DNA of 64,000 nucleotides from Hydrogenothermaceae bacterium (GTDB taxonomy: Bacteria > Aquificota > Aquificia > Aquificales > Hydrogenothermaceae): NCBI GenBank assembly GCA_026418535.1, contig JAOABC010000001.1:1-64000 (forward strand), read 5' to 3'. Both the position numbers and the translations under genes were made by a program. Shown one piece after another: positions 1 through 64,000 of this stretch. Under the pieces are notes generated by a model. That model did not search any database. It saw only the letters and a program-made list of their open reading frames with translations, and was not told the origin of the DNA. The first letter of the stretch is position 1, and each line of letters begins with the position of its first letter.

Positions 1-111
1 TTCCATACTCTATTTCCAAGAAATATTAACCCTATTTTAAGAGGTAGTCTTTCAGTTATAGCATTTTACCCATATCTGTTTCTAAATTACTGTTATAAAC
101 CTTATCTAGCC
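1..111. other. Left edge, no gene identified
   Basis: No gene can be supported here. One forward frame is open from base 1 and encodes a hydrophobic stretch, but it continues antisense through the 3' end of secA. It could be the tail of a membrane-protein gene cut by the window edge, or chance. Confidence 0.3.
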
Positions 112-136
112 TTGTTCCTTGAATTTTTAAACTTCT
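112..136 (-). repeat. Solo end of a degenerate IS (copy D)
   Basis: The reverse strand reads GTTTAAAAATTCAAGGAACA. It matches the transposase-5' terminus of the deleted IS copies at 7611-7824 and 19711-20043, and the solo copy at 44380-44413. Only the terminus is present, just beyond the secA stop codon. It could be a solo terminal repeat or the scar of a larger deletion. Confidence 0.5.
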
Positions 137-151
137 TCTACGAGTTTAACT

Positions 152-2956
152 TTACTTTTTTCTCCTTTCCATCCTATTTTTGTACTTTAGGATCTTCTTT
201 TTCTTCTCTTCTTCAGGTTTTATGTTCTCAGAAGCTTTCCTTAGGTTTTTCTCCACTTCCTTTTCTTTTCTCTGTTTTTCCTTTTCCAAAGACTCTTCTG
301 ACTGAAGCTGGAGTTTGTAAAGATACTCTAAGGTATTGTACTTCAGTTTAAACATCATATCCTCAAACAACCCAAACGACTCTCTCTTGTACTCCACCAA
401 TGGGTCTCTTTGAGCGTATCCTCTTAGGTAGACACTCTCCCTAAGTCTATCTAAGTTATGTAGGTGGTCTTTCCACAGAGTGTCCAGAACCTGGAGGGTT
501 ATGTACCTCTCAAACTCCCTCAAGAGAGATGAACCATAGAACTGCTCTTTCTGATTGTAGACATTTTCTAGCTGCTTTATCAGGTAATCCTCAAGTTTTT
601 TCCTGTCCCACTCCTGCTGGGGTATGCTAATCTCAACTCCGAGCCACTCTTTAAAGCTCTTTTGGAGTTCTTCTATATCCCACTTCTCCTGATACTCCTC
701 AGCCGGAGCATACTTGCCTAAGTAGTATAAGAGCAAATCAGTAAGCCAGAGTATAAGCTCCTCTCTTAGGTTTATACCTTCAAGTATATCTTTTCTAAGA
801 GAGTATATAACTTGTCTCTGTTTATTCATAACATCGTCAAATTCAAGAAGTCTCTTCCTTATCTGGAAGTTCTGTCCCTCTACTCTCTTCTGGGCGTTCT
901 CTATAGCCTTACTGACCATTGTACTTTCAATAGGTTCGTTCTCAGGAATCTTTAACCTATCCATAAGGCTTATCAACCTATCCCCACCAAAGAGTCTCAG
1001 TAGATCATCCTCCAGAGATAGGTAGAATCTTGAGCTACCAGGATCCCCCTGTCTTCCTGCTCTACCTCTCAGCTGGTTGTCTATCCTTCTACTCTCGTGT
1101 CTCTCCGTTCCTATAACTGCAAGACCCCCAAGTTCTATAACCTTCTGCTTCTCCTTAAATGTTATCTCTTGAGCCTCTTTTAGGGCTTTTGTATACTCTT
1201 CTTCTGTAGCCTTCTCCGGAGTCAGACCTCTTTTCTTCAATATCTCTTTTGCTAGAAACTCTGGGTTTCCTCCAAGGAGTATATCCGTTCCCCTACCTGC
1301 CATGTTGGTAGATATCGTCACTGCTCCTATCCTTCCTGCCTGTGCCACTATCTCAGCCTCTCTCTCATGGTTCTTGGCGTTTAGAACATTGTGAGGTATA
1401 CCTTTCTTTTTCAGAAGTCCAGACAGGAACTCTGACGTTTCCACAGACACAGTTCCAACAAGGACAGGTCTACCTTCTTTATGAAGTCTTTCTATCTCCT
1501 CTACAACTTGGTTAAACTTCTCTTTTTTAGTCTTGTAAACCATGTCCGGATAATCTTTTCTTATAACAGATTTGTTTGTAGGTATGACTAGAACATCAAG
1601 GTTGTATATCTCCTTGAACTCTAGAGCTTCTGTTTCTGCAGTCCCTGTCATACCTGAAAGCTTTTTGTACATCCGGAAGTAGTTTTGGAAGGTTATTGTG
1701 GCAAGGGTTTGATTCTCCGCTTGAATCTTGACACCTTCTTTTGCCTCTATAGCCTGGTGTAACCCATCAGACCATCTCCTACCCGGCATCAATCTCCCTG
1801 TAAACTCATCAACTATCACAACCTCCCCATCCTTAACTACATACTCTCTGTCTCTGTGGAAGAGAGTGTTAGCTCTAAGGGACTGGTTTATAGCATGGAG
1901 CAGGTTTATGTTCCTTGGGTCGTAAAGGTTCTCTATGTTAAAGTAGTTCTCTGCCTTCTCTACTCCCTTCTCTGTGAGTACAGCTGTCTTGTTCTTCTCA
2001 TCTACTATAAAGTCTTTATCTTTGGTTAACCCTTTTACAAAGGCATCACTTGAGTAGTATATTGACACATCTTCTCCGGAGGGCCCAGAGATTATCAGAG
2101 GAGTCCTTGCTTCATCTATCAGAATAGAGTCAACCTCGTCTACAATAGCAAAATGATGACCTTTAACCTGTGTCATCTGCTCCTTTGAGAAAACCATATT
2201 ATCTCTTAGATAATCAAACCCAAACTCGTTGTTGGTTCCGTAGGTTATGTCAGCTTCATAAGCACTTTTTCTGTCAGTTTCAACTGCTACAGTAAAAAAG
2301 TCCTTTTTTGCCTCTACATCTATCTTCTCAGGAGGTAGAATATCTCCAAAAAACCCCTTCTCCCAAACTCTCTTATCTAAAATTATAACTTTGTCAAAAG
2401 CTTTCTCGTCAGCCCATTCAACCTTGTAAGATACAGAGTTTGTGTTTATAACTCCCACAGACAATCCCAAGAACTTGTATATACTACCCATCTGAGAAGC
2501 ATCTCTTTTAGCAAGGTAGTCATTGACGGTAACTACATGGACTCCCTTACCTGTTAGAGCGTTCAGATATACAGCTATAGATGCAACTAAGGTCTTTCCT
2601 TCCCCTGTCTTCATCTCTGCTATCATACCCCTGTGAAGAGCAAGAGCACCTATCAGTTGGACATCAAAAGGTCTAAGCCCCAGCGTTCTCTTAGCTGCTT
2701 CCCTTACAATACCAAAGGCTCTTATAACCTCCGGTATGATCTCACCTTCTGTTATAGCAGTGGATATATGGTCGTTAGAGTGTATTTTTTCTTTTAGTTT
2801 TAAGCTCTCCTCTATCAGTTGCTTGTTTGTCAGTTTGTCTAACTCTGGCTCAAGTTGGTTTATCTTGGATACAAATTCACTCAGTTTCCTTATTTCTCTC
2901 TCGTTCTTGGTTCCAAATATCTTCTTGATGATAAGGTTTATCAATATTTCCTCCAA
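152..2956 (-). CDS. secA: Preprotein translocase ATPase SecA
   Basis: This is the motor ATPase that drives unfolded preproteins through SecYEG at the inner membrane. The 934 residues hold a Walker A motif MKTGEGKT near residue 115, a DEVDSIL box near 275, FGFDYLRDN, and the second helicase lobe with TNMAGRGTDI and RGRAGRQGDPG. An extra segment of about 50 residues precedes FGFDYLRDN; such an insert has been described as an Aquificae signature. The C-terminus is lysine-rich and has no cysteine cluster, so the usual zinc/SecB-binding tail is absent. The frame is intact over 2.8 kb, a useful control for sequence quality. lspA lies just upstream on the same strand. Confidence 0.98.
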   Translation of the reverse strand: MEEILINLIIKKIFGTKNEREIRKLSEFVSKINQLEPELDKLTNKQLIEESLKLKEKIHSNDHISTAITEGEIIPEVIRAFGIVREAAKRTLGLRPFDVQLIGALALHRGMIAEMKTGEGKTLVASIAVYLNALTGKGVHVVTVNDYLAKRDASQMGSIYKFLGLSVGVINTNSVSYKVEWADEKAFDKVIILDKRVWEKGFFGDILPPEKIDVEAKKDFFTVAVETDRKSAYEADITYGTNNEFGFDYLRDNMVFSKEQMTQVKGHHFAIVDEVDSILIDEARTPLIISGPSGEDVSIYYSSDAFVKGLTKDKDFIVDEKNKTAVLTEKGVEKAENYFNIENLYDPRNINLLHAINQSLRANTLFHRDREYVVKDGEVVIVDEFTGRLMPGRRWSDGLHQAIEAKEGVKIQAENQTLATITFQNYFRMYKKLSGMTGTAETEALEFKEIYNLDVLVIPTNKSVIRKDYPDMVYKTKKEKFNQVVEEIERLHKEGRPVLVGTVSVETSEFLSGLLKKKGIPHNVLNAKNHEREAEIVAQAGRIGAVTISTNMAGRGTDILLGGNPEFLAKEILKKRGLTPEKATEEEYTKALKEAQEITFKEKQKVIELGGLAVIGTERHESRRIDNQLRGRAGRQGDPGSSRFYLSLEDDLLRLFGGDRLISLMDRLKIPENEPIESTMVSKAIENAQKRVEGQNFQIRKRLLEFDDVMNKQRQVIYSLRKDILEGINLREELILWLTDLLLYYLGKYAPAEEYQEKWDIEELQKSFKEWLGVEISIPQQEWDRKKLEDYLIKQLENVYNQKEQFYGSSLLREFERYITLQVLDTLWKDHLHNLDRLRESVYLRGYAQRDPLVEYKRESFGLFEDMMFKLKYNTLEYLYKLQLQSEESLEKEKQRKEKEVEKNLRKASENIKPEEEKKKKILKYKNRMERRKK

Positions 2957-2984
2957 AATTTAAAGAAAGTTAGTTTACTATATT

Positions 2985-3467
2985 TTACACTCTTACTCTT
3001 TTCTTATAGTAGAGCTCTAGAAATAGGAAAATTGTGATACCGATAGATATAGAAGCATCTGCAATGTTAAAGGCAGGCCAGTGATGTTCCTTTATATAGA
3101 AGTCTAAAAAGTCTCTAACAGCACCTAAAAACAACCTATCGTATAAGTTACCTACAGCTCCCCCTGCTATCAGAGCAAGAGAGACTACCTCCATCTTAGA
3201 CAACCGAGACCGTTTTTTTAAGACATAGAGTGTTGCTACTATAGCAGCGATGGTTGAAGAGCTTATGAGGACAGCTTTCCTTAGTATATCCGGAGCTTGT
3301 GCCAGTATACCGAAGGCAGCTCCGGTGTTCCAAACTAAAACCAGGTCAAAGAACCCAGGTATAACAGAGACTGTTTTGTCTGATAGATGAGTCTCTGCTA
3401 AGTTCTTTGTAATCAGATCCAAAATTACTACAAATAGACATATTCCAAAGTAGTAGTAAAGCTTCAA
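2985..3467 (-). CDS. lspA: Lipoprotein signal peptidase (signal peptidase II)
   Basis: This inner-membrane aspartyl protease removes signal peptides from diacylglyceryl-modified prolipoproteins. The 160 residues have four hydrophobic segments. The family signatures NTGAAFG (near residue 48) and FNIADASI (near 134) are present, with the catalytic aspartates in GNLYDR and NIADAS. The length is normal for the family. The gene sits between dksA and secA, and Lnt, which acts later in lipoprotein maturation, is encoded at 20143-21669. Confidence 0.95.
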   Translation of the reverse strand: MKLYYYFGICLFVVILDLITKNLAETHLSDKTVSVIPGFFDLVLVWNTGAAFGILAQAPDILRKAVLISSSTIAAIVATLYVLKKRSRLSKMEVVSLALIAGGAVGNLYDRLFLGAVRDFLDFYIKEHHWPAFNIADASISIGITIFLFLELYYKKRVRV

Positions 3468-3478
3468 AAATGCCTCCT

Positions 3479-3913
3479 TTATTCTAGTTGTTGGTTCGTC
3501 TTTGTTTCTTCTTCTTCCGATATAGTTGGTGGGATTATGTTGTAAAGGGACTCCTCTTCGCTTCTCTGTTGGAACAGTCTCACTATCTCCTCGTTCTGGC
3601 TACAGTCTATACATAACCTAACCCAAGGTATAACCTCCAACCTTTTCTCTCCTATAATCGCGCCACACTCCTCACATATACCGTATGTACCGTTCTCTAT
3701 CTTTCTTAGAGCAAGATCTATTAAGTAGAGGTTTTCTAGATCTGCCTGGGTCAACCTGTAATGAGTCTCTCTACTCAGTTCACTAGTAACAATATCTGCA
3801 GAGTCTTCAACACCGGTTTTCTCGTTTATATCTGCCTTTGATGCCTCTTCTAGGGAGTCTAAGATCTTCTGTCTTTTCTCTAAGAGCTTCTGTTTTATTT
3901 TCTGTATGTCCAT
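3479..3913 (-). CDS. dksA: DksA/TraR-family zinc-finger regulator
   Basis: The product is a 144-residue member of the DksA/TraR family, whose members bind the RNA polymerase secondary channel and modulate initiation, often with ppGpp. An N-terminal coiled coil of about 70 residues precedes a four-cysteine zinc finger made of CEECG and CIDC near residues 79-103. A GGAGG site lies just upstream of the ATG, inside the 3' end of the PilZ-like gene, which suggests coupling. Whether it is true DksA or a shorter paralogue cannot be settled from sequence alone. Confidence 0.85.
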   Translation of the reverse strand: MDIQKIKQKLLEKRQKILDSLEEASKADINEKTGVEDSADIVTSELSRETHYRLTQADLENLYLIDLALRKIENGTYGICEECGAIIGEKRLEVIPWVRLCIDCSQNEEIVRLFQQRSEEESLYNIIPPTISEEEETKTNQQLE

Positions 3914-5041
3914 AACGAAAAACCTCCCAAAAAATAAATTATTAATATAATCAAACTTTTCTTGAAATCAAGACTGTTTACTGTGTAGCTTTGCTGTTGC
4001 TGTCTTTTGACAAATTCAAATATATCTCTCTGAACGCTCTCCTTTATCTTTAAAAACCTAACACCATAGCAAGCTACCTTCTGTTTTTCGTATATGTTAA
4101 CTATCTCAGATTCTTGAACTATGTCTTTTTCCATTATTGAGAAACTTATATACACCACTTGACCTATCTTAAGGTCCAGATGTGGTTTCTGCTCTTGATC
4201 TATACATATCCTTGCTCCGGAAGGGCTTATGTCAACTATCCTTCCTGTAATCCACTCAATCTTATTCTCTACTTTCTTGCCGATACTAACATCCAAATCA
4301 CACTCAACTCTCGGATACTCCCTCCTCTGTATTCTTGTAAACTCAAAGGTGTGAGGCAATTTTAGGATGTATTTACCATTATCCTGCAAGACGTCAAACA
4401 CCTGAGATTCAATCCACGTAAGCAGCATCTGACTTCCTTACAAAATTTATCTTAACCGTTTCTCCGGAGGATAGAGTTATTGGTGAATCTACCACAACCC
4501 AATACATAAACTGTTCATCTTTATCATAGAGGGTAACCTTAACAGACCTGCCATTGGCCGTCTTTAAAATACCTCCTTGGAAAAGTTCTATATCTTTGGT
4601 TGTCGTTAGAGGGGCGAAGCAAGGAAGATAATCAAACCCAAGCTTCTTTCTCATATTCTTTATAAGCTCTTCGTCAAAGTTCGGATTTTCACTTATATAC
4701 AGGTCGATTACTTTCTCGAAGGGAGATTTAAACTCTATAGCCAAGAAAGGGTCTCTACCAAGTTTAACAGAGTATTCCCAAAGTATTTTATACTGATTTT
4801 CTGTTAGCTCTTTCTCCTTTGAGAACTTCTTAAACTCTAAGTGTTTGTACTTCTCTCTTGACCTCTTCGAGATTGAAGAAATAACTATAACAGTAATTAC
4901 TATTAGAATTATAAAGAGTAGGAGAAAGATTATAGCATTTATGTTAGTTTCAGTGAGGATGTTGGTCGCTATCTCGTAGCCTTTGAGGACTGTTTCTCTC
5001 TGGTCCAATTTTTTTCCCTCTTTTTTCTGATTATTATACAA
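3895..5041 (-). pseudogene. YcgR/PilZ-type c-di-GMP effector, frameshifted
   Basis: Two overlapping frames make one gene. The upstream part (4409-5041) has a transmembrane helix near residues 37-57, then the start of a YcgR-like N-terminal barrel. The downstream part (3895-4428) holds the PilZ domain, with the c-di-GMP motif RRxxxR as RREYPR and D-SxxG as DISPSG. Removing one G from GTGGATT near 4414 joins them into AAYVIESQVFDVL, which reads naturally. YcgR-type proteins brake flagella in response to c-di-GMP, so its loss fits the decay of the flagellar genes here. A real extra base is more likely than programmed shifting, since no slippery site is visible. A local sequencing error remains possible. 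Confidence 0.8.
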
Positions 5042-5048
5042 TATATCT

Positions 5049-6146
5049 ATGATTGAAGGAGTTTATATTCATGTCCCTTTCTGCAGTCTAAAATGTCCAT
5101 ACTGTGATTTTACCTCTTTTGTCTCTTTCGATGAGGAACTTTACAAACACTACGTTGATACCCTTCTAAAAGAGCTCCTTATGTACAGGGAGAAAAATTT
5201 TAGTGTAAAGACCATCTACTTCGGAGGAGGTACTCCTTCTTTACTCCCTCCAAGTCTGATATACAGAGTATTGGACTTTATCTTTAAGAACTTTAAGACT
5301 GAGTCAGAGTTGGAGATCACTCTGGAAGTTAATCCAAACAGTTACTCTAAAAAAGAGTTTAAATCGATAAAACAAATAGGGATAAACAGATTGAGCTTCG
5401 GGAGTCAATCCCTCATTGAGAAGAACCTAAGGGCATTGGGTAGAGACCATAAACCAACTGACACAGTTAGGTCTGTGTATGGAGCTGTTGAAAGTGGAAT
5501 AGAAAACATAAACTTAGATTTCATCTATGGTGTTCCAAACCAATCTTTAAAGGAGATAGAAGAAGACCTTAAACTGTATACAGCACTTCCTATCACTCAC
5601 ATTTCTGCTTACATGTTGACAGCTTACGACGAAACACCTTTAGGTGTGGTGGTAAAGAAAGGATACATAGAGCTTCCGGATGAAGAGGAAAGTTATAAGA
5701 TGTTCAAAGTTGTAGATCAGTTCTTAGAGGATAGAGGCTTTAAGAGATACGAAATATCTAATTGGGCCAAGGATGGGTATGAGTGTAGGCACAACATCTC
5801 CTACTGGAAACATCTAGAGTTTCTTGGAGTAGGTGTATCTGCATGGTCTTTTATAGGATATGAGAGGTTTGGAAACACGAAGAATATAAACCAGTATTTA
5901 GAAGCTGTAAATAGAGGTGAAAAAGCTGTCATCTTAAGAGAGTTTTTAGATGAGGAAAAGATAAGAGAAGAGAGAGTTTTCTTAGGTCTGAGATTAAGAG
6001 AAGGAATAGAACTGAATCTTATAAGAAATCTTGAATTTTTAAAAGAGATTGTAAGTAGAGACTACGTAAAGGTGGAGAATAACCGCCTTACACTATCTCA
6101 CAAGGGTATAATGGTACTAAACTACATAGCATCAAGACTTATCTGA
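5049..6146 (+). CDS. hemW: Radical SAM protein HemW-like
   Basis: The 365-residue protein resembles HemW, a radical SAM protein of the coproporphyrinogen III oxidase-like family linked to heme delivery in respiratory bacteria. The cluster motif CSLKCPYC, the CxxxCxxC form, is at residues 12-19, followed by YFGGGTPS near residue 58 and the ENINLDFIYG region. It lacks the longer N-terminus of true oxygen-independent HemN. It is transcribed divergently from the PilZ-like gene and overlaps the 3' end of proC by 15 bases. Confidence 0.9.
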   Translation: MIEGVYIHVPFCSLKCPYCDFTSFVSFDEELYKHYVDTLLKELLMYREKNFSVKTIYFGGGTPSLLPPSLIYRVLDFIFKNFKTESELEITLEVNPNSYSKKEFKSIKQIGINRLSFGSQSLIEKNLRALGRDHKPTDTVRSVYGAVESGIENINLDFIYGVPNQSLKEIEEDLKLYTALPITHISAYMLTAYDETPLGVVVKKGYIELPDEEESYKMFKVVDQFLEDRGFKRYEISNWAKDGYECRHNISYWKHLEFLGVGVSAWSFIGYERFGNTKNINQYLEAVNRGEKAVILREFLDEEKIREERVFLGLRLREGIELNLIRNLEFLKEIVSRDYVKVENNRLTLSHKGIMVLNYIASRLI

Positions 6147-6935
6147 GAGTTCTCTACTCCGGAGAGTTGCTCTTTCAACCGCTGAGATAATAGCATCTCT
6201 GAAGTTTCTCTTCTCAAGCTCATGAATTCCGTATATGGTAGTTCCAGCAGGAGAGGTAACCCTATCTCTTAAGATGGCAGGGTGCTCCTTACTTTCCCGT
6301 AGTAACTTTGCTGAACCTATAACAGTTTGAATAGCTATCTCTAGGGCCTGACTGTAAGGAAGACCCATCTTCACCCCACCCTGAGCTAAAGCATCTATAA
6401 AGCTAAACACATAGGCAGGACCACTTCCGGATAAACCAGTAATAACATCCAAAAAACTCTCTTCCACCTTTACAACCAAACCAAGGGAAGATAGCATCTT
6501 GAGCACTCTAAACTCTATCTCCTCCTTTTCAAACCCAAAAGAGACACCAATAACTCCCTCCCCTATCAGGGCCGGAGTGTTTGGCATAGTTCTAACCACA
6601 TAACCTCTCTTTATAACATCCATTATCTCCTCTATCTTTACACCGGCCATAACGGATACAACAACTTTATCCTCTTTAAAGAACTCTACGGTACTTTCTA
6701 TGGAGGACTTAAAGTCTTTTGGTTTTACGGCCAAAAACACTATCTCGGAAAGGTTTACAAGGTTTTTCACATCAGAGGCAGCAGCCACATCATACTTTTC
6801 AACCAAAGTTTCTACTCTCTCTCTATTATTATCGTAAATTAGTATCTCAGAAGGTTTAAGTATGGAAGAGTTTATAATACCATTCAGTATAGCCTCTCCC
6901 ATGTTTCCAACACCTAAGATACCTACCTTAAACAT
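6132..6935 (-). CDS. proC: Pyrroline-5-carboxylate reductase
   Basis: The enzyme catalyses the last step of proline synthesis, NAD(P)H-dependent reduction of 1-pyrroline-5-carboxylate. The 267 residues begin with the Rossmann motif GVGNMGEAI, then VFLAVKP near residue 70 and RTMPNTPALIGEG near 115. The C-terminal helical domain carries SGSGPAYVF and the family signature DRVTSPAGTTIYGI. The start overlaps the dnaQ-like gene by 8 bases, so the two are probably co-transcribed. Confidence 0.96.
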   Translation of the reverse strand: MFKVGILGVGNMGEAILNGIINSSILKPSEILIYDNNRERVETLVEKYDVAAASDVKNLVNLSEIVFLAVKPKDFKSSIESTVEFFKEDKVVVSVMAGVKIEEIMDVIKRGYVVRTMPNTPALIGEGVIGVSFGFEKEEIEFRVLKMLSSLGLVVKVEESFLDVITGLSGSGPAYVFSFIDALAQGGVKMGLPYSQALEIAIQTVIGSAKLLRESKEHPAILRDRVTSPAGTTIYGIHELEKRNFRDAIISAVERATLRSRELSDKS

Positions 6936-7545
6936 ACCTCCTCCTTTTGTTTGGATGAACTAAGGTTTTACCATGGGTTATCTTTATCAAATCTAAGACC
7001 TTGTTTATGTTCAGGTCCTGTAGATAGTCTACCATCTTTTTAAACACCTCAAAGGTTACCTGGGCATCAGACAGAGCTCTGTGCTTGTTTTGGTATTTTA
7101 TGTTGAAAAAATAAGCTAAATTAGAGAGGGATTTGCTGTTTAGATGCGGGAATAGAGCTCTTGCTATGTTCTGGGTGCATACATACGGCAGTCCAAACTC
7201 TCTGGAGAAGAGTTGTCTGTGTATGTTAGATAGGAAAGAGACATCGAACCTTGCATTATGGGCAACTAGGATGGAGTCTTGAATGAACTCAAAAAACTGT
7301 GGATAGACCTTATCTACTTCTGGCTTATCTATCACCATAGCGTTTGTTATACCTGTGAGTTTTGTTATACTGAGTGGTATGAAGTCGTAAGATGGTTTTA
7401 CTAAGGAGTGGAACTTCTGGATTATAACCCCTCCTTCTACCTTCAAAGCTGCTATCTCTATGATCTGATCTCTCTCCGGATTTAGACCTGTAGTCTCTAG
7501 GTCGATCACAGAAAAAACAGCCTCGTCTATGGTTAAGTTGTACAC
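6928..7545 (-). CDS. dnaQ: DnaQ-family 3'-5' exonuclease
   Basis: The 205-residue DEDDh exonuclease resembles the epsilon (proofreading) subunit of DNA polymerase III or a stand-alone relative. Exo I is DLETTG near residue 16, Exo II is HNARFD near 96, and Exo III with the general-base histidine is HRALSDAQ near 155. There is no GIY-YIG or helicase domain. It may act with PolC/DnaE or as a general exonuclease; the sequence does not decide. Confidence 0.85.
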   Translation of the reverse strand: MYNLTIDEAVFSVIDLETTGLNPERDQIIEIAALKVEGGVIIQKFHSLVKPSYDFIPLSITKLTGITNAMVIDKPEVDKVYPQFFEFIQDSILVAHNARFDVSFLSNIHRQLFSREFGLPYVCTQNIARALFPHLNSKSLSNLAYFFNIKYQNKHRALSDAQVTFEVFKKMVDYLQDLNINKVLDLIKITHGKTLVHPNKRRRYV

Positions 7546-7610
7546 AGTTTTGTCCTTTAGATATTTATTCGGTTATCTATTTTACATCTTTTTACTATAT
7601 TTTCAATGAA

Positions 7611-7824
7611 GTTGTTTTAAAAAATAGAAACCATTGATACATAAAGATAATAAGTATATCTAAAAATACCAAAAATATTAATTCCAATATCATCGTAGTA
7701 CTAGGAGTATGATTTAGTCACTGTAGACAGATTGTCTACTTCTCTTTTTGGTAGATTATTATGTTGGGATCTGTACTAATTGAACTTCTTCCTTTCTGTC
7801 CTTGTTTCTTAGGTTTTTAAACAG
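7611..7824 (-). mobile_element. Internally deleted IS remnant, copy A
   Basis: This 214-base element is homologous to copy B at 19711-20043. It begins GTTGTTTTAAAAAATAGAAA and its other end reads, on the reverse strand, GCTGTTTAAAAACCTAAG, giving imperfect terminal inverted repeats. Internal blocks such as CTAGGAGTATGATTT and TATTATGTTGGGATCTGTA match copy B. In copy B these blocks encode pieces of a DDE-type transposase; here the frames are ruined. It abuts the 3' end of a truncated transporter gene (7836-7961). Confidence 0.75.
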
Positions 7825-7835
7825 CTTCTAGAAAG

Positions 7836-7961
7836 TTAAATAGATGCCCCAATATAGTACACAAGGAAGAAAGGCATCATAGACTCAACTATCTTCGTAG
7901 ATGCAAAAAAGAGCATCGTTATTGTATTTAAGATCAATAGTTTTCTCTTGGACTGTTTCAT
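7836..7961 (-). pseudogene. 5' fragment of an MFS-type transporter
   Basis: A 41-codon frame starts at ATG 7961 behind AAGGATAGG and encodes a basic N-terminus followed by a hydrophobic helix ending PFFLVYYIGASI. This resembles the first transmembrane helix of a major-facilitator protein. It ends about ten bases from IS remnant A, so the rest of the gene was probably lost at that insertion. A genuine small membrane protein is the alternative. Confidence 0.5.
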
Positions 7962-7970
7962 CCTATCCTT

Positions 7971-7980
7971 GTGGTATAAT
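7971..7980 (+). promoter_or_regulatory. Extended -10 promoter of the herA-like gene
   Basis: The sequence TGGTATAAT is an extended -10 element about 35 bases upstream of the ATG at 8016. A second TATAAT lies at 7991-7996, followed by a purine-rich TAGGTAAAAG before the start. No convincing -35 hexamer is present, as expected for an extended -10 promoter. Confidence 0.5.
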
Positions 7981-8015
7981 TTCGATACTATTATAATATC
8001 CTGTAGGTAAAAGAT

Positions 8016-9590
8016 ATGGAAGCTATCGGAATTTGTATTGGAAACACAAGCCCTATAAAAGTTAACCTTCTTTCAAAGATCCCCTTAAAGCTCGGACAGT
8101 TTGTTTATATCTGGTATAAGGAAGAAGGTAAAGATAGGAAACTCTTGGCTATGGTCCAAAGTGTAGAGAGGTTCAACAGATACATAAACGACAGTATAAA
8201 CGATATATCCAAAACAGACTTGATTATGGACAACTCTGATACTAAAGTAGTGGGAACCCTACAGATACTGGGAGAGATAAAAGAGATAGGTGATAGCATC
8301 CATCTTGAGATGTTAAAAACACCTCCTCCACCTTCCGCAAAGCTACTAAGACCGGAAAAAGAGGTATTAGAGAGACTGTTTGGGGCTAAAGATAAAAGAT
8401 CTGTCAGGATAGGTAGACTGCTGTCTGAGGAAGAGGAGATACCTGTATACATAGACATATCTCAGGTGGTTCTTAGGCACCTTGCAATACTTGCAGTAAC
8501 AGGGGCTGGAAAGTCAAACACAGTCTCTGTTCTATTAGAACAGATAGCCAATCTAAAAGGGACTGTTGTTGTGTTTGACTTTCATGGTGAATACACAAAA
8601 GCAGATTTTAGAAGAGATGGCAAGAAGGTCGTAAATGTTATAGAGCCTGTCTTTGACCCTACAAAGCTTCCGCAGAGAGATTTTGCAAACCTTATAGGTA
8701 TAAAGCAGAATGCAACTGTCCAGTATAGATACTTCAAAAGAGCCCTCCAAGAGATACTACAGTTCTACAAGGACGATAAAGGAAACGACTGGAGAACTCT
8801 GGTAAAAACCGGAGAATTTTTTAAACAACTGATCTATTATCTTGAATCTTGGATAGAAGAACCAGAAAAACCTCCTTTTAAAGGTAAAATAAGAGAAGAT
8901 TCTCTGTATGAGGTTATAAACAAGATAGAAGACACGATGTCAGATATAGGACATCTCATCCAGGTAGGAGCCCCGGATTTGATAACTAAGATAGAAGAAG
9001 GGAAGATAAACGTCTTCAACTTCTCAGAGATTGACGAGAACATAGCAGACGCTATAGGGTCAAACATTCTAAAGCATGCCCTGGAAGACAGGAAAAGAGC
9101 AGTGAGACTTGGTTCTGGTTCTCTATCCTCAGATATAAGACTAAAAAGTCCAATCCTCTTTATCATAGAGGAGGCTCATATTCTAGCAGGGGCAAACAAG
9201 AACACAGAATCAAAGAACTACATGACAAAGATAGCTAGAGAAGGAAGGAAATTTGGGGTAGGGTTATGTATAGTTACACAGAGACCAAAAGGATTAGATA
9301 AAGAGATACTCTCCCAGATGAATAACATGATAATCCTTAAGTTGGTTGAACCAGAAGACCAAAAACATGTCCAAAGTGCAAGCGAATCTCTATCTAAAGA
9401 GCTTATGGACTACCTTCCTGCTTTAAACCCTGGAGAGGCTATAATAATAGGAAATATGACTAAGATTCCTCTCCTTGTAAAGATCGACAAAGCTAAAGGA
9501 AAGATACAAGGTAACGACTTGGATGTTGTAGGTTCTTGGGATAAAAACTTGGAGAAAATATCAGATATACAAGAGCTCTCTAATCTGTGA
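8016..9590 (+). CDS. herA: HerA-type DNA-translocating ATPase
   Basis: The 524-residue protein has a HerA/DUF87 ATPase core. A small N-terminal HAS-barrel-like region (about residues 1-130) is followed by Walker A TGAGKSN near residue 165 and Walker B LFIIEEAHIL near 387. The sensor segment RKFGVGLCIVTQRP near 415 and an arginine-rich region follow. HerA hexamers pump DNA, in archaea with the NurA nuclease in end resection; no NurA gene is next to it here. Its stop overlaps the start of a broken phosphoribosyltransferase gene. The strand and intact frame are clear, but the precise role in this bacterium is not. Confidence 0.85.
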   Translation: MEAIGICIGNTSPIKVNLLSKIPLKLGQFVYIWYKEEGKDRKLLAMVQSVERFNRYINDSINDISKTDLIMDNSDTKVVGTLQILGEIKEIGDSIHLEMLKTPPPPSAKLLRPEKEVLERLFGAKDKRSVRIGRLLSEEEEIPVYIDISQVVLRHLAILAVTGAGKSNTVSVLLEQIANLKGTVVVFDFHGEYTKADFRRDGKKVVNVIEPVFDPTKLPQRDFANLIGIKQNATVQYRYFKRALQEILQFYKDDKGNDWRTLVKTGEFFKQLIYYLESWIEEPEKPPFKGKIREDSLYEVINKIEDTMSDIGHLIQVGAPDLITKIEEGKINVFNFSEIDENIADAIGSNILKHALEDRKRAVRLGSGSLSSDIRLKSPILFIIEEAHILAGANKNTESKNYMTKIAREGRKFGVGLCIVTQRPKGLDKEILSQMNNMIILKLVEPEDQKHVQSASESLSKELMDYLPALNPGEAIIIGNMTKIPLLVKIDKAKGKIQGNDLDVVGSWDKNLEKISDIQELSNL

Positions 9591-10241
9591 GGTTCATAAA
9601 TAAAGAGGAAGCTGGAAATTTACTAGTAGAATCTTTGGAGAAAATTCCAGTAGACAAGGAGAATACTATCATACTAGCTATCCCAAGGGGTGGTGTTCTA
9701 GTTGCTTACCAAATATCTAAGAAACTCAAAATGCCTTTTTCTTTAATTGTAGCAAAGAAGTTAGCCCCGATCTCTGATCCAGAAGCTGCTTTTGGAGCTA
9801 TAACCACAGACGGCACTTTTCTTTTAGATAAGGAGCTGATGAGATATATGGGAGTGTATGACTCTCAGTTGGAAAAAAATTAAGGAAAAGGTTCTATCTG
9901 AAGCTATAAACAAAGAGAAGAAGTATGTCCAGAGGAAAGTGGATGTAAAGTGTAAGACTGTGATAATAGTGGATGATGGAATGGCAACAGGATATACAGC
10001 CATGGTGGCTGGAAAATATGTGAAAAATCAAGGTGCCTCTAGAGTTATCTTGGCTGTTCCTGTCTGTCCAACAGACAGTTATCAGAGGGTTCACCAGTAT
10101 TTTGATGAAGTTTTATGTTATCAAAAGGTGGGTAGTTCTTTTTTTGCTGTAGGAGCTTATTACCAAAACTTTCACCAAGTCAAGGATGAAGATTTGTTAA
10201 ATATCATACAAACAGCCAAGGAAAAATGGTTATACTTATAA
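9587..10241 (+). pseudogene. Phosphoribosyltransferase-family protein, frameshifted
   Basis: Two frames (9587-9883 and 9858-10241) together form a type I phosphoribosyltransferase of about 215 residues. The N-terminal part has AIPRGGVLVAYQI and the C-terminal part has the PRPP-binding loop VIIVDDGMATGYT. The break is in a run of seven A at 9873-9879. With six A the frame reads DSQLEKIKEKVL and continues without a stop. This could be a real slippage mutation, contingency-type switching, transcriptional slippage that restores the frame, or a homopolymer sequencing error. The gene overlaps herA by 4 bases. The substrate is unknown. Confidence 0.8.
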
Positions 10242-10263
10242 AAAACCTACGGAGGTTATTGTT

Positions 10264-10860
10264 GTGAAGAGGTTTATCTTCCTAAGCCTAGGAGGTATAG
10301 CTCTTCTTTCTTGTGCTCCGCAACAGACAAAACTAACTCTGGAAAAAGAAAACCAGATAAAACAGGTTGGTGAAGAGAGTGCTATGAAGCTCCTAAAGAG
10401 CTTAAGGGCAGAGTTGATGCAAGCTCTTCAAAAAGGAAGTCCGGAGCAGGCTGTAGAAGTATGTTCCAAGAGAGCTATGGATATCACAACTCAGATAGAG
10501 AGAGAGACAGGCCACAAGGTTAAAAGGACAACCTTTAAGTATAGAAATCCGAACAACAGACCAGATAGGTATGAAGAGGAAGCTCTCAGATACTTTGAGG
10601 AAGCTATAAACAAGGACGGAAAGCTTCCTGGATACTACATCCAGACTGTAAAAGAAGACGGAACTCTAACTTACAGATACTATAAACCTTTAAAGGTTGA
10701 AGGGCTATGTTTAACGTGCCACGGTGATAAGAACCTTATGGATAAAAACCTTGTCTCAAAGATAGAGAAACTTTATTCTACAGATAAGGCCTTTGGTTAT
10801 AGAGAAGGAGATTTTAGAGGAGTCGTAAGGGTCTCTGTTCCTGCTGATAAAATTAAGTAG
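10264..10860 (+). CDS. DUF3365-type heme c lipoprotein
   Basis: The product is a 198-residue exported protein. The GTG start follows GGAGG. The signal peptide ends in a lipobox-like LLSC at residues 15-18, so the mature protein is probably a lipoprotein. The body matches the DUF3365 (Tll0287-like) fold and carries one c-type heme site, CLTCH near residue 154. Such domains bind heme and are thought to serve in redox or gas/redox sensing. It stands alone between a phosphoribosyltransferase remnant and a strong terminator hairpin. Function beyond heme binding is not known. Confidence 0.8.
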   Translation: MKRFIFLSLGGIALLSCAPQQTKLTLEKENQIKQVGEESAMKLLKSLRAELMQALQKGSPEQAVEVCSKRAMDITTQIERETGHKVKRTTFKYRNPNNRPDRYEEEALRYFEEAINKDGKLPGYYIQTVKEDGTLTYRYYKPLKVEGLCLTCHGDKNLMDKNLVSKIEKLYSTDKAFGYREGDFRGVVRVSVPADKIK

Positions 10861-10862
10861 AT

Positions 10863-10885
10863 AAAAGGGGCTTAAAGCCCCTTTT
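10863..10885 (+). terminator. Intrinsic terminator hairpin
   Basis: A near-perfect inverted repeat, AAAAGGGGCTT and AAGCCCCTTTT around one A, ends in a T run on each strand. It lies between the convergent DUF3365 gene and ferredoxin gene and probably terminates both. Confidence 0.9.
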
Positions 10886-10898
10886 GTATATGAATAAA

Positions 10899-11123
10899 TT
10901 ACTCTTCTACCACTTCAGTAACTAGCGCACCAGAAGGGCACTCGTCAGTAACTTCCAGAACTCTTTGAGCCAAGTCACCTTCTATGATTGCTCCATCTCC
11001 ACCCACTTCAGCTTTTACTTGAGCTATACCATCTCCTGCATCTTCATAAACCTCTGGTATCTCATCGTAACACAGGGCGCAAGCGGTGCAAAGGTCTTTG
11101 TCTACAGATACCTTTACCTTCAT
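10899..11123 (-). CDS. [4Fe-4S] ferredoxin
   Basis: The 74-residue acidic electron carrier has cluster ligands in CTACALC near residues 12-18 and a distal CPSGAL near 62. That pattern suits a single [4Fe-4S] cluster of the monocluster (Thermotoga/Aquifex-like) kind. The gene is monocistronic between a bidirectional terminator and its own leader with an AGGAGG-like site. In Aquificota such ferredoxins feed the reductive TCA cycle and, where present, nitrogenase; which partner applies here is not shown. Confidence 0.85.
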   Translation of the reverse strand: MKVKVSVDKDLCTACALCYDEIPEVYEDAGDGIAQVKAEVGGDGAIIEGDLAQRVLEVTDECPSGALVTEVVEE

Positions 11124-11246
11124 AACAAACCTCCTGATGTAAGATTTTCAATAGTATAAGCCATTTTACCGGAAATTTCAATTATAACAGTGTTTTAGTA
11201 TATGAATGTTTTGACCGGTCTTCAAAGGTTAACTTATTCATATATA

Positions 11247-13619
<2,373 letters not shown>

Positions 13620-13620
<1 letters not shown>

Positions 13621-13820
13621 TATCCTCCACCAACAAAGGTAACTATCTCAACCTTATCTCCTTCCCTTAGACACCAAGTTCTATACTCACTCTTTGGAAC
13701 AACTTCCATTCCAACAGCCACTGCGTAGTTAGGTGCTTTTATCCCTAGAATGTTTATCAACTCTTCTATACTTATATTGTCTGGAATTTCTCTAATTTCT
13801 CCGTTTATAGTAAGCTTCAT
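13620..13820 (-). CDS. thiS: ThiS/MoaD-family sulfur carrier
   Basis: The 66-residue ubiquitin-fold sulfur carrier ends in the required di-glycine, here FVGGG. In thiamine synthesis ThiS is thiocarboxylated at the terminal glycine and donates sulfur to the thiazole ring. It is placed between fabI and hisS, not with thiamine genes, although thiE occurs elsewhere in the window. A carrier for another pathway, such as tRNA thiolation, is possible given the tRNA-related neighbours. Confidence 0.85.
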
Positions 13821-13830
13821 CCTTATGCCC

Positions 13831-14598
13831 TCACATACCTATGATGTTGTATCCAGCGTCTACGTAAAGAATTTCCCCGGTTACTCCAGATGCAAGATCT
13901 GAGCATAGGAACAGAGATGCTTTTCCTACCTCTTCTATACTGACAGTTCTCTTAAGGGGAGATCTCTCAGCTGCGACTTTCTGTATATCCCCAAAGTCTG
14001 CTATTCCCATTGCAGCAAGGGTCTTTATAGGTCCTGCTGATATACAGTTTACCCTTATACCCTTTTCCCCAAAGTCTCTTGCAAGATACTTTACACTTGC
14101 CTCTAAAGCGGCCTTTGCAACACCCATAACGTTGTAGTTATACACAACTTTTTCAGCTCCGTAGTAGGAGAGTGTCAAGAAGCTGCCTCCTTGGTTCACA
14201 ATAGGGAGGAATTCTCTAGCTATAGCAGTAAAAGAGTAAACACTTATATCCATAGCTTGTAAAAACGACTGTCTATCTATTTTGTAATATACATCCTTTA
14301 GATACTCTTTGTTAGCATAAGCTATTGAGTGAACAACTATATCTATACTCCCCCACTTATTTTTAACATGGTTCACTAGGTTCTGTATATCCTTATCACT
14401 ACTTACATCACACTTAACTAATAGATCTACTCCAAATTCTTGGGCTATAGGTCTTACCCTCTTTTCTATCCTTTCATCAAGATAGTTAAAACCAAGGATA
14501 GCTCCGTTTTCATGGAAGATCTTGGCTATACCGTAAGCTATGCTTTTATCGTTTGCTACACCTAAGATAAGTGCCTTCTTTCCCTGTAGTAAGTTCAT
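13831..14598 (-). CDS. fabI: Enoyl-[acyl-carrier-protein] reductase (FabI)
   Basis: The 255-residue short-chain-dehydrogenase-like enzyme performs the last reduction of the fatty-acid elongation cycle. The cofactor-binding start is LILGVANDKSIAYGIA. The FabI-type catalytic pattern of tyrosine, six residues, then lysine is visible as YNYNVMGVAK near residues 154-163, and ISAGPIKTLAA follows. It overlaps the DUF2628 gene by 4 bases. Confidence 0.95.
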   Translation of the reverse strand: MNLLQGKKALILGVANDKSIAYGIAKIFHENGAILGFNYLDERIEKRVRPIAQEFGVDLLVKCDVSSDKDIQNLVNHVKNKWGSIDIVVHSIAYANKEYLKDVYYKIDRQSFLQAMDISVYSFTAIAREFLPIVNQGGSFLTLSYYGAEKVVYNYNVMGVAKAALEASVKYLARDFGEKGIRVNCISAGPIKTLAAMGIADFGDIQKVAAERSPLKRTVSIEEVGKASLFLCSDLASGVTGEILYVDAGYNIIGM

Positions 14599-15071
14599 TT
14601 CAGACCTCCAAAGCTGTACTCAATTATGGAAGATGCTAATATGTACATCAGTCCTATTGCAACCGCTGTTGCCAAACTTTCCCCACCAGTTCTAGCTATC
14701 TCTAAGTTCCTCATATTCTCATCTTGTATGGAGTTACTTATCTCCTCTATCTTAGACTTTGCATACTCGTAGTATAAAAAGTTACCAAACATTCCAATAG
14801 CCACCGATATGGCTATGTTTGTTAGACCTACTATAACAGGGTCTGTGTTCATTATTTTTTGGATGTAGTGTAAGATTAGACTGAATATCATCAGTCCAAA
14901 GACATGAGGATACATCTTCCTATAGCCAAACCAAAAAAGTCCAAACAGAAAACCTGCCCAGTTCCAGTCTATCTTTTTACCGCTCGTGTTTATCTCTTCC
15001 CATCTCTGGATATAGTAGTCTGCGTTTTTTCCAATGAACAGTCTGTATATATCTCTCTCCTGCGGCGTCAT
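14595..15071 (-). CDS. DUF2628-type membrane protein
   Basis: The 158-residue protein begins with a soluble stretch of about 30 residues, then the DUF2628 signature WNWAGFLFGLFWFGYRKMY, then two or three further hydrophobic segments. The function of the family is unknown. It is translationally linked to fabI (4-base overlap) and directly follows mtnD, so it belongs to the operon. Confidence 0.75.
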   Translation of the reverse strand: MTPQERDIYRLFIGKNADYYIQRWEEINTSGKKIDWNWAGFLFGLFWFGYRKMYPHVFGLMIFSLILHYIQKIMNTDPVIVGLTNIAISVAIGMFGNFLYYEYAKSKIEEISNSIQDENMRNLEIARTGGESLATAVAIGLMYILASSIIEYSFGGLK

Positions 15072-15611
15072 TCAGTCCCTCATAGTGGCTTTTTCGTTTT
15101 CGTTGTATATGGCTTCCCAACCGGCTGAGGTTTTAAACACCCTTATACATTTAATCTTCCTGTTTTCGTCAAGTTCGAACCAGTGTCTTGCTCCTGCAGG
15201 GACTACTATCAACTCTCCAGCCTCTACGTGTATATCCACTATATCATCCTCTATCTTCACAGGAAAAACCCCGCTACCGTCCACCACAAACCTAACCTCG
15301 TCATCTGTGTGATGATGTTCCTTTTTAAACTTCTCTAAGAGTGCTTCAAGGTTTGGAGTTTTGTCAGAAAGGACCACTATATCCTCAGTTATGTATCCCA
15401 TCTCTGACTTTAGTCTGTCTAACTCTTCCTTGTAGGCCTTTATTATAGTCTTTGAATTTTCCTCGTCTACTTCGTATTTTTTCCTAACTTCTTCCGGAAG
15501 TCTGTCCACTCCCCATCTATCATAGATAACTCCATAGTTTGAAAGGAGCTCTTTGATCTGGTTTGTATCTGTTATAGTTTTCCCACTACTTCTATACACA
15601 ACTTTAGCCAT
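15072..15611 (-). CDS. mtnD: Acireductone dioxygenase
   Basis: The 179-residue cupin of the methionine salvage pathway converts acireductone to 2-keto-4-methylthiobutyrate and formate (iron form). The metal ligands lie in HHHTDDEVRF near residues 97-106 and the second histidine in GARHWF near 139. The enzyme works downstream of MtnB, encoded immediately upstream. The two genes suggest recycling of methylthioadenosine from polyamine synthesis. Confidence 0.95.
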   Translation of the reverse strand: MAKVVYRSSGKTITDTNQIKELLSNYGVIYDRWGVDRLPEEVRKKYEVDEENSKTIIKAYKEELDRLKSEMGYITEDIVVLSDKTPNLEALLEKFKKEHHHTDDEVRFVVDGSGVFPVKIEDDIVDIHVEAGELIVVPAGARHWFELDENRKIKCIRVFKTSAGWEAIYNENEKATMRD

Positions 15612-15640
15612 CTGTAGATCCTCCTACATCTTTCATAATT

Positions 15641-16288
15641 TTAGAATACATCTAAACTGCCTTTAAATATAATCATATTTTTCATATACTCAAACATAAA
15701 CTCAAAGGCTTCTACGTGTCTCTTCGCCTCAAATTCGTCTCTTCCCCAAGCGTATATCCCATGATTTTTAATGAGTATGGCGGGAACTTCCGGGTTTACT
15801 GCCTTTACAGACTCTTGAGCTAATCTCTCTAAATCGAAGTAGTTCTCTACTATAGGTATCTCTATCTGAGCGTCTTCTTCCCAGATGTCTAAGGCTTTTA
15901 TCATCTCCATATCCTTTATTTTTACCTTTCCATAAAGAAAGTAAACAAAGGATATGAAGTTGTTGTTTGGGGTGTGAATGTGCACCACACACCTTGCGTC
16001 TGTTTTCTGGTATATACCGGCATGTATCTTAACTTCTGCTGATGGTTTCATCCTAGTAAACTCTACAGGCTGTCCATCTTTGTCTACAAAGATAACATCT
16101 TCGTGAGTGACAGTTCCTTTGTCTTTTCCGGAAGTGGTAACTGCCAGTATTAACGGTTCATTGTGTAGTTTATAGGAAAGGTTTCCACTTGTTGCAGGAA
16201 ACCAACCTCTATGGTAAAGTTTAACCTTTACATCGTTTAAAATATGGATAGCTTTCTGCTTTTCCTCTTGGTAAATTACATAGGACAA
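15641..16288 (-). CDS. mtnB: Methylthioribulose-1-phosphate dehydratase
   Basis: The 215-residue protein is in the class II aldolase/adducin family. The early motif is FPATSGNLS near residue 33, and the zinc ligands are in [11 protein letters not shown] near 97 and [10 protein letters not shown] near 175. MtnB dehydrates methylthioribulose-1-phosphate in methionine salvage. It is the first gene of a leftward run to tgt and is divergent from nth. L-fuculose-phosphate aldolase is the main alternative in this family, but the adjacent mtnD favours MtnB. Confidence 0.93.
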
Positions 16289-16340
16289 CTACAGCCACCT
16301 CAAAGGAAATGGATAATACTATTTTATCATCTTTTCACAG

Positions 16341-16350
16341 TTGGTATAAT
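16341..16350 (+). promoter_or_regulatory. Extended -10 promoter of nth, near-leaderless
   Basis: TTGGTATAAT gives an extended -10 (TGGTATAAT) whose last base is 7 bases from the nth ATG at 16358. Transcription would then start at or next to the ATG. No Shine-Dalgarno sequence precedes that ATG, consistent with a leaderless message. Confidence 0.5.
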
Positions 16351-16357
16351 TTATCGT

Positions 16358-17014
16358 ATGGGGAAAGTTGAAACTGTGATAAGCATACTGAAAAGGGAGT
16401 ATCAGAGATGGAATGCCCCGGTTATAGAGTTTATGGCTCAGAATGGAGATGAGCCTTTTAAGATATTGGTATCAACCATACTGAGTCTTCGGACCAGGGA
16501 TGAGATCACTTTGAAGGCAAGTAAAAATCTTTTTAGGGTTGTAAACTCTCCGGAGGATATTCTGAAACTATCTCAAGAAGAGTTAGAAAGACTCATATAT
16601 CCGGTTGGTTTTTATAGAAATAAAGCCAAAATGCTTAAGGAGATAGCTAAGGATCTGATAAAGAGTTATGGAGGGAAGGTGCCGGATAGTTTGGAAGAAC
16701 TCTTAAGTTTAAAGGGAGTGGGAAGGAAGACAGCTAACTTAGTCCTTTCTGCAGGTTACGGTAAACCTGCCATCTGTGTAGATACCCACGTCCACAGAAT
16801 CTCAAACAGATTAGGATGGATAAAGACAAAAAATCCCCAGGAGACAGAGTTTGAACTCATGAAGATGGTCCCTAAAAAATATTGGAAAGATATAAACAGG
16901 TTACTAGTAGCCTTTGGACAGACCATATGTAAACCTGTGAAGCCAAAATGTGACATATGTCCTATAATAGAGCACTGTGAGGTGTCAGGATATGGAAATA
17001 TACAGAGAGGATAG
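16358..17014 (+). CDS. nth: Endonuclease III (DNA glycosylase/AP lyase)
   Basis: The enzyme removes oxidised pyrimidines in base-excision repair. From ATG 16358 the protein has 218 residues. The helix-hairpin-helix [14 protein letters not shown] carries the catalytic lysine, and [13 protein letters not shown] carries the catalytic aspartate. The [4Fe-4S] loop has four cysteines in the order C-x6-C-x2-C-x5-C near residues 190-206. A start at 16244 would add 38 unrelated residues overlapping mtnB and is not preferred. The 3' end overlaps the tonB-like gene. Confidence 0.95.
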
Positions 17015-17687
17015 AAAAGTAGTTATCCTTGCCTTACAAGTATCTCTGATACTTCATCTGATCTTGTATATCCTTCTGAAAATAATCCCTACACCTCACT
17101 TTCTAGAGAGTTTCTATCAGCCTATAGAGATAGAGCTACAAAAAGAAGCTAGTGTTCCAAAGAAAGTGGAAATATCTCAGACAAAGTCAGAAGTAAGTCC
17201 TTACAGAGGATTAACTAAAGAGAAACAGGTATCTATAAATACCATTACAAAAAATGAGGTATCCCATAAGAGTGGCTCATCACAACATATAAACCGAAGT
17301 AAAGATGAAAGCATGGTCATAGACGAGAGCAATTTTGCCCTTTTGAGTAAGATAACCTCTTCCGAGACAAAAGCATCCTCTTTAAACTCTTCAACCAGTT
17401 TTGGTGAGGAGTTGTTAAAGGTAGACAGAAATGCCTCCGGAGATGCTATTTCAAGGAAAGTGCTGTACAGACCTCCTCCTATTAAGTTAGAGTCAGAAGC
17501 TCCACAACCCTCCATAAGGATTAAGATATTTATATCTCCAGATGGGACTGTATCAAAGGTGGTTCTTCTGAATGTAACCTCGGACCAAAACCTAAACAGA
17601 AGAGTTGTAGAGTATATGATGAAGTGGAGGTTTAACCCTATAGTGGAGGATGTTACCCAGTACGCAGTCTTAACTGTCTACTTCTAA
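16992..17687 (+). CDS. TonB-like energy transducer
   Basis: From ATG 16992 the product has about 231 residues. A transmembrane helix lies near residues 10-32, then a lysine/serine-rich linker, and a C-terminal TonB/TolA-type domain with [14 protein letters not shown] and WRFNP near the end. Such proteins couple the proton motive force to outer-membrane receptors or act as periplasmic spacers. It overlaps the end of nth by 23 bases. No ExbB/ExbD or receptor gene is nearby, so the partner is unknown. Confidence 0.75.
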
Positions 17688-19585
17688 CCTGCAAAAGCAT
17701 TTCTCATAGAGACATTCTTCTCTACTATCTGAATTATCCTCGCTACTATAGAGCCTGTATCTAAACCAAGGTCTCTCTCTAATATTTCAATCTTTCCGTG
17801 CTCCACAAACTTATCCGGAATACCAAACCTTACAATCTTGTTAGTGTAGAAGTTATCTGTTAGAAATTCAGAGACTCCAGAGCCAAATCCACCATTCAAT
17901 ACCCCATCCTCCATAGTTACGATGTACTCATAGCTCTTTGCCAGAGAATGGAGTGTATCATAGTCCATAGGTTTGACGAACCTTGCATTTACAACGGTAG
18001 GGTTATAGCCTTTCACCTTAAGCTGCTTTCTAACCTCTAAAGCCCTTGACACGTACTTACCTACAGCCAGTATGGCTATATCTCTACCTTCTTCTAGAAT
18101 TTCCCAGCTTCCTATAGGTATCAGCTCAAAATCTGTAAGTTTTACACCAACTCCTGAACCACGAGGATATCTAACGGCAAATGTCTTACCACTATTAAGT
18201 CCTGTATAGAGTAAGTTTCTCAACTCTTGCTCATCTTTAGGAACACAGACTACCATATTCGGTATCAACCTTAAAAAGGATATATCGAACACACCATGAT
18301 GAGTAGGTCCATCATCTCCCACAAGTCCTCCTCTATCTATCGCAAATAGTACAGGGAGCTCCTGTAAAGCCACGTCATGTATTACCTGGTCGTAAGCTCT
18401 CTGTAAGAAAGTGGAGTAGTAAGCTGCTACAGGTTTGAAACCTTCTAAAGCCAGTGCTCCAGCAAAAGTTGCTGCGTGCTGTTCTGCTATGCCAACATCG
18501 AAGAACCTGCTTGGAAACCTTTTGGCAAACTCCACCAATCCAGAACCTTCCTTCATAGCAGGTGTTATTGCTACTACTCTCTCGTCTTTTTCAGCTAGTT
18601 CCACTAGTGCATCTCCAAATACTTTACTGTAGGATGGAGCAGAAGAAGATTTGTTAAATATTCCAGATATCTTGTCAAAGGGTGTAACCCCATGGAAAAC
18701 TACTGGGTCTGCTTCAGCAAACTTGTACCCTTTACCTTTCTGGGTTACTACATGGAGTAAGATAGGATCTCTCATAAGCTTTATGTTCTCCATTGTCTCT
18801 TCTAATTCCATAAGACTGTGACCATCTATAGGTCCGACGTAAGTAAATCCAAGTTCCTCAAAGATGAGTCCCGGAGTAAATAGTCCCTTTGTATATTCTT
18901 CAATCTTCCGTAAGATCTCTACAGCTTTTTTACCGAAGATTCTATTGATAGCCTCTTTTAGTTTCTGTCTTGGTTTTTGAAAGGTCTGTTTAGTTATGAT
19001 CTTATTAAAGTACGTGTACAGAGCTCCTACGTTCGGAGAGATTGACATCTGGTTATCGTTCAGAATTACTATGAATTTGGAAGGGTCTAGCCAACCTGAA
19101 TTGTTCAGTCCTTCAAAGGCCTGTCCTGCTGTCATAGCTCCATCTCCGATGATTGCCACCGTATACCCTTCGTCCCCTTTTAAATCCTTTCCAACTCTAA
19201 ATCCCAAAGCTGCAGATATAGAGGTGCTACTATGTCCTGTTCCAAAGTGGTCGTATTTACTCTCCTTTATCTTAGGGAAGCCTGCTATACCTTTGTACTG
19301 TCTTAGAGTAGGGAACTGTTCCCTCCTGCCTGTTAATATCTTGTAAGTGTAAGTCTGATGTCCCACATCCCAAACTATCCTGTCTTTCTCTGGGTCAAAG
19401 GCCATGAGAAGTGCCACAGTAAGTTCTACAGTTCCTAAAGATGGTCCTATGTGTCCTCCATTAACAGAAGTTACATCTATGATATACTCTCTTATCTCAT
19501 TACAGAGGGTTTTTAGTTCTTCTCTGGTTAGATGTTTCAGGTCTCTGTAGTCTTCAATCTTTGCCAACACATTAAAGTCTCTCAT
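17684..19585 (-). CDS. dxs: 1-deoxy-D-xylulose-5-phosphate synthase
   Basis: The thiamine-diphosphate enzyme makes the first committed intermediate of the non-mevalonate isoprenoid pathway from pyruvate and glyceraldehyde-3-phosphate. The ThDP motif GDGAMTAGQAFEGLNN is near residues 146-161 and the catalytic glutamate is in FFDVGIAEQHAATFA near 368. The 633 residues are full length and the frame is clean. ispG, lying in the other direction at 24.4 kb, belongs to the same pathway. Two direct repeats upstream may control it. Confidence 0.97.
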   Translation of the reverse strand: MRDFNVLAKIEDYRDLKHLTREELKTLCNEIREYIIDVTSVNGGHIGPSLGTVELTVALLMAFDPEKDRIVWDVGHQTYTYKILTGRREQFPTLRQYKGIAGFPKIKESKYDHFGTGHSSTSISAALGFRVGKDLKGDEGYTVAIIGDGAMTAGQAFEGLNNSGWLDPSKFIVILNDNQMSISPNVGALYTYFNKIITKQTFQKPRQKLKEAINRIFGKKAVEILRKIEEYTKGLFTPGLIFEELGFTYVGPIDGHSLMELEETMENIKLMRDPILLHVVTQKGKGYKFAEADPVVFHGVTPFDKISGIFNKSSSAPSYSKVFGDALVELAEKDERVVAITPAMKEGSGLVEFAKRFPSRFFDVGIAEQHAATFAGALALEGFKPVAAYYSTFLQRAYDQVIHDVALQELPVLFAIDRGGLVGDDGPTHHGVFDISFLRLIPNMVVCVPKDEQELRNLLYTGLNSGKTFAVRYPRGSGVGVKLTDFELIPIGSWEILEEGRDIAILAVGKYVSRALEVRKQLKVKGYNPTVVNARFVKPMDYDTLHSLAKSYEYIVTMEDGVLNGGFGSGVSEFLTDNFYTNKIVRFGIPDKFVEHGKIEILERDLGLDTGSIVARIIQIVEKNVSMRNAFAG

Positions 19586-19608
19586 ATTTAAACTCCTCTC
19601 TTTATTCG

Positions 19609-19640
19609 GTTTAACAAATTATGCAAAACGTTTAACAAAT
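19609..19640 (-). promoter_or_regulatory. Direct repeat upstream of dxs, possible operator
   Basis: The 11-base word GTTTAACAAAT (forward strand) occurs at 19609-19619 and again at 19630-19640. The 21-base spacing is two helical turns, placing both copies on one face of the DNA 24-55 bases upstream of the dxs ATG. This suits binding of a dimer or tandem regulator, but no regulator is identified. Confidence 0.4.
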
Positions 19641-19710
19641 AAAGGTAGTTTTTGTCTATAGGCTGTTTATTTTAGCATAACACAGTAAAAGATTAAAAAG
19701 CCAAAAGTAA

Positions 19711-20043
19711 GGCTGTTTTAAAAAAAGAAACCATTGCATCTAGTTAACTTATACTTCTCTTCACTCTATTTTCGCCACACATCTTATCCCTCTCTTCTCC
19801 ATACTCTCTATCAGGCTAATCACTCCTATCAAAACTTCTGTTTTTACAGGTGATTTTACATCTCTCAGCTGTGATTCTCTCAAAGTAGTGCTAGGAGTAT
19901 GATTTTGTCACTGTAAACAGGTGGTCTATCTATCTTTTTGGTAGGTTTATTATGTTGGGATCTGTATACTGGGTTAGTTTTTGGATTAGGTCTAAGATAG
20001 ATTGAACTTCATCTGTCCTTGTTTCTTGGATTTTTAAATAGCC
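19711..20043 (-). mobile_element. Internally deleted IS remnant, copy B
   Basis: This 333-base element has imperfect terminal inverted repeats. One end begins GGCTGTTTTAAAAAAAG followed by AAACC, and the other reads GGCTATTTAAAAATCC followed by AAGAAAC on the reverse strand. Reverse-strand frames give a transposase start region (LKIQETRTDEVQSILDLI, then DRPPVYSDKIILLALL) and a transposase end (LIESMEKRGIRCVAKIE then stop). These pieces resemble a DDE transposase of the IS4/IS5 superfamily with its middle deleted. No clear target duplication is seen. It fills most of the gap between dxs and lnt. Confidence 0.8.
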
Positions 20044-20142
20044 TCATTAACGGACGAGTCCTTATCCTCTCTTTAAACACTTTCGAAAAGCTAGAGAATG
20101 TGATATTATGTATTAGTAATCTCTAAAAGGTTTTTATAGGAA

Positions 20143-21669
20143 GTGAAAAACGCTCTTCTTTCTTCACTTAGTGGGTTGCTTTTGTCATTATCTCTTCCTA
20201 ACTTTTTCATACCTTTTACCTACATAATAGGTTTTTTCATACTATTTAATTTTATAACCAACTACAATTTAAAGAAATCGCTGTTTTTCAGTTTTCTCTC
20301 TGGAGTATCCTTCTCTCTCTTTTCGTTTTACTGGATAGTCTACGCTATCTCTTACTATGGAGAGCTGAATCTGATAGTTTCCTCTATTCTTTTCTCTCTG
20401 TTTTCTATCGCTTACTCCAGTGGAACTTTTCTGATTTTTGCATTTCTGTTGAAGCTGTTCTACAGCAGATACCGCTATAGAGCCATGTTTTTGGCTCCTT
20501 TCCTCTGGGTATTATTAGAGTTTTCAAGAGAATATTTCCCATTTAACGGCTTCCCTTGGAACTTATCCGGATACATGTTATCCTATATAAACCCTTTAGC
20601 CCAGTCTGCTTCTATCTTCAGTATCTACGGCCTATCTTTCTTAGTGATCTTCTCTTCAGTGTCTTTTTTTTTATTAGTTAAAAAAAGGAGTCATCAACAC
20701 GTTGTTTTGTTCCTCTTTAACGTAGCCCTCTTTATACTCTTGTATCTTTTCGGAAACAGTAAGATAGAGAACTATACAGAAAGTGGAGAAAAGTTAAAGG
20801 TAGCAATAGTCCAAGGAAATATAGACGAATCTCTAAAGCTAAAACCTACCAATGAGATCAACCGGGAGGTAATAGATAAGTATACAAAAATCATGAAGCA
20901 AAGCTTAAAAGAAAAACCAGACCTGATAGTCCTCCCGGAGTCCGCAATACCTATATACCCTTACATAGAGACATCTTTAAAAGAGTACTTCTTCCAACAG
21001 ATAGAAGATATAAAAGTTCCCAAGATCGTAGGTTTTGACAATGTCATCCTCACTTCGGAGAGAGATATAGACAAAGTCTACAACTCAGTCTTCCTACTTG
21101 ACGAGAACAACAGTTATGTAGATTACTACAGTAAGATGAAGTTAGTCCCATTTGGAGAGTACACTCCTTTCAAAATGAAGGTAGTGGAAGAGATATTCAC
21201 GTATCTACAAGGTATAGACTTTATGAAGGGAGAAAGTCAGAAAATACTGATATATAACCAGCTAAAAGCTGTTCCTCTTGTATGTTTTGAATCTATCTTC
21301 CCAAACTTTGTAAGTGATTTTGTATTAAAGGGAGGAAACTTGATAGTTAACCTCACAAATGACGGATGGTTTGGAAAAACTTCTGGGCCATACCAACACT
21401 TTGAGATGGCAAGGATAAGAGCAATAGAAAACGGAGTATATTTAGTCAGGGCTGCAAACACAGGCATATCGGCTTTTATAGATCCTGTGGGAAAGGTAAG
21501 GAGTCATATACCTCTTATGAAAGAAGGATACATTGCATACCAGATACCCCTACAAACCACACCTACATTTTTTAACATCTACAGAACTTATATATACTTC
21601 ACATTTATTGTAGTGTTCTTATCTTTAATTGGTCTGTTTGAGGTAAAATGTAATACTAGAAAATGTTGA
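20143..21669 (+). CDS. lnt: Apolipoprotein N-acyltransferase
   Basis: This inner-membrane enzyme adds the third acyl chain to lipoproteins. From the GTG at 20143 it has 508 residues. The first 200 form six or so membrane helices, then a carbon-nitrogen hydrolase domain with the catalytic triad: Glu in LPESAIP near 266, Lys in YSKMKLVPFGEYTP near 334, and Cys in VCFES near 385. A final membrane helix ends the protein. Signal peptidase II, which acts before it, is encoded at 2985-3467. Confidence 0.95.
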   Translation: MKNALLSSLSGLLLSLSLPNFFIPFTYIIGFFILFNFITNYNLKKSLFFSFLSGVSFSLFSFYWIVYAISYYGELNLIVSSILFSLFSIAYSSGTFLIFAFLLKLFYSRYRYRAMFLAPFLWVLLEFSREYFPFNGFPWNLSGYMLSYINPLAQSASIFSIYGLSFLVIFSSVSFFLLVKKRSHQHVVLFLFNVALFILLYLFGNSKIENYTESGEKLKVAIVQGNIDESLKLKPTNEINREVIDKYTKIMKQSLKEKPDLIVLPESAIPIYPYIETSLKEYFFQQIEDIKVPKIVGFDNVILTSERDIDKVYNSVFLLDENNSYVDYYSKMKLVPFGEYTPFKMKVVEEIFTYLQGIDFMKGESQKILIYNQLKAVPLVCFESIFPNFVSDFVLKGGNLIVNLTNDGWFGKTSGPYQHFEMARIRAIENGVYLVRAANTGISAFIDPVGKVRSHIPLMKEGYIAYQIPLQTTPTFFNIYRTYIYFTFIVVFLSLIGLFEVKCNTRKC

Positions 21670-21678
21670 GGTTAAAGT

Positions 21679-22629
21679 GTGGTAATAGACAGAGAGAGTA
21701 TTGAAAGAGATCTTAGAGAGTATCTAGATTCCGATGTTAGGTTTATCCTCGACGTTGGTGGATACATTCTCAATGGTGGTGGTAAAAGATTAAGACCTAT
21801 CTTGGTCTTAAAGTTTGCAAAAGCAGTGGGAGGATACATTCCAGAGAATACTTACCCTATTGCATACGCTATGGAGTATCTTCACACAGCTTCCCTCCTC
21901 CATGACGATGTGGTAGACGGTTCACAAACAAGGAGAGGAAGGCCTACAGCAAACATAGTATTTGGAAACCCAACCTGTGTTCTGACAGGAGATTACATGT
22001 ATTCCCTTGCACTGTATCTCTTTTCAATCTACGGTGATATAGATATGATAAGAAACGTAAGTAACTCAGTAAAAAAGATGGCAGAAGGACAACTTCTTGA
22101 ACTAAAAAGAATAGGAGATATAAACACCTCTATGGAGGACTACTTCAAGATAATAGAGGGTAAGACAGCTGTCCTGTTTGGAAGCTGTTGTTATGTAGGA
22201 ACAGGGACAGTTTCAAAAATCCAGGATTTGAAGGATAGAGCCTACAAGTTTGGTTTGAACATGGGTCTTGCCTTTCAGATAGTAGATGATGTATTAGATT
22301 ATACAGCAGATCCAGGGAAGTTGGGTAAAACAGTCCTAAACGACCTCAGGGAAGGAAAGATGACTTATCCCTTAATATCTATACTTTCAAACCTTAACCA
22401 AGAAGAAAGAGATTTTATCAGCAAGCTTTTGAAGGATGTAGACCCAGTTGAGGAGGAGCTGTTAAAGGCGAGGGACATAGTAGTTAAACATGGAGGTATA
22501 GAGAACTCCATACGTAAAGCAAAACATTTAGTTAACATAGCTATAGAAAACCTTAGAGATCTCCCGGAGACGGTGGAGAAGAGAGAGTTAATAGAGATGG
22601 CCACATTCATAGTAGAGAGAGAGTTCTGA
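21679..22629 (+). CDS. Long-chain polyprenyl diphosphate synthase
   Basis: The enzyme is an all-trans prenyltransferase that builds the quinone side chain by adding isopentenyl diphosphate units. It has a GTG start and 316 residues. The first aspartate-rich motif is LLHDDVVD near residue 74 and the second is FQIVDDVLDYT near 197. GGGKRLRP near residue 35 is the substrate-lysine region. Chain length cannot be read safely from sequence; heptaprenyl or octaprenyl products are usual. It follows lnt by 9 bases. Confidence 0.92.
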   Translation: MVIDRESIERDLREYLDSDVRFILDVGGYILNGGGKRLRPILVLKFAKAVGGYIPENTYPIAYAMEYLHTASLLHDDVVDGSQTRRGRPTANIVFGNPTCVLTGDYMYSLALYLFSIYGDIDMIRNVSNSVKKMAEGQLLELKRIGDINTSMEDYFKIIEGKTAVLFGSCCYVGTGTVSKIQDLKDRAYKFGLNMGLAFQIVDDVLDYTADPGKLGKTVLNDLREGKMTYPLISILSNLNQEERDFISKLLKDVDPVEEELLKARDIVVKHGGIENSIRKAKHLVNIAIENLRDLPETVEKRELIEMATFIVEREF

Positions 22630-22704
22630 TATGATTATACCCGTTGAAAAAGTCTCATTTTAGCTGTTATCATTAATAGTTGAATACCCTACAGGAGTTG
22701 GTAG

Positions 22705-23112
22705 ATGCATAGAACTATGTTGAAATCTAAAGTTCATAGGATAAGGATTACAGGGGCAGATTTGCACTACGAAGGAAGCCTAACACTGGATGAAGCTATA
22801 ATGGAGGCAGCAAACCTATTTCCCTTTGAGAAGATAGAAGTCTACAATATAAACAACGGTCAGAGATTTTCTACCTACGTTATCCCTGGTATAAGATACG
22901 GAGGGGAATGTATTCTAAATGGAGCTGCAGCGAGACTGGGACACTACGGAGATATTATAATCATAGCATCCTACGCCCATATGGACGATAAAGAGATTAA
23001 GAACTACAAAGTGGATTTAGTATATATAGATGAGTTAAACAACTCAATAAAGGAGCACAAAAGGGTCTCTGCTCTCAACTCTAAAGTCTTAGCTGTGGAA
23101 GACGAAATCTAA
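22705..23112 (+). CDS. panD: Aspartate 1-decarboxylase
   Basis: This pyruvoyl enzyme makes beta-alanine for pantothenate and CoA. The N-terminus [10 protein letters not shown] matches the family start. Self-processing occurs at the Gly-Ser bond in HYEGSLT near residues 28-29, where the serine becomes the pyruvoyl group. [11 protein letters not shown] near 50 and [12 protein letters not shown] near 71 are conserved. The length of 135 is slightly longer than usual because of a charged tail. Confidence 0.95.
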
Positions 23113-23145
23113 GTTAAGTTTAGTCCTCTGTAATCTGGAGTAGAG

Positions 23146-24432
23146 ATGAGAGTTTACCTTTTTGTTGCTCTAGTCTTTAGCTTCTTTATAACTTCCTGCT
23201 CAGTCCAGGTTAAGGAAGTAAGGCAAAAGCCTACATACAAATATACTAAGAAACAAGATATACAGACAGATAATGCTGTAAGAGAACAAGAGAAAGTTGT
23301 AAAAGAGGAGATCTCTCCTGCTACTGGAAAAGGTATTACAAGACTTGTAGAGTACCAACTTAGTAGTGAAGAGAAAGATTTCCTGATAAAGGAAGCTAAA
23401 GTTCTGAATATACCCATACCTGAAGACTCAGACATAGAATACTTTATTAACTACTACACAACGACAAAAAGATACTTTACAGAGAATGCCTTAAAAAGGG
23501 CTAACTACTTTTTACCTATGGTAAAGAGAGTGTTTAGAGAAGAAGGTCTTCCGGAGGAACTGTCTTACCTTGCAGTAGTTGAGAGTGGATTTAACCCTTT
23601 TGCTACCTCTCCAGCTAACGCGGCAGGGATATGGCAGTTCATACCATCTACTGCTAAAAGGTTTGGACTCTTGATGAATGATTACGTTGATGAAAGGAGA
23701 GACCCTTACAAGTCTACAGTTGCTGCTGCAAAGTATTTGAAGTTCTTGTATAACACTTTTGGTAGCTGGGAGCTTGCTATAGCTGGATACAACTGTGGAG
23801 AGAAGTGTGTCCAAAAGAGGGCAGACAGTGTAGGTAGTTATAAGTTCTCAGATATAAAGTACAGTCTACCCAAAGAGACGATGGAATACGTTCCTAGATT
23901 CTTTGCCATACTCCTCATAGTTCAGAATCCCCAGAAGTACGGGATCGATACAAACTCAAATGTATACGATATGTTAACTATCCAATCTGATAGAGAAACT
24001 ACTCTTGAAAACTACGCCTTGGACACTAAAATCGACACAGATATAATTAGATTCTACAACGGTCACTTTAAGAAAGGTTTAATAGTTCCCGGGGCTAATA
24101 TAAATATACCAAAGATAGATACAGTCTTTGACAAGAGATACATATACTTACCTTCTCAAAAGACTGTAGTTGTCTCGGAGACAAAACCAAACAAACAAGA
24201 TACAAAGAAAGAGCATAAAGATGACAACTTTATCCTTGCTATACTAAAGAAAGATCAAAAACCAGACATTGTAAAGACATCTTATAAAAAAGAAAAAACT
24301 TATAAGGTAGAAAAAGGAGATACACTTTACAATATAGCCAGAAAGTTTGGGTTAGATGTTGAAACTTTGAAGATGATGAATAATTTACAAGGTGAACTTA
24401 TAAGGGAAGGAGATGTCTTAGTGGTAGAATGA
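23146..24432 (+). CDS. mltD: Membrane-bound lytic transglycosylase, MltD-like
   Basis: The 428-residue protein cleaves peptidoglycan glycan strands. A lipoprotein signal peptide ends in FITSC near residue 17. The SLT domain spans about residues 120-260, with the catalytic glutamate in LAVVESGFNPFA near 144, then AAGIWQFIPSTAKRFGL and AIAGYNCGE. A LysM repeat (EKGDTLYNIARKFGL) occupies the last 45 residues. The stop overlaps the ispG start by 4 bases. Confidence 0.93.
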   Translation: MRVYLFVALVFSFFITSCSVQVKEVRQKPTYKYTKKQDIQTDNAVREQEKVVKEEISPATGKGITRLVEYQLSSEEKDFLIKEAKVLNIPIPEDSDIEYFINYYTTTKRYFTENALKRANYFLPMVKRVFREEGLPEELSYLAVVESGFNPFATSPANAAGIWQFIPSTAKRFGLLMNDYVDERRDPYKSTVAAAKYLKFLYNTFGSWELAIAGYNCGEKCVQKRADSVGSYKFSDIKYSLPKETMEYVPRFFAILLIVQNPQKYGIDTNSNVYDMLTIQSDRETTLENYALDTKIDTDIIRFYNGHFKKGLIVPGANINIPKIDTVFDKRYIYLPSQKTVVVSETKPNKQDTKKEHKDDNFILAILKKDQKPDIVKTSYKKEKTYKVEKGDTLYNIARKFGLDVETLKMMNNLQGELIREGDVLVVE

Positions 24433-25496
24433 TAGAGAGAAGAAAGACAAGGCCAGTATACGTAGGAAATGTTCAGGTAGGTGGCGGTGCTCCTGTTGTG
24501 GTCCAGTCTATGACAGACACAAAGACCCACGATGTAGAAGAGACCTTATCCCAGATAAACAGACTCTATCAGGTTGGCTGTGAGTTGATAAGAGTGGCTG
24601 TTCCACGGGAAGAAGATGCTTTAGCTCTTCCGGAGATAGTCAAAAACTCCCCTATACCTGTAATAGGAGATATACACTTTTCTCCTAGGATAGCTTTTCT
24701 ATCTTTAGAGAGTGGTATACACGGTATAAGACTAAACCCCGGAAACATAAACGATGAAGGGAAGATAAGGGAGATACTCCAAGAGTGTGAGAGGAAAGGT
24801 GTAGCAGTTAGATTGGGTGTTAACTCAGGTTCCCTTGAGGAGAGACTACTACAGAAGTACGGCTATCCATCAGCCGAGGCTCTTGCTGAGAGTGCTCTCC
24901 ACTGGTCTGAGTTTTTTGAGAAGACTGGGTTTACAAACTTCAAGGTGTCCATAAAAGGATCGGATGTTCTACAGAACGTGGAGGCAAACAGAATATTTGC
25001 CTCAAAGACAGATATACCATTACATATAGGTATAACAGAGGCAGGTCCATCTGGGAAAGGGACTGTTAAGTCTTCGGTGGGAATAGGGATACTCCTGTAC
25101 CTTGGAATCGGTGATACAGTAAGAGTATCCTTAACAGCCCCTCCTGAAGAGGAAGTAAAAACAGCCTACGATATCCTGTCATCTTTAGGTTTGAGAAGGA
25201 GAGGAGTTGAAATCGTCTCCTGTCCAACCTGTGGAAGGATAGAGGTAAATCTTCCAGAGGTTGTGAGAAGAGTCGAGGAGAGTCTAAAAGATATAAAACT
25301 TCCTATAAAAGTTGCAATAATGGGATGCGTAGTAAACGCTATAGGGGAAGCAAAGGAGGCAGACATAGGACTTGCCTGTGGTTACAAGTCTGCTGTCCTT
25401 TTTAAGGAAGGTAAACCTATCCGGAGAGTCTCCGAGGAAGAGATGGTAGAAGAGCTCCTGAGAGAGATAAAGACTATGGAAGAAGATGCTAAGTAA
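24429..25496 (+). CDS. ispG: 4-hydroxy-3-methylbut-2-enyl-diphosphate synthase
   Basis: This iron-sulfur enzyme of the non-mevalonate pathway reduces methylerythritol cyclodiphosphate to HMBPP. The TIM-barrel part starts VQSMTDTKTHDVE near residue 26. The [4Fe-4S] ligands are in SCPTCGRIEVNL near 263-272 and GCVVNAIGEA near 300. The 355 residues give the compact bacterial form without the plant insertion. It overlaps both neighbours, so mltD, ispG and the next small gene are probably one transcript. Confidence 0.96.
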   Translation: MIERRKTRPVYVGNVQVGGGAPVVVQSMTDTKTHDVEETLSQINRLYQVGCELIRVAVPREEDALALPEIVKNSPIPVIGDIHFSPRIAFLSLESGIHGIRLNPGNINDEGKIREILQECERKGVAVRLGVNSGSLEERLLQKYGYPSAEALAESALHWSEFFEKTGFTNFKVSIKGSDVLQNVEANRIFASKTDIPLHIGITEAGPSGKGTVKSSVGIGILLYLGIGDTVRVSLTAPPEEEVKTAYDILSSLGLRRRGVEIVSCPTCGRIEVNLPEVVRRVEESLKDIKLPIKVAIMGCVVNAIGEAKEADIGLACGYKSAVLFKEGKPIRRVSEEEMVEELLREIKTMEEDAK

Positions 25497-25827
25497 AGAG
25501 GAGAAGTTATACCTCTTGGCAATCTTAGAAAACTGTTCTCAGTTTACACTCAAAAGAGACCCGAGGACTGGTAGTGTTTATCCGTATATAAGATTGAAGA
25601 TAGTTAACGATGAACTTCGTTATAGAGTAAAGAGTGTATTTGTCGGAACGGTTTCAAAATACTACCTCATTCTATCCCACAAAAAGGCCAAAAATTTCTT
25701 AGATAATCTCTCCCCAACAGTCTACAGAGAGAAGATAGAATTAGTGGACCAACTCTACAACAATAGCTTTGCAAGAGCCTACAAAAGAAGTACAGGGATG
25801 AGATATACAAAAAGTTCAAGAGGTTAG
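25486..25827 (+). CDS. Hypothetical protein, basic, 113 residues
   Basis: I do not recognise a family with confidence. The protein is basic and mixed alpha/beta, starting LYLLAILENCSQFTLKRDP, followed by a tyrosine-rich beta stretch and a helix ending before a basic tail. The first part faintly recalls the LAGLIDADG core, but the diagnostic acidic residue pattern is not there. It overlaps ispG by 11 bases and lies 3 bases from the next gene, so it is translated as part of that operon. Confidence 0.6.
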   Translation: MLSKEEKLYLLAILENCSQFTLKRDPRTGSVYPYIRLKIVNDELRYRVKSVFVGTVSKYYLILSHKKAKNFLDNLSPTVYREKIELVDQLYNNSFARAYKRSTGMRYTKSSRG

Positions 25828-25830
25828 AGG

Positions 25831-26145
25831 ATGGAGACAGAAAGAGAGTTTAGAGTAAAGGGTATAGCCACAGATGTAACCACGTATGAGTGGGAAGAGG
25901 ATGATATAGTAAACAAAGCTCCAGTAACTGTAGAAAAAATATCAAAAAGAAAGGGTGGCTTTACAGTCTATATGAGAGGACTAACTCAGGACTATGAATG
26001 GTACTTTTCAAAGGGTCTTACCACAATAACGGTAATGGATAACAATAAGGGTATAAAGATAGAGCATGAAGATGGAACATACTGGTTAGAGCTTCAGTAT
26101 AACGAAGAACTTTTAGAGTTTTTAAAAGAATTTATGGAGGAGTAA
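25831..26145 (+). CDS. Hypothetical protein, acidic, 104 residues
   Basis: An unrecognised small soluble protein, rich in beta-strand and acidic residues, ending in a short helix (EELLEFLKEFMEE). It has no signal peptide or cysteine. The gene lies between a basic small protein and argB with 1-4 base gaps, and the open frame with tight spacing supports it as real. Confidence 0.6.
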   Translation: METEREFRVKGIATDVTTYEWEEDDIVNKAPVTVEKISKRKGGFTVYMRGLTQDYEWYFSKGLTTITVMDNNKGIKIEHEDGTYWLELQYNEELLEFLKEFMEE

Positions 26146-26146
26146 G

Positions 26147-27046
26147 TTGGAGAAATTAATAGAAAAGGCGAATATACTACTTGAAGCCCTTCCTTACATC
26201 TCAAACTTCAGAGGGAAGACATTGGTTATAAAGTACGGTGGGAATGCTATGGACAAGGCAGACCTCAGGGATGCCTTCGCTCAGGATATTGTTATGTTAA
26301 AGTTCATAGGTATAAACCCTGTTATAGTCCATGGAGGAGGTCCTCAGATAGGGAACTACCTTAAGAAAATGGGTTTAGAGTCTAAGTTCATTGGGGGCTT
26401 GAGAGTTACAGATAAAGAGACTATGGATATAGTGGAGATGGTTTTAGGGGGTCTTGTTAACAAGTCCATAGTCCAGCTTATAAACAAGGTTGGAGATGGA
26501 CACGTGAAAGCCGTAGGGATAACCGGAAAAGACGCAAACCTGATTAAAGCAAGGAAATTAGACGCAGATGAGTACTTCCGGAGTATGGGAGACTTTAGAC
26601 CCTCAGAGCTTTTAGACCTTGGACATGTGGGAGAGGTAGAAAAGATAAACCCAGAGATAATTAACTTCCTGGACAGTGGAGGTTTTATCCCGGTTATAGC
26701 CCCTATCGGCTATGATGGAGAGGGCAATGCTTATAACATAAATGCGGACTTTGTTGCATCTACTGTTGCATCGGCCTTGAAAGCAGAGAAAGTTATATTC
26801 TTAACAGATATAGAGGGACTGAAAAATGAAAAAGGGGAAACAGTCTCTACCATAACAATTCCAGAGATAGAGAGGATGATAGAGGAAGGAGTTATAAAAG
26901 GGGGCATGATCCCAAAGATGAAAGCTTGTATAAATGCAATTAAGAATGGTGTTGGGAAGGCTCATATACTTGATGGAAGAGTTGAGCACTGCGTTTTACT
27001 TGAGATATTTACGAAGGAAGGAATAGGAACGGAGATATCCATCTAG
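26147..27046 (+). CDS. argB: Acetylglutamate kinase
   Basis: The enzyme phosphorylates N-acetylglutamate, the second step of arginine synthesis. It starts at TTG 26147, 1 base after the previous stop. The 299 residues include VIKYGGNAM near residue 27, VIVHGGGPQIG near 62, GGLVNKSIV near 102, and the KGGMIPKMKAC segment near 249 characteristic of the family. The N-terminal helix is of the kind found in arginine-sensitive hexameric forms, so feedback inhibition is plausible. Confidence 0.95.
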   Translation: MEKLIEKANILLEALPYISNFRGKTLVIKYGGNAMDKADLRDAFAQDIVMLKFIGINPVIVHGGGPQIGNYLKKMGLESKFIGGLRVTDKETMDIVEMVLGGLVNKSIVQLINKVGDGHVKAVGITGKDANLIKARKLDADEYFRSMGDFRPSELLDLGHVGEVEKINPEIINFLDSGGFIPVIAPIGYDGEGNAYNINADFVASTVASALKAEKVIFLTDIEGLKNEKGETVSTITIPEIERMIEEGVIKGGMIPKMKACINAIKNGVGKAHILDGRVEHCVLLEIFTKEGIGTEISI

Positions 27047-27720
27047 GTCCTCATACTCTCTTCTACTATAGAGACTCCACTGCTGGTGCCTATCCTGTCT
27101 GCACCAGCTCTTGTCATCCTCAAAAATGTTTGATAATCCTTTATACCTCCGGAAGCTTTAACCTTTATCCTATCTCCTCCTAAACTTTTGAACAGTCTAA
27201 CATCCTCCTCTCTAGCCCCTACTGTGTTAAAACCTGTGCTTGTCTTTATAAACTCCATCCCAGTATCTAAAAGTATCTTCAGAGCTGTCTCCTTCTCTTT
27301 CAAGTTTAGGAATCCTGTTTCTACTATAATTTTCCTCACAACCCCCTTGTGTTTATCTCTATCTCTCTTAGCTCTCTCTCCACATAACGATGATCACCAC
27401 TTTTGAAAGCGGATATATTCCAAACCACGTCCAGCTCAGAGGCTCCATTCTCTATACACTCTACAGCTTCAGATACCTTTACCTTCACAGTGTGAGCTCT
27501 GAATGGAAAGCCAACTGCTCCACAAACTTTTACGGGGGTTCCTTTTAGTATATTGTAAGCAAAGCTCACAAAAAAGCTTTACACAGACAGAGAAGAATCC
27601 GTACTCCTTCCCCTGTAGACAGGCCATTTCTATATCAGAGTAAGTTAGATCTGGTTTTAATACTGACAAATCTATACAGTTAGCTACGTTTAAAGACGAA
27701 CCCATACCAGACATGATCAT
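27043..27720 (-). pseudogene. deoC: Deoxyribose-phosphate aldolase, two frameshifts
   Basis: Three frames read as one DeoC of about 225 residues, a class I aldolase that splits deoxyribose-5-phosphate in nucleoside catabolism. The start region is VANCIDLSVLKPDLT, the middle ENGASELDVVWNISAF, and the end has the Schiff-base lysine in KTSTGF and the phosphate-binding IKVKASGGIKDY. The first break is at six A (forward strand) at 27570-27575, where five restore VKLFVSFAYN. The second is at five C at 27342-27346, where six restore TRGVVRKIIVETG. Both are homopolymer indels, so sequencing error is the rival explanation. Confidence 0.85.
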
Positions 27721-28513
27721 TCCTTCCCTCTTCTTGCATACTCTCAATTCTTACCAGTTTTAAGTTGTACTCTCTTGAGAGGTTAAGAATCTTTTCCCTC
27801 TCCACATCTTGGAATATACCAGAAAGAAGCCAGTACTTCCTGAACTTTTTTGGTAGAGTGTCAAATGATTTCTGGAAAATCTCCATCTGCAGGTTTGAGA
27901 TTACCACATCGTACTCTTGATCTATTTCCTCTACATCTCCTAAGAAACATCTAATACTTACTTCATTTTCCCAAGCGTTGATCTTACACTCCTCTACAGC
28001 CTGAGGGTCTATGTCTATAGCGTCTACCTGTGCTCCCATCTTTGCGGATGCTATTGCTAGTATCCCTGTTCCACATCCAACATCCAAAATACTATCCCCT
28101 GGCTCTAAAAACTCCGGAATGAGTTTTAACATCATCTGGGTTGTTGGATGCAGGCCAGTTCCAAAAGCCATAGCCACCTTTATCTTTATCGGTATATAGT
28201 CGGACCCGTTGTATATCTCCCACTCTGGAAGTACAATGAACTTTCCTATCTCTATAGGTTTGAAGCTCTCTTTCCACTTCTCCTCCCAGTCTTCCTCTGA
28301 TATATTCTCAACAGAAGACACTTTACCTTTACCTATATCTGCGAATATCTCTTCTACCATCTCCTTTATACTTTCAAACTCTTCATCCTGAGCGTAGATA
28401 GTAAACTCTATCCTATCTTCTTCTCTTTTGGTTATCTCAAAACCGTATCCGTTCAGTTCTACAGCAAATATCTCGAAGTAGTCCGGCTCTATGGTGCAGT
28501 TTATTCTCTTCAT
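27680..28513 (-). CDS. prmA: Ribosomal protein L11 methyltransferase
   Basis: The enzyme trimethylates ribosomal protein L11. The 277 residues include an N-terminal substrate-binding domain and a C-terminal Rossmann methyltransferase. The SAM-binding motif is ILDVGCGTGILAIASAKMG near residue 143, preceded by AFGTGLHPTTQ, typical of PrmA. Its end overlaps the start of deoC by about 40 bases, and its start overlaps hspR by 4. Confidence 0.92.
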   Translation of the reverse strand: MKRINCTIEPDYFEIFAVELNGYGFEITKREEDRIEFTIYAQDEEFESIKEMVEEIFADIGKGKVSSVENISEEDWEEKWKESFKPIEIGKFIVLPEWEIYNGSDYIPIKIKVAMAFGTGLHPTTQMMLKLIPEFLEPGDSILDVGCGTGILAIASAKMGAQVDAIDIDPQAVEECKINAWENEVSIRCFLGDVEEIDQEYDVVISNLQMEIFQKSFDTLPKKFRKYWLLSGIFQDVEREKILNLSREYNLKLVRIESMQEEGRNDHVWYGFVFKRS

Positions 28514-28944
28514 TCTCCCCCCTTCTTGCCTTTATATTTTTGGTATATATAATCCTCTATCTTTACAACCTCTACTTTTGGTATCCTTACCAGAGCATTT
28601 CTCTGGGCTTCTAAGTCGTTTACGAACCTTTTCTTTATCTCCTCTTGTACGTATGTTAGCAGTTGTTCTACTTGGTTTTGTAGCTCTATCATCTGTGCTC
28701 TCATCCGGAGGATGGCATCCACTCCGGCTAAGTTAACTCCTAGCTCCCGGGTTAAGAAAAGGATGAACTCTAACTTCTCAAGGTCTTCCTGGGAGTACAT
28801 CCTCGTTTTTCCTTCAGTCCTGGAAGGGACAAGAAGACCTTCCTTCTCGTAGAGTCTTAGAGTCTGTGGATGGATACTGTACATCCTGGAGACCGCTCCT
28901 ATCATGTAAACTGGCTCTTTTTTTTTATCACTCTTCTTTTCCAT
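28510..28944 (-). CDS. hspR: HspR-type MerR-family heat-shock repressor
   Basis: The 144-residue protein starts with a MerR-type winged helix. The pattern IGAVSRMYSIHPQTLRLYEKEGLLVPSR at residues 15-42 is characteristic of HspR, which represses chaperone operons and is freed by DnaK titration. A coiled-coil segment near residues 75-110 would mediate dimerisation. The gene follows dnaJ by 14 bases, so it probably regulates its own operon. Confidence 0.88.
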   Translation of the reverse strand: MEKKSDKKKEPVYMIGAVSRMYSIHPQTLRLYEKEGLLVPSRTEGKTRMYSQEDLEKLEFILFLTRELGVNLAGVDAILRMRAQMIELQNQVEQLLTYVQEEIKKRFVNDLEAQRNALVRIPKVEVVKIEDYIYQKYKGKKGGE

Positions 28945-28958
28945 CTCTAAACACCTCT

Positions 28959-30095
28959 CTACTCTGGCTTTTCAAATCTTTTTTCAACCTTAACTTCTTC
29001 TTTTAACTTATCGATACATTTTTTAGCATCTTTTGATAGTTCCTTTTCTGAAGGTATAGAGACATTAAATATAACTATCATATCACCGTACCCGGAAGTC
29101 TTTAATCTTGGCATACCCTTGCCAGTTATCTTCACACTCTCTTCAGGTTGAGTTCCTGGATGTACGACTATCCTCTCCGTCTTTCCACTTATATGGGGCA
29201 CATCTAACTCCGTTCCCTTTATCGCTTCCCATACTGACAGGTTCAGCTTTATATAAATGTTATCTCCTCTTCTTTCAAATAGATGATGAGGGGCAATATT
29301 TACGACTATCCAAAGGTCCCCCGTTATACCCCCAAACTTTCCACTATGTCCTTTACCCGGAACTCTTAGCTTTGTCCCACTGTCAACACCGGGAGGTATC
29401 CTAACTTTAATCTCCTCCTTTTTGATAATAAGACCTCTACCACCACAAGCTTCACAGTGTTCCTGAAGTACGCCAACACCACCGCATGTAGGACATGCCT
29501 GAGATATCCTTATAAATCCAAGGTTTTGATATATCTCCCCTATACCATTACAAGTTTGGCATATTCTCTCTGTAGAGCCTACTTTTGCTCCAGTTCCACC
29601 GCATACATCACATATCATATAACGGGGGACTTCTGTAGATAGTGTTGTTCCGTTGTAAGCATCTTCCAAGCTAATCGTTATGGTTTGGTAAAGGTCTGAT
29701 CCATCTTCTCTTGTATATCTTCTACCTTTTGTTTTGCCACCTCTATCTTTTCCACCGAATAATGTATCGAATATTGTGTTAAACTCATCGAAAACATCTT
29801 TCATGTTAAAGTAGTCTCCGTAAGCCTGTCCTCCGTAGCCTCCAGAGGTTCCAGCACCACTTAAGCCAGCATGACCAAATTGATCGTAGATCTTTCTTTT
29901 CTCTGGGTCAGAGAGCACTTGGTATGCTTCACTGACTTCTTTAAATTTCTCTTCTGCCTCTTTGTTGTTTGGGTTTAGGTCTGGATGATATTGTCTTGCA
30001 AGCTTTCTGTAGGCTTTCTTTATATCTTCCGGTGTTGCGTTCCTGTTGACACCTAAAACTTCGTAGTAATCCCTTTTCTTCGCCATAAACTTCAC
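28959..30095 (-). CDS. dnaJ: Chaperone DnaJ
   Basis: The DnaK co-chaperone has 378 residues. The J domain spans residues 7-70 with HPD in [11 protein letters not shown] glycine-rich linker follows at about 80-105. Four zinc-finger cysteine repeats ([32 protein letters not shown]) lie near 155-225, then the C-terminal substrate-binding and dimer domains. It is first in the dnaJ-hspR operon behind a near-consensus promoter. Confidence 0.97.
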
Positions 30096-30118
30096 CTTTC
30101 TGTTAGTAGTCCTATTCT

Positions 30119-30147
30119 AATATAGAACTTTAGTCTAATATTGTCAA
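30119..30147 (-). promoter_or_regulatory. Sigma-70 type promoter of dnaJ-hspR
   Basis: On the reverse strand TTGACA (30142-30147) is followed after 17 bases by TATATT (30119-30124), a near-consensus housekeeping promoter about 25 bases upstream of the dnaJ ATG. A weak inverted repeat, TAGA-N7-TCTA, overlaps the spacer and could be part of an HspR operator, but the classical HAIR sequence is not present. Confidence 0.7.
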
Positions 30148-30181
30148 CTTTTTTGAAAGATAAATTATAATTTTGAAAATT

Positions 30182-30210
30182 TTGCACAGAAGAGTAAATT
30201 GTGTTATCAT
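30182..30210 (+). promoter_or_regulatory. Promoter of tRNA-Cys
   Basis: TTGCAC (30182-30187) and TATCAT (30205-30210) are separated by 17 bases and end 13 bases upstream of the tRNA gene. It is divergent from the dnaJ promoter. Confidence 0.6.
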
Positions 30211-30223
30211 ATATCCCTGTTTC

Positions 30224-30295
30224 GGCGGGGTAGCCAAGTGGTAAGGCAGGGGACTGCAAATCCCTTATACGTGGGTTCGATTCCCACCCCCGCCT
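30224..30295 (+). tRNA. tRNA-Cys (anticodon GCA)
   Basis: The sequence folds as a cloverleaf. The acceptor stem pairs GGCGGGG with CCCCGCC, the anticodon stem GGGGA pairs across the loop holding GCA at 30256-30258, and the T arm is GTGGG-TTCGATT-CCCAC. The discriminator base is T at 30295, the U73 expected of tRNA-Cys. The 3' CCA is not encoded and the variable loop is short. Confidence 0.97.
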
Positions 30296-30504
30296 TTATT
30301 AGGAATCCTTTTAAATCCTGTCTTTAAATACATTTATGCAAGTTCTTTTGTCTTCTTAATCTTCTTTGTTATATTAATCGTTAATCTTCATATAAGAACA
30401 TATGGGAGGGATTTTTCATGAACAAAAAGATATTTATTCTTTAGAAGAGTAAAACAGAGATTGTGGTGTAAAGTGATAGATTTGGGGAGATTTTTGTTAA
30501 ATCT
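30296..30504. other. Spacer between tRNA-Cys and nif cluster
   Basis: AT-rich, with no full gene. A Shine-Dalgarno-like GGGAGGG at 30404-30410 precedes ATG 30418, but the frame stops after eight codons (MNKKIFIL), which looks like the stub of a decayed gene. Nothing else is seen. Confidence 0.4.
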
Positions 30505-30816
30505 TTATGTAGATAAGGCTCTTCTGCATTCTTCGGAAGTTCTCTTCTTTTTTGGAATCACATCTCCATCTAAAAAATCTTTATAAGCCTTTAGGAAAGC
30601 TCTTCTGTGGTCTTCTACTGTATCCGGATTTAACGGTCTGTTCAACATAGATAGGTAGAAAGAAAACCTCTTTAGGATATGGAAACGGTAATTCTCTACT
30701 ATAGTTATATCATGGTCGATCTCAAAAAACTCAAAGAAATCTTCTAAGTCTTTTACTGTTTTCTCTGTTTTACGAACTTTCTTGGAATCTCTTTTCCACT
30801 CTTTGTAGACAGTAAT
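30505..30816 (-). pseudogene. nifW: NifW-like nitrogenase accessory protein, no standard start
   Basis: The frame encodes a NifW-like protein: LEDFFEFFEIDHDITIVENY, then HILKRFSFYLSML and an acidic AFLKAYKDFLDGDV region. NifW helps protect or mature the MoFe protein. The frame is open from 30816 but has no ATG, GTG or TTG ahead of the homology; the only candidates are unusual codons such as ATT. The 5' part overlaps the end of nifN. It may have lost its start, or initiate by coupling at a rare codon. Confidence 0.65.
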
Positions 30817-31609
30817 TTAAAGAGTTCATCAACTTCTTCTATGTTTAAAAGGGATGCGAAGTTGTAGTTTGGTATGTCAAACTTCTCGTAAAGTATTTCT
30901 CCTGCTTCCTTTGCTCCAAATCCGATAGAGAGGGTAAATTGAGAACGACCCATTGAGATAATATCATCAAGAGTAGCCCCCTTCTGGAACAGAGTAGAAC
31001 TTATCTACAGCTCCAGAAAGAGATTCAGACAGGTCTGGGATTATAATCGGTTTAAACCCAAAAGATTCTACTATATCCCTGATTTCATCTATACCCCCCT
31101 GTCAGAAAAGGAGAGGTTATTATGTTTATCTGGTTCTTTACCCTTCTACCCCATTTAGGAATACTATTTACTACTTTATTTACAACTGCGAAGAAACCGT
31201 CTTCTAAAGAACCCTTAAAATCTGGAGTTGAAACAGATAAGATAGGTAGGTATGAAAGTTCCGGATACTTCTGTCTAAACCTAACTATACTACCATCTAT
31301 ATCGTCTCCCCTGACTTCACTTACGGCTGTCGAGAGAATAACTACCAAATCTGGATCTCTTGTTTTTATGACGTTAACGATACTTTCATGGAGGTTAAAG
31401 TCATCACCCATAACTGTAGCTATCTCAGACAAGGCAGTTGTCTGTATAGGAACTACTTCTCTAAAATGTCTTGTTAACATAGCGACTGCAAAGGCTGTGC
31501 ATCCTTGAGAACCATGTTGAATAGGCATGGCTCCCTTGATACCTAAAGATGCTAGAATACCTCCAACAGATGGACTTATCTTTAGCGGATATATAGATAC
31601 ATTCTTCAT
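30753..31609 (-). pseudogene. nifN: Nitrogenase cofactor scaffold NifN, frameshifted
   Basis: NifN with NifE forms the scaffold on which FeMo-cofactor is completed. The N-terminal frame (31085-31609) has MPIQHGSQGCTAFAVAML near residue 28, and the C-terminal frame (30753-30953) has MGRSQFTLSIG. Two breaks separate them. At six C (31094-31099), one fewer restores TGGIDEIRDIV. At five C (30977-30981), one fewer restores EGATLDDIISMGRSQF. The bridging 45 codons translate well between the two repairs. The start ATG lies 2 bases after the nifE stop. Confidence 0.9.
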
Positions 31610-31611
31610 CT

Positions 31612-32966
31612 TACTGACCTCTAACGTACTTCCAAACAGGACTGTAAAGTGTGTTTACGAGATGCTTAGCCATATTTACAATACCTTCGTATCCTGCAAA
31701 AGGATATGCTCTTTCCTGATTTACATCTAAGAAGGGATATTTAGCTTTTAACGCGGTGTACATGTTTCTATCTCCAGCAAGGAGTATATCTACCCTTTCC
31801 TTCTCTATTATCCGGAGTATATCTTTTGCAGAACCGTTCTCTAAAAGACGTTTTTGTCTTTTTTCAAAGCTATGTTTTAATTTCTCTATATCTTTTTTGT
31901 AGATTTTTTATACTGGTTCCTATAACTTCCATTCTAAATTCTTCCAACATAAAAACCATAGACCAACTTTTTACTCCACCTGTGTAGAGGAACACTCTCT
32001 TTCCCTCAAGGAGAGGTAAAAAATCCTTTAACTTCTCTTTGTCTCCCTCTCCTTCATCTCCGTGCATGTGTACACTCTCTCTTTTAAGGCTTCATCATCT
32101 AAATAGTCAGCTATTGTTCTTAAAGTCTTTGTAATCTCTTGGATACCATAGAAAGAACCTTCTAGGTAAGGAATGTTGTATCTCTCCTCCATAGCCTCTG
32201 CAAGTGAGACAAGAGCTTTACTGCATATAACCACGTTTAACTTTGCCCTGTGGGCATAAGTAATCTCTCGGAATGTAGAATCTCCGGAAATGCTTGACAG
32301 AATTCTTATCCCTAACTTCTTGAACACTTGAACATAGGTAATACTTGCCATAACTCTCCAGCTATGTTGTACTCCCCAATAAGATTTATATCAAAAGGAG
32401 TTATAAAATCTGGCTCTCCTGTCCCGCTAACGTAATCTAAAAGAGACTTTCCTGCCAGTTTATTTCCCAGGTTCTTGCTACCTACAAAACCAGGAGAATA
32501 AACAGGCACAACCGGTTTATGTATGATAGAGGAAGCTTTTTTACAAACAGTCTCTATATCCTCCCCAATCATAGCAGTAACACAGGTAATGTATACAAAG
32601 ATGGCTGAGGGGTTGTATTTACTGTTGATCTCTATGCAAGCTTTTAAGAGCTTCTCTTCAGCACCGAAAACCATATCGTTCTCTGTTAGATCCGTTGTGA
32701 ACCAGACCCTATACAACTCTGAAGTACTAGACCTGGTCCCTCTATTATCCCAGCTGCACCCACTACAAGATATAGGACCATTAACAAGGTGAGCTACGTC
32801 TGCGATAGGCAGGTACGATCTGTGCTCCATCAAATGCGCAACCTCCAGCAGCCAGTCCAGGTTTACTCTTTTTCGTACAACCTTTTTTCCTGTCTTCTTC
32901 AGACTTCTCCCTGTTTATAGAACAACTCTTCTCTTCAAAAATTGTATTATCCAACAACTTTGACAT
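31612..32966 (-). pseudogene. nifE: Nitrogenase cofactor scaffold NifE, multiple frameshifts
   Basis: NifE is read in five successive frames. The N-terminus has [22 protein letters not shown]; then [39 protein letters not shown] and [15 protein letters not shown]; later [33 protein letters not shown], and a C-terminus with KAKYPFLDVNQERAYPFAGYEG. Breaks lie near 32815, 32335, 32060 and 31895. Conserved scaffold cysteines are still present in the fragments. No single frame could give a working protein. Confidence 0.92.
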
Positions 32967-32983
32967 AACTGTCCTCTCTTTGA

Positions 32984-33178
32984 CTATTCAACCTTTTTGC
33001 CATTGTAAGTTTTTGGTAGAGCTTCTATTTTCTCCTCAAACTGGAACCTCTATCCGTTTAACAGCTCAATATACGTGTACTCTCCGTCCGTAGTCTGGTT
33101 TATAACCTCTATCTCTAAATCCTTTTTTGGGATATAGGCCATAAGTTTGTCGTTCAGTTTCCTTAGGACTATCTTCAT
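32984..33178 (-). pseudogene. nifT: NifT/FixU, nonsense mutation
   Basis: The 64-codon frame begins MKIVLRKLNDKLMAYIPKKD and ends ALPKTYNGKKVE, matching the small NifT/FixU family usually found after nifK. An in-frame TAG at 33050-33052 interrupts it where the family has NGW; a single G-to-A change from TGG would explain it. This is a substitution, not a homopolymer indel. It sits between nifK and nifE in the usual order. Confidence 0.85.
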
Positions 33179-33203
33179 ATCGACTCCCCTCCACTTTTAA
33201 TAT

Positions 33204-34752
33204 TTATCTTATAAGGTCATAGCTGTAATCAGTTATAGCCATATCTCTAGTGTTGTTGTCTACGTATTCCAGTACTGCGTTTACTATCCAAGTTAGTAGC
33301 TGTATAGCACCTTTATATCCAATAGTAGGAAATCTATGGAGATGATGTCTATCGAATATAGGATAGCCTATCCTTATAAGTTTAACAGGGAAACCTAAAT
33401 CGTATAGATCTCTCTCTAGATACTTGTGATAGGAGGTCCCTATAAGGAAAGGAACAAACTCCTGCATTAAAAGTGTCCTTAGGTGCCACATGTCTTTCTC
33501 AGCATAGACTTTCATCTCTTTCCCTTGGAAGAATTCCTCTTTTAGTTTCTCCATATCTTCCAACCACTCTCTTGTTCCGTTTGTACACATCACATGAACA
33601 GGTTCAGCTCCTAACTCCATCAGAAAACGGGATAGTCCGTAGGCTAAGTCTGGGTCTCCCTGGAATGCAAACTGTTTACCGTATAACCAATAGTAAGAGT
33701 CTGCCATTGCATCTAAGGCTCTTCCTCTTTCTACCTCAATCTGCTCCGGAATCTCTTTACCTGTAAGTTCTGAGATTGCTAAGATAAGTTCATCTGAACC
33801 CTTAATTCCTATAGGATTTACAACTTTTACTTCTTGATCCCAATCTTCTCTTATCAGTTTTTCTGTTTTCCTGGTTGTATATTTCTGTAGTAGTATGGTA
33901 GCTTTAGAGTTTGCAGCATCCTTGAGTTCCTCTAACTTTGTTCCACCGTAATACATTCTGTAGTTACCATCTGTGGGAGAGTCTAAAACATCTGATGGGT
34001 CGCTTAATATTATGTAGTTTACACCAAAGAGATTGAGAATTCTTTTTATCTCCCTAAAGTTCTCTATGTAAGTATCAAAACCAACTATCACATTTATTCT
34101 GTCTTTCCTTTCGCCGGAGGGTTTACTCATCTGGGACAGTATTCCGTACATCATGTTGTCGTAACCTATTATGTGAGAACCTACGAAAGAAGGAGTATGA
34201 GCATATGGAACCGGTAAATCTTCAGGTATGTGTCCTTTCTCCTTGGCATTTTTGATAAAAGCGTTTAGGTCATCTCCTATAACTTCAGCCATACAGGTAG
34301 TGTTGACTGCTATCATACTTGGTTTGTATAGAGTGCAAGCATTCTCCAGGCCTTCGTACATGTTGTTATAACCACCAAAAACTGCAGTATCTTCGGTCAT
34401 AGCACTAGAGCAAGCAAAGAAAGGTTCTTTAAAGTGTCTTGCAAGATGGGTCCTAAAATAAGCATTACACCCTTGAGAACCATGAGAGTATACCAGAGTC
34501 TTTTCAAACCCAATAGCTGCAAAGTATGCACCTAAAGGTTGGCATGCTTTTATAGATTGACCACAAGAGCTTCTCTTTTCCAGTTTGGTTCATGGTATTC
34601 TCTACTCTTATGCCACTCTTTCACTTTTTCTATATCCTCTTCACCGACTCTGTTTTCGTACTTATATTGCTTGTTTTTTAGAAGCTCCTTGAACTCGCTC
34701 TGCTTGAAGAGTTCAAGTAGTCTTTTATGTTTAGTTCTTTATCTATTCCCAT
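33204..34752 (-). pseudogene. nifK: MoFe nitrogenase beta subunit NifK, frameshifted
   Basis: NifK is the beta chain of the MoFe protein. The ATG at 34752 follows GGAGG. Three frames are needed: the first dozen codons, then ELFKQSEFKELLKNKQYKYE to KREAL, then KACQPLGAYFAAIGFEKTL onward to the end at 33204. Breaks are near 34718 and 34560. P-cluster cysteines remain in KACQPLG, SQGCNAYF and NTTCMAEVIGDD. The last 398 residues are open as one frame, so decay is limited to the 5' third. Confidence 0.93.
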
Positions 34753-34779
34753 GACACATTCCTCCTTAAGTTGTTTAAA

Positions 34780-36249
34780 CTATGATCTCCATGGTGGGGT
34801 CAGCATTTTCCATACATTCCCGTTTACAGCCATGTCCACGTCTCTTGCAAATATCTCAAACCCTTCAATTCCATGGTATGGTCCGGAGTAGTCCCAAGAG
34901 TGCATCTGTCTGAACGGTATACCCATCTTCTGGGCTTGGTATTTCTCTTTAATACCACTTCCAAACAAGTCTGGTTTTAGCTTTGACAGTATTTTTTCCA
35001 GTTCAAACTCTGTTGCGTCGTCCACAATTATAGTTGTGTTGTTTATGTAGTGAGTGGTTCTTTCGTAATCGTCATCGTGAGCAAACTCGTAGCCTAAAGT
35101 TATAACACTAGCTCCTAAGTCTTCAAAGGCAGTTACTATATGTCTCGGTTAGTCCACTAACGTACAATGCTATCCTTTTACCCTCTATTCTTGGTCTATA
35201 CTTTTCTATGACTTTCTGGAGCCTAGGACCGTATACTTCGTTTATGAGATACTCTGTTCTTTCTTTGATCTTTTCGTCAAAGAAAGAGGCTATCTTTCTC
35301 ATACTTTCAAATATCTGTGTAGGTCCAAAGAAGTTGTACTCAACCCAAGGTATTCCAAAAGCTTCTTCCATATGTCTTGCTATGTAGTTCATAGAACGGT
35401 AACAGTGTAATCGTTCAGTTTTACTTTCGGTGTATTCACCAGTTCTGAGAGCGTTCCGTCTCCACTCCACTGAGCTACTACATTTAAACTTATATCTTCC
35501 AGTATTTTCCTGGAAGTCCAAGCATCTCCCCCTATGTTATAGTCTCCTATGATAGCTATGTTGTATGGAGAATCTGGTATATCTTGACCGAATTCTTTAG
35601 TATTTACTTGCTTGTTTTCAAAAATCCAGTCTCTTATAGTATCATTGGCTATATGGTGTCCAAGAGACTGAGAAACTCCTCTAAATCCCTCACACCTTAC
35701 TGGAACTACAGGCTTGTTTACCTGTTTTGACATCTGTCTCGCTACAGCTTCTATATCATCTCCTATGAGACCTATAGGACATTCTGACTGTATGGTTATA
35801 CCTTTGTTGAGAGGGAAAAGCATCTCTATCTCTTCGATTATTTTCGTGAGCTTTTTGTCTCCTCCAAACACTACGTCCCTTTCTTGAAAGTCAGAGGTGA
35901 AGTCCATTGTTCCGAAAGTGTTTATACCTGTATGACCAACATAGTAGTTCCTTCTTCCTGACCAAGAGTAGTAGCCACAACCTACAGGTCCATGAGATAT
36001 GTGTATCATATCCTTAACAGGTCCCCAAACCACTCCCTTTGAACCAGCGTAGGCACATCCTCTTACAGACATTACACCCGGTCTGGATTTGACGTTAGAT
36101 TTAGGGACACATTTGGTATCCTTTGGAAAGTTTTCATCTACTATGTTGATATGTTTTTCTCTGTCTTTCTTTGCCTTCTTCGGATAGGATTGTACTATCT
36201 CTTCTACTACGCCTTGAGCTTCTTCTTTTGGTAATACTTCTGTTGTCAT
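34780..36249 (-). pseudogene. nifD: MoFe nitrogenase alpha subunit NifD, frameshifted
   Basis: NifD is the alpha chain carrying FeMo-cofactor. The first frame (286 codons) has P-cluster cysteines in [25 protein letters not shown] and [11 protein letters not shown]. The second frame has [16 protein letters not shown], including the cofactor cysteine region. The third has the cofactor histidine in [13 protein letters not shown]. Breaks near 35411 and 35148 separate them, each fixed by restoring one or two bases. All cofactor ligands survive, so loss appears recent. Confidence 0.94.
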
Positions 36250-36273
36250 GGTAAACCTCCTTTTTACTCTACA

Positions 36274-37160
<887 letters not shown>

Positions 37161-37169
37161 CTATGATCT

Positions 37170-37188
37170 TTGTAAAGTTGTGCCAAAA
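37170..37188 (-). promoter_or_regulatory. Possible decayed sigma-54 promoter of nifH
   Basis: The reverse strand reads TTTTTGGCACAACTTTACA, 35-55 bases upstream of the nifH ATG. TTGGCAC matches the sigma-54 -24 element exactly, but the -12 element lacks its GC (TTTACA in place of TTGCA). This could be a former NifA-dependent promoter that has lost its -12 box, or chance. Confidence 0.4.
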
Positions 37189-37330
37189 AGAAATTTATTG
37201 AATAAGAATAATTTAGATGAATACGTATGTTTGTTCATTAGGTGTCAATTTGTGTAAAGTTTGTAAAATTCTTTACAATCGACTTTATGGTTTAAAATAT
37301 TTATCGGATATCAATCTGGAGGACAGTATT

Positions 37331-38716
37331 ATGAAAGATTTTATAAAAGAGAGTGCTCCCTATATTCTGTCTACCTTGATGTCAGGAGGTGGGGAGTATG
37401 GGGAGATATTCTTTGAGGATCTGAGGAGTTTAACTTTAACCCTTGAAGATAATAGGATCGAGAAGAGTCTAAGAGGAAGAGACTGTGGTGTCGGGATCAG
37501 GCTTATAAAGAACTTTAAGACTTACTATGGTTTTACTTCTGAGATTACCTTTGAAAACCTGATAAAACTAGCTAAAACAGTGGCAAAGTCTGAAGGGGAC
37601 GGTGTGATCTCTGTAGGTAAGAGATATTTAAGCGGAAAAGTAGAAATTCTCATAGATCCAGATGATTTTAATATTTCTAAGAAAAAAGATATACTTTTTA
37701 GGGCTAATGATATATCTAGGAGTTTTGACTCATCTATAAAACAGGTATCAGTAACTCTTCGGGATGTTAAGAGAGATATTTTGATAGTAAACTCACTGGG
37801 GGAGATGACTGAGGACAGTCAAGTAAGAGTTGTGTTCTTTGTTGAGTCTGTTGCCAATGATGGGGAGAATCTATACAGAGGTTACGAAGCTACCGGAGGA
37901 ACAATAGGGTATGAGCTTTTCAACGAGGACTACGTGAATGTGATAGATTACGTAGCCACTAAATCTGCAGAGAGGGCTGTTTTGGGACTAAAGGCAAAAC
38001 CTGCTCCTGCTGGTAGTTTTACTGTAGTTATGTCTTCAGAAGCTGGTGGAACTATGATCCATGAGGCGGTTGGACATGGTTTAGAGGCAGACCTTGCTAA
38101 CAATGGTCTGTCTGTGTACGCTGGGAAGATTGGGGAGAAGGTTGCATCTGAGCTTGTTACAGTGGTGGATGATGGGGCTATAAAGGGAAAGAATGGCTCT
38201 TTCAATTTTGATGATGAGGGTGTTCCAGCTCAGAGGAAAGTGCTGATAGAGAAGGGTATACTGAAAGGATACATGTACGATAGACTGTCTGCTATGAAAG
38301 AGGGCAGAGAGTCTACAGGCAACGGAAGAAGGGATAGTTATAAGAATATTCCTATAGTCCGGATGACGAACACCTACATAGAATCTGGAAGAGATAATCC
38401 TTATGATATAATAAAGGATACGAAAAAGGGTGTGTATGTAGTTAAGATGGGCGGTGGTCAGGTGAACACTGTCAACGGTGATTTTGTCTTTGAGATAATG
38501 GAGGGTTACCTTATAGAGAATGGAGAGATAACTTATCCTATAAGGGGTGCTACTCTACTGGGCAATGGTCCTAAAGCTCTCGAGGATATAGACGCTGTAG
38601 GGTACGATTTAGGATGGGCTATAGGGACTTGTGGTAAGGATGGACAGAGGGCTCCAGTAAGTGATGCTCAGCCTACTGTTAGAATAAAAAGGCTGGTCTT
38701 AGGTGGAACTGTGTGA
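37331..38716 (+). CDS. tldD: TldD-family metalloprotease
   Basis: The start is taken at ATG 37331, behind GGAGG, which gives 461 residues; upstream codons in the same frame look unrelated. TldD pairs with TldE/PmbA to degrade or process peptides. The metal-binding HEAVGHGLEADL (HExxxH) is near residue 242 and a conserved cysteine follows near the C-terminus in IGTCGKDGQ. No pmbA is adjacent. It is the first intact gene after the nif cluster, on the opposite strand. Confidence 0.93.
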   Translation: MKDFIKESAPYILSTLMSGGGEYGEIFFEDLRSLTLTLEDNRIEKSLRGRDCGVGIRLIKNFKTYYGFTSEITFENLIKLAKTVAKSEGDGVISVGKRYLSGKVEILIDPDDFNISKKKDILFRANDISRSFDSSIKQVSVTLRDVKRDILIVNSLGEMTEDSQVRVVFFVESVANDGENLYRGYEATGGTIGYELFNEDYVNVIDYVATKSAERAVLGLKAKPAPAGSFTVVMSSEAGGTMIHEAVGHGLEADLANNGLSVYAGKIGEKVASELVTVVDDGAIKGKNGSFNFDDEGVPAQRKVLIEKGILKGYMYDRLSAMKEGRESTGNGRRDSYKNIPIVRMTNTYIESGRDNPYDIIKDTKKGVYVVKMGGGQVNTVNGDFVFEIMEGYLIENGEITYPIRGATLLGNGPKALEDIDAVGYDLGWAIGTCGKDGQRAPVSDAQPTVRIKRLVLGGTV

Positions 38717-38847
38717 TACTTAATTTTAACATCTGCCTTTTTCCGGTGGAATAACATTTATCATAGAGGTGTTTTGAGTTATCTCATACATGAAGTGTTT
38801 TATGTAATGTTAGAATGGAGGGAGTAGTAAATAGAAGGAGGTTATAA

Positions 38848-39360
38848 ATGGTAACAGTTACACTTAAGGGAAATCCGGTTAACTTAGTTGGAAATGAGGT
38901 AAACGCAGGAGACAAAGCTCCGGAGGTAGTAGTAGTGGCTACTGACCTGTCTGAGAAGAAGGTTGGGGGTGCTTCTGACAAGGTTCAGGTTTTAGTATCT
39001 GTTCCTTCTCTAGATACCCCTGTCTGTGCTACCGAAACAAGAAAGTTCAACGAGGCTATATCCCAGATTCCCGGTGCAGATGTGGTGGTTATCTCTATGG
39101 ACTTACCTTTTGCTTCTAAGAGGTTCTGCTCCACTGAGGGTATAGAAAATCTAACCTGTGCTTCTGACTACAGAAACAAGGAGTTTGGTCAGAAGTATGG
39201 AGTGTTGATAGGAGATGGTCCTTTAGCTGGTATACTTGCAAGGGCTATATTTGTAGTTGGAAAAGATGGAACCGTGGCCTATAAGCAGATAGTTCCGGAG
39301 ATAACTCAAGAGCCTAACTACGATGAAGTTTTAGAGGCTGTTAAGAAAGCTTCTGTGTAA
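38848..39360 (+). CDS. tpx: Thiol peroxidase (atypical 2-Cys peroxiredoxin)
   Basis: The 170-residue enzyme reduces hydroperoxides with thioredoxin. The peroxidatic cysteine is in SLDTPVCATETRKF near residue 60 and the resolving cysteine in SKRFCSTEG near 94. A strong GGAGG lies ahead of the ATG, and a hairpin terminator follows the stop. The gene is monocistronic and intact. Confidence 0.95.
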   Translation: MVTVTLKGNPVNLVGNEVNAGDKAPEVVVVATDLSEKKVGGASDKVQVLVSVPSLDTPVCATETRKFNEAISQIPGADVVVISMDLPFASKRFCSTEGIENLTCASDYRNKEFGQKYGVLIGDGPLAGILARAIFVVGKDGTVAYKQIVPEITQEPNYDEVLEAVKKASV

Positions 39361-39365
39361 AAATC

Positions 39366-39388
39366 AACCCACCCTCAAAGGGTGGGTT
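39366..39388. terminator. Terminator hairpin between tpx and thiE
   Basis: AACCCACCCT pairs with AGGGTGGGTT around a three-base loop. On the thiE (reverse) side it is followed by a T run, so it is a good intrinsic terminator for thiE and probably stops tpx transcripts as well. Confidence 0.85.
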
Positions 39389-39393
39389 CATCT

Positions 39394-40002
39394 CTAAGTA
39401 AATAGTCTTAAATATTCTCTACACCTTTCTTTTATACATTCAGCCGTCCACACATCGTTTATAACAGCCACTAGGTCTGCCCCAAGGACTACAAGTTCTT
39501 TCGCTCTCTCAACTGTCAGGCCTCCTATCACACAGATAGGTATCTTAAGCTCTTTTTTTGCTTGAGAGACTATATCTTTTGGAACTATCTTGGACTTTGG
39601 TTTTGTAGGGGAGAAGTAGAAGCTTCCAAAGGCAACATAGGATGCTCCTAGATCTTCCATCTCTTTAGCTCTTTCAACACTTCCATAGCAAGATACCCCT
39701 ACTATTTTACCTTTCATCAGTTCCATCACTCTCTCTATGTTCTCATCTTCTTCTCCAACGTGAACTCCGTCGGCTCTGGATTTTAAGGCTAACTGTACCC
39801 GGTCGTTTATGATGAAGTAAGACCCGTATCTGTGACAGAGATCCCTGATTTTTACAGCATAGTCCAATAAAAAGTCGTCGCTGTTGTTCTTGTCTCTCAA
39901 CTGGACGAGCTTAGCGCCTCCTTCAAGGGCTTCCTCTACCATTCTAAGTATTCTATCGTAAGGGGTGAGTTTCTCATCTGTGATTACGTAAAGTTCTTTC
40001 AT
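39394..40002 (-). CDS. thiE: Thiamine-phosphate synthase
   Basis: The TIM-barrel enzyme joins HMP-pyrophosphate and thiazole phosphate to make thiamine phosphate. The 202 residues contain VQLRDKNN near 36, FIINDRVQLAL near 65, ADGVHVGEED near 80, and VAFGSFYFSPTKPKS near 125. It is monocistronic, convergent with tpx, and no thiamine riboswitch is apparent in the short upstream region. Confidence 0.95.
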   Translation of the reverse strand: MKELYVITDEKLTPYDRILRMVEEALEGGAKLVQLRDKNNSDDFLLDYAVKIRDLCHRYGSYFIINDRVQLALKSRADGVHVGEEDENIERVMELMKGKIVGVSCYGSVERAKEMEDLGASYVAFGSFYFSPTKPKSKIVPKDIVSQAKKELKIPICVIGGLTVERAKELVVLGADLVAVINDVWTAECIKERCREYLRLFT

Positions 40003-40165
40003 TGGCTAGGAGTCTCCTCTTTGTTTTTTACTGTTAAATATTTTACAACGATAGAGATTTTAAAAAAATACACTTTTTATTTACTTTATGGGCTTAAATT
40101 TCATTTTTAGAGTTCTTCTATTTAGTATAATTATTCTACAAAAATTTAAATAGGAGAAAAGCTGA

Positions 40166-42424
40166 ATGGAAGAAAGAATTCTGAAAGCACATGGACTGAA
40201 CATAGAGGAATATAGAAGGATTGTTGAGTTTATTGGGAGAGAACCAAACGAAGTAGAGCTTGGAGTGTTTGGAGCTCTTTGGAGTGAACACTGTTCTTAT
40301 AAATCTTCTAAACCATACCTTGGGGTTTTTCCTACAAAGGCAGACTGGGTTATACAGGGACCCGGAGAAAACGCCGGAGTTGTGGAAATAGATGAAAACT
40401 ATGCTATCGCTTTTAAGATAGAGTCCCATAACCACCCATCTTATATAGAACCTTTCCATGGAGCTGCAACTGGAGTAGGGGGAATTATAAGAGACATTCT
40501 TTCTATGGGAGCAAGGCCTATAGCTCTTATGGACAGTTTAAGATTTGGAGATATCCGGAGAGACGGGACTAGAAAAGGTATAAAAGACACAAAGCCTATA
40601 GTAAAGAGAGTGGTTGAAGGAATAGGGTTTTATGGAAACTGTATAGGTGTGCCTACTGTTGGTGGTGAAGCTATTTTTGATGAAGTCTATGCTGGAAATC
40701 CTCTAGTTAATGCATTCTGTCTTGGAGTATTGGAAAAAGATAAGATGTACAGAGCCAGAGCTACGGGCATAGGTCAAAAGATGGTTATGGTAGGTTCTAC
40801 AACTGGAAGAGATGGAATACATGGAGCTACGATGGCATCTGCAGAGTTTAGTACAGAAACAGAGTCAAAGAGACCAAACGTCCAGATAGGAGACCCTTTC
40901 TTCGGAAAGAGGTTAATAGAGTGTACCTTAGAAGTTATGGAGAAGGGGCTGATAGAAGGTTGTCAGGATTTTGGAGCTGCTGGTCTTGCAGGTTCAACCT
41001 CCGAATTTGGAGCAAAGTCTAAGATGGGTGTAAAGGTATACCTTGAAAATGTCCCTCTAAGAGAGGAAAATATGAGCCCTTATGAGATACTCCTCTCAGA
41101 GTCTCAGGAAAGGATGTTATACTCTGTAAAGGATGAAAATGTAGAGGAAGTTTTAAAGATAGCCAAAAAACATGGTCTTGAAGCTGCAGTTATAGGAGAG
41201 ACCACAGATACAAACAGGATGGAGGTGTTCTACAAAGGTCAGAAAGTAGTAGATCTTCCAATCTCTGCTATAGTGGATGATGCTCCTGTATACAACAGAC
41301 CTACAAAAGAGCCAGATTACTTAAAAGATGTGAGAAGTTTTGAACAGGATAAGTTGCAAAAACCAGACCTAAGAGAAGCTATACTGAAAGTTATCTCCTC
41401 TCCAACTGTAGCCAGTAAGGAGTGGATATATAGTCAGTATGACCATGAAGTTGGAACAAACACAGTGTTCAAACCTGGAAGTGACGCTGCTGTGCTAAGG
41501 TTAAAATGGGTAGTTAGACCAGAAGTCAAGACAGAAAAAGGCATAGCTATAGCCTCTGACTGTGATGGTAAGAAAGTATACCTAGACCCATACGAAGGCG
41601 GTAAAAGGACTGTTTTAGAAGCTGTTAGAAACGTCTATATAACTGGTGCAAAACCCCTTGCAATCACGGACTGTCTAAATTGGGGTAATCCGGAGAATCC
41701 GGAAATCATGTGGCAGTTTAAGATGGCTACCCAAGGGATGGCAGATGCCTGTAGGGAGCTGAACGTTCCTGTTATAAGTGGGAACGTATCTCTGTACAAC
41801 GAGACAGTCCTGAAGGACAGTAGGTTGAACATATACCCTACACCGACCACAGTAGCCGTAGGAGTATTAGAAGACTATAGAAAAGCCATTCCTTCCCACT
41901 ACCAGTCTGTAGGAGATGTAATCCTAATTGTAGGAGAGGTGAACACAGAGCCAAACGTAGCTGGAAGTGAGTATCTAAAAGAAGTTCACGGTTTAGTATC
42001 CGGAAACATAACACCACCAAATTTTGAGATAGAAAAAAAGATGATGGACTTCGTCCATAGAAATATAGGAAAGATTAAATCCGCCCACGACGTTTCAGAC
42101 GGAGGACTGATAACAGCATTACTAGAACCTACCTTCAGAAAAAACAGATTCTTCGGGCTATCCTTAAGTATAGACACACCATACAGAGAAGACTTTGAGC
42201 TTTTTGATGAGCTTAGGTCTATAGTGGTCATCTCTACAGATGAGGAACATTTAAAGAAGTTAGAAAAGTCAGCCCAAGAGATATGTGTTCATATAAATGT
42301 AATAGGGAGAGTATTATCTGAGGACAAACTTATCTTGAGCATAAACGGAAAAACAGTTATAGATGAACCTATATCCGGATTCTACAGAGCCTGGAAAGAA
42401 GGTTTAGAGAGATGGATATATTAG
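40166..42424 (+). CDS. purL: Phosphoribosylformylglycinamidine synthase subunit PurL
   Basis: The 752-residue synthetase subunit makes FGAM in purine synthesis, working with PurS and PurQ. The start has WSEHCSYKSSKP with the catalytic histidine near residue 35, KIESHNHPS near 87, and PTVGGEAIFDE. A second half-domain repeats the AIR-synthetase-like fold, with SGNVSLYNET and SAHDVSDGGL. The frame is clean for 2.26 kb. A TATAAT lies at 40127-40132. Confidence 0.97.
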   Translation: MEERILKAHGLNIEEYRRIVEFIGREPNEVELGVFGALWSEHCSYKSSKPYLGVFPTKADWVIQGPGENAGVVEIDENYAIAFKIESHNHPSYIEPFHGAATGVGGIIRDILSMGARPIALMDSLRFGDIRRDGTRKGIKDTKPIVKRVVEGIGFYGNCIGVPTVGGEAIFDEVYAGNPLVNAFCLGVLEKDKMYRARATGIGQKMVMVGSTTGRDGIHGATMASAEFSTETESKRPNVQIGDPFFGKRLIECTLEVMEKGLIEGCQDFGAAGLAGSTSEFGAKSKMGVKVYLENVPLREENMSPYEILLSESQERMLYSVKDENVEEVLKIAKKHGLEAAVIGETTDTNRMEVFYKGQKVVDLPISAIVDDAPVYNRPTKEPDYLKDVRSFEQDKLQKPDLREAILKVISSPTVASKEWIYSQYDHEVGTNTVFKPGSDAAVLRLKWVVRPEVKTEKGIAIASDCDGKKVYLDPYEGGKRTVLEAVRNVYITGAKPLAITDCLNWGNPENPEIMWQFKMATQGMADACRELNVPVISGNVSLYNETVLKDSRLNIYPTPTTVAVGVLEDYRKAIPSHYQSVGDVILIVGEVNTEPNVAGSEYLKEVHGLVSGNITPPNFEIEKKMMDFVHRNIGKIKSAHDVSDGGLITALLEPTFRKNRFFGLSLSIDTPYREDFELFDELRSIVVISTDEEHLKKLEKSAQEICVHINVIGRVLSEDKLILSINGKTVIDEPISGFYRAWKEGLERWIY

Positions 42425-43408
42425 ATGAGTCAACCTAGAATAAAACATTACCTGATAAACGAGAAGTATGAAGACCCAGGAATAGTTATAGAGATACCCC
42501 AGCTGGGAGAGTATGTCCTATTTGATGTAGGGAATATCCATAGGTTAGACAGGGAGCTTATAAAGAAGATAACTAAAGTGTTCATAACACATACCCACAT
42601 GGACCACTTTATAGGTTTTGACACTCTACTCAGGTATAAGCTGGGGAGACCCCACACTGTAGAGTTTTTTGGTATCAATCCTCTTGCAGAGAACGTGTAC
42701 GCAAAGCTACAGGGATACACCTGGAACCTTGTTGAGTTCGAACCTCAACTTATCTTCAGAGTAAAGCAGATAAGTGGTGAGCTCTTCGAGACATATGAGT
42801 TCGATATAAAGAAGAAGTTTGCTAAAGACTTCATCTCTGAAGAAAAGATAAAGGATAATGTTATCTACGAGAACAAGTTCTACAGAGTAAGGTTCGCTGT
42901 TTTGGACCATAAGATAAACGTCCTTGGTTACTCTTTTGAGTTCAAGAACAAACTACTACTTAAAAAAGAGAAAGTGGAAGCTCTTCCTTTGAGAGGAAGG
43001 GAAGTGGGAGAGTTTAAAACTTTCTTAGAAGACCAAAATAACAGAGGGAGGACTTTGAGGATAGGTGAGAAACTCTACTTATACGAAGATCTCTTCCAAG
43101 ATTATGCTTACATACAAAAAGGGACAAAGATATCTTACATAACAGATGTGGTTTACAGTCCAGAAAACAGAGAAAAGATAGTGAACTTAGTCAGAGACTC
43201 AGACTACCTTTACTGTGAATCTGTGTTTTTAGAAAGAGATAGGGAACAGGCTGAAAAAGTCTACCACCTTACCACAAAACAGACAGCTGAGATTGCAAAC
43301 AGTGCAAACGTAAAACACCTGATAGTTTTCCACTTCTCCAGAAGGTACGGAAAAAACAAAGAGATAGTTATGAACGAGATAAGAAAGCTATTTCCGGATG
43401 TTTCGTAA
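42425..43408 (+). CDS. Metallo-beta-lactamase-fold hydrolase, RNase Z-like
   Basis: The 327-residue protein has the zinc motif FITHTHMDHFIGFD near residue 57, as in the RNase Z/ElaC group. The later metal ligands would be the aspartate in SYITDVVY near 240 and the histidine in LIVFHFSRRYG near 300. It could mature tRNA 3' ends or act on another phosphodiester. It begins directly at the purL stop and overlaps lpxK by 11 bases. Confidence 0.8.
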   Translation: MSQPRIKHYLINEKYEDPGIVIEIPQLGEYVLFDVGNIHRLDRELIKKITKVFITHTHMDHFIGFDTLLRYKLGRPHTVEFFGINPLAENVYAKLQGYTWNLVEFEPQLIFRVKQISGELFETYEFDIKKKFAKDFISEEKIKDNVIYENKFYRVRFAVLDHKINVLGYSFEFKNKLLLKKEKVEALPLRGREVGEFKTFLEDQNNRGRTLRIGEKLYLYEDLFQDYAYIQKGTKISYITDVVYSPENREKIVNLVRDSDYLYCESVFLERDREQAEKVYHLTTKQTAEIANSANVKHLIVFHFSRRYGKNKEIVMNEIRKLFPDVS

Positions 43409-44372
43409 CATACTCCTTCCTCTTAGTCTGATCTATGGTTTTGGAGCTGTTTTAAACAGACTGATCTATGATAAAGGCATAAAAAATATGTACACACTTG
43501 ATAGACCTGTGATATCAGTTGGTAACCTTTCAGTTGGAGGCACAGGTAAAACACCTATAACAATAGCTATAGCAAGTTATCTTAAAGAGATTGGGATAAG
43601 GGCTGCAGTTCTATCCAGGGGATACAGAAGGAAGTCTAAGGAGATCACCGTCTGTAGAAAAGGTCTGACAGTAAAGGAGTGTGGAGATGAGCCTTTGCTG
43701 ATGGTCTATAAAGGTGTGGACGTAGTAGTAGGAAGGGACAGAGTTAAGGCCTCTAAGAAAGCTATGGAAGAACTAAACCCTGATATATTTATCTTAGACG
43801 ATGGATTTCAACATCACAGAATAAAGAAGAACTTGAATATACTAGTATTAGACGGGACAAGACCGTTCTGGGAGGACCATCTACTACCAGTAGGAAATCT
43901 TAGGGAGCCAAAAAGCTTTTACAACTATGCGGACTGTATCCTTATCACAAGGATAGAAAGGTTAACGGAAAGAGAGTCCTTCATAGAAAAAGTGAGAGCT
44001 CTAAAAAAAATCTTCTTCTTCACATCAGAAAGTATAGGTAGGTTATACAACTCATCTGGAGAGAGAATAGACCTTTCTGATTTGAGGGGAGCTTCAGTTT
44101 ATGTGATGGCTGGTCTTGGGAACAACAGTCAGTTTTTTGAAAAAGTAAGAGAGATCTCTGAGGTTCACAACTTTAAAATAGTAGAGTTTATAAGTTTTCC
44201 AGACCACTACAGTTACGTAGATTTTAAACCCGATTTAGATAAGTTCTATATAACCACAGAGAAGGATCTGGTTAAGATAAAAAACTTTAATAATATATAT
44301 GCCCTTGAGTACAGCATCCAGATACAGAAGGAGTTCTTCCAATTTTTAGATCTTAAAGGTCTTATAGGATAA
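43398..44372 (+). CDS. lpxK: Tetraacyldisaccharide 4'-kinase
   Basis: The membrane-associated kinase adds the 4'-phosphate of lipid A. The 324 residues begin with a hydrophobic helix, then a Walker A loop SVGGTGKTPITIA near residue 49, and LDDGFQHHRI near 135 with the family's catalytic aspartate-histidine pair. Its presence implies a lipopolysaccharide outer membrane. Copy C of the IS end lies just after its stop. Confidence 0.95.
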   Translation: MFRNILLPLSLIYGFGAVLNRLIYDKGIKNMYTLDRPVISVGNLSVGGTGKTPITIAIASYLKEIGIRAAVLSRGYRRKSKEITVCRKGLTVKECGDEPLLMVYKGVDVVVGRDRVKASKKAMEELNPDIFILDDGFQHHRIKKNLNILVLDGTRPFWEDHLLPVGNLREPKSFYNYADCILITRIERLTERESFIEKVRALKKIFFFTSESIGRLYNSSGERIDLSDLRGASVYVMAGLGNNSQFFEKVREISEVHNFKIVEFISFPDHYSYVDFKPDLDKFYITTEKDLVKIKNFNNIYALEYSIQIQKEFFQFLDLKGLIG

Positions 44373-44379
44373 TTGGACA

Positions 44380-44413
44380 TCTTCATCTGTTCCTGTTTCT
44401 TGAATTTTTAAAC
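44380..44413 (-). repeat. Solo end of a degenerate IS (copy C)
   Basis: The reverse strand reads GTTTAAAAATTCAAGAAACA then GGAACAGATGAAG, matching the transposase-5' end of copy B with few changes. It overlaps the last codon and stop of the wecB remnant and ends close to the lpxK stop. Confidence 0.6.
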
Positions 44414-44928
44414 TTTTTCAACGTTCTCGATATTCTCTTTGAGAAGTCTAACAATTTTCTCACTTGCTTTTCCATCTCCATAGGGATTAACTGCTTTAGT
44501 CATTTTGTTATACTTTTGTTTGTCTTCTATGAGTTCTTTCACACTATTTGAATACCTCCAGAACTTGTCTATGTCCGGTAACTAAAATTATGTTATCTCT
44601 CTCGTTGCCAACTATCCAAACATTTTTATATATTCCTTCCTTTTCTAAGTTCTTCTTTGCGTTTTCTGTAGGTACAAAGTGAAAATCGACAGGTACATAA
44701 CTGTCTGACACTTTATCTAGTCATTCAAAATCCCTGCTGTAAGTTTAGAGAGGTTCTGATTCTCTCTCATGATGTTAAGATCATACTCTGGAAGCATTCT
44801 AAAAAAACTTAATACTTGATCTAACATCTGCCTATTTTGACCAGTAACACAGACTCTGTCAAAATAGGTGCCATTTTTATTGCCTCAGGCCTTATACCAA
44901 AAACCATCAAAATCCTCTCTTTCTTCAC
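44408..44928 (-). pseudogene. wecB: UDP-GlcNAc 2-epimerase remnant
   Basis: Pieces of a non-hydrolysing UDP-N-acetylglucosamine 2-epimerase appear in order: [18 protein letters not shown] at the start, [20 protein letters not shown] and [20 protein letters not shown], then FHFVPTENAKKNLEKEGI, LVTGHRQ, and the end AVNPYGDGKASEKIVRLL. It is 520 bases in place of about 1,100 and changes frame repeatedly. At least two internal segments, including the VHGDTT region, are deleted. The probable start is the GTG at 44928. Such an epimerase would supply ManNAc-type sugars for surface glycans. Confidence 0.8.
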
Positions 44929-45560
44929 CTTAATTCTATCCTTTATATTCTCAATACATTCTGGATCTATATACATCCTCATAAATCTTTGATAGCATTT
45001 CCCCTTCCTCTTCAATCTAGGTATTTTGGCTTCTAATGCACCTACTTTTAGGCTGTCTATGATCTGGGATTTTTCAGAAGTTTTATGAATTTTTCTTTAA
45101 GGTCCTGGAAATCTCCATTCCTGAATAAAACACTATTTTTCCAACTAGATACTATATCTACAGCACCGCAAACATTAGATATAAATGATGAAACACCAAA
45201 AATAGTAGTTCTCTAAGAGTATTAGAGTATGACTCGTGTACATAAGGAAGAACAGCTAAATATACGTCTTTTGTTATGTGGGGTAAATCTGAATTTTTGT
45301 AACCGCCAGCGTATTTAACTTTACCCTTCGAATGATTTTCTAAAAACATAATCCTATCAGGTTTAACATCCGCAAGAGAATATAAATCATAAATTTAAAA
45401 TCGTTTTCTAAAACCTCTTCATCTAACAAAAGTTTTTCTAAAAGATCATATCCTTTTCCATATGCTACTGTTCCTATGTATATAACGTTTATAGGTTTAT
45501 CTGTGTTTTTTATTTTCTTACTTCTATTTGAAGCATCAAAATTTATCCCAATAGGGACTA
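44929..45560 (-). pseudogene. Family 1-type glycosyltransferase remnant
   Basis: Frame-shifted pieces read IGINFDASNRSKKIKNTDK, PINVIYIGTVAYGKGYDLLE, KVKYAGGYKNSDLPHITKD, and YVHESYSNTLRE. The order, with a beta-strand GTV..GKG and a C-terminal ESYSNTLRE, fits the nucleotide-sugar-binding half of a GT-B glycosyltransferase. The acceptor-binding N-terminal half is missing; it is replaced by a methyltransferase start at the junction near 45550. At least three frames are needed. Confidence 0.7.
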
Positions 45561-45848
45561 TGTACTCTTAGAGTCTATTCCAAAAACTTCAAAGTCATTT
45601 CTTTGAGACAAAACTAACGAACCGTGTCCCCAAGCACATCCTATATCTGCCACTTTTAACGGTTTGTCTGTGGGAAAAGATAGAAAGTTATCTAAGATTG
45701 CTCTATAGTACCTTATTGGAGTTACAATACTGTAGACTTCTTGTGGTAGTATAAAAGGAGTAGCTTTGGGGTTAGTATTTTGCAGAAAGTTAACGAATTC
45801 ATTTACAGAATAGAATTTCTCTTTGAAAAAAGAGTTTTTTCTGTTCAT
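45558..45848 (-). pseudogene. SAM-dependent methyltransferase 5' fragment
   Basis: The 96 codons start MNRKNSFFKEKFYSVNEFV and end with SAM-binding motif I, VADIGCAWGHGSLVL, followed by FEVFGIDSKS. The frame then meets the glycosyltransferase remnant. Only the first part of the methyltransferase remains, so the gene was cut by a deletion whose junction is near 45550-45560. Confidence 0.65.
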
Positions 45849-45860
45849 TTCGATAATTAT

Positions 45861-46133
45861 TTAGAATCTCTTTATAGTGGATATTAAAACATATTTCTTC
45901 TGTGTTTTTAGTATACTTGGGAGAACAACTTCTTCATTGGACATTTTAGACGCAAATACAGGAACTATCTTATCCATTTTTTCATCGTAGAGAAGCATAT
46001 CAACATAAACACCGTTACTTAAAAAGTTTATGTAATATCCTATTAACTCTAATTTCATTCTTTCTAAATTTTTGTAGATTTGAAACTTATTAAGTTCTTC
46101 ACTGAATTTAAGTTGCATGTTCTTTATTCTCAT
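45861..46133 (-). CDS. Hypothetical fragment in glycan region
   Basis: A 90-codon frame encodes a basic, lysine-rich protein with no recognised domain. It lies 12 bases from the methyltransferase fragment and 76 bases from the end of a broken glycosyltransferase. Its neighbours suggest it was part of the same surface-glycan operon. It may itself be truncated. Confidence 0.35.
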   Translation of the reverse strand: MRIKNMQLKFSEELNKFQIYKNLERMKLELIGYYINFLSNGVYVDMLLYDEKMDKIVPVFASKMSNEEVVLPSILKTQKKYVLISTIKRF

Positions 46134-46209
46134 TTAACTAAATTATTTAGCTAAATTCGGTAACTTATTTTCAATTTCAGCAAATTTTCTGTTAGCTTTT
46201 TAAAAGCTT

Positions 46210-47431
46210 CTAAATCTTAGGCTTCCAGAGGAGATAATCTAAAAGGTTGTTAAGTTTCTCTCTTAGGTTTGAAGTTTCTACCTTTTCTACTCTTATATTC
46301 GGTTTTGTTTTGAAGTCTATCTCTGTTTTGCCATATATACCGTAAGAGAAATCTCTGATTCCAAATATTACAGCTCTTAAATTCTAGGATTTGTTTAAGT
46401 TATTATGTAGATCCTCTCTATTTGTTTTAGGGCATTAAATAAACTTATCCCTAATGTATGATTTTCAGAGTTTCCTTCGTTCCAGTAAAGTAGATTCTGG
46501 ACATAGTAGTAGATAGATAGAGGTTTTTTTTAGAAAGTCTTCCGTAGAAGCACCCCTTTGTGGTAGATATACGTAAAAGGTGTGAAGAGTGGATATATTC
46601 CGGATTTTATCAACCTTTTAAAGATTCGTTATTTTCAAAGTACAGGAAATATTTTTCTTCAAAAAGTCCAACTCTCTCTATGACATCTTTCTTTAAAGAT
46701 ATGTTAGTACCACCTAAAAAGTCCGCTCTAAATATACCTTGTGTATTACAGTCTTTCCTGTGACCTAAAAAGTCTACACTCTTATCATCATACTGGCAAG
46801 CTCCAGAGTAGTAGTCTACCATCTTACATGTTGCAACAGGTATATCTGTAAACTCTATAGTTCTTAGAAGTTCCAGTATACTACCACTTGTTATAACCGT
46901 ATCTGGGTTCAGTATCCAGATATAGTCTACATTTAGCTCTTCTAAAGCAAACTTTATTCCTAAGTTGTTACCACCTGCATAACCACTGTTTACATTTTTC
47001 AAAACAGAATAGTTTTTATTACTGTTTTTAAATATATCCTCTAATCCAACTGACAGATTTTCGTATTCTATCTCATCTTCAGAGTTATCTACTACTATAA
47101 AGTCCACGTTTTTATAGTCATTTTCATCTATAGATTTTGCGAGCTCTAAAACATCTTTATAACTCTTGTAGTTTACTGTTATAACAGATACCTTCGGATT
47201 TGACTTTATAACTTTGGCTTTTCCTTAAAGAAATCTTTACCCTTATAAGTTCCTGAAAAGTTAAAACTGTACCTATATTTCCTCTTTCTAGGAAAAAAAT
47301 GGCTTAAAATCAGACAGAACCATTCGATTAGAAAAGTATTCAAAAGGTTCCGGAATGTTTCCATAACCATACCTTCTGATTAACTTTCTCATAAAGTTAT
47401 CAAAACTTATTTTATTTAGAGCGGAAGACAT
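46210..47431 (-). pseudogene. Family 2 glycosyltransferase, several frameshifts
   Basis: The ATG at 47431 begins MSSALNKISFDNFMRKLIRR. After a frame change near 47300 comes the GT2 start VSVITVNYKSYKDVLELAKS, FIVVDNSED, GYAGGNNLGIKFALEEL, and the DxD-type IWILNPDTVITSG near the centre. GGTNISLKKDVIERVGLFEE marks the acceptor side. The C-terminal third changes frame at least twice (near 46610 and 46400). The layout resembles rhamnosyltransferase-like enzymes. Its position suggests flagellin glycosylation, by inference. Confidence 0.75.
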
Positions 47432-49019
47432 CTTTTTTCTTTTTTGAAAGAGTGATGGTTCTTATGATAAACGTACACAGAAGGGATGACCAACTGCTTG
47501 TATCCATTTTCATTGATAAACATAGAGTAATCAAAATCATCAAATCCCCAAAATCAGAATCTCATCAAACATCCCGTACCTTAAGAAGTAATTTTTCTTT
47601 GTGGCTATACAGAATCCGGATAAGATCCTTACTTCTATTCCTCTATCTTTATACAGATTCTGTAGCAAACTCACCGTTTCTTCAATCTCTGTCTCTCTTA
47701 GAAGCTGTATGTTTAGATAGTTAATAATGTTGTTATAGAAAAATGCGGCGTTCGATACAGGCCCAACTGCAACTACTTTCTTGTCTTTACTTAAATGCTG
47801 ACTAAACTTAACTAACCAATCTTTCGAAACAACTTCCGGATTAAGGAAGACTAAATAGCTGTTTTCAGAGAGTCTTACTCCTTTGTTTATAGCTTTTGCA
47901 TATCCAAGGTTATCTTCATTTTTTATGAACTTTATATTTTTATACTTTTCTAAATAATCTGTTAAAGCTTCTTCTGTTTTGTTATTAGGAGAGTTGTCTA
48001 ATATTATCACTTCGTCTTGACCTGTCAAAGTCTCTATAAAACTACCTATACAATTTTTAATAGTATGCTCATTCTTGTATGCAACTATGATGATACTAAA
48101 ACTATTTCTTTCACCAAGATTAAAGGTATCGTTTCTCTTTAAAAGTCTTTTCACTTCTCTAGATCTAAAGTTTTTCTTCACAAACTTTGTCAGAATATTA
48201 CTAATAATTTTTGAGCTAGAGAGGAAGATGTCCTCCTGAGGAACCTCATAATATTCCATCAAATCTTCCCGATAAAAAACTAACATTTCTTCTAAGCCTT
48301 TTAATTGAACGTCTTCCTTGAGTTTGTCATTACCACCATGGAGTCTAAAAAGATTAAGGAAATCTTCGTATAAAAATATATATCCTTTCCTTGCTAATCT
48401 CTTCCAAAGGAATATATCAGCATTGGCTTTAAAGTCATAATTTCCAAATCTGAATAAAGGAAAATCTACATCTTTTCTTCTAAACATAAAACCTGAAAAG
48501 CTTCCAAACATATTTATAATAGAGTTTGTATATGAATACTTTATTACATCCTTTCCTTTAACAGCTTTGTTTTTAAATAAATAGTTTGCTTCTACACGTG
48601 CTCTATCTACATATACAAGATTTATACTTCTGTCCATATCTACAAAAAATGTTTTTCCTGCAGTGACGTATATGTCCTTATTTTCTGATAAGGGTTTTGA
48701 TAACTTTTCTAAAGCAACTGGACTAAATATATCATCATCACCTAAAAATTGAATCAGATCTCCTGTTGACAACTCAAATAAGTTTCTATAATTTCCGGTA
48801 GCCCCAAGATTTTTCTTGTTTTTATGGTAGACAACAAAAGGATAGTTTTTAGAGAACTGCTCCACTATCTCTCTGTTTTCTTTCACTCTGAACAGTATCC
48901 GTATTGTCATCAGCTACTATAACCTCATAGGGTTTTAAAGACTGTATAACAACACTGTTTAGAGCTTCTTTCAAAAAGTATGGTCTGTTGTATGTTGGAA
49001 TAAGAACTGATTACCTTTG
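47418..49019 (-). pseudogene. Tandem-domain family 2 glycosyltransferase, frameshifted
   Basis: Two GT2 domains lie in one long gene. The first begins SVLIPTYNRPYFLKEALNSV near 49000, shifts frame near 48905, then has FLGDDDIFSP. The second, after about 280 residues, has FSIIIVAYKNEHTIKNCIG, VIILDNSPN and YLVFLNPEVVS. A second shift near 47555 leads to FDDFDYSMFINENGYKQ and the true end. Two breaks in a 1.6-kb gene with a long intact middle suggest recent damage. Confidence 0.8.
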
Positions 49020-49021
49020 GC

Positions 49022-49668
49022 TTATTCACGACTTTCCACCAACAATCTATTCATTAATCCTTTGACCTTTTCTTCTCTCTTTAGCTGCTTTGCCACATCT
49101 ACTAAATTCTGTAGAATATCCTCATCAATAGGATTCATCGTGACAGCTTTATAAAAGGAGTTATAAGCATTATCCAAGTTTCCCAGAAAGTACTCTACAA
49201 CTCCGATTATATTCAGAATAGGAGTACCTTGATATACCTCATATACATCGTTCATAGCCATGATAACTTCCTACAACTTTCCTTCCATAACAGCTTTCTC
49301 TATTTCTGAAATGAGATTTTTTGTGGAATCTATCTTCTGGTTTATAGAGTTTATCTTTTTCGTGGAAAACCCTTGATCTTCCCTTAGTAGCTCTTTTGCT
49401 TGTTCAAATAAACCCATATTAAAATAGCTGTCTACCAACTTTTGGACAGAAATTTTATTATGGAAAGATATGGCCGATTTTCGATAATACTCAGATGCAT
49501 TAAACAGCTCGATATAGCATCTCCTAGGAGATAGTAAGCTGCAGAGAGTGTAAGAGATTCATCTTTATTCCATCCTAAGAGTGGGAAGATCTCCTTTATA
49601 TCATAAGACCGGATATTTTTTCTTAAACTAAGAGAATGATAAGAAGTATCTATAAAAGTATCATGCAA
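49022..49668 (-). pseudogene. TPR-containing protein, disrupted
   Basis: Two open pieces, 49432-49668 and 49022-49261, are linked by a 170-base stretch that still translates in other frames into LVDSYFNMGLFEQAKELLRE, so they were one gene. The last part has a TPR-like NIIGVVEYFLGNLDNAYNSFYK. Stops and frame changes occur near 49500 and 49265. It lies between two glycosyltransferase remnants and probably belonged to a multidomain glycosyltransferase. Confidence 0.55.
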
Positions 49669-49690
49669 TCTTTAGACTATAAAGGAGAAT

Positions 49691-50195
49691 TTAGTTAGTA
49701 TGTTTAAGTTTCAGATCTTTAATGTTTCTCCATAAAAAGTCGTAAAATTCGTAATTTACAAAACTCTGGTCAAAGCCTCCTAGCTTTCTGAAAGTGTCTC
49801 TTTTTGTAAGAACACCCCATTCTGGAATAACACTTTCTAACTTTAAATTCCGTATCAGGTCAAACTCTCTTCCGTAGAACTCATCGTACTTAAACACTTT
49901 TTCCTGACCATCTAAGCCTATCTGAACCTTATTTGGATAGATGATATCTGCATCTAGATACTCTTCCAACACCTCCCTTATCTCTTCTATAAAGTCAAAA
50001 TCCATCTCACAGCTGTTAGATATCCATAGTATATAGTCAGAGGATGCTTCTTCTATAACCCTGTTTCTTAACTCTCCTTTGTTGTCTGATTCAAGACCGA
50101 GACATTTGAGAGAAACACTATCTATACTAAGCTCATCTGGATTGCCGGTGTAAATCATCTCCTTTATATTTTCCTTATTTTCTTCTAAAGAATCA
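49691..50195 (-). pseudogene. Family 2 glycosyltransferase fragment, 5' end missing
   Basis: The frame encodes the donor-binding middle of a GT2 enzyme with YILWISNSCEMDFDFIEE and IIYPNKVQI. The first ATG (50158) is not a real start because coding-like sequence (LDSLEENKENIKEM) continues upstream to about 50195 and then stops matching. At that point it meets the fliC leader. The missing first ~20-40 codons and the original intergenic region were therefore lost by deletion. Confidence 0.65.
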
Positions 50196-50208
50196 AGAGG
50201 TAAAAATC

Positions 50209-50990
50209 ATGGCACTAAGAATCAACTACAACTACTCGTCAGATTTCACACTTATGAACCTGAACAACACAGAGCTCCAGCAGAATAAGTCACTAGAGAG
50301 ACTATCAACGGGCTTTAGAATCAACAGAGCAGTGGACGATACAGCGGGATATTTCATATCCAATCAGTTAAGAAGCTATACTCTTTCCTTAGAGCAAGGA
50401 ACTAAGAACGCAAACGATGGTATATCCATAGCCCAAATAGCCTAAGAAGCACTAAAAGAGGTCTACAACATCCTCACAGACATAAAGAAAAAGGCTATAC
50501 AAGCATCCAATACTTCGACTTTTAGAGATACAGAGTTAAATGGATTAAATGTATTCAGCAGTCGTACTACAACTACATTTACAATTCACTACGGTGGAAG
50601 AACGAACCAAAACCTTATTTTAACTACGGCAACTGCCGGAACAGCTACAAATGCTTCATCTACCGTTACTATAGGTAGAACTTTATACACTATAGGTAAC
50701 ATCTGCAACCCTTGCAAACGCTACTATTTCTACAGTTGATGCTTTGATAAAAGCGGTAGACGATATGGCTGCTAAATTTGGTTCTTATCAGATAGAGCTA
50801 GAGAAGATAATATCAAACAATGAGGTGTCAAGAGTAAATACTCTTGAAGCTGAGAGCAGGATAAGGAACGTAGATATGGCAAACAAGATGGCAAACTTCA
50901 CTAAACTACAGATCCTTAATGCAGTCTGGAACAGCTATGCTTGCTCAAGCTAACGCTAAGAATCAGTTAGTTCTACAGTTACTAAGGTAG
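50209..50990 (+). pseudogene. fliC: Flagellin, nonsense and frameshift mutations
   Basis: The filament protein is recognised from its conserved ends. The N-terminus has NKSLERLSTGFRINRAVDD and the C-terminus has SRIRNVDMANKMANFTKLQI and, after a frame change, AMLAQANAKNQLVLQLLR. An in-frame TAA at 50443-50445 follows NDGISIAQIA, where the family has a glutamate, so a G-to-T change is likely. Frame changes near 50705 and 50935 also break it. The variable middle is very short. Only a purine-rich AGAGGT precedes the ATG and no sigma-28 promoter is seen, consistent with the deletion junction upstream. Confidence 0.92.
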
Positions 50991-51080
50991 TTTGACAGAT
51001 TAACCTAAAGTTGCTATATTTATAAAGGAGATGTACTAATTCTCCCTTTTATAACTTGATTTTAGAAGTAAGGTAAAGCC

Positions 51081-51395
51081 ATTAGAGTAGATAATGTAAG
51101 TAACTCCTTTATAGAAGATCCTACAGCTATCCAACAGAGTTTAGAGATGTCCCAAAAGTTAACACCACAAGGTATAACTATTCCGGATAAAGTTGAAATT
51201 CAGAGTAAGAAATCAAACGTTATGGACAAAGATATTCTAAAGGACACTGAAGAGCTGAAGAAGCTGATAGAAGAGCTCAGCTCTAAACTAAGTTATCTTA
51301 ACAGTCAACTGAAAATGAAAATAGAGATAGACTCAGAGATAGGCCAGCCGATAGTTAAGATAATGGATATAAATACAAACGAAGTAATAAGGTAA
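51081..51395 (+). CDS. flaG: FlaG-type flagellar protein, start lost or unusual
   Basis: The acidic-then-helical small protein has the FlaG pattern, ending KMKIEIDSEIGQPIVKIMD and TNEVIR. An ATG-started version begins at 51147 (82 residues). The same frame is open upstream to a TAA at 51069 and encodes AIRVDNVSNSFIEDP, which looks like the true N-terminus but has no ATG, GTG or TTG. FlaG influences filament length. The start codon appears mutated. Confidence 0.65.
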   Translation: MRVDNVSNSFIEDPTAIQQSLEMSQKLTPQGITIPDKVEIQSKKSNVMDKDILKDTEELKKLIEELSSKLSYLNSQLKMKIEIDSEIGQPIVKIMDINTNEVIR

Positions 51396-51494
51396 GTACC
51401 CCCAGATTATATAATAAACATAATAAAAATATAAACAAACTGTTGGGTGTTTTGTTTGAAGAGAAAGCTTAACTAAAAAGGGAAGATGATTAAA

Positions 51495-52823
51495 ATGACC
51501 GGAGAAATAAGTGTATCAGGATTATCTGGAGGCTTTGACTATAACAGATTGGAGAAAATACAGACTCTAAAGAGTCAGCAGCTGTATTTAGCTCAAACAA
51601 AGCAGAGTCAGCTAGAGTCAAAAAAGGTGTTATTCAGGACATACAGAATCTTCTTAAAAACATAAAAAACTTAGTAACTTCTTTCACAGACCCTGCTTTA
51701 ATAAACTCCAAGAGTATATCTTCTTCTGACGAAAATGTCCTCTCTGCATCCGTTACAGACCAGACAAAAGTTCAGATAGGAACATACCAGACCTCTGTAG
51801 ATCGACTAGCACAGAATGCAGTTTATACCTCTAGTGTTGGTATTACCAGTAAAGATACAGCTATAGCAGGTATTAGCAATGGGACTTTGACCATCAACCA
51901 AAAAGGGTTGAATTTTAACATAGTTTATGACTCTACATTTTTTCTACAAGCTTTGGCAGACCAGATAAATGCAGTAGATCAAACTTACAATGGAGATTTT
52001 AGGGTTTCCGTAGTGAATGTAGGAACTTCCTCCTCCCCACAGTACAAACTAGTTATTTCCTCTACAAAAACAGGAACAGAAAATGATATCACTATAACAG
52101 ACAGTGGTAATCTATTAAGTAAACTTGATCTCAGAAAAGTAAAAACTGCACAAAATGCACAGATAACTGTTAATGGATTGGAGGTAGAAAAGTCTACAAA
52201 CCAGTTTAACGATGTGATAGAGGGTATGAGTTTTACCGCAAAAAGAACCGGAAATGTAGATGTTATAGTTGGAGAGGACATTAAGCCTTTGAAAGACAGT
52301 TTAGCTAATTTAGTAAATCAGTATAACAGCTTGCTAGGCAAGATTAACACAGAAACTAGTAAGGGTGGTAAGCTGGCAAGAGAGTATGGTTTAAACCAGC
52401 TTAGGTCTACAATTTACAGATAACTTGAAGACTTAGTTAATGCTGATATAATAAAGTTTGACAGGACGTCCGGAACTCTAAGCTTAAACAGTTCGAAGCT
52501 TGAAGAGATCTATAACAACACTTCAAACACATCCCTCTCCGGATTGATAAAGAACAGAAGTGAACTATTTTCCGCCCCATCACAGATAAAGACCAACCTA
52601 TCCCAGTATCTAGAAGAAACTACTGTACTAGGTGGAACTGATAAAGTCCTACGACAAACAGATAGCATCCTTAAAAGATAGTATGGAGAGAATGTCTAGG
52701 AGAGTCCAGATGGAGATGGAGGTCTTAAAAAGGCAGTTTATCTATATGGAATCTATACAAGTTCAGTATAATGCGATCGGTATGAGGATGCAACAAACTT
52801 TTGGATTGAACAATAAACAGTAG
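51495..52823 (+). pseudogene. fliD: Filament cap protein FliD, disrupted
   Basis: FliD caps the filament and folds flagellin. The start MTGEISVSGLSGGFDYNRL is followed by a frame change near 51620, then a long frame with VSVVNVGTSSSPQYKLVISS and NDITITDSGNLL. A TAA at 52421-52423 interrupts TIYR-LEDLVN; one substitution would explain it. Another frame change near 52645 leads to the coiled C-terminus KDSMERMSRRVQMEMEVLKR. At least three lesions are present. Confidence 0.88.
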
Positions 52824-52833
52824 AGAGGTAGAG

Positions 52834-53193
52834 ATGGCTAACCATTACCAAGCTTATCTGAAGACAGACTTGGAGACCCAATCGATCCCAAAGATAGTTT
52901 CTACAGCTTATGAGAGAATAAATTTTGAACTCAAGCAGGCCATAAATTCAATAGAGGCTAGGAATATAAGATCAAAACTTGACCATGTATATAGAGCTTT
53001 AGAGATTATCAGAGTGTTAAGATTAGGTCTTGATTTTGAGAAGGGAGGAGAGATTGCAAAAAATCTTGATAACATTTATGAGTTCTTAGAAAGGCATATA
53101 TCGCTAGGCAACCTGAAAAATGACACAAAAACAATTTCAGAAGCTATCAGTATCCTCAACACGATAAAATCTGGATGGGACGAGATATCGTGA
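52834..53193 (+). CDS. fliS: Flagellin chaperone FliS
   Basis: The 119-residue all-helical export chaperone binds the flagellin C-terminus. It starts MANHYQAYLKTDLETQ and contains LDHVYRALEIIRVLRLGLDFEKGGEIAKNL-like sequence across residues 51-80, matching FliS. The frame is intact although fliC and fliD before it are broken. It overlaps the next gene by 19 bases. Confidence 0.85.
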   Translation: MANHYQAYLKTDLETQSIPKIVSTAYERINFELKQAINSIEARNIRSKLDHVYRALEIIRVLRLGLDFEKGGEIAKNLDNIYEFLERHISLGNLKNDTKTISEAISILNTIKSGWDEIS

Positions 53194-53459
53194 ACGTAGA
53201 TGACTTGTTAAAGAAGATGGACGATGCAATAGTTCTTCTGACTATTCCTGAGTATATAGAAGCTTCTTTAGAAGAACTGGGATGTATTTATCACTCCCTA
53301 GAAGAGATAGCTTACGAAGATATCTCTACTGAGAAGAAGCTAAAGTTAATGGAAAGAATACAAGCTCTAAACAGTATTTTAGATAATCTAAAAGAAAATT
53401 TAATAAAAAAACTTCATGATAAAGAAAAAGAAAAGTCAGATACCGGAATCTGGACTTAA
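53175..53459 (+). CDS. Small helical protein after fliS, FliT-like
   Basis: The 94-residue protein is helical and charged, and lies where FliT, the FliD chaperone, is often found. Sequence alone does not prove FliT. The frame is intact and ends 15 bases before the convergent TPR gene. Confidence 0.5.
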   Translation: MGRDIVNVDDLLKKMDDAIVLLTIPEYIEASLEELGCIYHSLEEIAYEDISTEKKLKLMERIQALNSILDNLKENLIKKLHDKEKEKSDTGIWT

Positions 53460-53474
53460 AAGCTTAGAAGAGTA

Positions 53475-55094
53475 CTATTGAAATATACTCTCAAACAGCC
53501 TGTCAGCCAGCTCCGGATTCAAGTTCCTCAACTCTTTATAATAAGAGATCGCCCTATCTTTGTCATCACTGAAGTTGTAAGCTAAACCAAGGAAGTAGAT
53601 GACCTCAGCCTTTTCTTTTTCCGGATACTGTTGATAAGCCTTTACTAAGTAGTCTTTTGCATCTCTGTAGCTACCTTTTTCATATAGCAATCTACCTAGT
53701 AAGAAGTTAGCCTCTTTTAAAAGAGGGTCGTACATAACAGCCTCTTTTAAATACCTTATAGCCTCATCCTTGTTTTCTTCTTGAAGGGCAAGATTGTAGT
53801 AGCTTAGAGACAAATTTTTCTTCATTTTCCCGTCTAGATTCTCTATCTTTTTATAGAAATTTATAGCAGTTCTGTAGTCTTCTAACATAAAGTAGCTGTT
53901 AGCGGTATTATAGATAGCATGCTTGTGGTAAGGGTTTAGTGATACTACCTTTTTGTAGTTCTCAATAGCTTGTTTAATGTGACTGTCAGCTTTAGAAACC
54001 TCTCCCAATCTATAGTATACATTTCCAAGATTGTAGTATGCTTCCGTAAATGATTTATCTCTCTTTAAGGCTTCACTAAAGTACTTTATAGCTTTATCAT
54101 AATCTTTGAGATTAAAATAAAGTATACCAAGGTTGTTTAGAGCATCTGTGTTGAAGGGGTCTATTTTCAGAGCATTCATGAAAGATATCTTAGCCTCTTC
54201 CATCTTTCCCTGTTTAAGTTGTAAGAGACCTATTTTGTTAAAATTTTCCGGAGAAGGAATTGATATTACAGATGAGATCAATTCCTGCTCTGTTTCTGAT
54301 TTTACCTCTGTTCTAGAAATAGGTTTTTCTATATCAGATATGTCTTTCACTGGTTTAGTTTTGAATATGTGATAGATATTTTGATGCTCTGGCTGTACAG
54401 CTTCAATTCTCCGTGGAGACTGTGTAGTTTTGGCTAATTTAGGTGTTTGCTCTTTCTGTTGTATATCTTCTTTTTCTCTTATCAGACTCAGTAGTTCTGC
54501 GGCTTTTACGGATATTTTTGTATCCTTTGAAGACTTTAACCTCTCTAATATGGATATACCTTCCTGTTTGTTTTTATTAGTTTTTATGAAAGACTCTGCC
54601 AGTATAATTTGTTGATTCTCTGAGAGTTTTTTAGGATTTAGATTTAGGCTTACGATTTCCTCAAAGTTCTTTTTTGAGTAGTAATAATTAAGAAGCTCAT
54701 TTATAGCATCTTCAAACTCTGGATTGTACCGTAGACTTAGCTTCAGGTTCTTTTGATACCCATCCTCGTTTCTACTTTTCTTCTCTATATCTCCAAGAAC
54801 ATAGTAAGATATTGATATCAACTCTTTATCTTTTATATAATAAAGAGATTTGGTTAGATACTCTTTTGCTTTAGATAAGTTCCCCATCTTGTAGTAAATG
54901 AACCCAAGATTAGATAAAGCAACTGAGTTCTGAGGTTCTGTCTTTAGAACTTCTTCAAAAGAGCTTAGAGCTTTTTCATAATTTCCCATCTTGTAGTAGT
55001 TTATACCCTCAGAGACCTTGTTATCTGTAGAGGCAAAACCGATAGAGCAGGATATCAAGATAGATAATAAGCCTCCATTTAAACTTTTTCTCAT
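53475..55094 (-). CDS. Exported TPR-repeat protein
   Basis: Taken from ATG 55094 behind GGAGG, the protein has 539 residues. A signal peptide near 1-22 ends SIGFAS. TPR repeats occur at about residues 30-120 and again through 290-520, with repeated AxxxLxxxxxxxGxxxxAxxxxxxAxxxxP patterns. A low-complexity linker lies between. It is intact in the middle of the wrecked flagellar region and may serve outer-envelope assembly and not flagella. The next gene upstream is on the same strand with a 40-base gap. Confidence 0.75.
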   Translation of the reverse strand: MRKSLNGGLLSILISCSIGFASTDNKVSEGINYYKMGNYEKALSSFEEVLKTEPQNSVALSNLGFIYYKMGNLSKAKEYLTKSLYYIKDKELISISYYVLGDIEKKSRNEDGYQKNLKLSLRYNPEFEDAINELLNYYYSKKNFEEIVSLNLNPKKLSENQQIILAESFIKTNKNKQEGISILERLKSSKDTKISVKAAELLSLIREKEDIQQKEQTPKLAKTTQSPRRIEAVQPEHQNIYHIFKTKPVKDISDIEKPISRTEVKSETEQELISSVISIPSPENFNKIGLLQLKQGKMEEAKISFMNALKIDPFNTDALNNLGILYFNLKDYDKAIKYFSEALKRDKSFTEAYYNLGNVYYRLGEVSKADSHIKQAIENYKKVVSLNPYHKHAIYNTANSYFMLEDYRTAINFYKKIENLDGKMKKNLSLSYYNLALQEENKDEAIRYLKEAVMYDPLLKEANFLLGRLLYEKGSYRDAKDYLVKAYQQYPEKEKAEVIYFLGLAYNFSDDKDRAISYYKELRNLNPELADRLFESIFQ

Positions 55095-55134
55095 TTTTTT
55101 TCCTCCAAATTTGAATCTATTATATATTATAGCA

Positions 55135-55644
55135 CTATTTACCACCTTTTTCCTCTTCTATAAAATTTTTTACCGCTAAAGCTAATCTTGGATCATCTTT
55201 AGCTTTTTCCATAAGTAGTTTAAGAGTTTCTCTTTTATTATCCTCCATCTTTGATGACACATCATATATCTTATTTTCTATCACCGTAGCACCTCTTTTG
55301 TACTTGTATAAAAGTATCATAAGTACGAAGAATATATCAAGTATTAAAAACTGGATGATGCTCTGTGGTAGAAGATATCTTTTTGTATCCTTTTCCATTT
55401 TATCTAACTTTGATTCAATATCTTTCTGATAGAGGATTATCTGGTCTAACTTACATTCTATATCCATAGATGATTGACTATTACTCTCTTTTCCCTGGGA
55501 TAGAAAGTCTAAAATGTACTTTTGGTTCTTTTCTAACTCAGAGATCTTTAGCTTAAGTCTATTTATCTCTTCTCTGTTCATCTCCTGTTTTATTATTTTT
55601 GACTCTACCACTAATCTTTCTTCTCCTCTACTGATAGTAAACAC
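55135..55644 (-). CDS. Coiled-coil membrane protein
   Basis: The 169-residue protein has a long coiled coil (about residues 20-90), one transmembrane helix near 96-113 (IIQFLILDIFFVLMILLY), then a charged C-terminal helical stretch. No family is recognised. The frame is intact and it precedes the TPR gene on the same strand, so the pair may act together at the envelope. Confidence 0.6.
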   Translation of the reverse strand: MFTISRGEERLVVESKIIKQEMNREEINRLKLKISELEKNQKYILDFLSQGKESNSQSSMDIECKLDQIILYQKDIESKLDKMEKDTKRYLLPQSIIQFLILDIFFVLMILLYKYKRGATVIENKIYDVSSKMEDNKRETLKLLMEKAKDDPRLALAVKNFIEEEKGGK

Positions 55645-55746
55645 TATAAAGGAAATAAAAAAAATCTAGCTAAAAGATAGTAAAACATAATTTTACCTTC
55701 TTTGTAGTTTAACTTAAAAGTTCTACCACAAAAAAGGTTTAAAAGT

Positions 55747-56127
55747 TTACTTGAAAAAGTCTAAAAGAGAGAGGTTCTTTATAGAGTTAAAGCTTGCTAT
55801 TAAAGCTTCATAAGTTGTCTTTGCCTTCTGTAGGTTAGTTATAGCCTCCACTGTGTCAGCATCCTCAAAGTTGGATATGAGGTTATTGTTAAAGACTCTG
55901 TTTTGCTGATAAGAGAATTTTAGGTCTTCCACTATTTTAAGCTGTGTTCCTATAACCGATGTTTGTTGTAGTACAGCAGCCAGATCTTTGTCAAAAGCTT
56001 CTAGTATCTTCATAGGATTTCCGTTTACGTCTATGGTTGCATTGTGGAGTTCACCTAAGCTTCCTGTTCTAGACACAGCTCTGTTGATTATATCCACTAT
56101 CTTGTCTATAGCCTCCGTGATCAACAT
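55747..56127 (-). pseudogene. flgL: Hook-filament junction protein FlgL, 3' fragment
   Basis: Only the C-terminal part is present, with NNNLISNFEDADTVEAITNL and LQKAKTTYEALIASFNSIKN, the D0/D1 coiled-coil typical of FlgL. The upstream two-thirds are missing. The fragment ends at the fliL remnant on the opposite strand near 56120, so a deletion or inversion joined the two. Confidence 0.8.
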
Positions 56128-56347
56128 CTTGGAAGTTCAGGATGATAAGATAAAAGCAGAGGCAACAAAAAGGATGCCTCAGATAGAAGACTCTATAAAT
56201 ACGCTGCTATTTACAAAAACATCTGAAGAACTACCTTCTCCGGAAGGTATAGAGAAGCTAAAAGGAGAGATTATAAAAAGAACGAATGCAATTTTACCTC
56301 TTGGTGGTGTGAAGGATGTGTACTTCACAGAGTTTATATTCAAATGA
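56115..56347 (+). pseudogene. fliL: FliL, 3' fragment
   Basis: The frame encodes a FliL C-terminus: EATKRMPQIEDSINTLLFTK, then a GIEKLKGEIIKRTNAIL stretch and VYFTEFIFK. FliL is a stator-associated inner-membrane protein. The transmembrane N-terminus is gone, and the frame runs backwards into flgL antisense sequence, showing a chimeric junction near 56115-56125. The downstream order fliN-fliO-fliP-fliQ-fliR-flhB is typical. Confidence 0.8.
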
Positions 56348-56354
56348 GCTAGCG

Positions 56355-56596
56355 ATGGATAACCTTGAAAGATTAAGATTACTCTACGATATAGAAGTGA
56401 AGCTCTCCCTATTCCTTGGATTTATGAGAAAAATATAGACTACCTTCTCAGTTTAAAAGAGGGAGACATCATAGAGTTAAACAAGAACATAGAAGACTAT
56501 CTAGAGGTGTACTTAGAAGACAAGCCCTTTGGTAAAGGTGAGCTTGTAATCGTAAACGATAAGTACAGTTTTAGACTGATAGACCTGGTTAGGTAG
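56355..56596 (+). pseudogene. fliN: Flagellar switch protein FliN, frameshifted
   Basis: FliN is a C-ring switch protein. The first frame reads MDNLERLRLLYDIEVKLSLF then stops. After a shift near 56430 the next reads YLLSLKEGDIIELNKNIEDY and FGKGELVIVNDKYSFRLIDL, the SpoA-type barrel. The stop is 1 base ahead of the fliO ATG. The 80-residue size is short but within the range for FliN C-terminal domains. Confidence 0.8.
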
Positions 56597-56597
56597 T

Positions 56598-56858
56598 ATG
56601 GATTTTGAGGTTATTTTAAAACTTGTTTTTTCTTTAAGTGTAGTTGTTGGGTTACTGTTATTCCTCTCCTACATCTTAAAACATTACATCCTTAGGTTTG
56701 CTACCTCTGGAAGGTTTGAAGACATAAAGATAAGAGATGTAAAGTTTATTGGTAAAGATAGAGGAATTGCTACATTCGAATTTGATAACAGAGTATTTCT
56801 GATATCCTTTGACAACAACAGAATAGAAAAACTGTACGAGAGAGAAGATGAAGTTTAG
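56598..56858 (+). CDS. fliO: Flagellar biosynthesis protein FliO
   Basis: The 86-residue protein has one transmembrane helix near residues 6-28 and a small cytosolic domain with IGKDRGIATFEFDNRVFLIS, as in FliO. FliO assists FliP ring assembly in the export gate. The frame is intact. It overlaps the fliP start by 10 bases. Confidence 0.75.
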   Translation: MDFEVILKLVFSLSVVVGLLLFLSYILKHYILRFATSGRFEDIKIRDVKFIGKDRGIATFEFDNRVFLISFDNNRIEKLYEREDEV

Positions 56859-57551
56859 CACTTTCTTCCTTTTTTCTTTACCTTCTTTGGGTCCTCATAT
56901 GCCGATACTTTAAACGATACTTTAACAGCTTTTACCCGACTTGATACTACACTGAAGATACTACTTATAGTAACACTTTTGAGTATAGCACCATCTTTAC
57001 TCATAGCTATGACTTCTTTTACCAGGATAGTGATAGCTTTGTCTCTGTTGAGACATGCTATAAGAGTTTTACTGCACCTCCAAACCAGGTTATAGTAGCA
57101 CTCTCTCTGTTCTTAACTTTCTTTATAATAAAACCGGTCTTTGAGAAGATAAACCAGGTTAGTATCCAGCCGTATTTAAAGAAGGAGATATCTGATATAA
57201 AAGCCATAGAAAGAGCTAAAGAGCCTATAAAAGAGTTTATGCTGAAGAACACAAGAAAGGAAGATTTAAAACTATTCATAGATATATCAAAGGAGAAACC
57301 TAAAGAGCCGATGGATGTCAGCATGACCACTTTGATTCCAGCTTTCATGATCAGTGAGATAAAGACAGCTTTTGAGATCGTGTTTATCATATACTTACCT
57401 TTTTTAGTGATAGACTTTATAGTAGCAAGTATTCTTATATCTGATGATGATTCTTCCTATGTTTATATCTCTTCCTTTTAAACTTATGCTGTTTGTTTTG
57501 GCGGACGGTTGGGAACTTCTGACTAAAGCTCTCATACAAAGTTATAAGTAG
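56849..57551 (+). pseudogene. fliP: Flagellar export gate protein FliP, frameshifted
   Basis: FliP forms the core of the export gate. The signal-like start leads to LLIVTLLSIAPSLLIAMTSF. A shift near 57065 precedes PPNQVIVALSLFLTFFIIKP. PMDVSMTTLIPAFMISEIKT is the conserved loop before the third helix. A second shift near 57440 precedes the end [20 protein letters not shown]. The stop TAG is adjacent to the fliQ GTG. Confidence 0.88.
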
Positions 57552-57824
57552 GTGAAGAAGATGACCCTAGATATGGCCGTAAATTTGACAGATGCTATGT
57601 TTAAAACCACAATCATAGTAGTAGCCCCAGTTATACTGATAACTTTTATAATGGGTCTAGTAATAAGTATCTTCCAAGCTGCTACTCAGATAAACGAGAT
57701 GACCCTTACTTTTGTTCCTAAGATAGTGGCTACAGCTATAGCACTACTTATCTTTGGCTCTTGGATGACTACAGAGTTGGTGGATTACACAAGAGAGCTC
57801 CTTAAGACTATTTTATCTAAATGA
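57552..57824 (+). CDS. fliQ: Flagellar export gate protein FliQ
   Basis: The 90-residue protein has two transmembrane helices: VVAPVILITFIMGLVISIFQ and FVPKIVATAIALLIFGSWM, with AATQINEMTLTFVPK between, the FliQ signature. It starts at GTG with zero spacing after fliP. The frame is intact, but both neighbours in the FliPQR complex are broken. Its stop overlaps the fliR start as ATGA. Confidence 0.9.
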   Translation: MKKMTLDMAVNLTDAMFKTTIIVVAPVILITFIMGLVISIFQAATQINEMTLTFVPKIVATAIALLIFGSWMTTELVDYTRELLKTILSK

Positions 57825-58602
57825 CACCCTTAATAACTCCGGATCAAGCTATTGCTATAGCTTTAGTGTTCAGTACAGTAGAATAATAGCTTTTTTCATG
57901 GCTTTTCCTTTACTTAATGCTAACCTTATTCCTCTAAACGTAAGAGTTCTTCTTGTTATAGTTTTCTCTTTTGCTGTAATCCTTTAACAAGATCTGTCTA
58001 TGTCTGTTTCACAGATTGAACTTCTCGTGTTTATCTTACTGGTCTTAAAAGAGGTTCTAATAGGATTTTCCTTGGGACTTATAACTACTATATTTGTATC
58101 CGTTTTCTTGTACGCTGCTGAGATGGTGAGTTACTTTATGGGGGTTTACTATAGTAAACGTATTTAATCCTGCCTTTGGACAGAGTTCCGTTCTATCTGC
58201 TTTTTTCTGATTCTTTTTTATCTGCTGTTCTTCGTATCTGGAGCATACCAAATAGTTATAAGCTCTTTATTTAAGAGTTTTGAACTGCTTCCGGTTATAA
58301 ACTTTACATTCAACAATAGAGTATTTCTTTACACCTTGGGAAAGTCTGGCGATATATTCAAACTTGGTTTTCAGATAGCTTTTGCTTTTTCTTTGGTGTT
58401 GATAGTTTTCAACGTGGTTCTTGCTCTGATAAACAGACTTATACCTCAGATAAATATCTTTTTCGTCGGTCTTCCTGCTCAGATTCTAATTGGGCTTATG
58501 ATCCTATTGTTTGGAACTAATGTTCTCGTTAAGCTTAGGATTAGTTTAGTTGATAGTATTGTAAGTAGTATAATTGAATTACTGAAAATACTGAGTAGGT
58601 AG
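57821..58602 (+). pseudogene. fliR: Flagellar export gate protein FliR, disrupted
   Basis: The start MTPLITPDQAIAIALVF is followed by a tandem duplication CAGTA-CAGTA at 57866-57875. Removing one copy restores VFSRIIAFFMAFPL. A TAA near 57987 follows, then the helix region VLKEVLIGFSLGLITTIFVS. A run of G near 58139 and another indel near 58210 again change frame. The last part (58336-58602) is open and has VGLPAQILIGLMILL. Four or more lesions are present. Confidence 0.88.
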
Positions 58603-58608
58603 TGTAGT

Positions 58609-59664
58609 ATGCCTGCTTAAAGACCCAAGCAAGACAGAAAAGGCAACACCTCGAAGACGTCAGAAAGCCAGAGAAGAAGGACAAGTCCTCAGAAGTCAGG
58701 ACATACCAATATCAGCTACATTGATAGGTGTGTTTCTGATGTTTATTTTTATCTACCCTTTGGTTACAGAGTGATGATGAACTACTTTAAATAAACATTC
58801 TCAAACCCTGTATACCTTATACCTTCTATGAACTCAAGCTTTGTACTCCATACAGCAAAGACAATCTTATAATGCTACTTCCCGTGTTGTTGTTCTTGCT
58901 TTTAGTAGGCGTTATGTCAAATATAGCCCAGTTTGGTTTTCTATTTACACTAAAACCACTAACCCCAAAACTTGACAAGATAAATCCATTCTCCGGATTA
59001 AGGAGGATTTTCTCCCTTACAACAGTCTTTGAACTTGTAAGGAGCATCTTAAAACTTATAATTGCGGTAGTGTGGTCTCTTACTTTGTTGTGAGTTATCT
59101 TTTAACCGGATTCTTCCGGTTTGCTACCATCTCCTTTGGTGACCAGGTGCTCAATTCATAAAGACTATTATGGTTCTTATATTTTCATTCGCTGTCTTAT
59201 CTATTCCTATAGCGGTTATTGACTTCTTCTACAGAAAGTATGAGTATGAGGAAAACTTAAAGATGACAAAGGAAGAGGTAAAAGAGGAGAGAAAGAGTTA
59301 TGAAGGAAACCCTACTGTAAAGAGAGAGATAAGAAAGAGAATGAGGATGTTACCTTTAAGGAGGATGGTAAAGGAAGTTCCAAAGGTAGATGTGGTGACA
59401 AACCCAGAACACTTTGCAGTTGCTCTGAAGTATGAAAAGGGCAAGATGGATGCTCCAAAAGTGATAGCAAAAAGACAGGATAACATAGCTTTAAAGATAA
59501 AAGAAGTTGCCAGAGAGAATAATGTTAAAATCGTAGAAGACCCACCACTTGCAAGAGGACTCTACAAGTCCTGTGATATAGGAGAGTATATTCCAGAGAA
59601 GTTCTACGTGGCTGTTGCTAAGATATTAGCCCAGATATACAAAGCTAAAAAAGTTAGGGTTTAG
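58609..59664 (+). pseudogene. flhB: Flagellar export switch protein FlhB, disrupted
   Basis: FlhB controls export specificity. The start region has the conserved KTEKATPRRRQKAREEGQV but the frame shifts right after the ATG. The middle has TLKPLTPKLDKINPFSGLRR. A short segment near 59095-59165 is unreadable, possibly a deletion. The last 160 codons are open. The autocleavage site is NPEH in place of the usual NPTH. Confidence 0.88.
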
Positions 59665-60094
59665 CTACACCCTTTATCTGAGTTAAGTGTTTTAGTATCT
59701 TATTCACCATATCTGGCTCTGTGTTGTTCAGGATGGTGGCTGCTTTTTTCTCGTTCATATTGTAGAGTATGTAAGCGATCTCCTCCGGATTCTCAGTTTT
59801 AGATATCTTCTTACCAGCTTCTTCCGGGTCCATTTTTTCAAATACTTTCGCTAATCTTATATATATCTCATCCTTGATTTTCTTAGTCTGTTCTTCTATC
59901 TCCTTCTTTAATTTTTCTAACCTCTCCCTCTCTAAGTTTATCTGTTTTAAAATCTCTTGATTTTTTGTATACTCAGTCCTTATATCATTTCTAAGTTTTT
60001 CTATCTTCTCAGACTCTCTTTTTAACTCATCAATCTGAGCAAAGGAGAAGCTACTCACCAATAATAAGCTTATTAAGATATACCTCTTCAGCAA
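59654..60094 (-). CDS. motE: MotE-like periplasmic flagellar protein
   Basis: The 146-residue protein has a signal peptide (residues 1-19, ending SFSFAQ), a long charged coiled coil to about 75, and a C-terminal MgtE-N-like domain with FEKMDPEEAGKKISK, typical of MotE, the motility chaperone of MotC. The frame is intact. It overlaps the end of flhB by 11 bases and the upstream fliJ. Confidence 0.7.
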   Translation of the reverse strand: MLKRYILISLLLVSSFSFAQIDELKRESEKIEKLRNDIRTEYTKNQEILKQINLERERLEKLKKEIEEQTKKIKDEIYIRLAKVFEKMDPEEAGKKISKTENPEEIAYILYNMNEKKAATILNNTEPDMVNKILKHLTQIKGVAKP

Positions 60095-60453
60095 TTCTTT
60101 GCTCCTTTTTATCTTCTTTCTCCTGGACTAACCTCTTTCTATTCTTTAGAAGTTTCTCAACAGACTTCTTTCTACTGTACATCACTTTTATCCTCTCCCG
60201 GATAGATTCTAGCTCTTTAGTCATCTCTTCTAAAAATCTCTCTATCTCTTCTATATCTTGGAGAACCATCTTAGTATAACTTGTTCATCAATGAAAACAC
60301 AGACTCGTCATTTAAAACAATCAAACCTAACCTTTCTTTCAGTGTATGAAGCTGTCCTTCCATCTCTTGATAGATAGCTTTCGTTTTTATGTAGTTAGCA
60401 ACAGCTTGCTGTATCTCATAGTCTATAACCTTAAGTATGGCTTTACTGTTCAA
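60051..60453 (-). pseudogene. fliJ: FliJ-like export chaperone, frameshifted
   Basis: Two coiled-coil frames, 60271-60453 (60 codons) and 60051-60269 (72 codons), join to a 135-residue FliJ-sized protein. The C-terminus RIAEEVYLNKLIIGE is FliJ-like. Dropping one base at the TAA near 60271 links SLMNKLY to MVLQDIEEIERFLEE. It lies between motB and motE. Two separate small proteins are less likely. Confidence 0.6.
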
Positions 60454-61192
60454 GCTTCTCTGCTCCTTCCTTAGTTTTCTGTTCCTTTAGGTAAGCCTCT
60501 TTATCTGTTCCAGTTATAAGGTTTATCTCTATTTTTCTGTTCATAGACATTCCCAGAGCAGATGTGTTAGGTGCTAAAGTCTAGTATCAGTATAACCAAC
60601 GGCTGTAAAGATCTTTGGCTCTAAGCCCTGTTCTATGAGAAACCTTACAACTGACGCAGACCTTGCTGCAGATAGCTTCCAGTTTGATTGGAAAACCATA
60701 ACCTGTAGAGGTGGTATGTTATCTATATGACCTTCAACCTCTACGGTAGATTGCCTTCTTTTATAACTTTACTAACTTCCTGCAGAAGATTTTGACTATC
60801 TTCTATTATCTAAACACTACAAGGTGGAAAGAGTATGTAGTCAAGTATCCTTATCCTCATACCCATGGGTATCAACTCAACTTGGACTTTACCCTCTAAG
60901 TTAAGCTGTTTTATTATCTTCTCCACCCTCTCCTTTATCTTCTTCCTTGCATCATCTCTTTTCTGTTTTACACCTACTCCTTCTATGATTGATGGAGGTG
61001 CGAAAGTAGAGATTGGTTTAAAACTAAAGACTGAGGATATAGCCTCAACGAAGGATGCAAGCTTTTTTGTCTATGGTGGATCATGGTAAACAGTGCGATA
61101 AAGAGAGCTAGGAGCAAGCTTAGAAAGTCTGCGTAAGGAACTGCCCACCTTTCCCTAGCTCCATGTTCCTCTTGCTTCTTCTTTTTAGCCAA
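60443..61192 (-). pseudogene. motB: Flagellar stator protein MotB, disrupted
   Basis: MotB anchors the stator to peptidoglycan. The start is the TTG at 61192; ERWAVPYADFLSLLLALFIA holds the stator's functional aspartate in YADF. After a frame change near 61060 comes FVEAISSVFSF and then VKQKRDDARKKIKERVEKII. The OmpA-like C-terminus is recognisable as NWKLSAARSASVVRFLIEQG. Stops occur near 60580, 60750 and 60810. The whole gene is a string of short frames. Confidence 0.85.
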
Positions 61193-61953
61193 AATTAACC
61201 ACTCTCTCTAGGTTCGGCTTTCCAGTGTATATTATAAGCTACTCTCTTAACATCTTAGGATTCTTGGAAAGGGCTATCCCTATAATTCCTTCTAAAATCA
61301 TCTCTCTTGTCTTTATTATATCCCTGGCTTTTGCCTTCATCTAGTGACCCCAAGGACCAAAAAGTAGATAAGAGGAAACTATACCTGTAACTGTAGCTGT
61401 AAAAGCTCCTGCTATACCTGCAGCCATCTAACAGGATTCTCCAATCTCTTCAGATCTAGTATAAGTCTCATAACCGCTTCAACTAAACAGAAAACCGGCG
61501 TTGTCTATCCAGCTGTTATCCAGTACTTTGCAGCACCTTCGTAGTATTCTTCTGCAGCCTCTATCTCCATCTCTAATCTCTCTCTTATCACTTCTGGATC
61601 TAGACCGTCAACCAGCATCTGCAACCCTTTTTGAAAGAAAAAGTGTTCTATACTTCCTATATCTGCCTCTATAGAGAGTATACCTTCCTTGTCTTCTCAG
61701 CTATCTTTATGATCTGCTCTAACGTCTCCTCTGGATTTAGTTGAGGATTACAGAATACTATCTTTAACTCTTTATAAGCAGCAACTACATACTTCTGCTT
61801 TGTAGCTACAACAGCTGCTGCCAGTGTAGTAGGTGCAACGATTATTATAGAAAATATATGAATCAGACTTGCAGGGTTTTCACCTTCCATAATATCCCTT
61901 ATAGCAAAAAGAACCAAAGCAGCTATAATCCCACCAATAGTGGCTAAGTCCAT
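61185..61953 (-). pseudogene. motA: Flagellar stator protein MotA, disrupted
   Basis: MotA is the proton-channel stator subunit. The start MDLATIGGIIAALVLFAI and LIHIFSIIIVAPTTLAAAVV fit the first two helices (61669-61953). The frame stops at VYSL (61669) and the remaining 480 bases contain only short frames, some still reading LRMVDGLDPEVIRERLEMEI. The end overlaps the motB start. Its ATG is directly next to the ygfZ stop. Confidence 0.85.
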
Positions 61954-62883
61954 TTACCCCTCTGCTTTCTCTATCTCTAACTCCCTACACTGACACATTA
62001 ATTTTAACTCTTTTTCTCCACAGTTGTAAATCCTGTCAACGTTTATATAGCTGTTTAGAACTATGCCTATAGATTCTAGGCTATCCCTATCAGAGGATGT
62101 AATTATACCCACTTTTTTGTCTTCTGAGAATATGGTTGAGCCCTCCGGAATATAGTCAGACATCTTGAATTTAACCATACTCCTGGGTGGTTTTCCTCTA
62201 TAGCGAATCCTAGCTATAACCTCCTGTCCTGTATAACAGCCCTTCGTAAAACTTATGGCGTACTTCCATATGTTTGTCTCTAATGGTATTATCCCTTCTT
62301 TTAACTCCTTACCTATCTTTGGCACGCAGTTTTTAATCCTCAGACTTTCAAACTCTATCTCAGAAAAGTTCACATACTCTGAAAGGTCTGCCTTGGTAAA
62401 GATATCATAACCATCAACCCCTATCCGGATAGGGTTCTTCCCTACTACGGTCTCATTTTCTGTAGAGCTAAACCTAAAGTTATCCAGAGGAGTTTCAAGG
62501 TTCAACCTCTCTCTTAAAAACTCCACAGCTTCGTTTCCAAAGATGTAGTAGTGATTGAGCTCCAACACTTCAAAGAAAACCTTTAAGGAGAGTTTAAGTT
62601 TACTAAACCTATCTACTCTTTCCTGCGCATCACCCTCAAAATCCAATATGAAACTATCATCCAGTCTGTACACAAAGAAATCATCTATAGGATAACCTTT
62701 CTCATTTAACATCAGATTATAGTTAAAACTACCATTTTCCAGAGCCTTTATGTCATTTGTGAGTATACCATTCAAAAATACTGTCTGGTCATTACCAGCA
62801 TTTGATAGTTTTGGATTTAGTAATTTAGACTGTTTACCAAAAACTTTTATCTTTGACCTACCTTTAAACTGAACTATATTCAT
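61954..62883 (-). CDS. ygfZ: Folate-binding protein YgfZ
   Basis: The 309-residue protein of the GcvT-like family takes part in folate-dependent maintenance of certain iron-sulfur enzymes. The signature KGCYTGQEVIARIRYRGKPP is near residue 218. The frame is intact and it is directly upstream of the broken motA, marking the right edge of the decayed zone. Confidence 0.9.
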   Translation of the reverse strand: MNIVQFKGRSKIKVFGKQSKLLNPKLSNAGNDQTVFLNGILTNDIKALENGSFNYNLMLNEKGYPIDDFFVYRLDDSFILDFEGDAQERVDRFSKLKLSLKVFFEVLELNHYYIFGNEAVEFLRERLNLETPLDNFRFSSTENETVVGKNPIRIGVDGYDIFTKADLSEYVNFSEIEFESLRIKNCVPKIGKELKEGIIPLETNIWKYAISFTKGCYTGQEVIARIRYRGKPPRSMVKFKMSDYIPEGSTIFSEDKKVGIITSSDRDSLESIGIVLNSYINVDRIYNCGEKELKLMCQCRELEIEKAEG

Positions 62884-62982
62884 GATAGATCCCTTTCCCG
62901 TTAATTTCCATATATTTTACTACAAGAAAACTGTTCAGTCTGCTTTTAATATTCTGCTAAAATTTTTCAATGACTATTATCA

Positions 62983-62998
62983 GTTAGTGATTGCTAAC
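62983..62998 (+). promoter_or_regulatory. Inverted repeat upstream of sqr, possible operator
   Basis: GTTAG-TGATTG-CTAAC is a perfect 5-base inverted repeat about 65 bases upstream of the sqr ATG. A TATAAT-like element (TATAATAT near 63020) follows. It may be an operator, but no regulator is known. Confidence 0.3.
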
Positions 62999-63062
62999 AA
63001 CGATATATAGTAGTATCATATAATATATATTAGTAAGAATTTAACAACAAAAGGAGGATACT

Positions 63063-64000
63063 ATGGCAAAGATAGTAATTGCCGGAAGTGGGTTTGCTGG
63101 ACACTATGCAGCCATGATACTGGCCGACAAGTTAAAGGGTAACCACGAAATAACAGTAGTAACCCCAAACGAGACTTTCAACTACATCCCTTCCCTCATC
63201 TGGGTCGGTATAGGTCAGATGCCTGTAGAGAAGACACAGTTCAAGCTAAAACCGGTTTACGACAAATTCGGGATTAAATACGAGAGAGCTTTCCTAACAG
63301 AAGTACATCCAGATGAGAACTACGTTATAGTAGAGAGCCACGATACGAGGACACCAAAGAGATTAGACTACGACTTTCTATTAGTTGCAACTGGACCAAG
63401 ACTAAACTTTGATGCGACCCCAGGACTTGGACCGGATAAAGGGTATACTTACTCAGTCTGTACGCCACCTCACGCTGCAGAGACTGCAAAAGCATACTTA
63501 GAGATGGTCAAGAGACTGGAGAAGGGAGACAAGCTAAAAGTGGTGATAGGAACTGGACATGGTGGTTGTACATGTCAAGGTGCAGCATTTGAATACATCA
63601 CAAACGTCCACAATGACTTAGTAGATAGAGGGTTAAGAGATAGAGTTGAACTTATCTGGTTATCAAACGAGCCAAGATTAGGAGACTTCGGTATAGATGG
63701 TCTTGAAGCTAAATGGGGTTCTCTGATATTTACATCTGAGATGATGGCAGAAGCCATATTCTATGACTATGGGATAAAGTATGAGATAAGAAGTCACGTC
63801 CACAAGGTAGACGATAAAAAGGTATACATTGAAAATGTAGATGGAGAGTTTAAAGAACTTGAGTATGACTTTGCGATGTTATTGCCACCTTTTACTGGAC
63901 AACCTATAAAGTGGATAGACAAGAATGGAAACGATATTAAAGACAAAATATGCAACCCTGCAGGGTTTGTTAAGGTAGACGCTGTTTACGGTAAACTTTA
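63063..64000 (+). CDS. sqr: Sulfide:quinone oxidoreductase, 3' end beyond window
   Basis: The frame is open from ATG 63063 (behind AGGAGG) to the window end, about 312 residues. The FAD-binding start is IVIAGSGFAGHYAAM at residues 4-18. Candidate redox cysteines are in YSVCTPP near residue 140 and GCTCQGAAFEY near 170. SQR oxidises sulfide and feeds the quinone pool at the membrane. This indicates sulfide-based energy metabolism. It is cut by the window edge, so the C-terminal membrane-binding helices cannot be checked. Confidence 0.9.
   Translation, partial: MAKIVIAGSGFAGHYAAMILADKLKGNHEITVVTPNETFNYIPSLIWVGIGQMPVEKTQFKLKPVYDKFGIKYERAFLTEVHPDENYVIVESHDTRTPKRLDYDFLLVATGPRLNFDATPGLGPDKGYTYSVCTPPHAAETAKAYLEMVKRLEKGDKLKVVIGTGHGGCTCQGAAFEYITNVHNDLVDRGLRDRVELIWLSNEPRLGDFGIDGLEAKWGSLIFTSEMMAEAIFYDYGIKYEIRSHVHKVDDKKVYIENVDGEFKELEYDFAMLLPPFTGQPIKWIDKNGNDIKDKICNPAGFVKVDAVYGKL

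Follow-up and report, generated by a model that had tools for sequence, protein, structure and literature searches.

The nifT gene of a Hydrogenothermaceae bacterium carries a premature TAG codon, very probably a nonsense mutation that arose by substitution inside a nif cluster that has itself decayed. The window, i.e. the whole stretch of DNA that was analyzed, comprises 64,000 nucleotides. The nifT frame lies on its minus strand (32984-33178), starts with ATG at 33178 and extends over 64 codons. Codon 43 is TAG, which appears as CTA at 33050-33052 of the plus strand, and the frame's own end codon (32986-32984) is also TAG. The frame translates into MKIVLRKLNDKLMAYIPKKDLEIEVINQTTDGEYTYIELLNG, the premature stop, RFQFEEKIEALPKTYNGKKVE and the terminal stop. 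The initial annotation had described a premature TAG in an otherwise complete frame, and both sequence and frame confirm this. Translation would end after 42 residues. The motif GGAGGGG ahead of the ATG is a possible candidate for a ribosome-binding site.

The Pfam profile PF06988 (NifT) matched the window frame with an E value of 2.5e-12 and 47.3 bits, well above the curated cut-off of 22.6, and the match contains one TAG. The frame is located among nif genes, 3' of nifK (nifK 34752-33204, nifT 33178-32984, nifE 32975-31610). Its start, a KKDLE motif, an NG motif and the PKT region align with intact members of the NifT/FixU family (PF06988). In contrast to these, it is not open across the whole domain. 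The window nifT is thus a genuine NifT gene in a broken state. Disabling lesions relative to intact orthologues, the hallmark of a pseudogene, were found in nifT and in the other nif genes. NifT is scarce in the phylum, since only 6 of 136 genomes, the source genome among them, gave a match at E 1e-4.

In order to examine the position of the stop, the window NifT was aligned with ten intact sequences. These came from SKW173, UBA2488, three other Aquificota genomes and five plasmids (Sinorhizobium, Bradyrhizobium, two of Rhizobium, Cupriavidus), the plasmid copies being picked from the 12 records listed, out of 234 that matched. L071, which has no usable frame, and matches under the cut-off were omitted. 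Where the window NifT has its stop, nine of the ten intact sequences carry tryptophan. The exception, with cysteine, is SKW173, a metagenome-assembled genome titled Hydrogenothermaceae and the only other genome of the same genus in the comparison. Judged from the alignment, the tryptophan is strongly, not absolutely, conserved. The earlier placement of the stop at a conserved tryptophan of an NGW motif holds insofar as the column is mostly tryptophan, and has to be qualified for the closest genome compared. Since UBA2488 has TGG at this column, TGG is the likely ancestral codon, and a change from TGG to TAG in the source lineage would be the simplest and most likely origin of the stop. The intact UBA2488 nifT offers 44 single-base routes to a stop codon, two of them at the TGG codon in question; a stop at this codon is unremarkable by itself. 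Named relatives were not found with the NifT protein as query, and a nifK query retrieved two.

Six nif genes were found in the genome, arranged in the window in the order nifH, nifD, nifK, nifT, nifE, nifN, and alignment by hand revealed that all six are broken. A script-based comparison with SKW173 and UBA2488 located 12 internal frameshifting indels in five of the genes (nifH 1, nifD 2, nifK 2, nifE 5, nifN 2). Only one is an insertion, of 8 bases; the other eleven are deletions. Eight of the 12 touch no homopolymer of at least 4 bases and four touch one. All five genes lie on the minus strand. The nifH pseudogene (36270-37136) shows a 1-base deletion after 36794 and an altered 3' end; its pieces still match at E 5e-81, yet below the curated cut-off. 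The nifD pseudogene (34780-36249) has a 1-base deletion after 35410 and a 2-base deletion after 35150. In the nifK pseudogene (33204-34752) a single base is deleted after 34718 and another after 34554, both close to the start, and the remainder forms an open reading frame of 398 codons. The nifE pseudogene (31610-32975) contains five frameshifting indels, among them the 8-base insertion near 32336, which reads as a tandem duplication. The nifN pseudogene (30740-31612) carries two 2-base deletions and is truncated, matching about 63% of the SKW173 protein. A tRNA-Cys is encoded at 30224-30295, just beyond the truncated nifN end; the SKW173 stretch that matches this region adjoins thiE, upstream of nifH.

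A second nifH was not found in the genome, where the two remaining matches scored 25.8 and 21.4 bits (none above 26). A nifB was not matched in the source genome at E 1e-10, whereas nifB matches above the cut-off are present in SKW173 and in the genome of UBA2488. Measured against a functional set of intact nifH, nifD, nifK, nifE, nifN and nifB, five genes are broken and the sixth was not found. Each of these breaks, as well as the missing nifB, is expected to end nitrogen fixation. The source cell probably no longer fixes nitrogen.

The nif clusters of SKW173 and UBA2488 share the nifH-D-K-T-E-N order with the window, and blastn pieces over nifH and nifD-nifK are 77-81% identical. They differ from the window in having nifB and further genes downstream of nifN, read as putative nifX and PII-like genes. 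Apart from one frameshift in the SKW173 nifE, none of their nif frames is interrupted, whereas in the window all six are broken. The SKW173 nifE (L007:9460-10823) is split by this one frameshift where seven A follow one another; the break may be a genuine first lesion, or may stem from slippage or from faulty assembly. UBA2488 has an additional open reading frame of 370 codons between nifT and nifE (L006:5491-6603).

Compared with SKW173, pN was 0.05 for nifH, 0.08 for nifD and 0.10 for nifK, all below the median of 177 intact genes, which is 0.145; in this comparison the synonymous sites have come close to saturation. These low values argue that selection lasted until recently and that the decay is young. 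Most of the nif divergence would have arisen under selection, and the decay would be recent relative to the split from SKW173. Between SKW173 and UBA2488, which belong to different families, the synonymous difference is 0.23-0.32 for nifH, nifD and nifK and 0.73-0.82 for nifT and nifN (L007:5200-12136, L006:1241-9572). This comparison suggests either that nifHDK was transferred as a block whose breakpoint lies near nifK/nifT or that a contig was misbinned.

Several motility genes in the window are also damaged. On the plus strand, a flaG-like gene (51081-51410) is interrupted by TAA at codon 107 of 132, close to its 3' end, fliD (51495-52811) is frameshifted, with details that are less certain at 51% identity, fliP (56895-57548) is frameshifted, and flhB (58619-59661) carries frameshifts and a TAA; its SKW173 copy was checked directly and is open. 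On the minus strand, a remnant of the flagellin family (55750-56265) covers 54% of the SKW173 protein, the motB pseudogene (60580-61192) contains six frameshifting indels and a TAG, and the motA pseudogene (61218-61953) has four TAG codons in register, with flanks that are 88-94% identical, besides two internal frameshifts. Only the last third of fliR was seen, in a short open reading frame. The genes fliS and fliQ match their families over nearly the whole length. Given these two, the loss of motility does not appear to be a complete collapse.

The premature TAG and the frameshifts might be consensus sequencing or assembly errors, an explanation that we consider very unlikely. Base 33051 is known from the assembly consensus alone, some long-read data can contain consensus errors that turn G into A, and the four indels at homopolymers could in part be errors. 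A control comparison addressed the background of broken genes. Open reading frames of SKW173 of at least 120 codons were compared with the source genome, using stretches that represent about half of the source genome, including the window, and approximately 822 kb of SKW173. The references were supplemented by the UBA2488 nifT and, since the SKW173 nifE is itself split, by the UBA2488 nifE. The first comparison set yielded 226 places: 177 were intact, 22 lay at the edges of stretches, 5 were partial and 22 were flagged; several of the flags were stops close to match ends. The second set yielded 127 places with 4 flagged. Under the merged automatic rule, 304 of 313 places outside nif and the motility region were unbroken and nine were broken; the rule produces false negatives and scores a partial match as unbroken, which makes 304 an upper bound on intact genes. 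Under the same rule only one of the five nif places was unbroken and four were broken (Fisher p 8e-6 against 304/313). In the motility region, where the SKW173 references are open by construction, six of ten places were broken, and the flagellin remnant remained unflagged. The rule missed nifD, in which one hit bridged both indels, and did not admit nifT, the identity of which was below the threshold; both were judged by hand.

By alignment, five of the nine broken places elsewhere were judged real and four doubtful. Four of the real ones belong to neither the nif nor the motility module: three genes that resemble an acetyl-CoA synthetase (L050:3041-4912), a LonB protease (L051:13719-15931) and an SNF2-type helicase (L098), and a gene of low identity (L054). 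The fifth, located outside the motility region of the window, is fliK-like (L107, with a weak FliK match just below the Pfam cut-off). The doubtful ones are L049, two places at L060 and L113. In the reverse control, 4 of 326 SKW173 places were flagged against open reading frames of the source genome. The nifE flag was judged real, and the other three, in short open reading frames, spurious.

Against an error speaks that 304 of 313 other compared places in the same assembly are unbroken and that the lesions cluster in nif and motility genes. The 8-base insertion, the gene truncation and the missing nifB would also be hard to obtain from read errors. The damage is judged biological because assembly-wide errors would not give lesions clustered in this way. 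The initial annotation had likewise regarded the nif damage as biological, a view supported by the 12 indels, the truncated nifN, the unmatched nifB and the unbroken state of most other places. It had, however, called the amber codon the cleanest proof. This does not stand, as a single substitution is weaker than the surrounding lesions and the assembly-wide pattern. The proof rests more on the genome-wide pattern of lesions than on the amber codon.

A biological TAG could still be read through by an amber suppressor or by local recoding, so that NifT would be made. We regard this as extremely improbable. Recognizable NifT sequence does continue past the TAG, and TAG predominates among the nonsense codons in pseudogenes of the source genome (9 of 12 in the hand-curated set). 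In the suggested check for amber suppressor tRNA genes, no CTA anticodon was present among 33 distinct tRNAs with 31 anticodons (35 places with the Rfam tRNA model; ARAGORN), in a list that is incomplete, lacking tRNA-Ile and tRNA-Ala(TGC). The leucine tRNA whose anticodon is TAG is no suppressor, since it decodes CUA. The 177 intact genes end with TAG in 53, TGA in 61 and TAA in 63 cases, and TAG also terminates nifT itself. UAG appears to be an ordinary stop in the source genome, and amber suppression of nifT is unlikely. Moreover, the partner nif genes are frameshifted, which would leave NifT with nothing to serve.

The lean to TAG derives from a script that listed 16 nonsense codons as robust (12 TAG, 4 TAA, 0 TGA). 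Six were dropped as artefacts: three lie in L049, an open reading frame that overlaps another, one lies in L113, a partial match with poor alignment, and two, in L094 and at 43380 of the window, are no more than four codons from a start. The nifT stop was added by hand (flank score 0.38 against a filter of 0.4), which gave 9 TAG and 2 TAA, and a TAA and a TAG in fliD, whose flanks scored low, were kept out. A second reference set contributed 1 TAG and 2 TAA, of which two in short open reading frames at L060 were dropped and 1 TAA was left. Nine TAG among 12 correspond to p 0.015 at an expected share of 0.4, taken from a codon usage of 0.38-0.43. Four of the nine TAG codons lie in motA, and with motA counted once the lean falls to 6 of 9 (p 0.10), which is not significant. 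Because the test was post hoc and hand-curated, no effect is claimed.

The nifT product itself is dispensable for diazotrophic growth in three other bacterial species. In PMC6428710, a nifT deletion in Leptolyngbya boryana left diazotrophic growth unimpaired and raised acetylene reduction, and Klebsiella and Azotobacter are cited as cases in which nifT is without effect on diazotrophic growth. The stop is unlikely to be the cause of the loss of nitrogen fixation. Since nifT is dispensable in these three species, the stop reveals little about the timing or the cause of the loss of nitrogen fixation. That nifT alone was lost as dispensable and another nif set still supports nitrogen fixation would agree with the deletion phenotypes, but its probability is practically negligible, as no second nifH was found, nifB was unmatched, nifH, nifD, nifK, nifE and nifN are all broken, and only the small part of the genome that is missing from the assembly could hold further nif genes.

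A nonsense mutation within a decayed cluster is consistent with a broader pattern. Reductive evolution of bacterial genomes proceeds by deletion-biased small indels, nonsense changes and the loss of whole functional modules. The same features are found in the source genome, which differs from this general process in that nitrogen fixation and motility are affected together. Dead nifH genes in Aquificae are already in print. According to PMC6307998, Aquificae nifH amplicons from Nakabusa hot springs (NifH-OTUs A13 to A24) are frameshifted by a one-base deletion and were called pseudogenes, and some also carry a point-mutation stop. These pseudogenes are mentioned again in PMC9493357. The group A NifH-OTUs were compared with Thermocrinis albus and Hydrogenobacter thermophilus, and two Aquificales isolates have nifH and lack nifE (PMC6307998). 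The window nifH is likewise frameshifted by a one-base deletion. The Nakabusa deletion is placed at nifH position 406 (A. vinelandii numbering), that of the window at about base 343 (36794), and the two look like distinct events. Also, the Nakabusa data, as described there, are amplicons of one gene, whereas the window displays the whole nif cluster and motility genes. A search of the open-licence literature found no report of such decay in Hydrogenothermaceae.

Taken together, the ancestor would have had a working nifHDKTEN cluster, on which selection was then lost. Afterwards, nifN would have been truncated, nifB would have been lost, and deletions, one short insertion and one nonsense change would have accumulated; the nifT change probably followed or accompanied the loss of selection. 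The nifT stop is ordinary pseudogenization, a gene loss seen partway. More interesting than the stop, if mildly so, is that nitrogen fixation and motility decay together. It is conceivable, though somewhat short of probable, that this lineage, which presumably inhabits hot springs like its family, is midway through losing two costly modules together, nitrogen fixation and flagellar motility, that its sister already has a nifE lesion and that the lesions are young enough to order the losses from strains. Nif genes detected by homology need not mean nitrogen fixation, a warning that was already in print for Aquificae (PMC6307998). The joint decay beside a nearly intact sister genome could help to date and order the loss of nitrogen fixation.
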